Assembly: GCA_964017195.1 (NCBI GenBank)
Contig: CAXHKT010000102.1
Location: 361,001-425,000 of the forward strand
Direction: 5' to 3'
DNA from: Siderastrea radians
Lineage: Eukaryota > Cnidaria > Anthozoa > Scleractinia > Rhizangiidae
DNA: 64,000 bases
The translations under genes and the position numbers were made by a program. The notes beneath the pieces were generated by a model. That model was not told the DNA's origin. It was given only the letters and a program-made list of their open reading frames with translations, and did no database searches. Below, one piece after another: positions 1 to 64,000 of the stretch; position 1 is the first letter of the stretch, and each line of letters starts with the position of its first letter.

Positions 1-2400
1 TTTTTGAGCTTTTTGGGGCCTGAGGAAAGGCCCCAAAATGGGGGTTTTTTCCACCTTATCGACAAAATCGCAGACTTTCTACACAATAAACTGTTTTTTC
101 TGATAGCCCCGAGGGATCTGCATTATTATTGGGCCAGTGCGCAGCCTTGCGCAGACAGATTGCGCAGATAAGAACACCTTTTTGAGCCTCTGGGAATGCC
201 CCAAAATGGGGTTTTTTCCCTAAGGATCGCACATATCGCGCTTTCTTTGTACTTTTGCACAAAAGGAACTTTTTTCGGATGGTCCCAAAGGGATTGAATG
301 CATTTGGGAGCTTTGTGCATGCAGCGGAGGGCGCCAGTTAGCTTTTTGAGCTTTTTGGGGCCTGAGCGTAGGCCCCAAAATGGGGGTTTTTTCCACCTTA
401 TCGACAAAATCGCAGACTTTCTACACAATAAACTGTTTTTTCTGATAGCCCCGAGGGATTTGCATTATTATTGGGCCAGTGCGCAGCCTTGCGCAGACAG
501 ATTGCGCAGATAAGAACACCTTTTTGAGCCTCTGGGAATGCCCCAAAATGGGGTTTTTTCCCTAAGGATCGCACATATCGCGCTTTCTTTGTACTTTTGC
601 ACAAAAGGAACTTTTTTCGGATGGTCCCAAAGGGATTGAATGCATTTGGGAGCTTTGTGCATGCAGCGGAGAGCGCCAGTTAGCTTTTTGAGCTTTTTGG
701 GGCCTGAGGGAAGGCCCCAAAATGGGGGTTTTTTCCACCTTATCGACAAAATCGCAGACTTTCTACACAATAAACTGTTTTTTCTGATAGCCCCGAGGGA
801 TTTGCATTATTATTGGGCCAGTGCGCAGCCTTGCGCAGACAGATTGCGCAGATAAGAACACCTTTTTGAGCCTCTGGGAATGCCCCAAAATGGGGTTTTT
901 TCCCTAAGGATCGCACATATCGCGCTTTCTTTGTACTTTTGCACAAAAGGAACTTTTTTCGGATGGTCCCAAAGGGATTGAATGCATTTGGGAGCTTTGT
1001 GCATGCAGGGGAGAGCGCCAGTTAGCTTTTTGAGCTTTTTGGGGCCTGAGGGAAGGCCCCAAAATGGGGGTTTTTTCCACCTTATCGACAAAATCGCAGA
1101 TTTTCTACACAATAAACTGTTTTTTTCTGATAGCCCCGAGGGATTTGCATTGTTATTGGACCAGTGCGCAGCCTTGCGCAGACAGATTGTGCAGATAAGA
1201 ACAACTTTTTGAGCCTCTGGGAATGCCCCAAAATGGGGTTTTTTCCCTAAGGATCGCACATATCGCGCTTTCTTTGTACTTTTGCACAAAAGGAACTTTT
1301 TTCGGATGGTCCCAAAGGGATTGGATGCATTTGGGAGCTTTGTGCATGCAGCGGAGAGCGCCAGTTAGCTTTTTGAGCTTTTTGGGGCCTGAGGGAAGGC
1401 CCCAAAATGGGGTTTTTTTCCACCTTATCGACAAAATCGCAGACTTTCTACACAATAAACTGTTTTTTCTGATAGCCCCGAGGGATTTGCATTATTATTG
1501 GGCCAGTGCGCAGCCTTGCGCAGACAGATTGCGCAGATAGGAACACCTTTTTGAGCCTCTGGGAATGCCCCAAAATGGGTTTTTTTCCCTAAGGATCGCA
1601 CATATCGCGCTTTCTTTGTACTTTTGCAGAAAAGGAACTTTTTTCGGATGGTCCCAAAGGGATTGAATGCATTTGGTAGCTTTGTGCAAGCAGCGGAGGG
1701 CGCCAGTTAGCTTTTTGAGCTATTTCGGCCCTGAGCGTAGGCCCCAAAATGGGGGTTTTTTCCACCTTATCGACAAAATCGCAGACTTTCTACACAATAA
1801 ACTGTTTTTTCTGATAGCCCCGAGGGATTTGCATTATTATTGGGCCAGTGCGCAGCCCTGCGCAGACAGATTGCGCAGATAAGAACACCTTTTTGAGCCT
1901 CTGGGAATGCCCCAAAATGGGGTTTTTTCCCTAAGGATCGCACATATCGCGCTTTCTTTGTACTTTTGCACAAAAGGAACTTTTTTCGGATGGTCCCAAA
2001 GGGATTGAATGCATTTGGGAGCTTTGTGCATGCAGCGGAGAGCGCCAGTTAGCTTTTTGAGCTTTTTGGGGCCTGAGGGAAGTCCCCAAAATGGGGGTTT
2101 TTTCCACCTTATCGACAAAATCGCAGACTTTCTACACAATAAACTGTTTTTTGTGATAGCCCCGAGGGATTTGCATTATTATTGGGCCAGTGCGCAGCCT
2201 TGCGCAGACAGATTGCGCAGATAAGAACACCTTTTTGAGCCTCTGGGAATGCCCCAAAATGGGGTTTTTTTCCCTAAGGATCGCACATATCGCGCTTTCT
2301 TTGTACTTTTGCACAAAAGGACCTTTTCTCGGATGGTCCCAAAGGGATTGAATGCATTTGGGAGCTTTGTGCATGCAGCGGAGAGCGCCAGTTAGCTTTT
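1..2400. repeat. satellite block duplicated at 9251-11650
   Basis: Seven consecutive units share the same rare variants at an exact offset of 9250 bp (27 units). These are GAGGAAAGG near 22 and 9272, GCAGGGGAG near 1005 and 10255, TTATTGGACC near 1152 and 10402, GGATTGGATGC near 1320 and 10570, GATAGGAACACC near 1536 and 10786, and the unit with GCATTTGGTAGC near 1668 and 10918. The last variant also occurs near 3725, offset 2057 bp (6 units), so a six-unit duplication lies inside. Ends are approximate because identity fades by short gene-conversion-like patches. Confidence 0.8.
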
Positions 2401-5400
2401 TGAGCTTTTTGGGGCCTGAGGGAAGGCCCCAAAATGGGTTTTTTTTTTCCACCTTATCGACAAAATCGCAGACTTTCTACACAATAAACTGTTTTTTCTG
2501 ATAGCCCTGAGGGATTTGCATTATTATTGGGCCAGTGCGCAGTCTTGCGCAGACAGATTGCGCAGATAAGAACACCTTTTTGAGCCTCTGGGAATGCCCC
2601 AAAATGGGGTTTTTTCCCTAAGGATCGCACATATCGCGCTTTCTTTGTACTTTTGCACAAAAGGAACTTTTTTCGGATGGTCCCAAAGGGATTGAATGCA
2701 TTTGGGAGCTTTGTGCATGCAGCGGAGAGCGCCAGTTAGCTTTTTGAGCTTTTTGGGGCCTGAGGGAAGGCCCCAAAATGGGGGTTTTTTCCACCTTATC
2801 GACAAAATCGCAGACTTTCTACACAATAAACTGTTTTTTCTGATAGCCCCGAGGGATTTGCATTATTATTGGGCCAGTGTGCAGCCTTGCGCAGACAGAT
2901 TGCGCAGATAAGAACACCTTTTTGAGCCTCTGGGAATGCCCCAAAATGGGGTTTTTTCCCTAAGGATCGCACATATCGCGCTTTCTTTGTACTTTTGCAC
3001 AAAAGGAACTTTTTTCGGATGGTCCCAAAGGGATTGAATGCATTTGGGAGCTTTGTGCATGCAGCGGAGAGCGCCAGTTAGCTTTTTGAGCTTTTTGGGG
3101 CCTGAGGGAAGGCCCCAAAATGGGGGTTTTTTCCACCTTATCGACAAAATCGCAGACTTTCTACACAATAAACTGTTTTTTCTGATAGCCCCGAGGGATT
3201 TGCATTATTATTGGGCCAGTGCGCAGCCTTGCGCAGACAGATTGCGCAGATAAGAACACCTTTTTGAGCCTCTGGGAATGCCCCAAAATGGGGTTTTTTC
3301 CCTAAGGATCGCACATATCGCGCTTTCTTTGTACTTTTGCACAAAAGGAACTTTTTTCGGATGGTCCCAAAGGGATTGAATGCATTTGGGAGCTTTGTGC
3401 ATGCAGCGGAGAGCGCCAGTTAGCTTTTTGAGCTTTTTGGGGCCTGAGGGAAGGCCCCAAAATGGGGATTTTTTTTCCACCTTATCGACAAAATCGCAGA
3501 CTTTCTACACAATAAACTGTTTTTTCTGATAGCCCCGAGGGATTTGCATTATTATTGGGCCAGTGCGCAGCCTTGCGCAGACAGATTGCGCAGATAAGAA
3601 CACCTTTTTGAGCCTCTGGGAATGCCCCAAAATGGGGTTTTTTCCCTAAGGATCGCACATATCGCGCTTTCTTTGTACTTTTGCAGAAAAGGAACTTTTT
3701 TCGGATGGTCCCAAAGGGATTGAATGCATTTGGTAGCTTTGTGCAAGCAGCGGAGGGCGCCAGTTAGCTTTTTGAGCTATTTCGGCCCTGAGCGTAGGCC
3801 CCAAAATGGGGGTTTTTTCCACCTTATCGACAAAATCGCAGACTTTCTACACAATAAACTGTTTTTTCTGATAGCCCCGAGGGATTTGCATTATTATTGG
3901 GCCAGTGCGCAGCCCTGCGCAGACAGATTGCGCAGATAAGAACACCTTTTTGAGCCTCTGGGAATGCCCCAAAATGGGGTTTTTTCCCTAAGGATCGCAC
4001 ATATCGCGCTTTCTTTGTACTTTTGCACAAAAGGAACTTTTTTCGGATGGTCCCAAAGGGATTGAATGCATTTGGGAGCTTTGTGCATGCAGCGGAGAGC
4101 GCCAGTTAGCTTTTTGAGCTTTTTGGGGCCTGAGGGAAGTCCCCAAAATGGGGGTTTTTTCCACCTTATCGACAAAATCGCAGACTTTCTACACAATAAA
4201 CTGTTTTTTCTGATAGCCCCGAGGGATTTGCATTATTATTGGGCCAGTGCGCAGCCTTGCGCAGACAGATTGCGCAGATAAGAACACCTTTTTGAGCCTC
4301 TGGGAATGCCCCAAAATGGGGTTTTTTTCCCTAAGGATCGCACATATCGCGCTTTCTTTGTACTTTTGCACAAAAGGAACTTTTTTCGGATGGTCCCAAA
4401 GGGATTGAATGCATTTGGGAGCTTTGTGCATGCAGCGGAGAGCGCCAGTTAGCTTTTTGAGCTTTTTGGGGCCTGAGGGAAGGCCCCAAAATGGGGTTTT
4501 TTTTTCCACCTTATCGACAAAATCGCAGACTTTCTACACAATAAACTGTTTTTTCTGATAGCCCCGAGGGATTTGCATTATTATTGGGCCAGTGCGCAGC
4601 CTTGCGCAGACAGATTGCGCAGATAAGAACACCTTTTTGAGCCTCTGGGAATGCCCCAAAATGGGGTTTTTTCCCTAAGGATCGCACATATCGCGCTTTC
4701 TTTGTACTTTTGCACAAAAGGAACTTTTTTCGGATGGTCCCAAAGGGATTGAATGCATTTGGGAGCTTTGTGCATGCAGCGGAGAGCGCCAGTTAGCTTT
4801 TTGAGCTTTTTGGGGCCTGAGGGAAGGCCCCAAAATGGGGATTTTTTTTCCACCTTATCGACAAAATCGCAGACTTTCTACACAATAAACTGTTTTTTCT
4901 GATAGCCCCGAGGGATTTGCATTATTATTGGGCCAGTGCGCAGCCTTGCGCAGACAGATTGCGCAGATAAGAACACCTTTTTGAGCCTCTGGGAATGCCC
5001 CAAAATGGGGTTTTTTCCCTAAGGATCGCACATATCGCGCTTTCTTTGTACTTTTGCACAAAAGGAACTTTTTTCGGATGGTCCCAAAGGGATTGAATGC
5101 ATTTGCGAGCTTTGTGCATGCAGCGGAGAGCGCCAGTTAGCTTTTTGAGCTTTTTGGGGCCTGAGGGAAGGCCCCAAAATGGGGGTTTTTTTTCCACCTT
5201 ATCGACAAAATCGCAGACTTTCTACACAATAAACTGTTTTTTCTGATAGCCCCGAGGGATTTGCATTATTATTGGGCCAGTGCACAGCCTTGCGCAGACA
5301 GATTGCGCAGATAAGAACACCTTTTTGAGCCTCTGGGAATGCCCCAAAATGGGGTTTTTTCCCTAAGGATCGCACATATCGCGCTTTCTTTGTACTTTTG

Positions 5401-5782
5401 CACAAAAGGAACTTTTTTCGGATGGTCCCAAAGGGATTGAATGCATTTGGGAGCTTTGTGCATGCAGCGGAGAGCGCCAGTTAGCTTTTTGAGCTTTTTG
5501 GGGCCTGAGGGAAGGCCCCAAAATGGGGGTTTTTTCCACCTTATCGACAAAATCGCAGACTTTCTACACAATAAACTGTTTTTTCTGATAGCCCCGAGGG
5601 ATTTGCATTATTATTGGGCCAGTGCGCAGCCTTGCGCAGACAGATTGCGCAGATAAGAACACCTTTTTGAGCCTCTGGGAATGCCCCAAAATGGGGTTTT
5701 TTCCCTAAGGATCGCACATATCGCGCTTTCTTTGTACTTTTGCACAAAAGGAACTTTTTTCGGATGGTCCCAAAGGGATTGA

Positions 5783-6560
5783 ATGCATTTGGGAGCTTTG
5801 TGCATGCAGCGGAGAGCGCCAGTTAGCTTTTTGAGCTTTTTGGGTCTTGAGGGAAGGCCCCAAAATGGGGGTTTTTTCCACCTTATCGACAAAATCGCAG
5901 ACTTTCTACACAATAAACTGTTTTTTCTGATAGCCCCGAGGGATTTGCATTATTATTGGGCCAGTGCGCAGCCTTGCGCAGACAGATTGCGCAGAGAAGA
6001 ACACCTTTTTGAGCCTCTGGGAATGCCCCAAAATGGGGTTTTTCCCTAAGGATCGCACATGTCGCGCTTTCTTTGTACTTTTGCACAAAAGGAACTTTTT
6101 TCGGATGGTCCCAAAGGGATTGAATGCATTTGGGAGCTTTGTGCATGCAGCAGAGAGCGCCAGTTAGCTTTTTGAGCTTTTTGGGGCCTGAGGGAAGGCC
6201 CCAAAATGGGGGTTTTTTCCACCTTATCGACAAAATCGCAGACTTTCTACACAATAAACTGTTTTTTCTGATAGCCCCGAGGGATTTGCATTATTATTGG
6301 GCCAGTGCGCAGCCTTGCGCAGACAGATTGCGCAGATAAGAACACCTTTTTTAGCCTCTGGGAATGCCCCAAAATGGGGTTTTTTCCCAAAGGATCGCAC
6401 ATATCTCGCTTTCTTTGTACTTTTGCACAAAAGGAACTTTTTTCGGATGGTCCCAAAGGGATTGAATGCATTTGGGAGCTTTGTGCATGCAGCAGAGAGC
6501 GCCAGTTAGCTTTTTGAGCTTTTTGGGGCCTGAGGGAAGGCCCCAAAATGGGGGTTTTTT
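5783..6560. repeat. satellite block duplicated at 12286-13060
   Basis: Rare variants TTTTGGGTCTTGAGGG, GCGCAGAGAAGAAC, CACATGTCGCGC and GCAGCAGAGAGC occur in the same order near 5840-6155 and 12343-12658. The offset is 6503 bp, or 19 units. Confidence 0.75.
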
Positions 6561-9250
6561 CCACCTTATCGACAAAATCGCAGACTTTCTACACAATAAA
6601 CTGTTTTTTCTGATAGCCCCGAGGGATTTGCATTATTATTGGGGCAGTGCGCAGCCTTGCGCAGACAGATTGCGCAGATAAGAACACCTTTTAGAGCCTC
6701 TGGGAATGCCCCAAAATGGGGTTTTTTCCCTAAGGATCGCACATATCGCGCTTTCTTTTTACTTTTGCACAAAAGGAACTTTTTTCGGATGGTCCCAAAG
6801 GGATTGAATGCATTTGGGAGCTTTGTGCATGCAGCGAAGAGCGCCAGTTAGCTTTTTGAGCTTTTTGGGGCCTGAGGGAAGGCCCCAAAATGGGGGTTTT
6901 TTCCACCTTATCGACAAAATCGCAGACTTTCTACACAATAAACTGTTTTTTCTGATAGCCCCGAGGGATTTGCATTATTATTGGGCCAGTGCGCAGCCTT
7001 GCGCAGACAGATTGCGCAGATAAGAACACCTTTTTGAGCCTCTGGGAATTCCCCAAAATGGGGTTTTTTCCCTAAGGATCGCACATATCGCGCTTTCTTT
7101 GTACTTTTGCACAAAAGGAACTTTTTTCGGATGGTCCCAAAGGGATTGAATGCATTTGGGAGCTTTGTGCATGCAGCGGAGAGCGCCAGTTAGCTTTTTG
7201 AGCTTTTTGGGGCCTGAGGGAAGGCCCCAAAATGGGGGTTTTTTCCACCTTATCGACAAAATCGCAGACTTTCTACACAATAAACTGTTTTTTTCTGATA
7301 GCCCCGAGGGATTTGCATTATTATTGGGCCAGTGCGCAGCCTTGCGCAGACAGATTGCGCAGATAAGAACACCTTTTTGAGCCTCTGGGAATGCCCCAAA
7401 ATGGGGTTTTTTCCCTAAGGATCGCACATATCGCGCTTTCTTTGTACTTTTGCACAAAAGGAACTTTTTTCGGATGGTCCCAAAGGGATTGAATGCATTT
7501 GGGAGCTTTGTGCATGCAGCGGAGAGCGCCAGTTAGCTTTTTGAGCTTTTTGGGGCCTGAGGGAAGGCCCCAAAATGGGGGTTTTTTCCACCTTATCGAC
7601 AAAATCGCAGACTTTCTACACAATAAACTGTTTTTTTCTGATAGCCCCGAGGGATTTGCATTATTATTGGGCCAGTGCGCAGCCTTGCGCAGACAGATTG
7701 CGCAGATAAGAACACCTTTTTGAGCCTCTGGGAATGCCCCAAAATGGGGTTTTTTCCCTAAGGATCGCACATATCGCGCTTTCTTTGTACTTTTGCACAA
7801 AAGGAACTTTTTTCGGATGGTCCCAAAGGGATTGAATGCATTTGGGAGCTTTGTGCATGCAGCGGAGAGCGCCAGTTAGCTTTTTGAGCTTTTTGGGGCC
7901 TGAGGGAAGGCCCCAATGTGGGGGTTTTTTCCACCTTATCGACAAAATCGCAGACTTTCTACACAATAAACTGTTTTTTCTGATAGCCCCGAGGGATTTG
8001 CATTATTATTGGGCCAGTGCGCAGCCTTGCGCAGACAGATTGCGCAGATAAGAACACCTTTTTGAGCCTCTGGGAATGCCCCAAAATGGGGTTTTTTCCC
8101 TAAGGATCGCACATATCACGCTTTCTTTGTACTTTTGCACAAAAGGAACTTTTTTCGGATGGTCCCAAAGGGATTGAATGCATTTGGGAGCTTTGTGCAT
8201 GCAGGGGAGAGCGCCAGTTAGCTTTTTGAGCTTTTTGGGGCCTGAGGGAAGGCCCCAAAATGGGGTTTTTTTCCACCTTATCGACAAAATCGCAGACTTT
8301 CTACACAATAAACTATTTTTTTCTGATAGCCCCGAGGGATTTGCATTATTATTGGGCCAGTGCGCAGCCTTGCGCAGACAGATTGCGCAGATAAGAACAC
8401 CTTTTTGAGCCTCTGGGAATGCCCCAAAATGGGGTTTTTTCCCTAAGGATCGCACATATCGCGCTTTCTTTGTACTTTTGCACAAAAGGAACTTTTTTCG
8501 GATGGTCCCAAAGGGATTGAATGCATTTGGGAGCTTTGTGCATGCAGCGGAGAGCGCCAGTTAGCTTTTTGAGCTTTTTGGGGCCTGAGGGAAGGCCCCA
8601 AAATGGGGGTTTTTTCCACCTTATCGACAAAATCGCAGACTTTCTACACAATAAACTGTTTTTTCTGATAGCCCCGAGGGATTTGCATTATTATTGGGCC
8701 AGTGCGCAGCCTTGCGCAGACAGATTGCGCAGATAAGAACACCTTTTTGAGCCTCTGGGAATGCCCCAAAATGGGGTTTTTTCCCTAAGGATCGCACATA
8801 TCGCGCTTTCTTTGTACTTTTGCACAAAAGGAACTTTTTTCGGATGGTCCCAAAGGGATTGAATGCATTTGGGAGCTTTGTGCATGCAGCGGAGAGCGCC
8901 AGTTAGCTTTTTGAGCTTTTTGGGGCCTGAGGGAAGGCCCCAAAATGGGGGTTTTTTCCACCTTATCGACAAAATCGCAGACTTTCTACACAATAAACTG
9001 TTTTTTCTGATAGCCCCGAGGGATTTGCATTATTATTGGGCCAGTGCGCAGCCTTGCGCAGACAGATTGCGCAGATAAGAACACCTTTTTGAGCCTCTGG
9101 GAATGCCCCAAAATGGGGTTTTTTCCCTAAGGATCGCACATATCGCGCTTTCTTTGTACTTTTGCACAAAAGGAACTTTTTTCGGATGGTCCCAAAGGGA
9201 TTGAATGCATTTGGGAGCTTTGTGCATGCAGCGGAGAGCGCCAGTTAGCT

Positions 9251-11650
9251 TTTTGAGCTTTTTGGGGCCTGAGGAAAGGCCCCAAAATGGGGGTTTTTTC
9301 CACCTTATCGACAAAATCGCAGACTTTCTACACAATAAACTGTTTTTTCTGATAGCCCCGAGGGATTTGCATTATTATTGGGCCAGTGCGCAGCCTTGCG
9401 CAGACAGATTGCGCAGATAAGAACACCTTTTTGAGCCTCTGGGAATGCCCCAAAATGGGGTTTTTTCCCTAAGGATCGCACATATCGCGCTTTCTTTGTA
9501 CTTTTGCACAAAAGGAACTTTTTTCGGATGGTCCCAAAGGGATTGAATGCATTTGGGAGCTTTGTGCATGCAGCGGAGGGCGCCAGTTAGCTTTTTTGAG
9601 CTTTTTGGGGCCTGAGCGTAGGCCCCAAAATGGGGGTTTTTTCCACCTTATCGACAAAATCGCAGACTTTCTACACAATAAACTGTTTTTTCTGATAGCC
9701 CCGAGGGATTTGCATTATTATTGGGCCAGTGCGCAGCCTTGCGCAGACAGATTGCGCAGATAAGAACACCTTTTTGAGCCTCTGGGAATGCCCCAAAATG
9801 GGGTTTTTTCCCTAAGGATCGCACATATCGCGCTTTCTTTGTACTTTTGCACAAAAGGAACTTTTTTCGGATGGTCCCAAAGGGATTGAATGCATTTGGG
9901 AGCTTTGTGCATGCAGCGGAGAGCGCCAGTTAGCTTTTTGAGCTTTTTGGGGCCTGAGGGAAGGCCCCAAAATGGGGGTTTTTTCCACCTTATCGACAAA
10001 ATCGCAGACTTTCTACACAATAAACTGTTTTTTCTGATAGCCCCGAGGGATTTGCATTATTATTGGGCCAGTGCGCAGCCTTGCGCAGACAGATTGCGCA
10101 GATAAGAACACCTTTTTGAGCCTCTGGGAATGCCCCAAAATGGGGTTTTTTCCCTAAGGATCGCACATATCGCGCTTTCTTTGTACTTTTGCACAAAAGG
10201 AACTTTTTTCGGATGGTCCCAAAGGGATTGAATGCATTTGGGAGCTTTGTGCATGCAGGGGAGAGCGCCAGTTAGCTTTTTGAGCTTTTTGGGGCCTGAG
10301 GGAAGGCCCCAAAATGGGGGTTTTTTCCACCTTATCGACAAAATCGCAGATTTTCTACACAATAAACTGTTTTTTTCTGATAGCCCCGAGGGATTTGCAT
10401 TGTTATTGGACCAGTGCGCAGCCTTGCGCAGACAGATTGTGCAGATAAGAACAACTTTTTGAGCCTCTGGGAATGCCCCAAAATGGGGTTTTTTCCCTAA
10501 GGATCGCACATATCGCGCTTTCTTTGTACTTTTGCACAAAAGGAACTTTTTTCGGATGGTCCCAAAGGGATTGGATGCATTTGGGAGCTTTGTGCATGCA
10601 GCGGAGAGCGCCAGTTAGCTTTTTGAGCTTTTTGGGGCCTGAGGGAAGGCCCCAAAATGGGGTTTTTTTCCACCTTATCGACAAAATCGCAGACTTTCTA
10701 CACAATAAACTGTTTTTTCTGATAGCCCCGAGGGATTTGCATTATTATTGGGCCAGTGCGCAGCCTTGCGCAGACAGATTGCGCAGATAGGAACACCTTT
10801 TTGAGCCTCTGGGAATGCCCCAAAATGGGTTTTTTTCCCTAAGGATCGCACATATCGCGCTTTCTTTGTACTTTTGCAGAAAAGGAACTTTTTTCGGATG
10901 GTCCCAAAGGGATTGAATGCATTTGGTAGCTTTGTGCAAGCAGCGGAGGGCGCCAGTTAGCTTTTTGAGCTATTTCGGCCCTGAGCGTAGGCCCCAAAAT
11001 GGGGGTTTTTTCCACCTTATCGACAAAATCGCAGACTTTCTACACAATAAACTGTTTTTTCTGATAGCCCCGAGGGATTTGCATTATTATTGGGCCAGTG
11101 CGCAGCCCTGCGCAGACAGATTGCGCAGATAAGAACACCTTTTTGAGCCTCTGGGAATGCCCCAAAATGGGGTTTTTTCCCTAAGGATCGCACATATCGC
11201 GCTTTCTTTGTACTTTTGCACAAAAGGAACTTTTTTCGGATGGTCCCAAAGGGATTGAATGCATTTGGGAGCTTTGTGCATGCAGCGGAGAGCGCCAGTT
11301 AGCTTTTTGAGCTTTTTGGGGCCTGAGGGAAGTCCCCAAAATGGGGGTTTTTTCCACCTTATCGACAAAATCGCAGACTTTCTACACAATAAACTGTTTT
11401 TTCTGATAGCCCCGAGGGATTTGCATTATTATTGGGCCAGTGCGCAGCCTTGCGCAGACAGATTGCGCAGATAAGAACACCTTTTTGAGCCTCTGGGAAT
11501 GCCCCAAAATGGGGTTTTTTCCCTAAGGATCGCACATATCGCGCTTTCTTTGTACTTTTGCACAAAAGGAACTTTTTTCGGATGGTCCCAAAGGGATTGA
11601 ATGCATTTGGGAGCTTTGTGCATGCAGCGGAGAGCGCCAGTTAGCTTTTT
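9251..11650. repeat. second copy of satellite block 1-2400
   Basis: This is the partner of 1-2400 at offset 9250. Beyond about 11690 the match switches. The unit at 11703 carries GCCAGTGCACAGCC, which matches the unit near 5275 rather than the continuation of the first copy. Such patchwork is expected from unequal exchange. Confidence 0.8.
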
Positions 11651-13775
11651 GAGCTTTTTGGGGCCTGAGGGAAGGCCCCAAAATGGGGTTTTTTTTTCCA
11701 CCTTATCGACAAAATCGCAGACTTTCTACACAATAAACTGTTTTTTCTGATAGCCCCGAGGGATTTGCATTATTATTGGGCCAGTGCACAGCCTTGCGCA
11801 GACAGATTGCGCAGATAAGAACACCTTTTTGAGCCTCTGGGAATGCCCCAAAATGGGGTTTTTCCCTAAGGATCGCACATATCGCGCTTTCTTTGTACTT
11901 TTGCACAAAAGGAACTTTTTTCGGATGGTCCCAAAGGGATTGAATGCATTTGGGAGCTTTGTGCATGCAGCGAAGAGCGCCAGTTAGCTTTTTGAGCTTT
12001 TTGGGGCCTGAGGGAAGGCCCCAAAATGGGGGTTTTTTCCACCTTATCGACAAAATCGCAGACTTTCTACACAATAAACTGTTTTTTCTGATAGCCCCGA
12101 GGGATTTGCATTATTATTGGGCCAGTGCGCAGCCTTGCGCAGACAGATTGCGCAGATAAGAACACCTTTTTGAGCCTCTGGGAATGCCCCAAAATGGGGT
12201 TTTTTCCCTAAGGATCGCACATATCGCGCTTTCTTTTTACTTTTGCACAAAAGGAACTTTTTTCGGATGGTCCCAAAGGGATTGAATGCATTTGGGAGCT
12301 TTGTGCATGCAGCGGAGAGCGCCAGTTAGCTTTTTGAGCTTTTTGGGTCTTGAGGGAAGGCCCCAAAATGGGGGTTTTTTCCACCTTATCGACAAAATCG
12401 CAGACTTTCTACACAATAAACTGTTTTTTCTGATAGCCCCGAGGGATTTGCATTATTATTGGGCCAGTGCGCAGCCTTGCGCAGACAGATTGCGCAGAGA
12501 AGAACACCTTTTTGAGCCTCTGGGAATGCCCCAAAATGGGGTTTTTCCCTAAGGATCGCACATGTCGCGCTTTCTTTGTACTTTTGCACAAAAGGAACTT
12601 TTTTCGGATGGTCCCAAAGGGATTGAATGCATTTGGGAGCTTTGTGCATGCAGCAGAGAGCGCCAGTTAGCTTTTTGAGCTTTTTGGGGCCTGAGGGAAG
12701 GCCCCAAAATGGGGGTTTTTTCCACCTTATCGACAAAATCGCAGACTTTCTACACAATAAACTGTTTTTTCTGATAGCCCCGAGGGATTTGCATTATTAT
12801 TGGGCCAGTGCGCAGCCTTGCGCAGACAGATTGCGCAGATAAGAACACCTTTTTGAGCCTCTGGGAATGCCCCAAAATGGGGTTTTTTCCCTAAGGATCG
12901 CACATATCGCGCTTTCTTTGTACTTTTGGACAAAAGGAACTTTTTTCGGATGGTCCCAAAGGGATTGAATGCATTTGGGAGCTTTGTGCATGCAGCGGAG
13001 AGCGCCAGTTAGCTTTTTGAGCTTTTTGGGGCCTGAGGGAAGGCCCCAAAATGGGGGTTTTTTCCACCTTATCGACAAAATCGCAGACTTTCTACACAAT
13101 AAACTGTTTTTTCTGATAGCCCCGAGGGATTTGCATTATTATTGGGCCAGTGCGCAGCCTATCGCAGACAGATTGCGCAGATAAGAACACCTTTTTGAGC
13201 CTCTGGGAATGCCCCAAAATGGGGTTTTTTCCCTAAGGATCGCACATATCGCGCTTTCTTTGTACTTTTGGACAAAAGGAACTTTTTTCGGATGGTCCCA
13301 AAGGGATTGAATGCATTTGGGAGCTTTGTGCATGCAGCGGAGAGCGCCAGTTAGCTTTTTGAGCTTTTTGGGGCCTGAGGGAAGGCCCCAAAATGGGGTT
13401 TTTTTCCACCTTATCGACAAAATCGCAGACTTTCTACACAATAAACTGTTTTTTCTGATAGCCCCGAGGGATTTGCATTATTATTGGGCCAGTGCGCAGC
13501 CTTGCGCAGACAGATTGCGCAGATAAGAACACCTTTTTGAGCCTCTGGGAATGCCCCAAAATGGGGTTTTTTCCCTAAGGATCGCACATATCGCGCTTTC
13601 TTTGTACTTTTGCACAAAAGGAACTTTTTTAAGATGGTCCCAAAGGGATTGAATGCATTTGGGAGCTTTGTGCATGCAGCGGAGAGCGCCAGTTAGCTTT
13701 TTGAGCTTTTTGGGGCCTGAGGGAAGGCCCCAAAATGGGGGTTTTTTCCACCTTATCGACAAAATCGCAGACTTT

Positions 13776-15616
13776 CTACACAATAAACTGTTTTTTCTGA
13801 TAGCCCCGAGGGATTTGCATTATTATTGGGCCAGTGCGCAGCCTTGCGCAGACAGATTGCGCAGATAAGAACACCTTTTTTAGCCTCTGGGAATGCCCCA
13901 AAATGGGGTTTTTTCCCAAAGGATCGCACATATCTCGCTTTCTTTGTACTTTTGCACAAAAGGAACTTTTTTCGGATGGTCCCAAAGGGATTGAATGCAT
14001 TTGGGAGCTTTGTGCATGCAGCAGAGAGCGCCAGTTAGCTTTTTGAGCTTTTTGGGGCCTGAGGGAAGGCCCCAAAATGGGGGTTTTTTCCACCTTATCG
14101 ACAAAATCGCAGACTTTCTACACAATAAACTGTTTTTTCTGATAGCCCCGAGGGATTTGCATTATTATTGGGGCAGTGCGCAGCCTTGCGCAGACAGATT
14201 GCGCAGATAACAACACCTTTTAGAGCCTCTGGGAATGCCCCAAAATGGGGTTTTTTCCCTAAGGATCGCACATATCGCGCTTTCTTTGTACTTTTGCACA
14301 AAAGGAACTTTTTTCGGATGGTCCCAAAGGGATTGAATGCATTTGGGAGCTTTGTGCATGCAGCGGAGAGCGCCAGTTAGCTTTTTGAGCTTTTTGGGGC
14401 CTGAGGGTAGGCCCCAAAATGGGGGTTTTTTCCACCTTATCGACAAAATCGCAGACTTTCTACACAATAAACTGTTTTTTCTGATAGCCCCGAGGGATTT
14501 GCATTATTATTGGGCCAGTGCGCAGCCTTGCGCAGACAGATTGCGCAGATAAGAACACCTTGTTGAGCCTCTGGGAATTCCCCAAAATGGGGTTTTTTCC
14601 CTAAGGATCGCACATATCGCGCTTTCTTTGTACTTTTGCACAAAAGGAACTTTTTTCGGATGGTCCCAAAGGGATTGAATGCATTTGGGAGCTTTGTGCA
14701 TGCAGCGGAGAGCGCCAGTTAGCTTTTTGAGCTTTTTGGGGCCTGAGGGAAGGCCCCAAAATGGGGGTTTTTTCCACCTTATCGACAAAATCGCAGACTT
14801 TCTACACAATAAACTGTTTTTTCTGATAGCCCCGAGGGATTTGCATTATTATTGGGCCAGTGCGGAGCCTTGCGCAGACAGATTGCGCAGATAAGAACAC
14901 CTTTTTTAGCCTCTGGGAATGCCCCAAAATGGGGTTTTTTCCCAAAGGATCGCACATATCTCGCTTTCTTTGTACTTTTGCACAAAAGGAACTTTTTTCG
15001 GATGGTCCCAAAGGGATTGAATGCATTTGGGAGCTTTGTGCATGCAGCAGAGAGCGCCAGTTAGCTTTTTGAGCTTTTTGGGGCCTGAGGGAAGGCCCCA
15101 AAATGGGGGTTTTTTCCACCTTATCGACAAAATCGCAGACTTTCTACACAATAAACTGTTTTTTCTGATAGCCCCGAGGGATTTGCATTATTATTGGGGC
15201 AGTGCGCAGCCTTGCGCAGACAGATTGCGCAGATAACAACACCTTTTAGAGCCTCTGGGAATGCCCCAAAATGGGGTTTTTTCCCTAAGGATCGCACATA
15301 TCGCGCTTTCTTTGTACTTTTGCACAAAAGGAACTTTTTTCGGATGGTCCCAAAGGGATTGAATGCATTTGGGAGCTTTGTGCATGCAGCGGAGAGCGCC
15401 AGTTAGCTTTTTGAGCTTTTTGGGGCCTGAGGGTAGGCCCCAAAATGGGGGTTTTTTCCACCTTATCGACAAAATCGCAGACTTTCTACACAATAAACTG
15501 TTTTTTCTGATAGCCCCGAGGGATTTGCATTATTATTGGGCCAGTGCGCAGCCTTGCGCAGACAGATTGCGCAGATAAGAACACCTTGTTGAGCCTCTGG
15601 GAATTCCCCAAAATGG
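13776..15616. repeat. three-unit (1026-bp) higher-order satellite repeat
   Basis: A three-unit set marked by TTTTTTAGCCTC, CCCAAAGGATCGC with ATATCTCGC, ATTGGGGCAGTG, GATAACAACACC and GGGAATTCCCC occurs twice in tandem, offset 1026 bp (for example 13906 and 14932). A third copy lies near 6340-7060, offset 7529 bp (22 units). This is a short higher-order repeat plus a distant copy. Confidence 0.8.
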
Positions 15617-17390
15617 GGTTTTTTCCCTAAGGATCGCACATATCGCGCTTTCTTTGTACTTTTGCACAAAAGGAACTTTTTTCGGATGGTCCCAAAGAGA
15701 TTGAATGCATTTGGGAGCTTTGTGCATGCAGCGGAGAGCGCCAGTTAGCTTTTTGAGCTTTTTGGGGCCTGAGGGAAGGCCCCAAAATGGGGTTTTTTTC
15801 CACCTTATCGACAAAATCGCAGACTTTCTACACAATAAACTGTTTTTTCTGATAGCCCCGAGGGATTTGCATTATTATTGGGCCAGTGCGGAGCCTTGCG
15901 CAGACAGATTGCGCAGATAAGAACACCTTTTTGAGCCTCTGGGAATGCCCCAAAATGGGGTTTTTTCCCTAAGGATCGCACATATCGCGCTTTCTTTGTA
16001 CTTTTGGACAAAAGGAACTTTTTTCGGATGGTCCCAAAGGGATTGAATGCATTTGGGAGCTTTGTGCATGCAGCGGAGAGCGCCAGTTAGCTTTTTGAGC
16101 TTTTTGGGGCCTGAGGGAAGGCCCCAAAATGGGGGTTTTTTTCCACCTTATCGACAAAATCGCAGACTTTCTACACAATAAACTGTTTTTTCTGATAGCC
16201 CCGAGGGATTTGCATTATTATTGGGCCAGTGCGCAGCCTTGCGCAGACAGATTGCGCAGATAAGAACACCTTTTTGAGCCTCTGGGAATGCCCCAAAATG
16301 GGGTTTTTTCCCTAAGGATCGCACATATCACGCTTTCTTTGTACTTTTGCACAAAAGGAACTTTTTTAAGATGGCCCCAAAGGGATTGAATGCATTTGGG
16401 AGCTTTGTGCATGCAGCGGAGAGCGCCAGTTAGCTTTTTGAGCTTTTTGGGGCCTGAGGGAAGGCCCCAAAAAGGGGGTTTTTTCCACCTTATCGACAAA
16501 ATCGCAGACTTTCTACACAATAAACTGTTTTTTCTGATAGCCCCGAGGGATTTGCATTATTATTGGGCCAGTGCGCAGCCTTGCGCAGACAGATTGCGCA
16601 GATAAGAACACCTTTTTGAGCCTCTGGGAATGCCCCAAAATGGGGTTTTTTCCGTAAGGATCGCACATATCGCGCTTTCTTTGTACTTTTGCACAAAAGG
16701 AACTTTTTTCGGATGGTCCCAAAGGGATTGAATGCATTTGGGAGCTTTGTGCATGCAGCGGAGAGCGCCAGTTAGCTTTTTGAGCTTTTTGGGGCCTGAG
16801 GGAAGGCCCCAAAATGGGGGTTTTTTCCACCTTATCGACAAAATCGCAGACTTTCTACACAATAAACTGTTTTTTCTGATAGCCCCGAGGGATTTGCATT
16901 ATTATTGGGCCAGTGCGGAGCCCTGCGCAGACAGATTGCGCAGATAAGAACACCTTTTTGAGCCTCTGGGAATGCCCCAAAATGGGGTTTTTTCCCTAAG
17001 GATCGCACATATCGCGCTTTCTTTGTACTTTTGCACAAAAGGAACTTTTTTCGGATGGTCCCAAAGGGATTGAATGCATTTGGGAGCTTTGTGCATGCAG
17101 CGGAGAGCGCCAGTTAGCTTTTTGAGCTTTTTGGGGCCTGAGGGAAGGCCCCAAAATGGGGGTTTTTTCCACCTTATCGACAAAATCGCAGACTTTCTAC
17201 ACAATAAACTGTTTTTTCTGATAGCCCCGAGGGATTTGCATTATTATTGGGCCAGTGCGCAGCCTTGCGCAGACAGATTGCGCAGATAAGAACACCTTTT
17301 TGAGCCTCTGGGAATGCCCCAAAATGGGGTTTTTTCCCTAAGGATCGCACATATCGCGCTTTCTTTGTACTTTTGCACAAAAGAAATTTT

Positions 17391-20300
17391 TTTCGGATGG
17401 TCCCAAAGGGATTGAATGCATTTGGGAGCTTTGTGCATGCAGCCGAGCGCGCCAGGTAGCTTTTTGAGCTTTTTGGGGCCTGAGTGAAGGCCCCAAAATG
17501 GGGGTTTTTTCCACCTTATCGACAAAATCGCAGACTTTCTACACAATAAACTGTTTTTTCTGATAGCCCCGAGGGATTTGCATTATTATTGGGCCAGTGC
17601 GCAGCCTTGCGCGGACAGATTGCGCAGATAAGAACACCTTATTGAGCCTCTGGGAATGCCCCAAAATGGGGTTTTTTCCCTAAGGATCGCACATATCGCG
17701 CTTTCTTTGTACTTTTGCACAAAAGGAATTTTTTTCGGATGGTCCCAAAGGGATTGAATGCATTTGGGAGCTTTGTGCATGCAGCCTAGAGCGCCAGTTA
17801 GCTTTTTGAGCTTTTTGGGGCCTGAGGGAAGGCCCCAAAATGGGGGTTTTTTCCACCTTATCGACAAAATCGCAGACTTTCTACACAATAAACTGTTTTT
17901 TCTGGTAGCCCCGAGGGATTTGCATTATTATTGGGCCAGTGCTCAGCCTTGCGCAGAGACATTGCGCAGATAAGAACACCTTTTTGAGCCTCTGGGAATG
18001 CCCCAAAATGGGGTTTTTTTCCCTAAGGATCGCACATATCGCGCTTTCTTTGTACTTTTGCACAAAAGGAACTTTTTTCGGATGGTCCCAAAGGGATTGA
18101 ATGCATTTGGGAGCTTTGTGCATGCAGCCGAGAGCGCCAGTTAGCTTTTTGAGCTTTTTGGGGCCTCAGGGAAGGCCCCAAAATGGGGGTTTTTTCCACC
18201 TTATCGACAAAATCGCAGACTTTCTACACAATAAACTGTTTTTTCTGATAGCCCCGAGGGATTTGCATTATTATTGGGCCAGTGCGCAGCCTTTCGCAGA
18301 CAGATTGCGCAGATAAGAACACCTTTTTGAGCCTCTGGGAATGCCCCAAAATGGGGTTTTTTCCCTAAGGATCGCACATATCGCGCTTTCTTTGTACTTT
18401 TGCACAAAAGGAATTTTTTCGGATGGTCCCAAAGGGATTGAATGCATTTGGGAGCTTTGTGGATGTAGCCGAGCGCGCTAGGTAGCTTTTTGAGCTTTTT
18501 GGGGCCTGAGGGAAGGCCCCAAAATGGGGGTATTTTCCACCTTATCGACAAAATCGCAGACTTTCTACACAATAAACTGTTTTTTCTGGTAGCCCCGAGG
18601 GATTTGCATTATTATTGGGCCAGTGCGCAGCCTTGCGCGGACAGATTGCGCAGATAAGAACACCTTGTTGAGCCTCTGGGAATGCCCCAAAATGGGGTTT
18701 TTTCCCTAAGGATCGCACATATCGCGCTTTCTTTGTACTTTTGCACAAAAGAAATTTTTTTCGGATGGTCCCAAAGGGATTGAATGCATTTGGGAGCTTT
18801 GTGCATGCAGCCGAGAGCGCCAGTTAGCTTTTTGAGCTTTTTGGGGCCTCAGGGAAGGCCCCAAAATGGGGTTTTTTTCCACCTTATCGACAAAATCGGA
18901 GACTTTCTACACAATAAACTGGTTTTTCTGGTAGCCCCGAGGGATTTGCATTATTATTGGGCCAGTGCACAGCCTTGCGCAGACAGCTTGCGCAGATAAC
19001 AACACCTTTTTGAGCCTCTGGGAATGCCCCAAAATGGGGTTTTTTCCCTAAGGATCGCACATATCGCGCTTTCTTTGTACTTTTGCACAAAAGGAATTTT
19101 TTTCGGATGGTCCCAAAGGGATTGAATGCATTTGAGAGCTTTGTGCATGCAGCCGAGAGCGCCAGTTGGCTTTTTCAGCTTTTTGGGGCCTGAAGGAAGG
19201 CCCCAAAATGGGGGTTTTATTCCACCTTATCGACAAAATCGTAGACTTTCTACACAATAAACTGTTTTTTTCTGATAGCCCCGAGGGATTGGCATTATTA
19301 TTGGGCCAGTGCGCAGCCTTGCGCAGACAGATTGCGCAGATAAGAACACCTTGTTGAGCCTCTGGGAATGCCCCAAAATGGGGTTTTTTCCCTAAGGATC
19401 GCACATATCGCGCTTTCTTTGTACTTTTGCACAAAAGGAATTTTTTCGGATGGTCCCAAAGGGATTGAATGCATTTGGGAGCTTTGTGCATGCAGCCGAG
19501 AGCGCCAGTTAGCTTTTTGAGCTTTTTGGGGCCTGAGGGAAGGCCCCAAAATGGGGTTTTTTTCCACCTTATCGACAAAATCGCAGACTTTCTACACAAT
19601 AAACTGTTTTTTCTGATAGCCCCGAGGGATTTGCAATGTTATTGGGCCAGTGCGCAGCCTTGCGCGGACAGATTGCGCAGATAAGAACACCTTTTTGAAC
19701 CTCTGGGAATGCCCCAAAATGGGGTTTTTTCCCTAAGGATCGCACATATTGCGCTTTCTTTGTACTTTTGCACAAAAGAAATTTTTTCGGATGGTCCCAA
19801 AGGGATTGAATGCATTTGGGAGCTTTGTGCATGCAGCAGAGCGCGCCAGGTAGCTTTTTGAGCTTTTTGGGGCCTGAGGGAAGGCCCCAAAATGGGGGTT
19901 TTTTCCACCTTATCGACAAAATCGCAGACTTTCTACACAATAAACTTTTTTTTCTGATAGCCCCGAGGGATTTGCATTATTATTGGGCCAGTGCGCAGCT
20001 CTTGCGCAGACAGATTGCGCAGATAAGAACACCTTTTTGAGCCTCTTGGAATGCCCCAAAATGGGGTTTTTTCCCTAAGGATCGCACATATCGCGCTTTC
20101 TTTGTACTTTTGCACAAAAGGTATTTTTTTCGGATGGTCCCAAAGGGATTGAATGCATTTGGGAGCTTTGTGCATGCAGCGGAGAGCGCCAGTTAGCTTT
20201 TTGAGCTTTTTGGGGCCTCAGGGAAGGCCCCAAAATGGGGGTTTTTTCCACCTTATCGACAAAATCGCAGACTTTCTACACAATAAACTGTTTTTTCTGA

Positions 20301-23300
20301 TAGCCCCGAGGGATTTGCATTATTATTGGGCCAGTGCAATGCCTTGCGCAGACAGATTGCGCAGATAAGAACACCTTTTTGAGCGTCTGGGAATGCCCCA
20401 AAATGGGTTTTTTTCCCTAAGGATCGCACATATCGCGCTTTCTTGGTACTTTTGGACAAAAGGAATTTTTTTCGGATGGTCCCAAAGGGATTGAATGCAT
20501 TTGGGAGCTTTGTGCATGCAGCCGAGAGCGCCAGTTAGCTTTTTGAGCTTTTTGGGGCCTGAGGGAAGGCCCCAAAATGGGGGTTTTTTCCACCTTATCG
20601 ACTAATTCGCAGACTTTCTACACAATAAACTGTTTTTTCTGATAGTCCCCAGGGAGTTGCATTATTATTGGGCCAGTGCACAGCCCTACGCAGACAGATT
20701 GCACAGATAAGAACACCTTTTTGAGCCTCTGGGAATGCCCCAAAATGGGGTTTTTTCCCTAAGGATCGCACATATCGCGCTTTCTTTGTACTTTTGCACA
20801 AAAGGAATTTTTTTCGGATGGTCCCAAAGGGATTGAATGCATTTGGGAGCTTTGTGCATGCAGCCGAGAGCGCCAGTTAGCTTTTTGAGCTTTTTGGGGC
20901 CTGAGGGAAGGCCCCAAAATGGGGGTTTTTTCCACCTTATCGACAAAATCGCAAACTTTCTACACAATAAACTGTTTTTTCTGATAGCCCCGAGGGATTT
21001 GCATTATTATTGGGCCAGTGCGCAGCCTTGCGCAGACAGATTGCGCAGATAAGAACATCTTTTTGAGCCTCTGGGAATGCCCCAAAATGGGGTTTTTTCC
21101 CTAAGGATCGCACATATCGCGCTTTCTTTGTACTTTTGCACAAAAGGAATTTTTTTCGGATGGTCCCAAAGGGATTGAATGCATTTGGGAGCTTTGTGCA
21201 TGCAGCCGAGCGCGCCAGGTAGCTTTTTGAGCTTTTTGGGGCCTGAGGGAATGCCCCAAAATGGGGGTTTTTTCCACCTTATCGACAAAATCGCAGACTT
21301 TCTACACAATAAACTGTTTTTTCTGATAGCCCCGAGGGATTTGCATTATTATTGGGCCAGTGCGCAGCCTTGCGCGGACAGATTGCGCAGATAAGAACAC
21401 CTTGTTGAACCTCTGGGAATGCCCCAAAATGGGGTTTTTTCCCTAAGGATCGCACATATCGCGCTTTCTTTGTACTTTTGCACAAAAGGAATTTTTTTCG
21501 GATGGTCCCAAAGGGATTGAATGCATTTGGGAGCTTTGTGCATGCAGCCGAGAGCGCCAGTTAGCTTTTTGAGCTTTTTGGGGCCTGAGGGAAGGCCCCA
21601 AAATGGGGGTTTTTTCCACCTTATCGACAAAATCGCAGACTTTCTACACAATAAACTGTTTTTTCTGGTAGCCCCGAGGGATTTGCATTATTATTGGGCC
21701 AGTACGCAGCCTTGCGCAGAGAGATTGCGCAGATAAGAACACCTTTTTGAGCCTCTGGGAATGCCCCAAAATGGGGTTTTTTTCCCTAAGGATCGCACAT
21801 ATCGCGCTTTCTTTGTACTTTTGCACAAAAGGAATTTTTTTCGGATGGTCCCAAAGGGATTGAATGCATTTGGGAGCCTTGTGCATGCAGCCGAGAGCGC
21901 CAGTTAGCTTTTTGAGCTTTTTGGGGCCTGAGGGAAGGCCCCAAAATGGGGGTTTTTTCCACCTTATCGACAAAATCGCAGACTTTCTACACAATAAACT
22001 GTTTTTTCTGATAGCCCCGAGGGATTTGCATTATTATTGGGCCAGTGCGCAGCCTTGCGCAGACAGATTGCGCAGATAAGAACACCTTTTTGAGCCTCTG
22101 GGAATGCCCCAAAATGGGGTTTTTTCCGTAAGGATCGCACATATCGCGCTTTCTTTGTACTTTTGCACAAAAGGAATTTTTTCGGATGGTCCCAAAGGGA
22201 TTGAATGCATTTGGGAGCTTTGTGGATGCAGCCGAGCGCGCTAGGTAGCTTTTTGAGCTTTTTGGGGCCTGAGGGAAGGCCCCAAAATGGGGTTTTTTTC
22301 CACCTTATCGACAAAATCGCAGACTTTCTACACAATAAACTGTTTTTTCTGATAGCCCCGAGGGATTTGCATTATTATTGGGCCAGTGCGCAGCCTTGCG
22401 CGGACAGATTGCGCAGATAAGAACACCTTGTTGAGCCTCTGGGAATGCCCCAAAATGGGGTTTTTTCCCTAAGGATCGCACATATCGCGCTTTCTTTGTA
22501 CTTTTGGACAAAAGGAATTTTTTTCGGATGGTCCCAAAGAGATTGAATGCATTTGGGAGCTTTGTGCATGCAGCCGAGAGCGCCAGTTAGCTTTTTGAGC
22601 TTTTTGGGGCCTGAGGGAAGGCCCCAAAATGGGGTTTTTTTCCACCTTATCGACAAAATCGCAGACTTTCTACACAATAAACTGTTTTTTCTGATAGCCC
22701 CGAGGGATTTGCATTATTATTGGGCCAGTGCGCAGCCCTGCGCCGACAGATTGCGCAGATAAGAACACCTTTTTGAGCCTCTGGGAATGCCCCAAAATGG
22801 GGTTTTTTCCCTAAGGATCGCACATATTGCGCTTTCTTTGTACTTTTGCAGAAAAGGAATTTTTTTCGGATGGTCCCAAAGGGATTGAATGCATTTGGGA
22901 GCTTTGTGCATGCAGCCGAGAGCGCCAGTTAACTTTTTGAGCTTTTTGGGGCCTGAGGGAAGGCCCCAAAATGGGTTTTTTTCAACCTTATCGACAAAAT
23001 CGCAGACTTTCTACACAATAAACTGTTTTTTCTGATAGCCCCGAGGGATTTGCAATGTTATTGGGCCAGTGCGCAGCCTTGCGCGGACAGATTGCGCAGA
23101 TAAGAACACCTTTTTGAGCCTCTGGGAATGCCCCAAAATGGGGTTTTTTCCCTAAGGATCGCACATATAACGCTCTCTTTGTACTTTTGCACAAAAGGAA
23201 TTTTTTTTTGGATGGTCCCAAAGGGATTGAATGCATTTGGGAGCTTTGTGCATGCAGCCGAGAGCGCCAGTTAGCTTTTTGAGCTTTTTGGGGCCTGAGG

Positions 23301-26300
23301 GAAGGCCCCAAAATGGGGGTTTTTTCCACCTTATCGACAAAATCGCAGACTTTCTACACAATAAACTGTTTTTTCTGGTAGCCCCGAGGGATTTGCATTA
23401 TTATTGGGCCAGTGCGCAGCCCTGCGCAGACAGATTGCGCAGATAAGAACACCTTTTTAAGCCTCTGGGAATGCCCCAAAATGGGGTTTTTTCCCTAAGG
23501 ATCGCACATATTGCGCTTTCTTTGTACTTTTGCACAAAAGGAATTTTTTTCGGATGGTCCCAAAGGGATTCAATGCATTTGGGAGCTTTGTGCATGCAGC
23601 CGAGAGCGCCAGTTAGCTTTTTGAGCTTTTTGGGGCCTGAGGGAAGGCCCCAAAATGGGGGTTTTATTCCACCTTATCGACAAAATCGCAAACTTTCTAC
23701 ACAATAAACTGTTTTTTCTGATAGCCCCGAGGGATTTGCATTATTATTGGGCCAGTGCGCAGCCTTGCGCAGACAGATTGCGCAGATAAGAACACCTTTT
23801 TGAGCCTCTGGGAATGCCCCAAAATGGGGTTTTTTCCCTAAGGATCGCACATATCGCGCTTTCTTTGTACTTTTGCACAAAAGTAATTTTTTTCGGATGG
23901 TCCCAAAGGGATTGAATGCATTTGGGAGCTTTGTGCATGCAGCCGAGCGCGCCAGGTAGCTTTTTGAGCTTTTTGGGGCCTGAGGGAAGGCCCCAAAATG
24001 GGGGTTTTTTCCACCTTATCGACAAAATCGCAGACTTTCTACACAATAAACTTTTTTTTCTGATAGCCCCGAGGGATTTGCATTATTATTGGGCCAGTGC
24101 GCAGCCTTGCCCGGACAGATTGCGCAGATAAGAACACCTTGTTGAGCCTCTGGGAATGCCCCAAAATGGGGTTTTTTCCCTAAGGATCGCACATATCGCG
24201 CTTTCTTTGTACTTTTGCAGAAAAGGAATTTTTTTCGGATGGTCCCAAAGGGATTGAATGCATTTGGAAGCTTTGTGCATGCAGCCGAGAGCGCGAGTTA
24301 GCTTTTTGAGCTTTTTGGGGCCTGAGGGAAGGCCCCAAAATGGGGGTTTTTTCCACCTTATCGACAAAATCGCAGACGTTCTACACAATAAACTGTTTTT
24401 TCTGGTAGCCCCGAGGGATTTGCATTATTATTGGGCCAGTGCGCAGCCTTGCGCAGAGAGATTGCGCAGATAAGAACACCTTTTTGAGCCTCTGGGAATG
24501 CCCCAAAATGGGGTTTTTTTTCCCTAAGGATCGCACATATCGCGCTTTCTTTGTACTTTTGCACAAAAGGAATTTTTTTCGGATGGTCCCAAAGGGATTG
24601 AATGCATTTGGGAGCCTTGTGCATGCAGCCAAGAGCGCCAGTTAGCTTTTTGAGCTTTTTGGGGCCTGAGGGAAGGCCCCAAAATGGGGGTTTTTTCCAC
24701 CTTATCGACAAAATCGCAGACTTTCTACACAATAAACTGTTTTTTCTGATAGCCCCGAGGGATTGGCATTATTATTGGGCCAGTGCGCAGCCTTGCGCAG
24801 ACAGATTGCGCAGATAAGAACACCTTGTTGAGCCTCTGGGAATGCCCCAAAATGGGGTTTTTTCCCTAAGGATCGCACATATCGCGCTTTCTTTGTACTT
24901 TTGCACAAAAGGAATTTTTTCGGATGGTCCCAAAGGGATTGAATGCATTTGGGAGCTCTGTGCATGCAGCCGAGAGCGCCAGCTAGCTTTTTGAGCTTTT
25001 TGGGGCCTGAGGGAAGGCCCCAAAATGGGTTTTTTTCAACCTTATCGACAAAATCGCAGACTTTCTACACAATAAACTGTTTTTTCTGATAGCCCCGAGT
25101 GATTTGCAATGTTATTGGGCCAGTGCGCAGCCTTGCGCGGACAGATTGCGCAGATAAGAACACCTTTTTGAGCCTCTGGGAATGCCCCAAAATGGGGTTT
25201 TTTCCCTAAGGATCGCACATATAACGCTTTCTTTGTACTTTTGCACAAAAGGAATTTTTTTTGGATAGTCCCAAAGGGATTGAATGCATTTGGGAGCTTT
25301 GTGCATGCAGCCGAGAGCGCCAGTTAGCTTTTTGAGCTTTTTGGGGCCTGAGGGAAGGCCCCAAAATGGGGGTTTTTTCCACCTTATCGACGAAATCGCA
25401 GACTTTCTACACAATAAACTGTTTTTTCTGGTAGCCCCGAGGGATTTGCATTATTATTGGGCCAGTGCGCAGCCCTGCGCAGACAGATTGCGCAGATAAG
25501 AACACCTTTTTAAGCCTCTGGGAATGCCCCAAAATGGGGTTTTTTCCCTAAGGATCGCACAAATTGCGCTTTCTTTGTACTTTTGCACAAAAGGAATTTT
25601 TTTCGGATGGTCCCAAAGGGATTGAATGCATTTGGGAGCTTTGTGCATGCAGCCGAGAGCGCCAGTTAGCTTTTTGAGCTTTTTGGGGCCTGAGGGAAGG
25701 CCCCAAAATGGGCGTTTTTTCCACCTTATCGACAAAATCGCAAACTTTCTACACAATAAACTGTTTTTTCTGATAGCCCCGAGGGATTTGCATTATTATT
25801 GGGCCAGTGCGCAGCCTTGTGCAGACAGATTGCGCAGATAAGAACACCTTTTTGAGCCTCTGGGAATGCCCCAAAATGGGGTTTTTTCCGTAAGGATCGC
25901 ACATATCGCGCTTTCTTTGTACTTTTGCACAAAAGGAATTTTTTTCGGATGGTCCCAAAGGGATTGAATGCTCTTTGGAGCTTTCTGCATGCAGCCGAGA
26001 GCGCCAGTTAGCTTTTTGAGCTTTTTGGGGCCTGAGGGAAGGCTCCAAAATTGGGGTTTTTTCCACCTTATCGACAAAATCGCAGACTTTCTACACAATA
26101 AACTGTTTTTTCTGATAGCCCCGAGGGATTTGCATTATTATTGGGCCAGTGCACAGCCTTGCGCAGACAGATTGCGCAGATAAGGACACCTTTTTGAGCC
26201 TCTGGGAATGCCCCAAAATGGGGTTTTTTCCCTAAGGATCGCACATATCGCGCTTTCTTTGTACTTTTGCACAAAAAGAATTTTTTTCGGATGGTCCCAA

Positions 26301-29300
26301 AGGGATTGAATGCATTTGGGAGCTTTGTGCATGCAGCCGAGAGCGCCAGTTAGCTTTTTGAGCTTTTTGGGGCCTGAGGGAAGGCCCCAAAATGAGGGTT
26401 TTTTCCACCTTATCGACAAAATCGCAGACTTTCTACACAATAAACTGTTTTTTCTGATAGCCCCGAGGGATTTGCATTATTATTGGGCCAGTGCGCAGCC
26501 TTGCGCAAACAGATTGCGCAGATAAGAACACCTTTTTGAGCCTCTGGGAATGCCCCAAAATGGGGTTTTTTCCCTAAGGATCGCACATATCGCGCTTTCT
26601 TTGTACTTTTGCACAAAAGGAATTTTTTTCGGATGGTCCCAAAGGGATTGAATGCATTTGGGAGCTTTGTGCATGCACCGAGAGCGCCGGTTAGCTTTTT
26701 GAGCTTTTTGGGGCCTGAGGGAAGGCCCCAAAATGAGGGTTTTTTCCACCTTATCGACAAAATCGCAGACTTTCTACACAATAAACTGTTTTTTCTGATA
26801 GTCCCCAGGGATTTGCATTATTATTGGGCCAGTCCACAGCCCTGCGCAGACAGATTGCGCAGATAAGAACACCTTTTTGAGCCTCTGGGAATGCCATAAA
26901 ATGGGGTTTTTCCCTAGGGATCGCACATATCGCGCTTTGTTTGTACTTTTGCACAAAAGGAATTTTTTTCGGATGGTCCCAAAGGGACTGAATGCATTTG
27001 GGAGCTTTGTGCATGCAGCCGAGAGCGCAAGTTAGCTTTTTGAGCTTTTTGGGGCCTGAGGGAAGGCCCCAAAATGGGGGTTTTTTCCACCTTATCGACA
27101 AAATCGCAGACTTTCTACACAATAAACTTTTTTTTCTGATAGCCCCGAGGGATTTGCATTATTATTGGGCCAGTGCGCAGCCTTGCGCAGACAGATTGCG
27201 CAGATAAGAACACCTTTTTGAGCCTCTGGGAATGCCCCAAAATGGGGTTTTTTCCCTAAGGATCGCACATATCGCGCTTTCTTTGTACTTTTGCACAAAA
27301 GGAATTTTTTTCGGATGGTCCCAAAGGGATTGAATGCATTTGGGAGCTTTGTGCATGCAGCGGAGAGCGCCAGTTAGCTTTTTGAGCTTTTTGGGGCCTG
27401 AGGGAAGGCCCCAAAATGGGGGTTTTTTCCACCTTATCGACAAAATCGCAGACTTTCTACACAATAAACTGTTCTTTCTGATAGCCCCGAGGGATTTGCA
27501 TTATTATTGGGCCAGTGCAATGCCTTGCGCAGACAGATTGCGCAGATAAGAACACCTTTTTGAGCCTCTGGGAATGCCCCAAAATGGGTTTTTTTCCCTA
27601 AGGATCGCACATATCGCGCTTTTTTGGTACTTTTGGACAAAAGGAATTTTTTTCGGATGGTCCCAAAGGGATTGAATGCATTTGGGAGCTTTGTGCATGC
27701 AGCCGAGAGCGCCAGTTAGCTTTTTGAGCTTTTTGGGGCCTGAGGGAAGGCCCCAAAATGGGGGTTTTTTCCACCTTATCGACTAATTCGCAGACTTTCT
27801 ACACAATAAACTGTTTTTTCTGATAGTCCCCAGGGAGTTGCATTATTATTGGGCCAGTGCACAGCCCTACGCAGACAGATTGCACAGATAAGAACACCTT
27901 TTTGAGCCTCTGGGAATGCCCCAAAATGGGGTTTTTTCCCTAAGGATCGCACATATCGCGCTTTCTTTGTACTTTTGCACAAAAGGAATTTTTTTCGGAT
28001 GGTCCCAAAGGGATTGAATGCATTTGGGAGCTTTGTGCATGCAGCCGAGAGCGCCAGTTAGCTTTTTGAGCTTTTTGGGGCCTGAGGGAAGGCCCCAAAA
28101 TGGGGGTTTTTTCCACCTTATCGACAAAATCGCAGACTTTCTACACAATAAACTGTTTTTTCTGATAGCCCCGAGGGATTTGCATTATTATTGGGCCAGT
28201 GCACAGCCCTACGCAGACAGATTGCACAGATAAGAACACCTTTTTGAGCCTCTGGGAATGCCCCAAAATGGGGTTTTTTCCCTAAGGATCGCACATATCG
28301 CGCTTTCTTTGTACTTTTGCACAAAAGGAATTTTTTTCGGATGGTCCCAAAGGGATTGAATGCATTTGGGAGCTTTGTGCATGCAGCCGAGAGCGCCAGT
28401 TAGCTTTTTGAGCTTTTTGGGGCCTGAGGGAAGGCCCCAAAATGGGGGTTTTTTCCACCTTATCGACAAAATCGCAGACTTTCTACACAATAAACTGTTT
28501 TTTCTGATAGCCCCGAGGGATTTGCATTATTATTGGGCCAGTGCGCAGCCTTGCGCAAACAGATTGCGCAGATAAGAACACCTTTTTGAGCCTCTGGGAA
28601 TGCCCCAAAATGAGGTTTTTTCCCTAAGGATCGCACATATCGCGCTTTCTTTGTACTTTTGCACAAAAGGAATTTTTTTCGGATGGTCCCAAAGGGATTG
28701 AATGCATTTGGGAGCTTTGTGCATGCACCGAGAGCGCAAGTTAGCTTTTTGAGCTTTTTTTGCCTTAGGGAAGGCCCCAAAATGGGGGTTTTTTCCACCT
28801 TATCGACAAAATCGCAGACTTTCTACACAATAAACTGTTTTTTCTGATAGCCCCGAGGGATTTGCATTATTATTGGGCCAGTGCGCAGCCCTGCGCAGAC
28901 AGATTGCTCAGATAAGAACACCTTTTTGAGCCTCTGGGAATGCCCCAAAATGGGGTTTTTTCCCTAAGGATGGCACATATCGCGCTTTCTTTGTACTTTT
29001 GCACAAAAGGAATTTTTTTCGGATGGTCCCAAAGGGATTGAATGCATTTGGGAGCTTTGTGCATGCAGCCGAGAGCGCCAGTTAGCTTTTTGAGCTTTTT
29101 GGGGCCTGAGGGAAGGCCCCAAAATGGGGTTTTTTCCCACCTTATCGACAAAATCGCAGACTTTCTACACAATAAACTGTTTTTTCTGATAGTCCCCAGG
29201 GATTTGCATTATTATTGGGCCAGTGCGCAGCCCTGCGCAGACAGATTGCGCAGATAAGAACACCTTTTTGAGCCTCTGGGAATGCCCCAAAATGGGGTTT

Positions 29301-30190
29301 TTTCCCTAAGGATGGCACATATCGCGCTTTGTTTGTACTTTTGCACAAAAGGAATTTTTTTCGGATGGTCCCAAAGGGATTGAATGCATTTGGGAGCTTT
29401 GTGCATGCAGCCGAGAGCGCCAGTTAGCTTTTTGAGGTTTTTGGGGCCTGAGGGAAGGCCCCAAAATGGGGTTTTTTTCCACCTTATCGACAAAATCGCA
29501 GACTTTCTACACAATAAACTGTTTTTTCTGATAGCCCCGAGGGATTTGCATTATTATTGGGCCAGTGCGCAGCCTTGCGCAGACAGATTGCGCAGATAAG
29601 AACACCTTTTTGAGTCTCAGGGAATGCCCCAAAATGGGGTTTTTCCCTAAGGATCGCACATATCGCGCTTTCTTTGTACTTTTGCACAAAAGGAATTTTT
29701 TTCGGATAGTCCCAAAGTGATTGAATGCATTTGGGAGCTTCGTGCATGCAGCCGAGAGCGCCAGTTAGCTTTTTGAGCTTTTTGGGGCCTGAGGGAAGGC
29801 CCAAAATGGGGTTTTTTTCCACCTTATCGACAAAATCGCAGACTTTCTACACAATAAATTGTTTTTTCTGATAGCCCCGAGGGATTTGCATTATTATTGG
29901 GCCAGTGCCCAGCCTTGCGCAGACAGATTGCGCAGATAAGAACAACTTTTTGAGCCTCTGGGAATGCCCCAAAATGGGGTTTTTTCCCTAAGGATCGCAC
30001 ATATCGCGCTTTCTTTGTACTTTTGCACAAAAGGAATTTTTTTCGGATTGTCCCAAAGGGATTGAATGCATTTGGGAGCTTTGTGAAGGCAGCCGAGAGC
30101 GCCAGTTAGCTTTTTGAGCTTTTTGGGGCCTGAGGGAAGGCCCCAAAATGGGGTTTTTTTCCACCTTATCGACAAAATCGCAGACTTTCT
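17391..30190. repeat. satellite subfamily B
   Basis: Units here typically read AAAAGGAATTTTTTTCGG and GCATGCAGCCGAGAGCGCC. Some units carry a further set of changes, such as GAGCGCGCCAGGTAGC. A few units, near 20180 and 27360, keep the A-type GCAGCGGAG and belong to a block that is itself duplicated. Divergence between units is visibly higher than in subfamily A, which suggests older or less recently homogenised sequence. Confidence 0.85.
20153..20836. repeat. satellite block duplicated at 27334-28017
   Basis: Rare variants GCCAGTGCAATGCC, ACTTTTGGACAAAAGG with CTTGGTAC, TCGACTAATTCGC and ATAGTCCCCAGGGAGTTGC occur in order in both places. The offset is 7181 bp (21 units). Confidence 0.75.
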
Positions 30191-33100
30191 CGCAACGGGA
30201 TCTGAAGTGCTTTTGTGCTGGGGCCGTTGCACCAAAACCAGCACTTTTTTGAGGGACCCACCCCACTCCTATCAAAACAGTTTTTTCCACATTAACGACA
30301 AAATTGCAGACTTTCTACACAATAAACCTTTTTTTCTGATAGCCCCGAGGGATTTGCATTATTATTGGGCCAGTGCGCAGCCTTGCGCAGCCTTGCGTAG
30401 TTAACAACACCTTTTTTAGCCTCTAGGAAGGCCAAAAATGGGTTTTTTCCCTAAGGATCGCACATATCGCGCCTTTCTACACAATAAACTTTTTTTTCTG
30501 ATAGCCCCGAGGGATTTGCATAATTATTGGGCCAGTGCGCAGCCTTGCGCAGCATTGCGCAGTTAACAACACCTTTTTCAGCCTCTGGGAAGGCCAAAAA
30601 TGGGTTTTTTCCCGAAGGATCGCACATATCGCGCCTTTCTACACAATAAACTTTTTTTTCTGATAGCCCCGAGGGATTTGCATTCTTATTGGGCCAGTGC
30701 GCAGCCTTGCGCAGCATTGCGCAGTTAACAACACCTTTTTCAGCCTCTGGGACGGCCAAAAATAAGGTTTTTTCCCTAAGGTTCGCACATATCGCTCCTT
30801 TCTACACAATAAACTTTTTTTTCTGATAACCCCGAGGGATTTGCATTATTATTGGGCCAGTGCGCAGCCTTGCGCAGCATTGCGCAGTTAACAACACCTT
30901 TTTCAGCCTCTGGGAAGGCCAAAAATGGGGTTTTTCCCTAACGATTGCACATATCGCGCCTTCTTTGTTCTTTTGCACAAAAGGAATTTTTTTCGGATGG
31001 TCCCAAAGGGATTGAATGCATTTGGGACCTTTGTGCATGCAGCTGAGAGCGCCAATTGGCTTTTTTCTGCTTTTTGGGGCTAATTCAAGGCCTGAAAAAG
31101 TGCAGCACTTTTTAGTATCGCCAAATTCGATAAAAATAGTGGCAAATGGAATGTTTTTTGGTGCCGCAACGGGATCTGGGGTGCTTTTGTGCTGGGTCCG
31201 TAGCACCAACACCAGCACTTTTTTGAGGGACCCACCCCACCCCTCTCAAAACGGTTTTTTCCACCTTATCAACAAAATTGCAGACTTTCTACACAATAAA
31301 CCTTTTTTCTGATAGCCCCGAGGGATTTGCATTATTATTGGGCCTGTGCGCAGCCTTGCGTAGTTAACAACACCTTTTTTAGCCTCTTGGAAGGCCATAA
31401 ATGGGGTTTTTTCCCTAAGGATCTCACATATCGCGCCTTTCTACACAATAAACTTTTTTTTTGATAGCCCCGAGGGATTTGCATTAGTATTGGGCCAGTG
31501 CGCAGCCTTGCGCAGCATTGTGCAGTTAACAACACCTTTTTCAGCCTCTGGGAAGGCCAAAAATGCGGTTTTTTCCCTAAGGATCGCACATATCGCGCCT
31601 TCTTTGTTCTTTTGCACAAAAGCAATTTTTTCAGATGGTCCCAAAGGGATTGAATGCATTTGGGACCTTTGTGTATGCAGCTGAGAGCGCCAATTGGCTT
31701 TTTTCTGCTTTTTGGGGCTAATTCAAGCCGTGAAAAAGTGCGGCACTTTTTAGTATTGCCAAATTCGATAAAAATAGTGCCAAATGGAATGTTTTTTGGT
31801 GCCGCAACGGGATCTGGGGTGCTTTTGTGCTGGGGCCGTTGCACCAAAACCAGCACTTTTTTGAGGGACCCACCCCACCCCTCTCAAAACGGTTTTTTCC
31901 ACCTTATCGACAAAATTGCAGACTTTCTACACAATAAACCTTTTTTTCTGATAGCCCCGAGGGATTTGCATTATTATTGGGCCAGTGCGCAGCCTTGCCC
32001 AGCCTTGCGTAGTTAACAACACCTTTTTTAGCCTCTGGGAAGGCCAAAAATGGGGTTTTCTCCCTAAGGATCGCACATATCGCGCCTTTCTACACAATAA
32101 ACTTTTTTTTCTGATAGCCCCGAGGGATTTGCATTATTATTGGGCCAGTGCGCAGCGTTGCGCAGCCTTGCGTAGTTAACAACACGTTTTTTAGCCTCTG
32201 GGAAGGCCAAAAATCGGGTTTTTTCCCTAAGGATCGCACATATCGCGCCTTTCTACACAATAAACTTTTTTTTCTGATAGCCCCGAGGGATTTGCATGAT
32301 TATTGGGCCAGTGCGCAGCCTTGCGCAGCATTGCGCAGTTAACAAGACCTTTTTCAGCCTCTGGGAAGGCCAAAAATTTGGTTTTTGCCCTAAGGATCGC
32401 ACATATCGCGCCTTTCTACACAATAAAATTTTTTTTTCTGATAGCCCCGAGGGATTTGCATTATTATTGGGCCATTGCGCAGCCTTGCGCAGCATTGCGC
32501 AGTTAACAACACCTTTTTAAGCCTCTGGGAAGGCCAAAAATGGGGTTTTTTCCCTAAGGATCTCACATATCGCGCCTTTCTACACAATAAACTTTTTTTT
32601 CTGATAGCCCCAAGGGATTTGCATTAGTATTGGGCCAGGTCGCAGCCTTGCGCAGCATTGCGCAGTTAACAACACCTTTTTCAGCCTCTGGGAAGGCCAA
32701 AAATGGGGTTTTTTCCCTAAGGATCGCACATATCGCGCCTTCTTTGTTCTTTTGCACAAAAGGAATTTTTTTCAGATGGTCCCAAAGGGATTGAATGCAT
32801 TTGGGACCTTTGTGCATGCAGCTGAGAGCGCCAATTGGCTTTTTTCTGCTTTTTGGGGCTAATTCAAGGCCTGAAAAAGTGCAGCACTTTTTAGTATCGC
32901 CAAATTCGATAAAAATAGTGCCAAATGGAATGTTTTTGGTGACCGCAACGGGATGTGGGGTGCTTTTGTGCTGGGGCCGTTGCACCAAAACCAGCACTTT
33001 TTTGAGGGACCCACCCCACCCCTCTCAAAACGGTTTTTTCCACCTTATCGACAAAATTGCAGACTTTCTACACAATAAACCTTTTTTTCTGATAGCCCCG

Positions 33101-36100
33101 AGGGATTTGCATTATTATTGGGCCAGTGCGCAGCCTTGTGCAGCCTTGCGTAGTTAACAACACCTTTTTTAGCCTCTGGGAAGGCCAAAAATGGGTTTTT
33201 TTTCCCTAAGGATCGCACATATCGCGCCTTTCTACACAATAAACTTTTTGTTCTGATAGCCACGAGGGATTTGCATTATTATTGGGCCAGTGCGCAGCCT
33301 TGCGCAGCATTGCGCAGTTAACAACACCTTTTTCAGCCTCTGGGAAGGCCAAAAATGGGGTTTTTTCCCTAAGGATCGCACATATCGCGCCTTTCTACAC
33401 AATAAACTTTTTTCTGATAGCCCCGAGGGATTTGCATTATTATTGGGCCAGTGCGCAGCCTTGCGCGGCATTGCGCAGTTAACAAGACCTTTTTCAGCCT
33501 CTGGGAAGGCCAAAAATGGGCTTTTTTCCCTAAGGATCGCACATATCGTGCCTTTCTACACAAGAAACTTTTTTTTCTGATAGCCCCGAGGGATTTGCAT
33601 TATTATTGGGGCAGTGTGCAGCCTTGCGCAGCATTGCGCAGTTAACAACACCTTTTTCAGCCTCTGGGAAGGCCAAAAATGTGGTTTTTTCCCTAAGGAT
33701 CGCACATATCGCGCCTTCTTTGTTCTTTTGCACAAAAGGAATTTTTTTCGGATGGTCCCAAAGGGATTGAATGCATTTGGGACCTTTGTGCATGCAGCTG
33801 AGAGCGCCAATTGGCTTTTTTCTGCTTTTTGGGCTAATTCAAGCCCTGAAAAAGTGCAGCACTTTTTAGTATCGCGAAATTCGATAAAAATAGTGCCAAA
33901 TGGAATGTTTTTTGGTGCCGCAACGGGATGTGGGGTGCTTTTGTGCTGGGGCCGTTGCACCAAAACCAGCACTTTTTTGAGGGACCCACCCCACCCCTCT
34001 CAAAACGGTTTTTTTCACCTTATCGACAAAATTGCAGACTTTCTACACAATAAACCTTTTTTTCTGATAGCCCCGAGGGATTTGCATTATTATTGGGCCA
34101 GTGCGCAGCCTTGCGCAGCCTTGCGTAGTTAACAACACCTTTCTTAGCCTCTGGGAAGCCCAAAAATCGGGTTTTTTCCCTAAGGATCGCACATATCGCG
34201 CCTTTCTACACAATAAACTTTTTTTTCTGATAGCCCCGAGGGATTTGCATGATTATTGGGCCAGTGCGCAGCCTTGCGCAGCATTGCGCAGTTAACAAGA
34301 CCTTTTTCAGCCTCTGGGAAGGCCAAAAATTTGGTATTTGCCCTAAGGATCGCACATATCGCGCCTTTCTACGCAATAAACTTTTTTTTTCTGATAGCCC
34401 CGAGGGATTTGCATTATTATTGGGCCTGTGCGCAGCCTTGCGCAGCATTCGCAGTTAACAACACCTTTTTAAGCCTCTGGGAAGGCCAAAAATGGGGTTT
34501 TTTCCCTAAGGATCGCACATATCGCGCCTTCTTTGTTCTTTTGCACAAAAGGAATTTTTATCGGATGGTCCCAAAGGGATTGAATGCATTTGGGACCTTT
34601 GCGCATGCAGCTGAGAGCGCCAATTAACTTTTTTCTGCTTTTTGGGGCTAATTCAAGCCCTGAAAAAGTGCAGCACTTTTTAGTATCGCCAAATTCGATA
34701 AAAATAGTGCCAAATGGAATGTTTTTTGGTGCCGCAACGGGATCTGGGGTGCTTTTGTGCTGGGGCCGTTGCACCAAAACCAGCACTTTTTTGAGGGACC
34801 CACCCGACCCCTCTCAAAACGGTTTTTTCCACCTTATCGACAAAATTGCAGACTTTCTACACAATAAACCTTTTTTTCTGATAGCCCCGAGGGATTTGCA
34901 TTATTATTGGGCCAGTGCGCAGCCTTGCGCAGCATTGCGCAGTTAACAACACCTTTTTCAGCCTCTGGGAAGGCCAAAAATGGGGTTTTTTCCCTAAGGA
35001 TCGCACATATCGCGCCTTTCTACACAATAAACTTTTTTTCTGATAGCCCCGAGGGATTTGCATTATTATTGGGCCAGTGCGCAGCCTTGCGCGGCATTGC
35101 GCAGTTAACAAGACCTTTTTAAGCCTCTGGGAAGGCCAAAAATCGGGTTTTTTCCCTAAGGATCGCACATATCGTGCCTTTCTACACAAGAAACTTTTTT
35201 TTCTGATAGCCCCGAGGGATTTGCATTATTATTGGGCCAGTGCGCAGCCTTGCGCAGCATTGCGCAGTTAACAACACCTTTTTCAGCCTCTGGGAAGGCC
35301 AAAAATGTGGTTTTTTCCCTAAGGATCGCACATATCGCGCCTTCTTTGTTCTTTTGCACAAAAGGAATTTTTTTCGGATGGTCCCAAAGGGATTGAATGC
35401 ATTTGGGACCTTTGTGCATGCAGCTGAGAGCGCCAATTGGCTTTTTTCTGCTTTTTGGGCTAATTCAAGCCCTGAAAAAGTGCAGCACTTTTTAGTATCG
35501 CCAAATTCGATAAAAATAGTGCCAAATGGAATGTTTTTTGGTGCCGCAACGGGATGTGGGGTGCTTTTGTGCTGGGGCCGTTGCACCAAAACCAGTACTT
35601 TTTTGAGGGACCCACCCCACCCCTCTCAAAACGGTTTTTTTCACCTTATCGACAAAATTGCAGACTTTCTACACAATAAACCTTTTTTTCTGATAGCCCC
35701 GAGGGATTTGCATTATTATTGGGCCAGTGCGCAGCCTTGCGCAGCCTTGCGTAGTTAACAACACCTTTTTTAGCCTCTGGGAAGGCCAAAAATCGGGTTT
35801 TTTCCTTAAGGATCGCACATATCGCGCCTTTCTACACAATAAACTTTTTTTTCTGATAGCCCCGAGGGATTTGCATGATTATTGGGCCAGTGCGCAGCCT
35901 TGCGCAGCATTGCGCAGTTAACAAGACCTTTTTCAGCCTCTGGGAAGGCCAAAAATTTGGTTTTTGCCCTAAGGATCGCACATATCGCGCCTTTCTACAC
36001 AATAAACTTTTTTTTTCTGATAGTCCCGAGGGATTTGCATTATTATTGGGCCAGTGCGCAGCCTTGCGCAGCATTGCGCAGTTAACAACACCTTTTTAAG

Positions 36101-36654
36101 CCTCTGGGAAGGCCAAAAATGGGGTTTTTTCCCTAAGGATCTCACATATCGCGCCTTTCTACACAATAAACTTTTTTTTCTGATAGCCCCAAGGGATTTG
36201 CATTAGTATTGGGCCAGGTCGCAGCCTTGCGCAGCATTGCGCAGTTAACAACACCTTTTTCAGCCTCTGGGAAGGCCAAAAATGGGGTTTTTTCCCTAAG
36301 GATCGCACATATCGCGCCTTCTTTGTTCTTTTGCACAAAAGGAATTTTTTTTCAGATGGTCCCAAAGGGATTGAATGCATTTGGGACCTTTGTGCATGCA
36401 GCTGAGAGCGCCAATTGGCTTTTTTCTGCTTTTTGGGGCTAATTCAAGGCCTGAAAAAGTGCAGCACTTTTTAGTATCGCCAAATTCGATAAAAATAGTG
36501 CCAAATGGAATGTTTTTTGGTGACCGCAACGGGATGTGGGGTGCTTTTGTGCTGGGGCCGTTGCACCAAAACCAGCACTTTTTTGAGGGACCCACCCCAC
36601 CCCTCTCAAAACGGTTTTTTCCACCTTATCGACAAAATTGCAGACTTTCTACAC
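30191..36654. repeat. compound satellite array of short (163-bp) and long (324-bp) modules
   Basis: The array opens with a truncated long module at 30191-30310. Complete long modules start at 30961, 31600, 32740, 33716, 34529, 35342 and 36319. Between them lie 4, 2, 5, 4, 3, 3 and 4 short modules of 152-166 bp, each beginning CTTTCTACAC. Short modules join the first-half and second-half sequence of the 342-bp unit at a shared ATCGC..CTTTCT stretch. Long modules carry the rest of the second half, then about 180 bp not present in the 342-bp array (including the hairpin AAAAAGTGCAGCACTTTTT), then the first-half head. The array stops abruptly after CTTTCTACAC at 36654. Open frames up to 173 codons across modules are repeat by-products. 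Confidence 0.93.
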
Positions 36655-36701
36655 TGAAAATCTGCCATCACAAGTGGAAGCTACTCCAGGTAACAGATAA
36701 A
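36653..36701 (+). repeat. 49-bp direct repeat at the satellite edge, copy 1
   Basis: The first 49 bp after the satellite match 37159-37207 with two mismatches (CTGAAAATCTGCC against CTGAAAGTCTACC). The spacing is 506 bp, so the single-copy flank next to the array is itself duplicated. Confidence 0.8.
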
Positions 36702-36864
36702 AAATATCTTTCAGCTAAAACACCAGCAATAACAAATATTCATGGTCGTAAGGGTCATTATCTAGAGGGGGAGGGCTGGTGCAAATGGAGGGAGGCCATG
36801 TTCAAATTCTCCTGACCCTTCCCTTTGTGAAGCACATTTTATGCTGACTCTTCTCCCCTTGACC

Positions 36865-36997
36865 AATGTTTCAATGTCACCATGACATCATTTTCAAGTG
36901 AAAAAATAAAATTCAAATGACTTAATATATACAGAGTGAGGGTCATTTGAATTTTATTTTTCACTTGAAAATGATGTTATGGCGACATCCAAATGTT
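36865..36997. mobile_element. hairpin MITE-like inverted repeat
   Basis: Two arms of about 56 bp (36865-36921 and 36942-36997) are near-perfect reverse complements around a 20-bp spacer. The arms contain AAAATGATGT and CATTTGAATTTTATTTTT. No clear target-site duplication was found. It lies between the two 49-bp repeats. The remainder of 36702-37158 shows nothing else. Confidence 0.7.
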
Positions 36998-37158
36998 GTT
37001 TTTTCTTTTGCATATTTTTTCTTAAATTAAAATAGATTTTCAAGAAAACATGTCATATGAATAAAAGAAACCAAGGCATGTATTGAATCACGTTTCTAAG
37101 AACACTGCACTGCTAATCGGAGTACACATTATTTGTTTTTATAGACGAAATACGTTCT

Positions 37159-37207
37159 ACTGAAAGTCTACCATCACAAGTGGAAGCTACTCCAGGTAAC
37201 AGATAAA
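37159..37207 (+). repeat. 49-bp direct repeat, copy 2
   Basis: Partner of 36653-36701. The sequence from here to about 37340 shows no other recognisable feature. Confidence 0.8.
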
Positions 37208-37340
37208 CTTTAATACCAGGGCAAGTATCAATGTAAAACCAAATTCTCTCAAGTAACACTAAAAGGAATACACTTTATTCACCTGGGCCTGGTTATTCAG
37301 AGTGGATTCCTACAAATACCTTGGTTAAGTTTAATCCCAG

Positions 37341-37571
37341 GTTAGCGTTAACCAACTTTTGAACAACCCTGACCTCTACCTGCAAGTAACTTTGTCAGAG
37401 TCGGAGTACGCTGCAGTGCTGAGTAAAGACACATTTGTCATGCAGACTTTCACAGAAGAAGGGTTCAAACTGGACATTTTGAACCACAAGTTGAGATTAC
37501 ACTGGGTAACTTCTGAGAATTTGATTGCAGATCAAATTATACAAACTGAATTACCTATCCTCACTAAACAA
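37341..37571 (+). CDS. candidate exon 1 of a TNase-like domain gene
   Basis: An open frame of 77 codons runs from a possible acceptor (AATCCCAG at 37333-37340) to a possible donor (CAA then GTATTT at 37572). It reads in phase 0 into the next candidate exon. The predicted peptide has normal-looking composition (for example LSESEYAAVLSKDTF and LDILNHKLRLHWV) and I do not recognise its family. The donor is followed at once by a TA microsatellite, so the intron start is repeat-rich. No start codon or promoter is evident, so upstream exons may exist or have been lost next to the satellite. Exon linkage is inferred from matching phase only. Confidence 0.4.
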
Positions 37572-37590
37572 GTATTTATTTATATATATC

Positions 37591-37598
<8 letters not shown>

Positions 37599-37637
<39 letters not shown>
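37599..37637. repeat. (TA)n microsatellite
   Basis: Uninterrupted TA repeats follow a TATTTATT-rich lead-in from 37575, inside the candidate first intron. Confidence 0.95.
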
Positions 37638-37639
<2 letters not shown>

Positions 37640-37750
37640 ATTCTTACTCCAGTCTTGGAACAAGCCAGTGCAGAACGTAATGTACATGTAACAAGGAGGA
37701 ACAGAAGAGTGACTAGGAAAACTACAGGCACTGGGGTGAAAAGGAATTAA

Positions 37751-37819
37751 AACAACAACAATAATAATAATAATAATAATAAAAAGAAGAAGAAGAAGAA
37801 GAAGAAGAAGAAGAAGAAC
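37751..37819. repeat. (AAC)(AAT)(AAG) compound microsatellite
   Basis: Three trinucleotide blocks lie in succession: AAC, then AAT, then AAG. They lie inside the candidate first intron and explain the poly-leucine/isoleucine open frame on the opposite strand, which I do not annotate. Confidence 0.95.
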
Positions 37820-38081
37820 AGACATAGCATATATATGTGCTATATATCTGCTATAATAAGAATGATAGTCAGCCCTTGCTGTGCTGTTCTGTTAGTTCCT
37901 TCAGTTGTTTCAAGTTTTGTAAGCATTCCATTTAAGGGGGCCAGGTAACCTCTGGCTGTGCTGGCCACCTGTGGAATTTTGGATGGTTTTATTTTTCACA
38001 GAGATCCTTATAGTAAAATTTAAGATATTAAAAAGGCCAAAATGATAATTTAGGGTATTTCAACTGTATTTTAATGAACAG

Positions 38082-38333
38082 GTAACCATGCAAGATTCTG
38101 CCTCTTGTGAGAGACTTCCTGAAGTGAGTTTTCATGACAACAGGGAACTGAGATATCTCAGAGAACATCTAGGGAAAGTGAAAACGCCATCCACAAAAGC
38201 AGGAGTCTACCTGAGATATTTAGCCGGATGTGATTTTAACACTAACCTAGCCCCACACTCAACCATAGAGTTTTATGAGGAAGATGTTGAAGAACTTGTG
38301 GCAGTGGAAGAAAACTCAGACAATGAAATTCAG
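38082..38333 (+). CDS. candidate exon 2 of a TNase-like domain gene
   Basis: An 84-codon open segment is bounded by an acceptor (TTAATGAACAG, ending 38081) and a strong donor (CAG then GTAAGG at 38334). It is in phase 0 at both ends, matching the exon before and the one after. The peptide includes RELRYLREHLGKVKTP and an acidic stretch near the end (FYEEDVEELVAVEENSDNE). I do not recognise the domain. An ATG lies at codon 3, so this could instead be the first coding exon. The intron to the next exon (38334-39146 or 39200) is AT-rich and shows no other feature. Confidence 0.5.
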
Positions 38334-39146
38334 GTAAGGTATCAAAGAGATTTGACAAAAGGTTTACAGTCTGCATTTTAAAAATGGCAATTTCGTCTTA
38401 TGCTTTGCATAAACTCAGTGTGTGCTGAACTACAAAAAAGCACAGCTTTCTAGCTGTTAACTAAAATATTAGCTACCAGTTGAATGAGGTTTCCTTGTGA
38501 TGTTTTGACGTAAAGTTCTACATAATCTGAGTGCCTTAGGAATTGATGTAGCCTCTGTGAAGGTGGCAGCCAAACATCACCAGTTGATTTCATTCAACTG
38601 TATTGCGCATCCTTTCTGTGTATCATCTTGTGTGATTAGCACTCACACAAGCGTGTTCATATTCGGAACTCTATAGGTTTTCTGTGAAAACTGAGTTGTT
38701 CCTGAAAAGAAAAATTAAATTAAATTAGGCCAGTTTTCCCAAGGCAAAATAATAAAGCTTGCAAAAAATATATGTTCAGATTTTGTACGTTAAAAGATAT
38801 CCTGTGATAAAGCCATTTAGGGTTTAGTGATGCAGTGCAACAATATGGAAGCAATTAATTTACACAAAACAACTAAAAGGATAAACAATTTACACTACAT
38901 GTCACATGTACATGCTGTGGTTCAATTTTATTTTTGGTTCCATTTTTATTTTCCTTTGTTTTTGTGTAGGTAATGCACGGTTATGAGCTCTAAACAAAGA
39001 AAAATAACAATTAAACCAAAGATAAAATTGAAAACTACAATATGTACAACATAGATGTGCCACCTAAATTGACCCAAGGTAAAAAAGAGCCACTTTTGTG
39101 CAGCTCATGCTGACCTGTAATGTGTTTCCAATATGTTTACACGTAG

Positions 39147-39872
39147 GTTGTGTCCAAACTCCGCCAGGCTATGCAGCAACGACTGTAATTGGCCACCCAG
39201 CAAGCTTACAATGTTGGAGGATTTCTTTGCCATTGCATAAATGCATATCGTGGTAAAAATGCAGATCATGAAACTGATGGAGGCCCACGCTCACGTGGCA
39301 GACCAAGAATGTCTTCCTTGCTTGATATCCTTGATGGTATGAGTGAACTTGGTGCATCTGCATCAAATTTACAAGACCAAGTGACCATTTACATGACAGT
39401 GTCAACATTTCCCATATTGCTTTATGTCAATGAACCAATGAGTCACTTTGTGTCCAGTGAAGTAAGAACAGCGATCGCAAATTTAGCAGAAAGAATCCAC
39501 TCTGAGTGCAATGTTCCAAAGAACCTTCACGATGCACATTTATCCCAGAGCCCATATGTGTTGTGTACCATGTCTGATAATGGCATTGAGGCTAAACTGT
39601 CCGAAGAAATCTTCTACTCCACAGTGACCCCAAACGATGGTGATGGCTTAATAGTGAGCATAGACATCAATGAAGAAGACCCACTACGCAAAGCAATATT
39701 TACCCGTCTCAATGGTATTGATGCCCCAGAATTGTACACAGTGCATTTTATGAAAACAAATGATTTGCAGCATGTGTTTTGCAAGAGAGTTGGACATCTT
39801 AGCCTGTGCGCAATTCGCCTGTTCCTTCGCTTATTCATGAGGAACTTAGGCCATGAAAAAAATTCGCAGCAT
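39147..39872 (+). CDS. candidate exon 3, staphylococcal-nuclease-like (TNase) domain
   Basis: This long open segment encodes the front half of an SNase/TNase fold. It has a DGDG strand (calcium-binding aspartates in the family) and then TRLNGIDAPEL, which supplies the conserved Arg, Asp and Glu of the catalytic site. Family members hydrolyse DNA or RNA phosphodiester bonds, or bind nucleic acid or methylated proteins in Tudor-SN. If the exon begins at 39147, after ACACGTAG, there is an in-frame TAA at 39186. If the acceptor CACCCAG, ending 39200, is used, the exon starts at 39201 in phase 0 and is intact. A donor fits after CAGCAT at 39872, also phase 0. The upstream part contains RSRGRPRM, a basic patch. 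Whether the gene is live or a pseudogene turns on which acceptor is used. Confidence 0.5.
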
Positions 39873-40999
39873 GTATTCATTAAAAGCGATATTTGACGCG
39901 AATCATTTCTGTCAGCAATGTAAAGTGTTATATCAACACGTGCGGTCGGCATGTGTCCGTGCGGTTATTTAACAGCGTGACATACATTAAGATTATGAGA
40001 AAAGCGATCACGTCGTAAAGCAAAAATTATTACAGGAAAGAACGAGCGCAGTCAGCGCAAGTGCGGGAATTTTAAGGTTAGTAAGTCTGATTTTCGGTTA
40101 ACCTTCTTCTGGCTCTGTCGAATGCCAACAACAGAAAGGGTTTAAGTTGCACGATTTGTCACCATACGCCAGGAAACGAGACCCAAAACAGAACCAGAGA
40201 ATTATTCAGTCTTGTCACGCCGTTTGTAATGATGTGCGTCGTTTCAGTTTTATGATATATTTTCTTTGCTGGACCGCCACCACAGTCCTTTGTGGCAATC
40301 AAAACCGGGTGATTTTAGTAGATTTTCCTGGGCAGGCTGTCAAAACAGAATCATAATTTTGTGTGAGAATTATCTGGCGGGAATTTATTACTTATTTACG
40401 TAAGCCTGCAAATTCTCCTCGATGCCTCTTAGAAAGATATTAATTTGCTTTACTAAGGTGCGTTGATTTGTATGTAGGTCGAGCAACGAACCCGACATCG
40501 ATCAGTTTTTTGACTAAGGCTATTGATTTTATGTGAAGAAATGTATGTTAGAGGACGCATGGGACGTGGCGCTTTCAGGACTCCGATTATAATTTATTCG
40601 AGCTACACTGGTATCATGTATTAACATTCCCCAGCTTTATTGAGTTTTCCTTTTGATATTTTACTTCCTGTATTTCAAGTATAGAAGGTTTTCAACCTAA
40701 TTATTGTAGCGACATCTTGGGTAATACCAGGTTTTCTTCAAAACATGATATTGCATTTGTGTTTTGCGTGTAACACAATGCTGGCGGGAAATATGAGGTT
40801 TTGAAAATCGTTGCGTCTTAACGACGTGTCCGATCTACGATGCTATGGAATCGAGTCAAAAAGAGACAAGAGGCCTTTGGTAAGTAGCAATCATAATTAC
40901 GATTTTGTACATACCGTGAGACGAAATATTAGCATCGCGTTCTTTATTCTGATTTCCTTAGATAATATGCTGTACCTGGAAACTTGATCGCTATCATTG
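39873..40999. other. no gene seen
   Basis: No convincing exon, RNA gene or repeat is visible. Under the gene model this is the first part of the last intron. The short open frame near 40147 has poor composition and no splice support. Confidence 0.5.
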
Positions 41000-41640
41000 C
41001 GCTTTAGCTTATTCAGTTTTCCTTGGGTAGAATATACCGGGAAGCGTTAAGTTTAACATCGTGCTTAATCTTATTCTGTCTTCCTTGGGTAGCATATACC
41101 TGGAAGAGGAATGTCTAACATCGTGCTTAATCTTATTCTGTCTTCCTTGGGTAGCAGATACCTGGAAGCGGAATGTCTAAAATTGCGCTTTAGCTTATTC
41201 TGTCTTCCTTGGGTAGCAGATACCTGGAAGCGGAATGTCTAAAATTGCGCTTTAACTTATTCTGTCTTCCCTGGGTAGCAGATACCTGGAAGCGGAATGT
41301 CTAACATCGCGCTTTAGCTTTATTCTGTCTTCCTTGGGTAGCAGATAACTGGAAGCGGAATGTCTAACATTGCGCTTTAGCTTATTCTGTCTTCCCTGGG
41401 TAGCAGATACCTGGAAGTGGAATGTCTAACATCGCGCTTTAGCTTTATTCTGTCTTCCCTGGGTAGCAGATACCTGGAAGCGGAATGTTGTCTAACGTTT
41501 TAGCTTATTCTGTCTTCCTTGGGTAGCAGATACCTGGAAGCGGAATGTCTAACATTGCGCTTTAACTTATTCTGTCTTCCCTGGGTAGCAGATACCTGGA
41601 AGCGGAATGTGTAACATCGCACTTTGGCTTATTCTGTCGT
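41000..41640 (+). repeat. 60-bp minisatellite, about 10 copies
   Basis: The core TCTTCCTTGGGTAGCAGATACCTGGAAGCGGAATGTC-like unit recurs with its TTGGGTAG or CTGGGTAG box near 41023, 41089, 41149, 41209, 41270, 41331, 41396, 41458, 41517 and 41578. The first copies are the most diverged. The spacing is 59-68 bp. Confidence 0.92.
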
Positions 41641-42067
41641 TGCAGCAATCAAAAGCGATCGAGCGATAATAACTGGCTTAAATAGGCGATGTATTGTGTC
41701 ATCTCGCCTAAGCCTTAGCTTGTAGTGTTTGGTGCTGGAGCAAGGCAAATAATACCCCGAAAAATTAAAATAAAAGTTTTTCGACATTATGGCTCTGTCG
41801 TAATCATTATTACCAGCTTAGCCTATTAAATTAGTAAGCGAAGGATGCGATATTGTTCGCGCTCGTTTTTGCCTTCGCGAGGAAAAATACCGCCATTTAC
41901 GCAGGATACTAAACAAAGTGACTGAGAAGCCAAATTATTTTTATCCGCAATGAATTGTAATAAACATCACTCAGCATTGTCATCTTTTACAGCACACAAC
42001 TAATTGAAATAACACCTCATCCCATCTTCATGAAGCTACAAGGTGTCAAACCATGGCATTAAGTTAC
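41641..42067. other. no gene seen
   Basis: This is AT-rich intron-like sequence between the minisatellite and the palindrome. No feature is supported. Confidence 0.5.
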
Positions 42068-42120
42068 TTATGCAAATTAGCTGAGGGCACATTCAATGTG
42101 CCCTCAGCTAATTTGCATAA
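42068..42120. repeat. perfect 26-bp-arm palindrome
   Basis: TTATGCAAATTAGCTGAGGG and the six bases after it are repeated exactly in reverse complement after a one-base centre. The right arm overlaps the start of the next candidate exon, so the left arm looks like an inverted copy of the exon edge. It includes the octamer ATGCAAAT. Confidence 0.92.
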
Positions 42121-42593
42121 TAGGTTTTGGGCGGCTGGAAGCTCGTCATGTGTATACTGGAAATGGAGAACTTTGTGAAGAACTACCAAAAGAAGGCTTT
42201 TCTGTACCCATTGATGTTTATCGCCGACCATTAAAGGAGTACTGGTTTAGATTTCTAAGCTGTCCTGGATTACAGGAGCAAAATTTCATTTCGTCACTTG
42301 AGAGAATAATCAGTCCAAAACCAGAGCTCCGCAAAAGGCTGATGTCTCCATTCAGGATTGCAGAAGCCAAAGAAAACCAGCCATTCATTTTATCATTAAA
42401 TGCCCTTCTTGTCCTCACAGGCTTCTGTCACGCTTACACAAAGTACTGTCAGGATAACTTACTGTTAGGCCTACAGCTACTGGCGAAAGAAAACAAAACC
42501 GGTCCTCTTTGGTGTGGACCATCAAGGAAATTTACTTTCGGGTGTGTGAGCGAAAACAGACAGGACCTCATCCTGAAGAATTTTAGTAGATAA
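42108..42593 (+). CDS. candidate terminal exon, C-terminal half of TNase-like gene
   Basis: This is an open segment of 162 codons including the TAA stop at 42591-42593. A phase-0 acceptor (TGTGCCCTCAG, ending 42107) matches the donor of the nuclease exon. The peptide contains DVYRRPLKEYW, which resembles the D-x-YGR-x-L segment of SNase domains that supplies the second catalytic arginine, placed after a G-x-L-x-x-x-L stretch. The rest (SPFRIAEAKENQPFILSLNA and onward) is unrecognised. An ATG at 42096 would also open the frame, so it could be a separate short gene. The acceptor lies inside the palindrome, which makes splicing here uncertain. Confidence 0.4.
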   Translation, partial: LICIIGFGRLEARHVYTGNGELCEELPKEGFSVPIDVYRRPLKEYWFRFLSCPGLQEQNFISSLERIISPKPELRKRLMSPFRIAEAKENQPFILSLNALLVLTGFCHAYTKYCQDNLLLGLQLLAKENKTGPLWCGPSRKFTFGCVSENRQDLILKNFSR

Positions 42594-43305
42594 GCGATTT
42601 CTAATCTTACGAGAGGACAAAATCCCAAGCCATTCCCTTTGCTACCTTGGTACGAAAGAAAGCTGAAAAATTCACTTTGCTCAAGTAACACCACAAGAGT
42701 ACAAGCAAATGAAAACATGACCCTGGCAGCTGTAAATAGAGAACCGCAACTGGGCATGTACATCGACATTAAACGGTATGTAAAAATGTCCACTTGTAAA
42801 TGAGATTTGCAATTTGCAATCTGTTTCAGCTGCTTAAGTCAAGGAAAATGCTCAAGTTAATTTGGTTGACTTTTGTTGACGACTAATTTTGCTCTAACTG
42901 CAGGATGCAAGACCACTAGTGTCTGAATTGACTGAATTGAATGAAAAATGAAGGTTTAGACTTTGTCCTGATTAAGTTTGGATGAAAGCGTGTGGCCAAT
43001 GATGCTGTCAAGAGACTTGAGAATTGCGATAGCTAAATACAAACTCAGTCACTTCAAACAACAACTGGGCATGCATCAAAACTCATCAACCTCAAAGAAT
43101 TCATCCAAAAATCAAGCATTGAAGAAGAGAAATGAAATGTATCAATGTATCATCCAATAACTCAAGTAGACAATTTCTGATAAATTTCATTTCTCATGCA
43201 GCATAAATCGAGCTTAGTGAAGTCACATGTCTAACAAAAATGTGCAGAAAGGAGGTTTTTAACTTCTCAGGATGGGAAAAATTAGTTGTTGACATGTGTT
43301 CACGA
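42594..43305. other. no gene seen
   Basis: No family is recognised. A 60-codon frame at 42978 is lysine/serine-rich with no splice or homology support. The sequence is probably intergenic or 3' flank. Confidence 0.5.
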
Positions 43306-43354
43306 CAAAATAAGCCGGTTCGCACTAGGGCTCTTAAGAGCACTTGAAGTGCAC
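43306..43354 (+). repeat. outer inverted repeat, left copy
   Basis: The stretch with AGCCGGTT, CACTAGGG and GCACTTGAAGTGCACT matches the reverse complement of 51271-51320 (AGGCTGGTT, CACTAGGG, GCACTTGAAGTGCACT). The two could be the ends of a diverged element of about 1.2 kb into which the 6.8-kb transposon inserted. Confidence 0.5.
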
Positions 43355-43599
43355 TCCATATATACTCGTAAGTCTGACATGTGTTTCAATAAAGGAAGTC
43401 ATCTGATTTATTTACAAGTTTAAATCTCTTCCTAACATGTATCAAATAGGTAAAAATCAGTATCACCTGAATATCATTAAGAAGTTAAATAATTTGCAGT
43501 AGTTCATGTTTTATTAGCTCCTTTCTTCTTCTTTTTTTATGAAAAACGTCTTTTTGCATGGCATGTGGTGTTGGTTTGTGCAAAATTACCCGAGTGTAG

Positions 43600-43608
43600 C
43601 TCACGTAC
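43600..43608. other. 9-bp target-site duplication, left (CTCACGTAC)
   Basis: CTCACGTAC directly precedes the left inverted repeat and recurs at 50439-50447 directly after the right one. Confidence 0.93.
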
Positions 43609-43718
43609 TAGCCTGCGAATACAGCCGCCTCTCATTCACGTCCCGCAACGAAGAGCGAAACGGGAAGAGAGACGTCTGCGATTCGCCGCCAAAAATTCCA
43701 TACTGATGACGTAAATCT
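43609..43718 (+). repeat. left terminal inverted repeat, 110 bp
   Basis: Exact reverse complement of 50329-50438. It contains GCCGCCTCTCATTC and GCGAAACGGGAAGAGAGACG. Homology stops at 43719. Confidence 0.96.
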
Positions 43719-43778
43719 GTCCAGAATCCGGACAGGAACGCTGATTGGACGAGGGGACATTTTTGCATAATTAGCTCT

Positions 43779-43789
43779 ATAATTATTTA
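43779..43789 (+). promoter_or_regulatory. possible TATA element of the helicase gene
   Basis: TATAATTATTT lies 31-41 bp before the helicase ATG and about 60 bp inside the left inverted repeat. Nearby TTTGCATAATTAGC has a loose counterpart (CGCATAAATTAGC) ahead of the gene at the other end. This is suggestive only. Confidence 0.3.
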
Positions 43790-43819
43790 GTGTTGTGATG
43801 TGAGAAATTCAGAACCAAT

Positions 43820-45715
43820 ATGGCCGCTAATAGTGAGAATTCGTCTCGTCCTTCCTTGGAAAGTTTTCGCCTCTGCGTACAATCTATCTGTCCGAAGTTC
43901 AATGTTTCATCGTTAAAAGAAAGTCAGTTTCAGGCTCTTTATAGTTTTATCTGCGGTGAAGAGGTTTTTGTTAATCTGCCGACTGGATCAGGCAAGTCGC
44001 TAATATTTCAACTCGCGCCACTCGTACACACGTGGATGCAGGAGCACGTTTCGGCGATCCATTGGAAGAAGGATCCAGTGATCATCATAATCAGTCCGCT
44101 TTTAGCGCTAATGCAGGACCAAGTAAAGAAACTGTCTTCTCTTGGATTAAAAGCTGCTTTTGTGGGTCCAGAGCAAGATCCAACAATTCTCCAGGATATC
44201 GAGCAAGGGAAGTTTACATATGTTTACCTTTCTCCAGAATCTGCCCTAACAACGGAAAGGTGGCGAAATACGCTCGAAAGCGAAATTTATCAAGAGAATT
44301 TGATCGGCGTAGCTGTAGATGAAGTCCATTGTGTTACCGAGTGGGGCATTTCAAGCAACAACAAGACTCGGTCAGCGTTTCGTGTGTGGTATTCTCGTTT
44401 GAATGAGATAAAATCACTAGTTGATGTGCCATTTATGGCACTTACTGCGACTGCCACACAACAAACAAAGGACACAATTTTTGACCTTTTGGAGTTGAGG
44501 AAGCCAAAAGAAATAACCGAGAGCCCAAACAAAGTTAATGTGAGATATACAGTTCAGAAACTTGATAACTCTGTGCCAATTGTAGAAAACTTCCGTTGTC
44601 TGATCAACGAGTTAAAACTGAAAGGAAAGGGTACCACAAGGTCGATAATCTACTGCCAAACTGTGAAACAATGTGCTCATTTATTTAGCATGTTCGAACT
44701 AGAGCTTGGCCTATCTATGTACGATGGGGAAGCAGATCCTGGAAATCGACTTGTGCAGATGATGCATTCTGGCAGTCCAGAAAGTGTAAAAGGCCATGTA
44801 CTGGACCAGTTTGCAGACAGCAGCAAACCTCTGCGTATTCTTATTGCAACCATTGCCTATGGAATGGGTGTCAACTGCAAGGGAGTCCGACGGGTAATAC
44901 ACTTCGGTCCATCCAAGTCTATTGACGCTTACCTGCAGGAGAGTGGACGGTGTGGACGAGATGGCGAGCAAAGTGATGCCATTCTGTTGTACAATGGTAT
45001 CAATGCCAAAGTAGCAGATGCCGAAATGAAAAAATACTTAGATTCATCGACGTGCCGAAGACAGTTTCTTTTGAAGCACTTTGGCATCAACAACGTGGAA
45101 TGCCCACCTGGACATTCGTGCTGTGACATCTGCGCAAATTCATGTCAGTGTCTTGGTAGTTACTGTGACATGGATTTGTATTTGCCAGTTGGTTATTCAG
45201 AGGAGGAAACACAAGAAAGAACAATATCGGATGAACAGTTGTTAACACTTAAGAAAGAACTTAATGCCCTGAAGAAATCAATTGTGAGAGAAGGCATTGC
45301 TGCCACAGAGCAGCAAAATGCTTTGAAGCTAGCATGCCACACAAAACCACTGGAATTTGGCACCCATCAAGTCCAGCAAGCCATTGACAATGCAGACTCC
45401 ATCTTTACTATTTCAAGTGTAATGAAGTATGTTGATGTGTGGCAAAGGAAACATGCACTTTCTATTTTGAAAATTTTCCATTCAATTTTCAATGATGTGG
45501 AGGTGCCAATGAGCATTTCGGACTCAGAGGATCCATTCGACCAGAGCACTGATGAATGGATGGAACTCTGCAATGACCAGTCTTTTATGGAATTGTTGGA
45601 CCAGTCGGAATGGGACATTGACTCAACTATTTTTGAAGAACAATCTGCAATTGATGATGGACAACCAGCCTATCCAGAATTCTTGGATAGTACGATTGGC
45701 ATTGTAAATCTCTAG
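43820..45715 (+). CDS. RecQ-family DNA helicase (transposon-borne)
   Basis: This is an intact, intronless 631-residue protein; the ATG context is ACCAATATGG. It would be an ATP-dependent superfamily-2 helicase, probably 3'-5' on DNA by family. Motifs in order: motif 0 around residues 33-45 (LKESQFQAL); Walker A TGSGKS at 55-60; motif Ia SPLLALMQDQV at 92-102; Walker B DEVH at 167-170; motif III ALTATAT at 207-213; motif IV IIYCQT near 276-281; motif V ATIAYGMGVN at 343-352; and motif VI QESGRCGRDG at 373-382. A RecQ-type zinc site follows, with C412, C428, C435 and C438. The aromatic-rich loop after DEVH begins CVTEWG but lacks the usual HDFR part. The tail after 460 is acidic, with no clear HRDC domain. 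It is shorter than BLM or WRN and close to bacterial RecQ in size. Its position inside fresh inverted repeats argues that it serves transposition or was captured. Confidence 0.93.
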   Translation: MAANSENSSRPSLESFRLCVQSICPKFNVSSLKESQFQALYSFICGEEVFVNLPTGSGKSLIFQLAPLVHTWMQEHVSAIHWKKDPVIIIISPLLALMQDQVKKLSSLGLKAAFVGPEQDPTILQDIEQGKFTYVYLSPESALTTERWRNTLESEIYQENLIGVAVDEVHCVTEWGISSNNKTRSAFRVWYSRLNEIKSLVDVPFMALTATATQQTKDTIFDLLELRKPKEITESPNKVNVRYTVQKLDNSVPIVENFRCLINELKLKGKGTTRSIIYCQTVKQCAHLFSMFELELGLSMYDGEADPGNRLVQMMHSGSPESVKGHVLDQFADSSKPLRILIATIAYGMGVNCKGVRRVIHFGPSKSIDAYLQESGRCGRDGEQSDAILLYNGINAKVADAEMKKYLDSSTCRRQFLLKHFGINNVECPPGHSCCDICANSCQCLGSYCDMDLYLPVGYSEEETQERTISDEQLLTLKKELNALKKSIVREGIAATEQQNALKLACHTKPLEFGTHQVQQAIDNADSIFTISSVMKYVDVWQRKHALSILKIFHSIFNDVEVPMSISDSEDPFDQSTDEWMELCNDQSFMELLDQSEWDIDSTIFEEQSAIDDGQPAYPEFLDSTIGIVNL

Positions 45716-45743
45716 CAGTACTTAATATATAATTTTCACTTAC

Positions 45744-45852
45744 TGTATTTGTTTGCCTGCGAAAACACCTGCCTCTCATTCGCTCCCGCAACGAAGAGCT
45801 TAAGTTGCGAGAGTGAATGAGAGGCGGTTGTATTCGCTGGCTATGTATTTGT
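45744..45852. mobile_element. 91-bp MITE with 9-bp target duplication (element 45753-45843)
   Basis: TGTATTTGT at 45744-45752 is repeated at 45844-45852. Between them lie two 40-bp arms, near-complementary, around an 11-bp centre. The ends (TTGCCTGCGAA, and TAGCCAGCGAA on the other strand) and the inner GCCTCTCATTC match the terminal repeat of the surrounding 6.8-kb element. The duplication length is also the same. It sits 28 bp after the helicase stop, in its 3' flank. Confidence 0.9.
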
Positions 45853-47114
45853 TGGTCTGTGTATTATCAAAAAAAAAACAATACAGAAAATACTGTCAAA
45901 ATGATAGTTTTCAAATGGCTGGTAAAGTGCAAATACTTCAACTATTTTGTAAGGGTTTATTTAGAGAATGCCAATTTTCATGAATTTAAAAGACAGATAA
46001 CAGAGTTTTTTTTAACTTCGATTTCCACTCTGAAGAAACGTCTGTTGTTGGAGAGATTTAGCTAATGATAAAACAACGAGTGAAGTCCAGTGTAGGATGC
46101 AGTTATTTTTTTACACATGTAGGTATCAGCTATCCTGCAAATTAGGCCACTCCAGGCAATCATTTGAAAAGAGGTGTAGAGAATACACTCAATTGCAGCC
46201 AATCATTATTTTGCTAGTGTCTTTAACATTGTATTTATTATCAAAAGATTACAAGTTGAAATGTTTCGTTTTTAAATGGTCAATGAGAAGCAAGTACTTT
46301 AATGCTGAAGGGCTTAGTCAGACAAATTCCATATTCCATGTATGTAACAAGTGGAAAATTTTGATTGTAATTTTCCCTTGACGAAACTTCTGTTCTAGTA
46401 CTGTACATTAACATAGTTATATAAGGTCACATAGGGCATTCATTTCAAATGGAGTAAAAAGAATTCATGTGGCACACTATGACCAAATTTATACAACAAA
46501 TAGAGGGTTCTATCATGATTTTAATTGAGTGTATCCACAACTGTTTTGCCCTCTTACTATAAAACTTATGTTGACATTATTGACACTCAATATGCTTGTA
46601 CAGCAAGAAAAAAAATCAACTTGTGCCATTTCAAAGATAATTTCAAGATATATTAATCATGAAATTTCAGGATTGTATAATTATAGTTAATTTCTATACA
46701 CCAACGGTTGTTTTGTCCTCTTTTCTAAACACTTATACATCTGATTGTGTTTACGATGGCTACAAAAAGGCTATGTTGTCATATTTCACACTCAATATAC
46801 TTGTATGACAAGAAAAAAAATTCCAACCATTTCAAAGAAATTACCGTATTAAAAATGTTTTCTAACCTTATTCAAGAAAATTCAGATATAAACATAGACA
46901 TTTCTCCTCCTATGAGAAATGTAGTGTGTACATACATTCAAATGACCAATCAACCAGAGTACATGCATACTAGAGGCTCTGAAAACCAATGATGCCATTC
47001 GGCCAGATACATATGGGTTCCAGGACCCAGACTGAAAAATCCTAGTGCCATCCCTGCATGTTTATTGGAACAATAACAATGGCTGTATATATTTGCATTT
47101 GACCACTGTAGGCA
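45853..47114. other. AT-rich transposon interior without a recognised gene
   Basis: Several short open frames (near 45817, 46097 and 46747) are rich in Lys, Asn, Phe and Ile and lack splice signals or recognisable motifs. A loose repeat occurs around 46560-46620 and 46720-46830 (CACTCAATAT.CTTGTA). Nothing else is seen. Confidence 0.5.
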
Positions 47115-47554
47115 ACTGATTTCCCGGGGGGGTACTCGAAGTATACATGAGGGGGGGGTCCGACGGAGCTTCATATTACAAACCCAAAAAAATACACAAG
47201 CCTGAAATTTTAGACCCAAAAAAATACCTGGCATTAAAATTTCCAACCCAGAAAATACAAGACTTAAATACCTCAATACTGACTTATTCAATTAAGCAGA
47301 ACTTTCTAATGCACGTCGCTGAAAAAAAGTTCAAATGAATATTTTTCTGATCCAGTGATCGCGACGAAAACCCAAAACGAAAAGTTCGCTCGGAGATAAG
47401 ACCCAAAAAACACGCGTATTTTTATAAGACCTAAAAAAATATGTGACAGATGTCTTGACCCAAAAAAATACCCAGCGTGTAAATTTTCAACCCAAAAAAA
47501 TACGTCGGACCCCCCTGTCATGTATACTTCGAGTACCCCCCCTGGGACTGATTT
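47115..47554. mobile_element. 424-bp MITE with 8-bp target duplication (element 47123-47546)
   Basis: ACTGATTT at 47115-47122 recurs at 47547-47554. The element has terminal inverted repeats CCCGGGGGGGTACTCGAAG at the left, and CCCAGGGGGGGTACTCGAAG when the right end is read on the minus strand, continuing into TATACATGA. The interior has at least four copies of ACCCAAAAAAATAC-like boxes. An 8-bp duplication fits hAT, P or KDZ-type mobilisation; no coding sequence is present. Confidence 0.9.
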
Positions 47555-47699
47555 ATTACACCTATCCTTTCTATGTGTACAATATGACATTCATACAGGT
47601 GTTTTTAGTCAGACAGTGATATGTTGGTAAGCATAAACCCATACGGTAGATCACAATTCTTACAAATATAGTTCTCGATTAGTACCAGAAAAGCTCAGC

Positions 47700-47979
47700 T
47701 CATCGGGCTTTGCGTCCAATCTGAAGCTCATACTTGTGCCTCTTTATCCATTTGCACATCTTACCCATCTCCAAACCACGCAGGGGTGATCTTGAAAATT
47801 TGCAGAAATGTTTGTACTGCCTGCCTGGTGTTTCCTGGAATGCATCTGCTTGGACAAGCAGATTCACAATTTTCAATAGATCATTTCTTGTGGTTTTAAC
47901 AAAATGCTTCCCAGACCTCTTCATCAAATTACATTCTTTCGACACCGAGCCGCAAGGTAGAAAGGAAATTGCACATGGC
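47700..47979 (-). CDS. possible exon of the right-hand transposon gene
   Basis: An acceptor with a good pyrimidine tract (TTCCTTTTTTCAG, read on the minus strand) ends at 47980. Read in one frame, a 93-residue segment follows with plausible composition (KHFVKTTRNDLLKIVNLLVQ; CKWIKRHKYELQIGRKAR) to a TAG stop at 47700. That frame needs two bases from the previous exon, whereas exon 2 ends in phase 0. In phase 0 the exon gives only 16 residues before TAA. So either an unseen exon lies in 47981-48518 or this is the tail of another transcript. Family not recognised. Confidence 0.35.
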
Positions 47980-48518
47980 CTGAAAAAAGGAATAAAAGAA
48001 AAACAATTATTATTAGTCAAACACAATTATTGTTTCATATATTCAGCCACAGCTATATAGATCAATGCCCATCAACAATATTTTCCTGCAAATGTAGTAG
48101 GAGTGTTTAATATGTAGTTTTTATTTATGTTTACTTCAAAATTTTTCAAACCAGTTTGGTTTTGATTTTTCATAAATTATCTTGTAAATTCATTATCATA
48201 ATTTCAAACAAAGGAAAATACAAATTTGGTTTTTAAAATTTTAAACCAGATTTGAAGTTGTCACAACATTGCTGATAAATAATAATAATGAAGTCTTTAT
48301 AAATCAAATATTCAAGTGCTCACAGGATTAACCAGAGCTTTGACAGATAGGTTTGTGGAGTTATATTCATTAAAATTTGTCTCTGTTACTGTTTACTGCA
48401 GCAAAGTCATTTCTATTCATCGGCACTGATCACGATGAACACAGTTTATTCCACTTGAATGTGTAAAAGCTAAACATAACTGTTTCTTAAATCAAATAAA
48501 GTATGAAATTTCACTCAC

Positions 48519-48968
48519 ATGGAATCCTGTATACTTGATCAAGGTTGTTATCATCAGCTGTACAGCATTCATGCTCTGACAGCGTTGTTTCAGAACCACA
48601 GCTGCTGCCACCACCACACTTGGTAACCACTTCTCTTCTTCATTAGACTCCGTCCGTTTTTTTGTAGCTGGGATAGCTGCAGTCATCAGTACTGAGTACA
48701 ATAACGGGCAGCGATTCTTCAAGTCGATACTGACTTTCTTCAGGGATAACTCTTGCATCTCCTCAGCAGATGTTTTCTTTAGAAGCGGAGGATCCTTTTT
48801 CGACACCATACCACAGCACTCCTTCCAGATTTCTTTAAGAAAAAGCTTAGACATTTCTGCTCTCAATTCATCCACACGAAATGCTGCTCTTGCGATGTCG
48901 CTCCAGGTGCCTTGCAGCAAGGTTCTGCCAAGGGGCTCAAGCTCAGGTTTTAGTTTGCGATGTTTCAC
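48519..48968 (-). CDS. exon 2 of zinc-binding transposon gene, family not recognised
   Basis: This is a 150-codon segment in phase 0 at both ends. The acceptor is GGCCATCACAG, ending at 48969, and the donor is CAT then GTGAGT from 48518 (minus-strand reading). It encodes a charged helical protein (ELRAEMSKLFLKEIWKEC; LKKVSIDLKNRCP) followed by WLPSVVVAAAVVLKQRCQ and MNAVQLMITTLIKYTGFH. The run of small hydrophobics then KQRCQSMN is reminiscent of a cnidarian repeat-gene family with DUF6589-like regions, but that is recollection, not a search. Joined to exon 1 it forms one continuous frame. It could be the transposase or an accessory DNA-binding protein. Confidence 0.5.
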
Positions 48969-49183
48969 CTGTGATGGCCAGGAAACTGTAACCTATAATT
49001 GATAATAAACAGAAACCTATTAGTGTTTCGTGTTCTTGACAGGTGTTTTGACTCTCCTTATCCCACACTACTGTATGTCAAAACTGGTCTCATATACTCA
49101 TTATTTTTCCTCTTACAGTGTAGATCTATTAGTGGGGTATGAAAGGGATTTAAATTACTCAAGAAATTAATTTATAAACAGCT

Positions 49184-49480
49184 GTAAGTCCATTTAAGTT
49201 GTCAAGAACTTTAGCAAAGTTCTGAGCAAGTGTATAGTCACATCTCTTGCAAAATGTTTTTGGATGTCAAACTAAAATGACTAGCTTTCTTGTGAAATGC
49301 AAATAAATATGACAAAGGTAACAGCCATTTCATGTAAGTCCATTTTAGTTGTCAAGTACTCCAGAAAATGTTATGAGAAAGTGTATAGTCACATCTCTTG
49401 CAAAATGTTTTTGGATGTCAAACTAAAATGACTAGCTTTCTTTGTGAAAATAAAAGCTTAAATGTAAATAAACAAAGCAA
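49184..49480. repeat. tandem duplication of 150 bp in intron 1
   Basis: GTAAGTCCATTT at 49184 and 49334 begin two copies sharing GTGTATAGTCACATCTCTTG and TTTTTGGATGTCAAAC. The offset is exactly 150 bp. It lies in the intron between the two minus-strand exons (48969-49689). Confidence 0.85.
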
Positions 49481-49689
49481 AGGTAAAAAAAATTGGAGCA
49501 CAATATGTATATTATCGTCCGGCCGCTCCAACTTCCGGGAGAAACGAAAATTGCTTCACAAAATCGGGAAGTTCGTGGAATCAGCAGTAAAACAATTAGA
49601 AAAACGGAGGAAACAAAATTCAATCGACTCGAGAAATTGGAATGTTTACGCTTAAGCTTACTGAAATTAAATAGGAAAAAAATCCATAC

Positions 49690-50190
49690 CTTTACACCAA
49701 GTTCCCTGTTCGGCTGTGACAGCGAACCTGACCCTTCAGTTAGTGATTGGTTGCTGATCAAAGAAGTATAAGTGGTAGAACGAGGAGCTGCAATCGGCGA
49801 AAGCTCACAATGAAATTGATTTCCACTCGAGGAAGGAAAAGGACTGCTTGTGCACGTTGCGGATGGATTCACGTGGGATGTTGATGACCTTTCCAAATCA
49901 AGGCTTCGAGCTGCTTGCCCAAGTCTCTTGTTTCTCATTTCTTTTTCCACGACATCAATATTGTCTACAAGTTTCTGCCGCTTTTCGAGCAGTCTTTTAC
50001 ACGGACGACAACAAAACGGCACTCCAACAGAGCATGTGGTAGACATCGACGGATGAAAGTCGAATAAATGTGCTAAATTACGCGGGATTTTACGTAAAAG
50101 GTCGGTGATCACCGCTTTTACATCGGTTCGAACGTAATATCTTTGGCCCGTATCGACTCCTTTTCTGCACAGAATGCAAGTCTCATCCAT
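49690..50190 (-). CDS. exon 1 of zinc-binding transposon gene (CxxC...CxxC)
   Basis: The exon runs from an ATG at 50190 for 167 codons to the donor AAG then GTATGG (intron from 49689), phase 0. The first 65 residues carry C5-x2-C8 and C61-x2-C64 (with C53 and C60 as further candidates). This spacing resembles a ZAD-like or treble-clef zinc site. Between them lies TDLLRKIPRNLAHLF. After KRLLEKRQKLVDNIDVVEKE, a likely helix, comes a Ser/Thr/Pro-rich linker, expected to be disordered. The gene reads inward from the right inverted repeat, as the helicase does from the left. A zinc-binding N-terminus followed by a linker is a common transposase plan, but no catalytic DDE triad can be assigned. Confidence 0.6.
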
Positions 50191-50328
50191 ATTATTAGCA
50201 TTAAAAAGGCTTTTGCATATTCATTGCCTTCATCTGGGCGCCACATCAGCCCGCTATTTTGAAATCGAATGCTAATTTATGCGGCAAGAGTGATTTCTCA
50301 ATTTTAATTATGACATATTATCGACGGG

Positions 50329-50438
50329 AGATTTACGTCATCAGTATGGAATTTTTGGCGGCGAATCGCAGACGTCTCTCTTCCCGTTTCGCTCTTCGTT
50401 GCGGGACGTGAATGAGAGGCGGCTGTATTCGCAGGCTA
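50329..50438 (-). repeat. right terminal inverted repeat, 110 bp
   Basis: Exact reverse complement of 43609-43718; ends GCAGGCTA. The unique bases 50191-50328 would hold the promoter and 5' leader of the zinc-binding gene. Confidence 0.96.
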
Positions 50439-50447
50439 CTCACGTAC
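50439..50447. other. 9-bp target-site duplication, right (CTCACGTAC)
   Basis: Matches 43600-43608 exactly. Confidence 0.93.
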
Positions 50448-51270
50448 TTGGAGTGTAAATGTTTTAATGACCGCATTTTTTTCTATGTTGCCCTTGCTGG
50501 CAGCCATTCAGCTTAAAGCATGTGGGTGCACAACTTTGAATTCCACAAGGAACGAGCTCTCTGCATTTTGGTTTTTCATTCTGGGGTGAGTTTCTCAAAA
50601 GTCCGGAAAAGCCGTTCGCGAAAATATGAACCACTCATTCTACAAAGCTGTTTTTTTTAATATGCGGATAAGAAATGTTTAACTAATAGCAAAGAAACCT
50701 TTTGTTTACAAGATACAATGTGAATTATCGTGCTCGAAATTGACCCGAAAAGTTTCGGGGATTTTGAGAAATGCACCCCTGGAGTCACAGGCGACTTCAA
50801 AAGGACTCTCAATTTTTACTTTCACTGTTGTATTTGAAGGGTTATTTCAAGCGAACTTAGTGTAAAAAGTTCTACATTGAGGAAAAGGTTGTGGTCTAAT
50901 GCACAGACTTAGCCAATCAACAACACTACAGCCATACACGCATTCAATACTCATGAGATACATCAACGTGTTTTTGAGACGAGCACGTATTTCCCAAAAA
51001 TTAAAAAGTGAGCGAGTGTTATGCCAGGTTCTAAGATGCATATCATACTCAAGTCCTGTAACTTTGTTTATCAAGCTAATCAACTGCATGCCAACTTGTG
51101 CTCTCAAGTAATTTACATCTGAACACGTACACAAAACAAATTTAATGATTTTTCTTTTAACATCATGTCAAAATGGGAGTACCACATTAATATGCATGAA
51201 CACGTGAATAGCCTCTTGGCTTGTGATTTTCTACATACATAATTAGAATGACTTCAAGTCTACTTGATTT
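50448..51270. other. no gene seen
   Basis: Open frames here (near 50850-51130) on both strands overlap each other and have no recognisable motif. If the outer inverted repeats are real ends, this is the right interior of the element that received the 6.8-kb insertion. Confidence 0.45.
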
Positions 51271-51320
51271 CCAAGTGCACTTCAAGTGCACTTGGTCCCT
51301 AGTGTTAACCAGCCTAATAA
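51271..51320 (-). repeat. outer inverted repeat, right copy
   Basis: Reverse complement of 43306-43354 with about 75 percent match. It contains AAGTGCACTTCAAGTGCACT and CCCTAGTG. No matching target duplication was found. Confidence 0.5.
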
Positions 51321-51418
51321 TTTTGATTTACACAATGCTTAATGCCTAAATAGGTCAAACAGTCTAGAGAACAAGAATCATTATCAAACTAGTACCAGTG
51401 GAGAAGCTTTTTTACAAG

Positions 51419-51927
51419 TGAGGAATAGCCAAGTCGTTGGAGTCGGCGGAGAAGACACAGGCTTGGGGCTGTATACACTGAAAAAGATACCCGACGACAC
51501 TTATGTCTGTGCGTACGCACCAAGTGCAGCTCTGAGTGAGACTCGCCTCGATGGTGACTACGTCATTCAAGTTCAATGCCATAATAAAGCCGTGTACGTA
51601 GATGGTAATCAAAACCCGTTGGAACTAGGCCTCGGTGTTTTTTGCAATGATGGGACATTCCCCTTTTCATTGGTTCCAGGCAGGTTTTCAAGTCTGGTTG
51701 CCCATAGAGTAAACTGTGAGTTTGCCAAACGTGACAACGAGGTCTGGATTAAAACAACAAGACAGATAGCTGCTGGTGAGGAGCTACTTGTCTGTTACAC
51801 TGCAGACCACAGCTACTGGAAATCAATATTTACCTCAGACCAGCTAGCCAAGATTACTGATGCACTAACACGGTGTGGCCCATCACAAGAGGAAGCAGAG
51901 GCCTGCATAAGAGAGATCCAGCTTTAA
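51419..51927 (+). CDS. SET-domain exon (putative lysine methyltransferase-like)
   Basis: This is a 169-codon segment ending in TAA at 51925-51927. A likely acceptor (CTTTTTTACAAG, ending 51418) opens the frame in phase 1; there is no in-frame ATG near the start, so upstream exon(s) are missing from this view. The peptide has the SET order: the GLGLYTLKKI strand with the GxG cofactor loop near residues 14-18; DGDYVIQV; VDGNQNPLELG; HRVNCEF in place of the usual NHSCxPN knot; and GEELLVCYTADHSYW at the end. By family it would transfer methyl groups from S-adenosylmethionine to lysine. The altered NHS-type motif leaves activity doubtful. The stop is followed by CAG/GTGAGG, a possible intron in the 3' untranslated region. 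Confidence 0.65.
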
Positions 51928-52081
51928 AACTCCAGGTGAGGTTACTTTCTATAAACACAATTCCATAATCACTAATTGAAACATACAATGTGCCTCAAAA
52001 ACTAAGAACACTTATTATTTGGTGACTAATTGGAGTGTTTTCAATATTTTGATGATTCACTGTTTATCTAAATGGACAAAG
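51928..52081. other. no gene seen
   Basis: Probable 3' flank of the SET exon. No feature is supported. Confidence 0.45.
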
Positions 52082-52167
52082 AAAAACCAAGTTATAAATG
52101 TAAAGAAGATCCTCGCAGTTATTAACGCAACTTATGCAGTTGCGAAAAGAAAGCCTGAAAAAAATCA

Positions 52168-52238
52168 GGCTTGCCGGGATTCGAACCTTGACCTCTGCGA
52201 TACCGGTGCAGCGCTCTAACCAATTGAGCTAACAAGCC
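52168..52238 (-). tRNA. tRNA-Thr(GGT)-like SINE head, minus strand; probably not a functional tRNA
   Basis: A 71-base cloverleaf-like sequence with pol III A box (TAGCTCAATTGG) and B box (GGTTCGAATCC), identical to the plus-strand copy. It lies inside the SINE hairpin. Confidence 0.35.
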
Positions 52239-52414
52239 AACTGGGAGCTGGTCATTAAATTGGTTCGTAATATACCCGGGAAAGATGAAGATGAAATTAT
52301 GAATATATGAAATTCATATATTTGAACTGCGGAATGAAGAAATAAATGTAAAGAAGATCCTCGCAGTTATTAACGCAACTTATGCAGTTGCGAAAAGAAA
52401 GCCTGAAAAAATCA

Positions 52415-52448
52415 GGCTTGCCGGGATTCGAACCTTGACCTCTGCGAT
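52415..52448 (-). pseudogene. truncated tRNA-like SINE head
   Basis: Only the 3' half (B box and acceptor end) is present. It breaks off at CTCTGCGAT, exactly where the inverted arm begins. Confidence 0.6.
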
Positions 52449-52618
52449 TTTCAGGCTTTGTTTTCGCAACTGCATAAGTTGCGTTAATAACTGCGAGGAT
52501 CTTCTTTACATTTATTTCTTCATTCCACAGTTCAAATATATGAATTTCATATATTCATAATTTCATCTTCATCTTTCCCGGGTATATTACGAACCAATTT
52601 AATGACCAGCTCCCAGTT

Positions 52619-52689
52619 GGCTTGTTAGCTCAATTGGTTAGAGCGCTGCACCGGTATCGCAGAGGTCAAGGTTCGAATCCCGGCAAGCC
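52619..52689 (+). tRNA. tRNA-Thr(GGT)-like SINE head, plus strand; probably not a functional tRNA
   Basis: The acceptor strand GGCTTGT pairs with GCAAGCC. The D arm is GCTC..GAGC, the anticodon loop is CCGGTAT with GGT at 52653-52655, and the T loop is TTCGAAT. The anticodon stem has one mismatch and the T stem is one base short and badly paired, so it is better read as the promoter-bearing head of a SINE. A box 52626-52637; B box 52670-52680. Confidence 0.4.
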
Positions 52690-52931
52690 TGATTTTTTCA
52701 GGCTTTCTTTTCGCAACTGCATAAGTTGCGTTAATAACTGCGAGGATCTTCTTTACATTTATTTCTTCATTCCGCAGTTCAAATATATGAATTTCATATA
52801 TTCATAATTTCAAAAACCAAGTTATTAAAATTTCTTATAATATTACATTTTCATGGACCATTGTCTTCTCTGGACATGTTTGCAAGTGAGTTCAATTCAC
52901 CACATTAGCTGCTTTTGACATCTGTTAACTA

Positions 52932-53268
52932 AGGCGCCGTTTACATGAGTTATTTCATCCTGGGATGAGTTTAACCCCGGGATAACATTCATCTCATCGC
53001 GGGATGACTTTCATCTCGGTGTCTGGTCATTTACCTGTAAGCGTTTACATGATTTAGAGCAAAAATGGATTCGCCTCGGGATACTTTCATCCCGGTGCTG
53101 AAGACCGGGATGAAATCATCCCGGGGCGAACACATTTTTGCTCCAAATCACGTAAACGCTTACAGGTAAATGACCAGACACCGAGATGAAAATCATCCCG
53201 GGATGAGATGAAGGTCATCCCGGGGTGAAACTCATCCCGGGATGAAATAACTCATGTAAACGGCGCCT
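52932..53268. mobile_element. 337-bp hairpin MITE with CCCGGG motifs
   Basis: Arms of about 165 bp run inward from AGGCGCCGTTTACATGAGTT and its complement to a short centre near 53096-53103. The arms contain repeated TCATCCCGGGATGA-type palindromes. TAACT flanks both sides loosely, so the target duplication is unclear. No coding capacity. Confidence 0.9.
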
Positions 53269-53686
53269 AACTTTGTTAGCCAAACATCAGTGTTCTCCCC
53301 TGATTGAAAAACGTATTGTATTACATTGTAAGATGTCTACCAACCTGATGGAGAATGGCTTGTTGACGATGACTTCTGTTGCCAAAGCCAGAGGCATGGT
53401 CACAAAGCCATGAACACATTGTTCGGCGTTATTGTCGGGTTTTCGTAGATATCTCGGGTGGTCGGTTTGGTGGTCGGATACAGAGCGCAAAGCATTGTTG
53501 GATCTTCTACCAGTAATTCTGTTGAGAATTATGCCGAACATCACCGACAACGCCTCGGTATGGGTTCGGCAGCTCGTGAAAGGCTGAGAATCAGTTCTTA
53601 TGATTAGCGGACTACCTTTAATACACAAACTTAACATGGAAATCAAATGGAAATAGTTTCCAAGTTTAGAAGGTCGTGAGTGAAAG
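53269..53686. other. no gene supported
   Basis: A 139-codon open frame on the minus strand (53287-53706) covers most of this stretch. I recognise no domain and it has no splice or start support, so it is not annotated as a gene. Confidence 0.4.
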
Positions 53687-54575
53687 ATACTTGCGCTTTC
53701 AAGCATGTTAGAACTCAGAAGGACTTAATTTGGGTTGCTGTCGAAGGTAGCTATAAATTACAGTGTATTTCACTGCGTAGGGAAAACCACACACGGCAAA
53801 CAAACTTTGATTCTTTCTTGCACGGCGGTTTTAAAGGGACAGTCAGTCACGAAACTGTGCTAAATTATCGCTAGAAAACTTGATGCATGCCCAACTTTGT
53901 GTTGGAACATTTAAAGGAACATATTATTTCATTAAGAGAAAAATCCATGACCATTTCATATCGAATTAATGTCAACACGCTTAAAGATTTTGAAAAGCTT
54001 AGCTTTACCCTTTAAGCCCTAAGCCCTGATGAAAATGAAATTTCTCTTTACATGATCACTACTTGTTTGAACATTCAAGTGACAAGAATAAAGGAAGTGA
54101 TCGCTTAGGACAGGATGTCTTGACATTTAGGCAAATTCTCCTTATTAGTTTCATAAGAAATGTATGGAGATCAGTAATGAGAATATGCATTTTTATATCA
54201 GGGCTTAAAGGGTTAATTTTGTCAAGTTGTAATCCACTTCCATGCGTGCCATCCGTAGCAACAGACGACAAAGAATAGATTCAGTGAAGTAATATAGTCT
54301 TATGTAACAAAACTAGACCATTATTTGTGGGCGTTCATTGATGTGAGGACATATTTTTTATTTTTAAAGTGAACTATAACAGCGTGACTGTTCCCCTTTA
54401 ATATTTATTATGCTGAGTGTTCTGATTTGATTATTTTCAGATTGTAACCTTGATTCCATGTTGTGTTTTTGACTGTAAATAACTATTGTTCATGGTATGA
54501 TGTGAGCAACGTCCCTTCTGCTTCATAGACGGCATGTTGATCTGTTTTCCAAGGTACTGTACTTCTAAGTTCAAG
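53687..54575 (+). repeat. tandem duplication, copy 1 (with MITE at 54008)
   Basis: Matches 54589-55728 by eye at roughly 85-90 percent, from TACTTGCGCTTTCAAG to the GTACTGTACTTCT end, apart from one insertion in each copy. Confidence 0.85.
54008..54212 (+). mobile_element. 205-bp MITE, TTA target duplication (PIF/Harbinger-like)
   Basis: The ends CCCTTTAAGCCCT and AGGGCTTAAAGGG are inverted repeats flanked by TTA on both sides. The paralogous site in copy 2 (near 55350-55365) lacks the 205 bp, which confirms insertion. Three-base TTA duplications are typical of PIF/Harbinger. Confidence 0.88.
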
Positions 54576-54588
54576 AACAATTTATAAT

Positions 54589-55728
54589 AATACTTGCCCT
54601 TTCAAGCCTTGTTAGGACTCAGAAGGACATAATTTGGGTTGTTGTCAAAGGTAACTATAAATTACAGTCTAGTTCACTGCTTAGTAAAACCCATGCGCCG
54701 CAATCAAACTTTGATTCTTACTTGCACGGCATTTAAAGGGGCATAGTCACGAGTATTTCGCAGATTTTTGGTCAAAACTTGCTAAAATTATTGGTAGCTA
54801 ACTTTATCCATGCCCAACATCATGTTTGAACATTTAAAGGAACATATTAAGATGCAATCCATCAGGAAATTGAGTAATTGGTGGACAAAAACCTTGTACC
54901 AGAATAATTTAAAGTATATCGCATTCGTTTTTACACTTTTTAAGAGCTATAGATGTAATTTGTTATCTGTAATAACCCCAAAGACTATTTCTAATGGGAG
55001 CCCGTGAAATTTAATTTCAAATTTAGCAGGAATTGTGTAAACACAGGTAAAATAGGTAAATTTTTATGCGTAAGATTTCATTTTGTGAAATTTGAAATTC
55101 ATTTTCTCGGGCTCCCATAAGAAATTGTCTTTGGGGTTGTTACAGATAACAAATTACATCCATGGCTCTCAAAAAATGTAAAAAAGAATGCGATATGCTT
55201 TAAATTATTCTGGTACAAGGTTTTTGTTCACTGAAAATTGAAATTACTCAATTTCCTAATGGATTCCGTCTTAACTTAATTTCATTAAGAGAAAACAAAC
55301 CATGACCATTTAATATCGATTTAATGTCAACACACTTAAGGATTTTGAAAAGTTTAGCCTAATTTTTTCAAGTTGCAATCCATTTCCTTCCGTGCGATCT
55401 ATGGTAACAGACGAAAAAAAAAAGGTTTCAGTGAAGTAATATAGTCTTTATTAACAAAACTAGACCATTATTTGTGGGTGTTAATTGATGTGAGCACATA
55501 TTTTTTATTTTTAAAGTGAACTAAAACAGCGTGACTATGCCCCTTTAATGTATTTAATATGCTGAGTGTTCTGATTTGGTTATTTTCAGATTGTAACCTT
55601 GATTCCATGTTGGGGTTTTGACTGTAAATAATTATCGTTCATTGTATGGTGTGAGCAACGTCCCTTCTCGTTAGTAAGCAGATGGCACATTGACCTGTTT
55701 TTCAAGTTACTGTACTTGCTTCTACATG
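54589..55728 (+). repeat. tandem duplication, copy 2 (with TTAA element at 54851)
   Basis: Partner of 53687-54575. Short open frames inside it are artefacts. It lacks the 205-bp MITE and carries a different insertion. Confidence 0.85.
54847..55274. mobile_element. 420-bp foldback element with TTAA target duplication (element 54851-55270)
   Basis: TTAA flanks both ends. The element ends are GATGCAATCCATCAGGAAAT and, read on the other strand, GACGGAATCCATTAGGAAAT. Arms of roughly 165 bp pair around a loop near 55016-55095. Copy 1 of the duplication lacks it (near 53924). TTAA duplication suggests piggyBac- or Kolobok-type mobilisation. Confidence 0.87.
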
Positions 55729-56443
55729 GTAAATAAATTTCAATTTGGACATTGCATTGCATTTTTGACCATTACAAAATCTTCTATCTTCTTTAAGTTC
55801 TCTCCGATATTTCCTGATCTAAAAAAACGAGGAGGATGAAAGTTAGTTCTTGAGTTCATAAGTAACAAGAAAGCCCAATGGGCCATTCCACATGAGAGGT
55901 AAAGAAAATGTTATTTGTCAAATCAATTTCTTTTGAGTAAATTGTACACCATCAAAGAGACTAAACATCAGTGTACTCAAAACACGCATGTCGCATTGAG
56001 TTCTAGCCATTCACATTGTGTGAGGGGTCTAGCACTTCATATCTCAATAAAAGAACTAAACAATATTTTTGTCTTTTTGAAGAATTGAAATCGTGACAAT
56101 TTTCTTTTTTCCTTAATCTGTTAGCTTAATTCTCAACTGATAGTTGCATTTTTTCAACTACCATCAATCACTGAAGATGAATAAAAAATATGTTTTGGCT
56201 TAAAGGGGTTAAAAGATTCTTTCATGCACCGTGCACGTGATTGGTGGATATATGTTTATGAAGGCTGTGGTATTTGCCACGACTGATGAAGGGGTCATTC
56301 GCTAAACGTCTTGTTTAAAACATAACTTGGCACTTTGTACACCATGTTGTCTTTTCATTTATTTCATTTTATTAGGATCAAGCTTTTATATGTGTTAAAG
56401 ATCTATTCCTGAGGATATTGGATGCCAGAACCCTCCAGGTAAT
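55729..56443. other. no gene seen
   Basis: AT-rich sequence. GGCTTAAAGGGG near 56197 resembles a solitary end of the TTA-type MITE. Nothing else is supported. Confidence 0.45.
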
Positions 56444-56545
56444 TAAGTCCTGACATGAAAATGCATATTCTCCTTACTGTTTTCCATTCATTCTTATGGA
56501 ACTAGTAAGGGGAATTAATCTGAATATCAAGACCTCTAATTTCGG
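56444..56545 (-). mobile_element. fragment of the TTA-type MITE
   Basis: TATTCTCCTTACT, CTTATGGAA and ATATCAAGAC-type blocks align to the interior of 57148-57339 in the same orientation. Ends are missing. Confidence 0.6.
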
Positions 56546-56636
56546 TTATTAAAATGCCTGTGAGCTCTCCATGAAAAAAGTTTACTACAACTAGAATAGA
56601 CTTCTAAGCGCGGGTTGCTGTCACCATTATTTTCAG

Positions 56637-56847
56637 ATGGGTACAGCCTTCCTTGAAAAGACAGTCAGGAGATTGTGCACGTTCTGGGCGTGTGAATCAG
56701 CATGTCTTTCTTTCAGTTGTCCAGCATTACACTCTGCAGGTGTTGGCAAAATTGGTTTTGAATGTTGGTCTTGTCTGCAAGAGTGTTAAGAATGTACTCT
56801 TTGCTAAATACAAGACTTGCGTCACATTGCTCCCTGGTCACATGGAG
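56637..56847 (+). CDS. possible exon, family not recognised
   Basis: An acceptor (CATTATTTTCAG, ending 56636) and donor (GAG then GTATGT at 56848) bound a frame of 70 codons read from the second base. The peptide has VNQHVFLSVVQHYTLQVLAKL and VCKSVKNVLFAKYKTC. The acceptor and about 90 bases of the exon recur in decayed form at 56946-57050 (MATGGGTACAG, CTTCTGGGC.TG, GGAATCAGCA). No partner exon was found, so this may be a gene remnant. Confidence 0.25.
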
Positions 56848-57147
56848 GTATGTAAATGTTCAAGATGATTTTAATTTCCACTAGTTATTCTTTTAGCTAG
56901 GTAATTTCATTTTTACTAGAAGAAATGTTTACTAGAATAAACTTCTAACATTGCTGTCACCATTATTTTCAGATGGGTACAGAAGATTTTGCACCTTCTG
57001 GGCATGGGAATCAGCAGGTCTTTCTTTAAGCTGTCCAGTGTTAGCGAAATTGGTTAGGGTTAAGGCGGGTAGTACGGGGTATATTTCTGGCTACAACCTG
57101 ACACAGGAAGGGAGCACCGCGTAAGCGTACGTGTAGGTTTTATGAAG

Positions 57148-57339
57148 CCTTTCAGCCCTGATACAAAAGGGCGTATTCTCTTTACTGATCTCCATTGATT
57201 TCTTATGGAAGAAGTAAGGAGAATTTGTCTCAATATCAAGACATCTTATCCTTGTTTATTCTTGTCACTTGAATGTTCAAACAAGAAGTGATCATGTTGA
57301 GAGAAATTTCATTTTCATCAGGCCTTAGGGCTTAAAGGG
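57148..57339 (-). mobile_element. second copy of the TTA-type MITE
   Basis: Reverse complement of 54008-54212 over its length, sharing GTTCAAACAAG..GTGATCATG and AATTTCATTTTCATCAGG. The left end is decayed (CCTTTCAGCCCTGAT); the right end AGGGCTTAAAGGG is intact. Confidence 0.85.
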
Positions 57340-57510
57340 TTCAGCGCTCTCTCTTCCATATCCTCGTACGTGCTTAGAGGGTCACTAAACAATAGTTTCG
57401 TCTCTTTGAAGAAGGAAAATCGTCACCATTTTGCTGCTGTTTCCTTCCTCTCAGTTCCGTCCTGTTCAGAAAATGTAGCGACAAGCAAGAGGCTGTGGCA
57501 GGATCCGATG

Positions 57511-57594
57511 GTCGATTGACGGGTTCGTAGTGCAAGTAGATAATAGCTTAACTACTTATAGTGTTTGAGTCCCGGTGAACATTTCAAAACTTGG
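57511..57594 (+). repeat. direct repeat, partner at 58148-58226
   Basis: Both copies read GTC.ATTGACG then CAA.TAGATAATAGCTTAAC and TTTCAAAAC. The copies lie 637 bp apart; function unknown. Confidence 0.7.
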
Positions 57595-57702
57595 TTCACG
57601 TCACCCGAAATTAGAGCGACCTCTAATTAGGCAGCCCAATACAGCCCACTGATGCCATTGTAAGAGCACTGAGAGTCTGTTTAAGTGCTCCTAAAGCCGA
57701 AA

Positions 57703-57765
57703 TATTATGATTATTATTATTATTGTTGTTGTTATGATTATTATTATTATTATTATTATTATATT
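57703..57765. repeat. (TTA)n microsatellite
   Basis: TTA/TTG triplets with one GATTA interruption. Confidence 0.93.
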
Positions 57766-59208
57766 AGAACCGGGTCTTTTCTGGGTACAACGCGAACATG
57801 AAGGAAGCATAGCCTTACGTAAGCGGCCTCCATCGCTTTCATGTTATTCTCGCTGCTCGTGGACATAAACTAGTGAACAGTGATTTTGTTTTTTCGACGA
57901 AACAAAATGGGAAAACTTCCTTTCTGCGTAGGTTGGTGTTTGCTAATACTTTTTTTAAAGACGTGAACATTGTACAAACATTCATGCTTTTACTCCCATA
58001 ATAATGCGATAGTATAAGTTTGATGTTTTCTCGACTGCAAATAGTCGCAAGGTCTCTCTATCTTAAAGTGTTTTGTTGCCAAAATGATAGCCTTGCTTTT
58101 GATTGCTTCCCTCTCTTCTGGCTTTCACTTTTTTGCCTGTGATGGGTGTCAATTGACGTCGTGGGTGCAAATAGATAATAGCTTAACTACTTAACTGTTT
58201 AAGTCCTGGTTTAAATTTCAAAACCTCTCGCGTGGAATACCTCCTTAGTTGAAGGTGCTTTTATTCTCTGGAGGGTGCTCATAAAATCAATTCTTAAGCT
58301 CGGCATTGTCAGGGCAAGGTCTTACCGAGATATATTTTACCTCATTTCGGAAAAAATAACGTATGTCCCGGAACGTTTGTAGGATATCATTTTGACAATG
58401 GAATTTTCTAAAAGGGTGTTACTTCCCGTGCCATCGGCATGTTTACAGAGGCTGATAAGATCACACTGTATTTGCCACCGCTGTTAAAAGCGCGTGTTGA
58501 TAAGAAATCACTTAAAATGTAAAAAAAACAAAAGTTTGAAATTCATCACGTTTCTCCCCGATAATTGAATTGAATGTCTGAATTTGAAACTCTCGGACGT
58601 CGCATGACTGTCAGGACACACAGCGCACTCAATATTACACAGAATACAGTTGAGGAATTTCACCCGATGGGTAGTCATTCTTTGGTGGCCTCCGAGGGTC
58701 GTAGCCAGGTGTTACCTTGGAAGGAGTCTTGTTAGGCTCTCATTCGATACCTTGTGATAAGTGGGGTGTTTTTCTTATCGAAAAGTAATCGCTCGAACAC
58801 AAACATTGTTTTAACTTTGTTAGAGCTGTTTCTCGTCGGTTATACGAGGGAAAAGGAGGTGGCAAAAAAACGTAGCGTATCGTGGCTTCTGAAATTTGGT
58901 GGTGCGTGGAAATTATTAAAGTTATAGGTGACTAGCTGTTTCTGGTGCTCGCGTAAACAGATGGACGTTTCCGCGTGACACACTTGAAGCGCCCCCATTC
59001 CGGCACTTATTCTGGTGTCAGTAAAGCGGTGTGTTCATTTGTTGTCTTCACCTCACCTGGATGTGAGCGTAACTCTTGCAGTCTTTAAGCTCAGTCCTGC
59101 TGCACAGTTTCTAAAGCTATAAGTAAGTAGTGTTTATTGCAGGGATAGTCGAGTCTTGAACTAGACCACTGCTCTCAGTGTACAGTACTGTTCGCGCACT
59201 CCCAGAAA
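57766..59208. other. no gene seen; possible upstream region of the 59209 gene
   Basis: No open frame of note. It includes the second copy of the direct repeat (58148-58226). If the next gene starts at 59209, its promoter would lie here; no clear TATA box is seen. Confidence 0.4.
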
Positions 59209-59523
59209 ATGTTGGGGCGTCAAAATGGGGCAAGGGGTCCCTTTGTCTTAACCCCATGGGCTATCAATGGTCTCCATGTCTATGAAATTACTTTTCCGCT
59301 CAGACCGAGAAGCGGGTGTCGGTTAGTTGTAGACCAACAGGTTAAGCAGTTAACTGCGTCTCAGAGAGCGCAGGGCGGGGGTGGAAATTCAACCTCCATA
59401 TTAAAACGTTCTTTATTTTTCTCGCCAGACTGTTGCGTTGTACTCGACGACGGAAGTACTCCAGAAAGGGAGCCATTTGCGATGGAACCGTCCAGTTGTT
59501 TGGCAAGGCATTGCGTCCATCCG
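59209..59523 (+). CDS. candidate first exon of an unrecognised multi-exon gene
   Basis: From ATG (AAAATGTTGG) the frame stays open for 105 codons to a donor CCG then GTAAGC at 59524, in phase 0. It matches the phase of the following three small exons. A second ATG at 59482 (GCGATGGAACC) would give only 14 residues in this exon and is an equally possible start. The peptide shows no known domain; a Gly-rich stretch (AQGGGGNSTS) and several cysteines near the end are visible. The link to the downstream exons is inferred from phase and proximity. Confidence 0.4.
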
Positions 59524-59643
59524 GTAAGCATTTAATAACGTGCGCTCTTGTCGATATGAAGTGGTAATTGCGTACAGCAATTAAATTCTCGGTGTGCCAA
59601 TCCAGAAAGACACTTTCCGTTTTCGATTTGACAGGCGACGAAA

Positions 59644-59671
59644 TATTATTATTATTATTATTATTATTATA
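59644..59671. repeat. (ATT)n microsatellite
   Basis: Nine to ten ATT units, inside the first intron of the candidate gene. Confidence 0.93.
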
Positions 59672-60210
59672 TAAATAAATATATGAGTTTCATATATTCA
59701 CAATTTCATTATTATTACTATTAGTTGTTCGTTAATTTTCAAAACGTTAATTTCTATCTCTTTGGCCCCAAATTCTGAGTGTCGTCTTTAAACAACAGCT
59801 TTCTTTGTTTGACATTTGGCATTGTTTTAATACCCTGTGTATGATACCTCAAGTTTGGGAGCCATTACTGCCATCAGGAGGTAATTGAGTGCTGAAATCA
59901 ATGGTAATGGCGTGAAAGCGGATCAAGTGGCTACGCTTATTGCGCTTGAACTTTGCAAGGCTTGATTACATACATCTATAAAGTAGAAACTCCATTGGGC
60001 TGAAAAGTGAAACCAATCTTTAAAGAGGGTAAGTGGTTGTGTATTTCAATGCGCGTCTCGCTTCAAGTTAATGCGTGTATAGAGGGTCCTGTGGCTTTCT
60101 TAGTTGTAGAAGAATATTTGGAAATTTTCCTATTTCTGAAAAAACTCCCTCTAGGCTCAGTAGCACAACGCTACTTTTCTCTGTCTGAATAGGGTCATCT
60201 TTTTTCGCAG

Positions 60211-60276
60211 GTGTCGCCTTTTTCCGAGCAAGCTGCCAGCATTTCAGTTCACCGATGTGGAGTCGGTAACAATTCG
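60211..60276 (+). CDS. duplicated small exon, copy 1 (22 codons)
   Basis: Acceptor TCTTTTTTCGCAG, ending 60210; donor TCG then GTAGGT at 60277; phase 0-0. The peptide VSPFSEQAASISVHRCGVGN is repeated in altered form by the next two exons. An earlier donor (GTCG/GTAACA) would shorten it. Longer open frames on the opposite strand overlap but have no support. Confidence 0.6.
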
Positions 60277-60443
60277 GTAGGTTACAATTCGCTGAATGCA
60301 TTATTCTTTGAGTAAAGTCGAATCCTGATTCCAGCTGAAAGATGTTGAAGATATCTACTCTAAAATTTGACGACAGAAGGGGCAAATTGTTTTTGTTTTG
60401 TTTTGTTGTTTTTTGATGGCCGTGTATTTCTTTTGTTTTGCAG

Positions 60444-60518
60444 GTGTCCCCTCTTTCCGAATATGCGGCCAGTAGTTCGTGTTACACATATGCTGTCGGA
60501 CATTCCACCACCAATCAG
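60444..60518 (+). CDS. duplicated small exon, copy 2 (25 codons)
   Basis: Acceptor TTTTGTTTTGCAG, ending 60443; donor CAG then GTCAGT at 60519; phase 0-0. The peptide is VSPLSEYAASSSCYTYAVGH followed by STTNQ. The intron after it (TGACAATCCACTTAATACA) also matches the intron after the other copies, so exon and intron were copied together. Confidence 0.6.
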
Positions 60519-60664
60519 GTCAGTGACAATCCACTTAATACAATATTGTTTGAGTAATCACTGATTAGAGCCTTAATCCAGAAACTTTTAGTTTATTCAG
60601 TTAAAAAAAATTCTCCAAAAACCTTTATTTTCTTCAGTGACAAAATATATTTTCTTTTTCGCAG

Positions 60665-60739
60665 GCGTCACCTCTTTCCCAGCAGGCTGCAAGCATTTCG
60701 CCTCACAGATATGGAGTCGAGAATTCAGCTACCAATTCG
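60665..60739 (+). CDS. duplicated small exon, copy 3 (25 codons)
   Basis: Acceptor TTTCTTTTTCGCAG, ending 60664; donor TCG then GTAAGT at 60740; phase 0-0. The peptide is ASPLSQQAASISPHRYGVEN followed by SATNS. Copies 1 and 3 share QAASIS.HR.GV. Phase 0-0 exons can be added or skipped without shifting the frame. Confidence 0.6.
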
Positions 60740-61142
60740 GTAAGTGACAATTCACTGAATACATTATTGTTTGTGCAAACAATAGGGAAACCTGATGTTT
60801 AAGTGACTAACTAGTTAAACACTGAAAAAGTTAAGGCTTCCCTGGCCTTTGTGCTTACCTCGTTTTCACAACAGTGAGGCACAAGTGATTTAGACGATGG
60901 AAACGTTGGGGTTTCTTTTTAAAGCGATCACTGACTAGGGCTTTACGTCAAAAACCTTTACTTTCTTTCGCATCAAGGCAATCTAGAATACAGTTTAGAT
61001 GATAACCAAACAGTAAATTTATCTTTCCAAACTACTAGCATGCATGTATGGTTTTCATTTTAGTTCATTCTTTGAATCTTACTGACTGAAACCTAGACTA
61101 AAATTTTTTCTGTGTTTTCATCTGTGCCTTCATTTTTGTAAA
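60740..61142. other. intron-like, no feature
   Basis: Start of the intron leading to the right edge. Nothing is recognised. Confidence 0.45.
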
Positions 61143-61243
61143 ATAAGAACCTATTGACAATTTTAGGCTAAATAGGTTCTTATGAAAAGGGGGTTTAAAA
61201 TGAAAATTTTAGCCTAACAGGTTCCTAAATTTTAGGTTCTTAT
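61143..61243. repeat. AGGTTCTTA inverted/direct repeat cluster
   Basis: ATAAGAACCTATT (61143-61155) is the reverse complement of AATAGGTTCTTAT (61171-61183). AGGTTCTTAT recurs near 61234, and TTTTAGGCTAA has a near-inverse at 61209. Perhaps a decayed small hairpin element. Confidence 0.5.
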
Positions 61244-61305
61244 ATTTGGGTTTTTACTGTACTTGATTGCCCGGCGTACGAATTTAATTGGTCAACTTCA
61301 AACGA

Positions 61306-61488
61306 CTATACCTTTCTACCCTTTTAAGGTATTTCACTCACTTAAACGTTTTCTAAAAGCTTACAGACCATAATTTACATTGATTAGAATGTCCAAAGAA
61401 TTTTGATCTAAGTTAGTCGTTTTCAGGCAGTCAAAACTTCGGGTGCGAACTTAAAAGTTGCGCGTGTTGCTTGTTTTCGCTTTAATAG
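61306..61488 (+). repeat. direct repeat, partner at 61741-61895
   Basis: Both contain AAGGTATTTCACTCACTTAA, GCTTACA.AC.ATA.TTTACATTG, TTTCAG, CGCGTGTTG and GCTTTAATAG. They are about 430 bp apart and diverged, and no function is seen. Confidence 0.75.
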
Positions 61489-61966
61489 AGAACGCTGCAA
61501 GTAATCTCAAAGCAAAATAACTCCGTTTCTGTTTAACTTTGAGGATTGATCCCATATGTAGGAAAACGTTAACAGCATAAGAATTACGTAAAAAATTTAA
61601 ACTATAGCAATCGGACTGTTATTTTAAGAGATTCAAGCATCTGAATTCGCTACCGCAACATTCTTATTTTAAAAGATGCAATCATCTGAAGTCGCTATCG
61701 CAACACTAATAATTGGTATAATTACTTGTTTTTCAGGTGTAACTTTACCCTTTCAAGGTATTTCACTCACTTAAACGCTTTCTGAGAGCTTACAAACTAT
61801 AGTTTACATTGTTCAGAATTTGGAAGGGTTTCAGTCCGTTAAATCCTTGGGGGCGAAGGTGAAGGGGCGCGTGTTGGTTGTTTTTGCTTTAATAGTTGGC
61901 CTGGCGCACCCTACTGGTGTACACGAGTGTAACACCGTGCCTATGCACTAATTTAGGCTTCAGTGA

Positions 61967-62131
61967 AAGGCACATTTTTTTGCCAAAGCACAAGAAAAAA
62001 ACGTATAGGCACAAATCTACCCACATTTTACGCACATTTAAGGCACGTTTTAGGGAAAGCTTAGGCACAGTTCAGGCACAGTGTAGGCACAGTTTAGGCA
62101 CAGTTTGGCATGTCTGGGACACATTTTGCCA
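61967..62131 (+). repeat. AGGCACA 11-bp repeat cluster 1
   Basis: Seven or more AGGCACA(G/A)TTT-like units, several exactly 11 bp apart around 62071-62104, and similar units at 63570-63730. They could be subterminal repeats of a transposon, but no terminal inverted repeat was found. Confidence 0.75.
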
Positions 62132-63569
62132 CTTCTAATCCACAGATTAGAATCGTAGTGCTCCACAGTTTGCAGATTTTGATGCAGAATTCAGGTCATG
62201 ATCATTTAGCGTTTTCTTTTGCCTGGATTCAGTGCAAGTGTACATGTATTCATGAAGTTACGTACCCGACATAGATGGGTCACTTTAATTTTGTGGAAGA
62301 AGTTTAGCTTATTTTCTCAAAACCAAGTACTTTCTCATTCAATAGCAGTTGATTTGGAATAAAAAAACACGCGCATCTTGTAACACGTTTGTCTCTTTGA
62401 AAAGTCATTTTGATTTTCGTAACAGGTTCGCAGAGTTAGCTTTTAATTATTGTCATGCTTTCCTGGTAACATAAGCGTAAATCTTGGCCCCTTTTCTTCG
62501 GCAAAGATGCCGAAAAAGCGCACGTCAATGTCGAGAACTTTCAGTAAAGAAACTTGGGGTAACTGAACCGGGCAACCGTATAGTGCAAGCCGTTGCTCTA
62601 TTGCTCGATCACTCGATGCTTTAATCGAGAATAATGTTAAAGGAGCTCAAGAAGAAGAAAGATACAAGGGAACGGATGTTTATGCTCTTCCGTCGTCTGA
62701 CTGTCTGAATGCTCGTCCGCTTCTTTCACCGTGACTTTCGCCGTATCCTTGGCATCTTTTTACGGCTCGGTAAAATGTTTGTAAAAAATGTGATGCTCTT
62801 TCTGTAACAATGCAGCAAGGAAATTTTGCAATCAAATGAGAACCAAACATTTCAAATACAAATCTAGGATATCTGCGTTTTTTTCGAAGATTCCTTTGTT
62901 CATAATCTAGAATGTCAGCGTTCTTATCTCTTGCCCGATCTGTAAACACATTATTGCATTCCAGATTGTTGCATCGGCTTTCACGAAAACTATAAAAGAT
63001 CGTCAAACCAGCTAGCTATATTGATAACTTAAGGTGATTCGTTATTTTATTGGATGTGGAAGATGAACTTGACATTCCTCTAGCTGAAGTCATCCAAGAT
63101 TTTGGTCTTTTCTTCTCACTAAAAGGCCGCCGCGTACGGGCGTGCAGTTGTAAACACTGTAGAGTACTGTACAAAATTATAATATTTGAAATGCAGGGAA
63201 TGTCTTATTAGCGACGACAAATTCTAGGTTATCCTAAGATTTCACGTCTTATCGACGATAATGTAACTGTACATGTACCTGGGAAGATGACTACCTTGCA
63301 TCAGGTCCAGAAGCGAACTTAATTTTTAGAACACCGACATCTCTAACGACCCAGGTATGACAATTTATCTCGTGAGTCTTTTTGTTTTGCTCTAAAATTA
63401 TTTAAATACATCAGAAACTGTTCAAAGAAAAAATTAATAGGATAATGTTTAAAATTCATACCATCGAATAAGGAAGAGTGTACAGACCTCACAGAGATAA
63501 ATTAAAAATAATTTTGGCACTCTAACGTACAACATCTGTGTGCGATTACGCACGATTTTGGCGGAAAGC
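62132..63569. other. no gene seen
   Basis: Sequence between the two AGGCACA clusters. A 108-codon minus-strand frame (62680-63006) shows no recognisable domain, start context or splice support. Confidence 0.45.
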
Positions 63570-63730
63570 TAGGCACCGTTTTCGCGCAGAGTGAAGGCAC
63601 GGTTTAAGCACAACTCAGGCACATTTTAGGTACAGTTTAGGCACAACTTAGGCACACCTAAAAAATTGTAACGCACACTATGTACAACCCGGGCACATTT
63701 TGTGCACGAACTGTTTATGCCAAGGCACGC
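63570..63730 (+). repeat. AGGCACA repeat cluster 2
   Basis: Six or more AGGCACA/AGGTACA units of the same type and strand as 61967-62131. Confidence 0.7.
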
Positions 63731-63956
63731 TTCAGAATCTATATTTCGATCAAGCGCACGGCGCGAAGAACTTTCGTGTTATAAAAACACTGTCTAACCC
63801 CGTAAATTTGGTCGTAGTTTAGAAGCGGGTTTTCCCAATTTGCAAAAATTACCCTAGATACAAAGCTGAATCTTTGAGAATTTCGAAAGCCATTTTGTCT
63901 TGCTTTCCATAACAAACGGAACTTACATTAAAACGCTCTTTTAAATTGTTGTTCAG

Positions 63957-64000
63957 GCTGCTTCTGAGTGGATGCAAAATGGTACATCCTGCTATGACTC
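63957..64000 (+). CDS. possible further exon, cut by the window edge
   Basis: The acceptor AAATTGTTGTTCAG ends at 63956. The phase-0 reading AASEWMQNGTSCYDS continues to the edge. The phase and the AAS and SCY tripeptides resemble the duplicated small exons (copy 2 has AASSSCY), so it may belong to the same gene. Confidence 0.35.

Follow-up and report, generated by a model that had tools for sequence, protein, structure and literature searches.

A probable AcademH transposon with a RecQ-type helicase in the coral Siderastrea radians: a recent copy of a two-gene cut-and-paste element, shortened by an internal deletion

What kind of mobile element combines long, perfect inverted ends with a RecQ-type helicase of its own? 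The question is raised by a 6,830-bp element at positions 43609..50438 of the window, by which we mean the whole 64,000-nucleotide stretch of Siderastrea radians contig CAXHKT010000102.1 that was analysed. The explanation we consider probable is a cut-and-paste transposon with two genes, most probably an AcademH element, of which this is a recent copy with an internal deletion.

Structure of the element and its copies

The original prediction for this locus described perfect 110-bp inverted ends and a 9-bp target duplication, both of which are borne out by the following map, and it overlooked a second gene in the element, DUF6589 (PF20231), on the minus strand.

43600..43608: left target duplication, 9 bp, CTCACGTAC (sequence read)
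43609..43718, plus strand: left terminal inverted repeat, 110 bp, starting TAGCCTGCG, 100% complementary to the right end
43820..45715, plus strand: RecQ-type helicase gene, a single open reading frame of 631 aa, intact, with no internal stop
45755..45841: small palindrome akin to the element's own ends, directly after the helicase stop
47114..47554: nested repeat with inverted arms of 52 nt, 87% complementary
47700..47945, minus strand: final segment of the DUF6589 gene (SKECNLMKRSG...IGRKAR, then stop), in a frame that differs from the upstream exons
47941..47979, minus strand: remnant of DUF6589 exon 3 (AMCNFLSTLRLGV)
47942..47945: internal-deletion junction, about 3.4 kb gone, 4 shared bases (alignment to the 10,214-bp copy)
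48519..48992, minus strand: DUF6589 exon 2
49690..50190, minus strand: DUF6589 exon 1, starting MDETCILC
50329..50438, minus strand: right terminal inverted repeat, 110 bp, 100% complementary to the left end
50439..50447: right target duplication, 9 bp, CTCACGTAC (sequence read)

The ends are beyond chance, as all 40 of the 40 places scored when the 110-bp end was used as a genome query (152 candidate places) were 100% identical over 110 bases. Two further long copies were read. The parent-type copy, on C5, is 10,214 bp long, has its own duplication, AGCTGAAGT, and, outside the deletion, shares 99.2-99.5% identity with the window copy, while the third, on C2, has the duplication GATCAACAC, an intact helicase and a deletion different from that in the window copy. 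The palindrome at 45755..45841 is present in both, and none of the three long copies (0/3) has both genes intact. Deletion has also given rise to 11 short derivatives in which both ends are perfect; ten of these, compared with the eleventh, differ from it at 0-3 sites over 553-563 positions.

The original prediction had called the element fresh-looking, and had proposed a search for other copies with different 9-bp duplications, together with a check for the empty site. Exact duplications, differing between copies, were found in 13 of the 14 copies checked (10/11 short, with the one other short copy having no 9-bp match, and 3/3 long), this check leaving out the copies with only one perfect 110-bp end (L003, L006, L009, L010, L015, L016, L017, L026, L027 and L044 to L049). 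The target sequence was found uninterrupted at 20 places elsewhere. The impression of freshness was well founded: this cut-and-paste DNA transposon has been active recently. The same prediction's word "complete" suits the helicase, which is whole, but not the element, an internal-deletion copy that has lost most of its second gene.

The DUF6589 gene and its linkage to the helicase

The roughly 3.4 kb missing from the window copy was deleted from the DUF6589 gene, which in the 10,214-bp copy comprises six exons, open throughout, and encodes a 1,097-aa protein matching PF20231 at 4.5e-46. This protein looks like the transposase of the element. The parent protein has acidic sites at D498 (FDNLD), D653 (GDQLS) and E978 (EVEH), which among the alignment rows shown are kept in 7/8, 7/7 and 14/14 respectively, the first being missing from the relative P0136. 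An RNase H-like DDE enzyme would be expected to have such sites. The 1,097-aa protein had no match to MULE, hAT or any other Pfam transposase family at E up to 1, a PDB profile search with 15 DUF6589 proteins returned no meaningful solved relative (one hit, E 2.1), and the only DUF6589 model made, for the relative P0134, was of too low a quality for a structure search (pLDDT 44).

The association of the two genes extends well beyond this element. Among the matches listed, the 805-Mb genome has 69 related helicase places, of which 7 are 96-100% identical and 62 are 30-63% identical, and at 56 of the 69 a DUF6589 match lies within 12 kb. The linked places do not count as separate events, since many are copies within the same families. 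The arrangement is tail to tail in 55 of the 56. Conversely, 43 of the 102 PF20231 places among the matches listed are linked to a helicase place, hence DUF6589 occurs also without a detected RecQ. Two of 71 helicase matches were dropped as second pieces of counted places (C13:29764530 and C2:32135868), as was one of 103 DUF6589 matches (C14:16753507, the same gene as another row). A second linkage count took in 22 hand-entered places, one of them already in the first DUF6589 list and 21 picked as being absent from that list or near unlinked helicases.

The layout of the window family, with inverted ends of 98 bp, is found again in a second family, whose helicase is 37% identical and which has 9-bp duplications in five of six readable copies (L052 has 8 bp). 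Around L051, a further divergent pairing of helicase and DUF6589, long inverted ends were not seen in a slice of 5.3 kb that was probably too short. The helicase-DUF6589 module recurs across divergent families, and the tie between DUF6589 and helicase-bearing transposons may be new. The original prediction would have been undone by a helicase present in this copy alone and clustering tightly with a host RecQ gene; the 69 related places listed, 56 of them linked to DUF6589, contradict the first half of that condition. The nuclease of AcademX elements is presumably of the XPG type, and XPG_I genes lay within 12 kb of DUF6589 at 0/20 places, hence no sign of a nuclease-bearing sister was seen.

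Alternatively, neither gene might encode the transposase, with DUF6589 an accessory protein and an unlinked DDE enzyme acting on the ends. Pfam lists DUF6589 without a function, the P0134 model is poor and the profile search gave no meaningful solved relative; judging from the deleted copies, short and long, these ends are mobile with an enzyme from elsewhere. However, the 10,214-bp copy has space for just these two long genes, DUF6589 sits beside the helicase at the great majority of the places listed (56/69), and its D, D and E are conserved. We consider such an accessory role quite improbable, and continue with DUF6589 as the candidate transposase.

A RecQ-type helicase of transposon type

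The helicase matches the Pfam families DEAD (1.7e-16), Helicase_C (4.5e-15) and RecQ_Zn_bind (1.9e-05), and RecQ-family structures, at 21-29% identity, make up all 50 best of its 1,628 PDB matches (Foldseek). Hence the features of RecQ membership are present: DEAD and Helicase_C domains, a RecQ zinc-binding domain and the RecQ fold. Its translation contains the Walker A motif LPTGSGKS, DEVH, QESGRCGR and a cysteine cluster. An RQC or HRDC domain, carried by some RecQ helicases and not by every member, was absent among its Pfam families at E up to 1.

Since hosts have RecQ genes too, the helicase might have been a passenger that the window copy took from one of them. A tree of 37 rows, comprising the window protein and 36 others hand-chosen from 120 listed of 1,612 hits, groups the window helicase with P0001 to P0004 and does not bear on host RecQ. 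Three lines of evidence oppose capture. Firstly, this one genome holds both near-identical and divergent relatives, 7 and 62 respectively among the matches listed. Secondly, solved RecQ proteins score 86-146 bits against the window helicase (RECQ4 lowest, WRN highest), whereas transposon-type relatives, 36-99% identical in alignment, score up to 1,432 bits. Thirdly, the helicase is linked to DUF6589 in divergent families. Capture by the window copy is therefore disfavoured, and has hardly any probability left. A scan of viral contigs with the helicase gave one pattern match and no relative.

Mechanism and comparison with known systems

The parent would be an element of about 10.2 kb with long inverted ends, TAGCCT...AGGCTA, enclosing a RecQ-type helicase gene and a six-exon DUF6589 gene, tail to tail. 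DUF6589, as a putative RNase H-like DDE enzyme, would cleave at the TAGCCT ends and link these to the target with a 9-bp stagger. The helicase might unwind the ends or the donor break, thereby aiding strand exposure or templated gap repair, a role that we suggest tentatively and that resembles the end processing or gap repair of the original prediction. Failed gap repair would leave internal deletions like those observed. The window copy encodes the helicase and no whole DUF6589 protein, such that another copy would have to supply the latter. A bolder proposal, which we think improbable, is that DUF6589 represents a family of eukaryotic transposases so far unrecognised, with a large branch in which RecQ is obligate, forming its own superfamily outside Academ, and that the helicase acts in transposition itself, for example by opening the DNA to set the 9-bp stagger.

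The element shows, fresh and in many copies, a cut-and-paste transposon that bears a helicase in an animal genome, and the linkage among the places listed connects a Pfam family of unassigned function to such transposons. Should DUF6589 prove to be the transposase, the RecQ-like and DUF6589 proteins now listed among coral genes would be transposons, and the need for the helicase would be testable, given defined ends and two defined genes.

Helitrons, which have Rep joined to a Pif1-type helicase and are not known to have inverted ends or a target duplication, are likewise transposons with a helicase, but were rejected, as the window element has 110-bp inverted ends, a 9-bp duplication and a helicase of RecQ type. 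Kolobok and MuDR were also considered. KolobokH elements carry a RecQ helicase with a DDD/E transposase (PMC9587614), and the RecQ of Kolobok-1_CCri lies on the complementary strand, as in the window element; MuDR-type elements share long inverted ends and 9-bp duplications. However, Kolobok duplicates TTAA and reports of KolobokH are confined to fungi (PMC9587614), whereas duplications in the window family are 9 bp and varied, and the 1,097-aa protein has no MULE-type or other Pfam transposase match at E up to 1. Both were rejected as highly improbable.

The AcademH lineage was reportedly described by Kojima in 2020 (Mob DNA 11:15). Passages of PMC10045372, citing a 2020 paper, present it as a helicase-bearing Academ lineage, occurring in animals, with 9 or 10-bp target duplications and AcademX as its nuclease-carrying sister; AcademH also appears in passages of PMC10799480, and a RecQ helicase in Academ was stated in 2013 in a passage of PMC3627910. 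These reports argue against the DUF6589-RecQ elements being a separate, undescribed superfamily merely AcademH-like in helicase and duplications. In favour of such separateness, a literature search on DUF6589 and PF20231 gave no paper on the family, the likeness to AcademH is one of helicase and duplications, and XPG_I genes were not found near DUF6589; we consider it unlikely. The original prediction is supported as to a cut-and-paste group with its own RecQ-like enzyme, seen in many copies with varied 9-bp duplications and DUF6589-linked helicases, but not as to the group's novelty, AcademH, RecQ-bearing Academ and KolobokH being already known. Rather, a helicase with 9-bp duplications, as cited for AcademH, points to a kind of transposon that has been described before. 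The window element very probably belongs to AcademH, sharing, as far as descriptions can be compared, a helicase, 9-bp duplications, an animal host and inverted ends with that lineage, and a RecQ inside a cut-and-paste DNA transposon with the Academ of PMC3627910; in the window family the helicase and DUF6589 are two separate, tail-to-tail genes.

A two-gene transposon

The element in the window is an internally deleted copy of a two-gene module, laid out as follows.

Features of the window element
43609-50438: transposon, 6,830 bp, with 110-bp inverted ends, complementary throughout
43820-45715: RecQ-type helicase open reading frame, 631 aa, with Pfam DEAD, Helicase_C and RecQ zinc-binding domains
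50190-49690, minus strand: DUF6589 gene exon 1, N-terminal part of a protein also in Acropora (P0122, P0123)
48992-48519, minus strand: DUF6589 gene exon 2, N-terminal part of the same protein
from 47979, minus strand: DUF6589 gene exon 3, beginning only, N-terminal part as in the Acropora proteins
ending at 47700, minus strand: terminal part of the DUF6589 gene, out of frame with the upstream exons, matching the C-termini of PF20231 proteins

The original prediction of perfect inverted ends, a flanking duplication and a RecQ-family helicase was borne out, with the target duplication CTCACGTAC present on either flank. The top solved relatives of the helicase are WRN (146 bits), BLM (136) and bacterial RecQ (131), with RECQ5, RECQ1 and RECQ4 at 126, 116 and 86 bits respectively; its predicted structure is good (pLDDT 81), and the best 50 of 1,628 PDB structural matches all belong to the RecQ family. 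A Pfam search of the helicase found neither an RQC nor an HRDC domain, and the C-terminal region is helical in the predicted structure. A palindrome under 90 bp long (45755-45841), resembling the element's own ends, lies directly 3' of the helicase stop, and recurs in both other long copies.

The second gene had been overlooked in the original prediction. Its middle is absent from the window copy, and four bases are common to both edges of the internal deletion. The named relatives come from corals, sea fans and one anemone, and the host is presumably a reef coral.

Elsewhere in the window, satellite DNA occupies nearly half of the sequence (1-36320). A 342-bp unit repeated roughly 88 times (1-30190) is followed by a second array, related to the first and with a period of 163/327 (30311-36320); there the GC skew switches sign. 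There are also a minisatellite of about 10.5 62-bp units (40991-41638), a SET domain (E 3.2e-08) in a 169-aa open reading frame (51418-51927), and a pair of oppositely oriented tRNA-Thr (GGT) genes separated by 0.4 kb (52165-52240 and 52617-52692).

Recent activity and the longer copies

All 40 scored matches to the element's end (from 152 candidates) are 100% identical. Eleven short copies of 553-617 bp have two perfect ends, retaining 429-440 bp from the left, with the helicase's first 72-76 codons, and 126-176 bp from the right; ten of them differ from the eleventh at 0-3 sites, and additional short copies show different breakpoints. Exact 9-bp duplications flank ten of these 11, none being found at the remaining one, and 13 of 14 copies once the three long ones are added. 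Joined together, the sequences flanking the window element occur without interruption at 20 or more places, at 90-99% identity (40 of 82 candidates scored), with 18 matching across all 300 bases and two across bases 3-300. As the target is itself repetitive, these are paralogous empty sites, rather than proven alleles. This target (43459-43608 and 50448-50597) is a repeat, with 18 of its 20 uninterrupted relatives on contigs numbered 82 or higher.

Further long copies with other duplications, the proposed check on the original prediction, emerged from the genome in which the window lies (805 Mb in 439 contigs), and both carry the helicase gene. The 10,214-bp parent on contig C5 (L043 and L050; duplication AGCTGAAGT) is 99.2 and 99.5% identical to the window copy on the two sides of the deletion, and contains the 3.4 kb missing there; its ends differ from each other, at 100% and 98.2% identity to the 110-bp query. 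Its DUF6589 gene has six exons with GT/AG introns, and encodes 1,097 codons plus a stop, the product matching PF20231 (4.5e-46), the sole family to pass the cut-off in a Pfam search. The third copy (L031, on C2; 7,028 bp; duplication GATCAACAC) has an intact helicase, and its different deletion retains exon 3 with the FDNLD motif, while removing the remainder of the DUF6589 gene, the frames of exons 1 and 2 also being broken. A small insertion near the start shifts the helicase frame in the parent. Hence each long copy lost a different part, and none of the three has both genes intact.

Linkage of the helicase and DUF6589

The helicase query made at least 71 matches across the genome, merged to 69 places (70 of 1,443 candidates scored). 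Seven are at 96-100% identity and 62 at 30-63%, meaning the helicase is not confined to the window copy, in line with the proposal of a group bringing its own RecQ-like enzyme; the matched stretch is free of stops in 55 of the 69. PF20231 made at least 103 matches (102 of 430 candidates scored), and 44 of the 69 helicase places have such a match within 12 kb, where 0.2 would be expected under uniform placement. Searching with the parent's exon 6 (150 of 322 candidates scored) added 12, giving 56 of 69 among the matches listed, against approximately 0.3 by the same formula with all 150 exon 6 places counted, although linked places are not independent, as many are copies of one family. L031, in which DUF6589 exons 1-3 were read directly, is not one of the 56. 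The orientation is tail-to-tail at 55 of these 56. Conversely, 43 of 102 PF20231 places are helicase-linked among the matches listed, and therefore DUF6589 also exists without a detected RecQ. Four DUF6589 matches on one strand (G000:C6:31728680-31750180) are spaced near-evenly by ~6.77 kb, as if the whole element were tandemly repeated.

A second, divergent family behaves like that of the window. Its member L052, on C2, has a helicase 37% identical to the window's, and perfect 98-bp inverted ends enclosing both this gene and DUF6589 exons. The TAGCCT terminus is common to both elements, lying one base in for L052, the duplication of which is 6 bp by the arms as found, and 8 bp counting from TAGCCT. 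One of the family's seven copies has an end beyond the examined slice, and exact 9-bp duplications flank five of the six readable ones.

We infer the DUF6589 protein to be the transposase from its linkage, its position in the element, and three acidic sites, present in 7/8, 7/7 and 14/14 of the alignment rows shown, the second being followed by a W/F-H motif. The first site is absent from one relative (P0136), and for another (P0134) the predicted structure is of too low quality to establish the fold. At its weakest step, the proposed mechanism would have the helicase open the ends, or aid templated gap repair, with the internal deletions perhaps the outcome of failed gap repair. PMC10045372 comments that AcademH and AcademX differ in duplication length in a way that seems tied to the helicase versus the nuclease, which fits, without proving, a helicase role in the transposition reaction itself.

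Relationship to Academ transposons

Going by the title of its original paper, the AcademH lineage reportedly occurs in animals and fungi. A full-text literature search found no paper on the DUF6589/PF20231 family, the PF20231 string matches being in papers on unrelated subjects, judged by title and abstract, and a search on Academ, coral and helicase found nothing; the link between DUF6589 and helicase transposons may be unpublished within the literature searched. Counting against the preferred reading, XPG_I genes were within 12 kb of DUF6589 at 0 of 20 places. The poorly modelled DUF6589 fold, the missing first acidic site in P0136, the short copy with no exact duplication, and the loss of one gene or the other from each of the three long copies weigh against it too. 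Four XPG_I exons (G000:C8:30065687, C1:15077973, C1:40734237 and C7:25682635) have equal open-frame length and near-equal score; this likeness suggests another repeated element, and none of the four is within 12 kb of DUF6589.

RecQ is also described in KolobokH (PMC9587614). Among accounts of Academ, PMC3627910 names 'RecQ Helicase in Academ', PMC10799480 discusses AcademH, and PMC10045372 gives AcademH a helicase with duplications of 9 or 10 bp. Hence the window element, sharing the helicase and having 9-bp duplications, is very probably an AcademH, as judged by these published descriptions.
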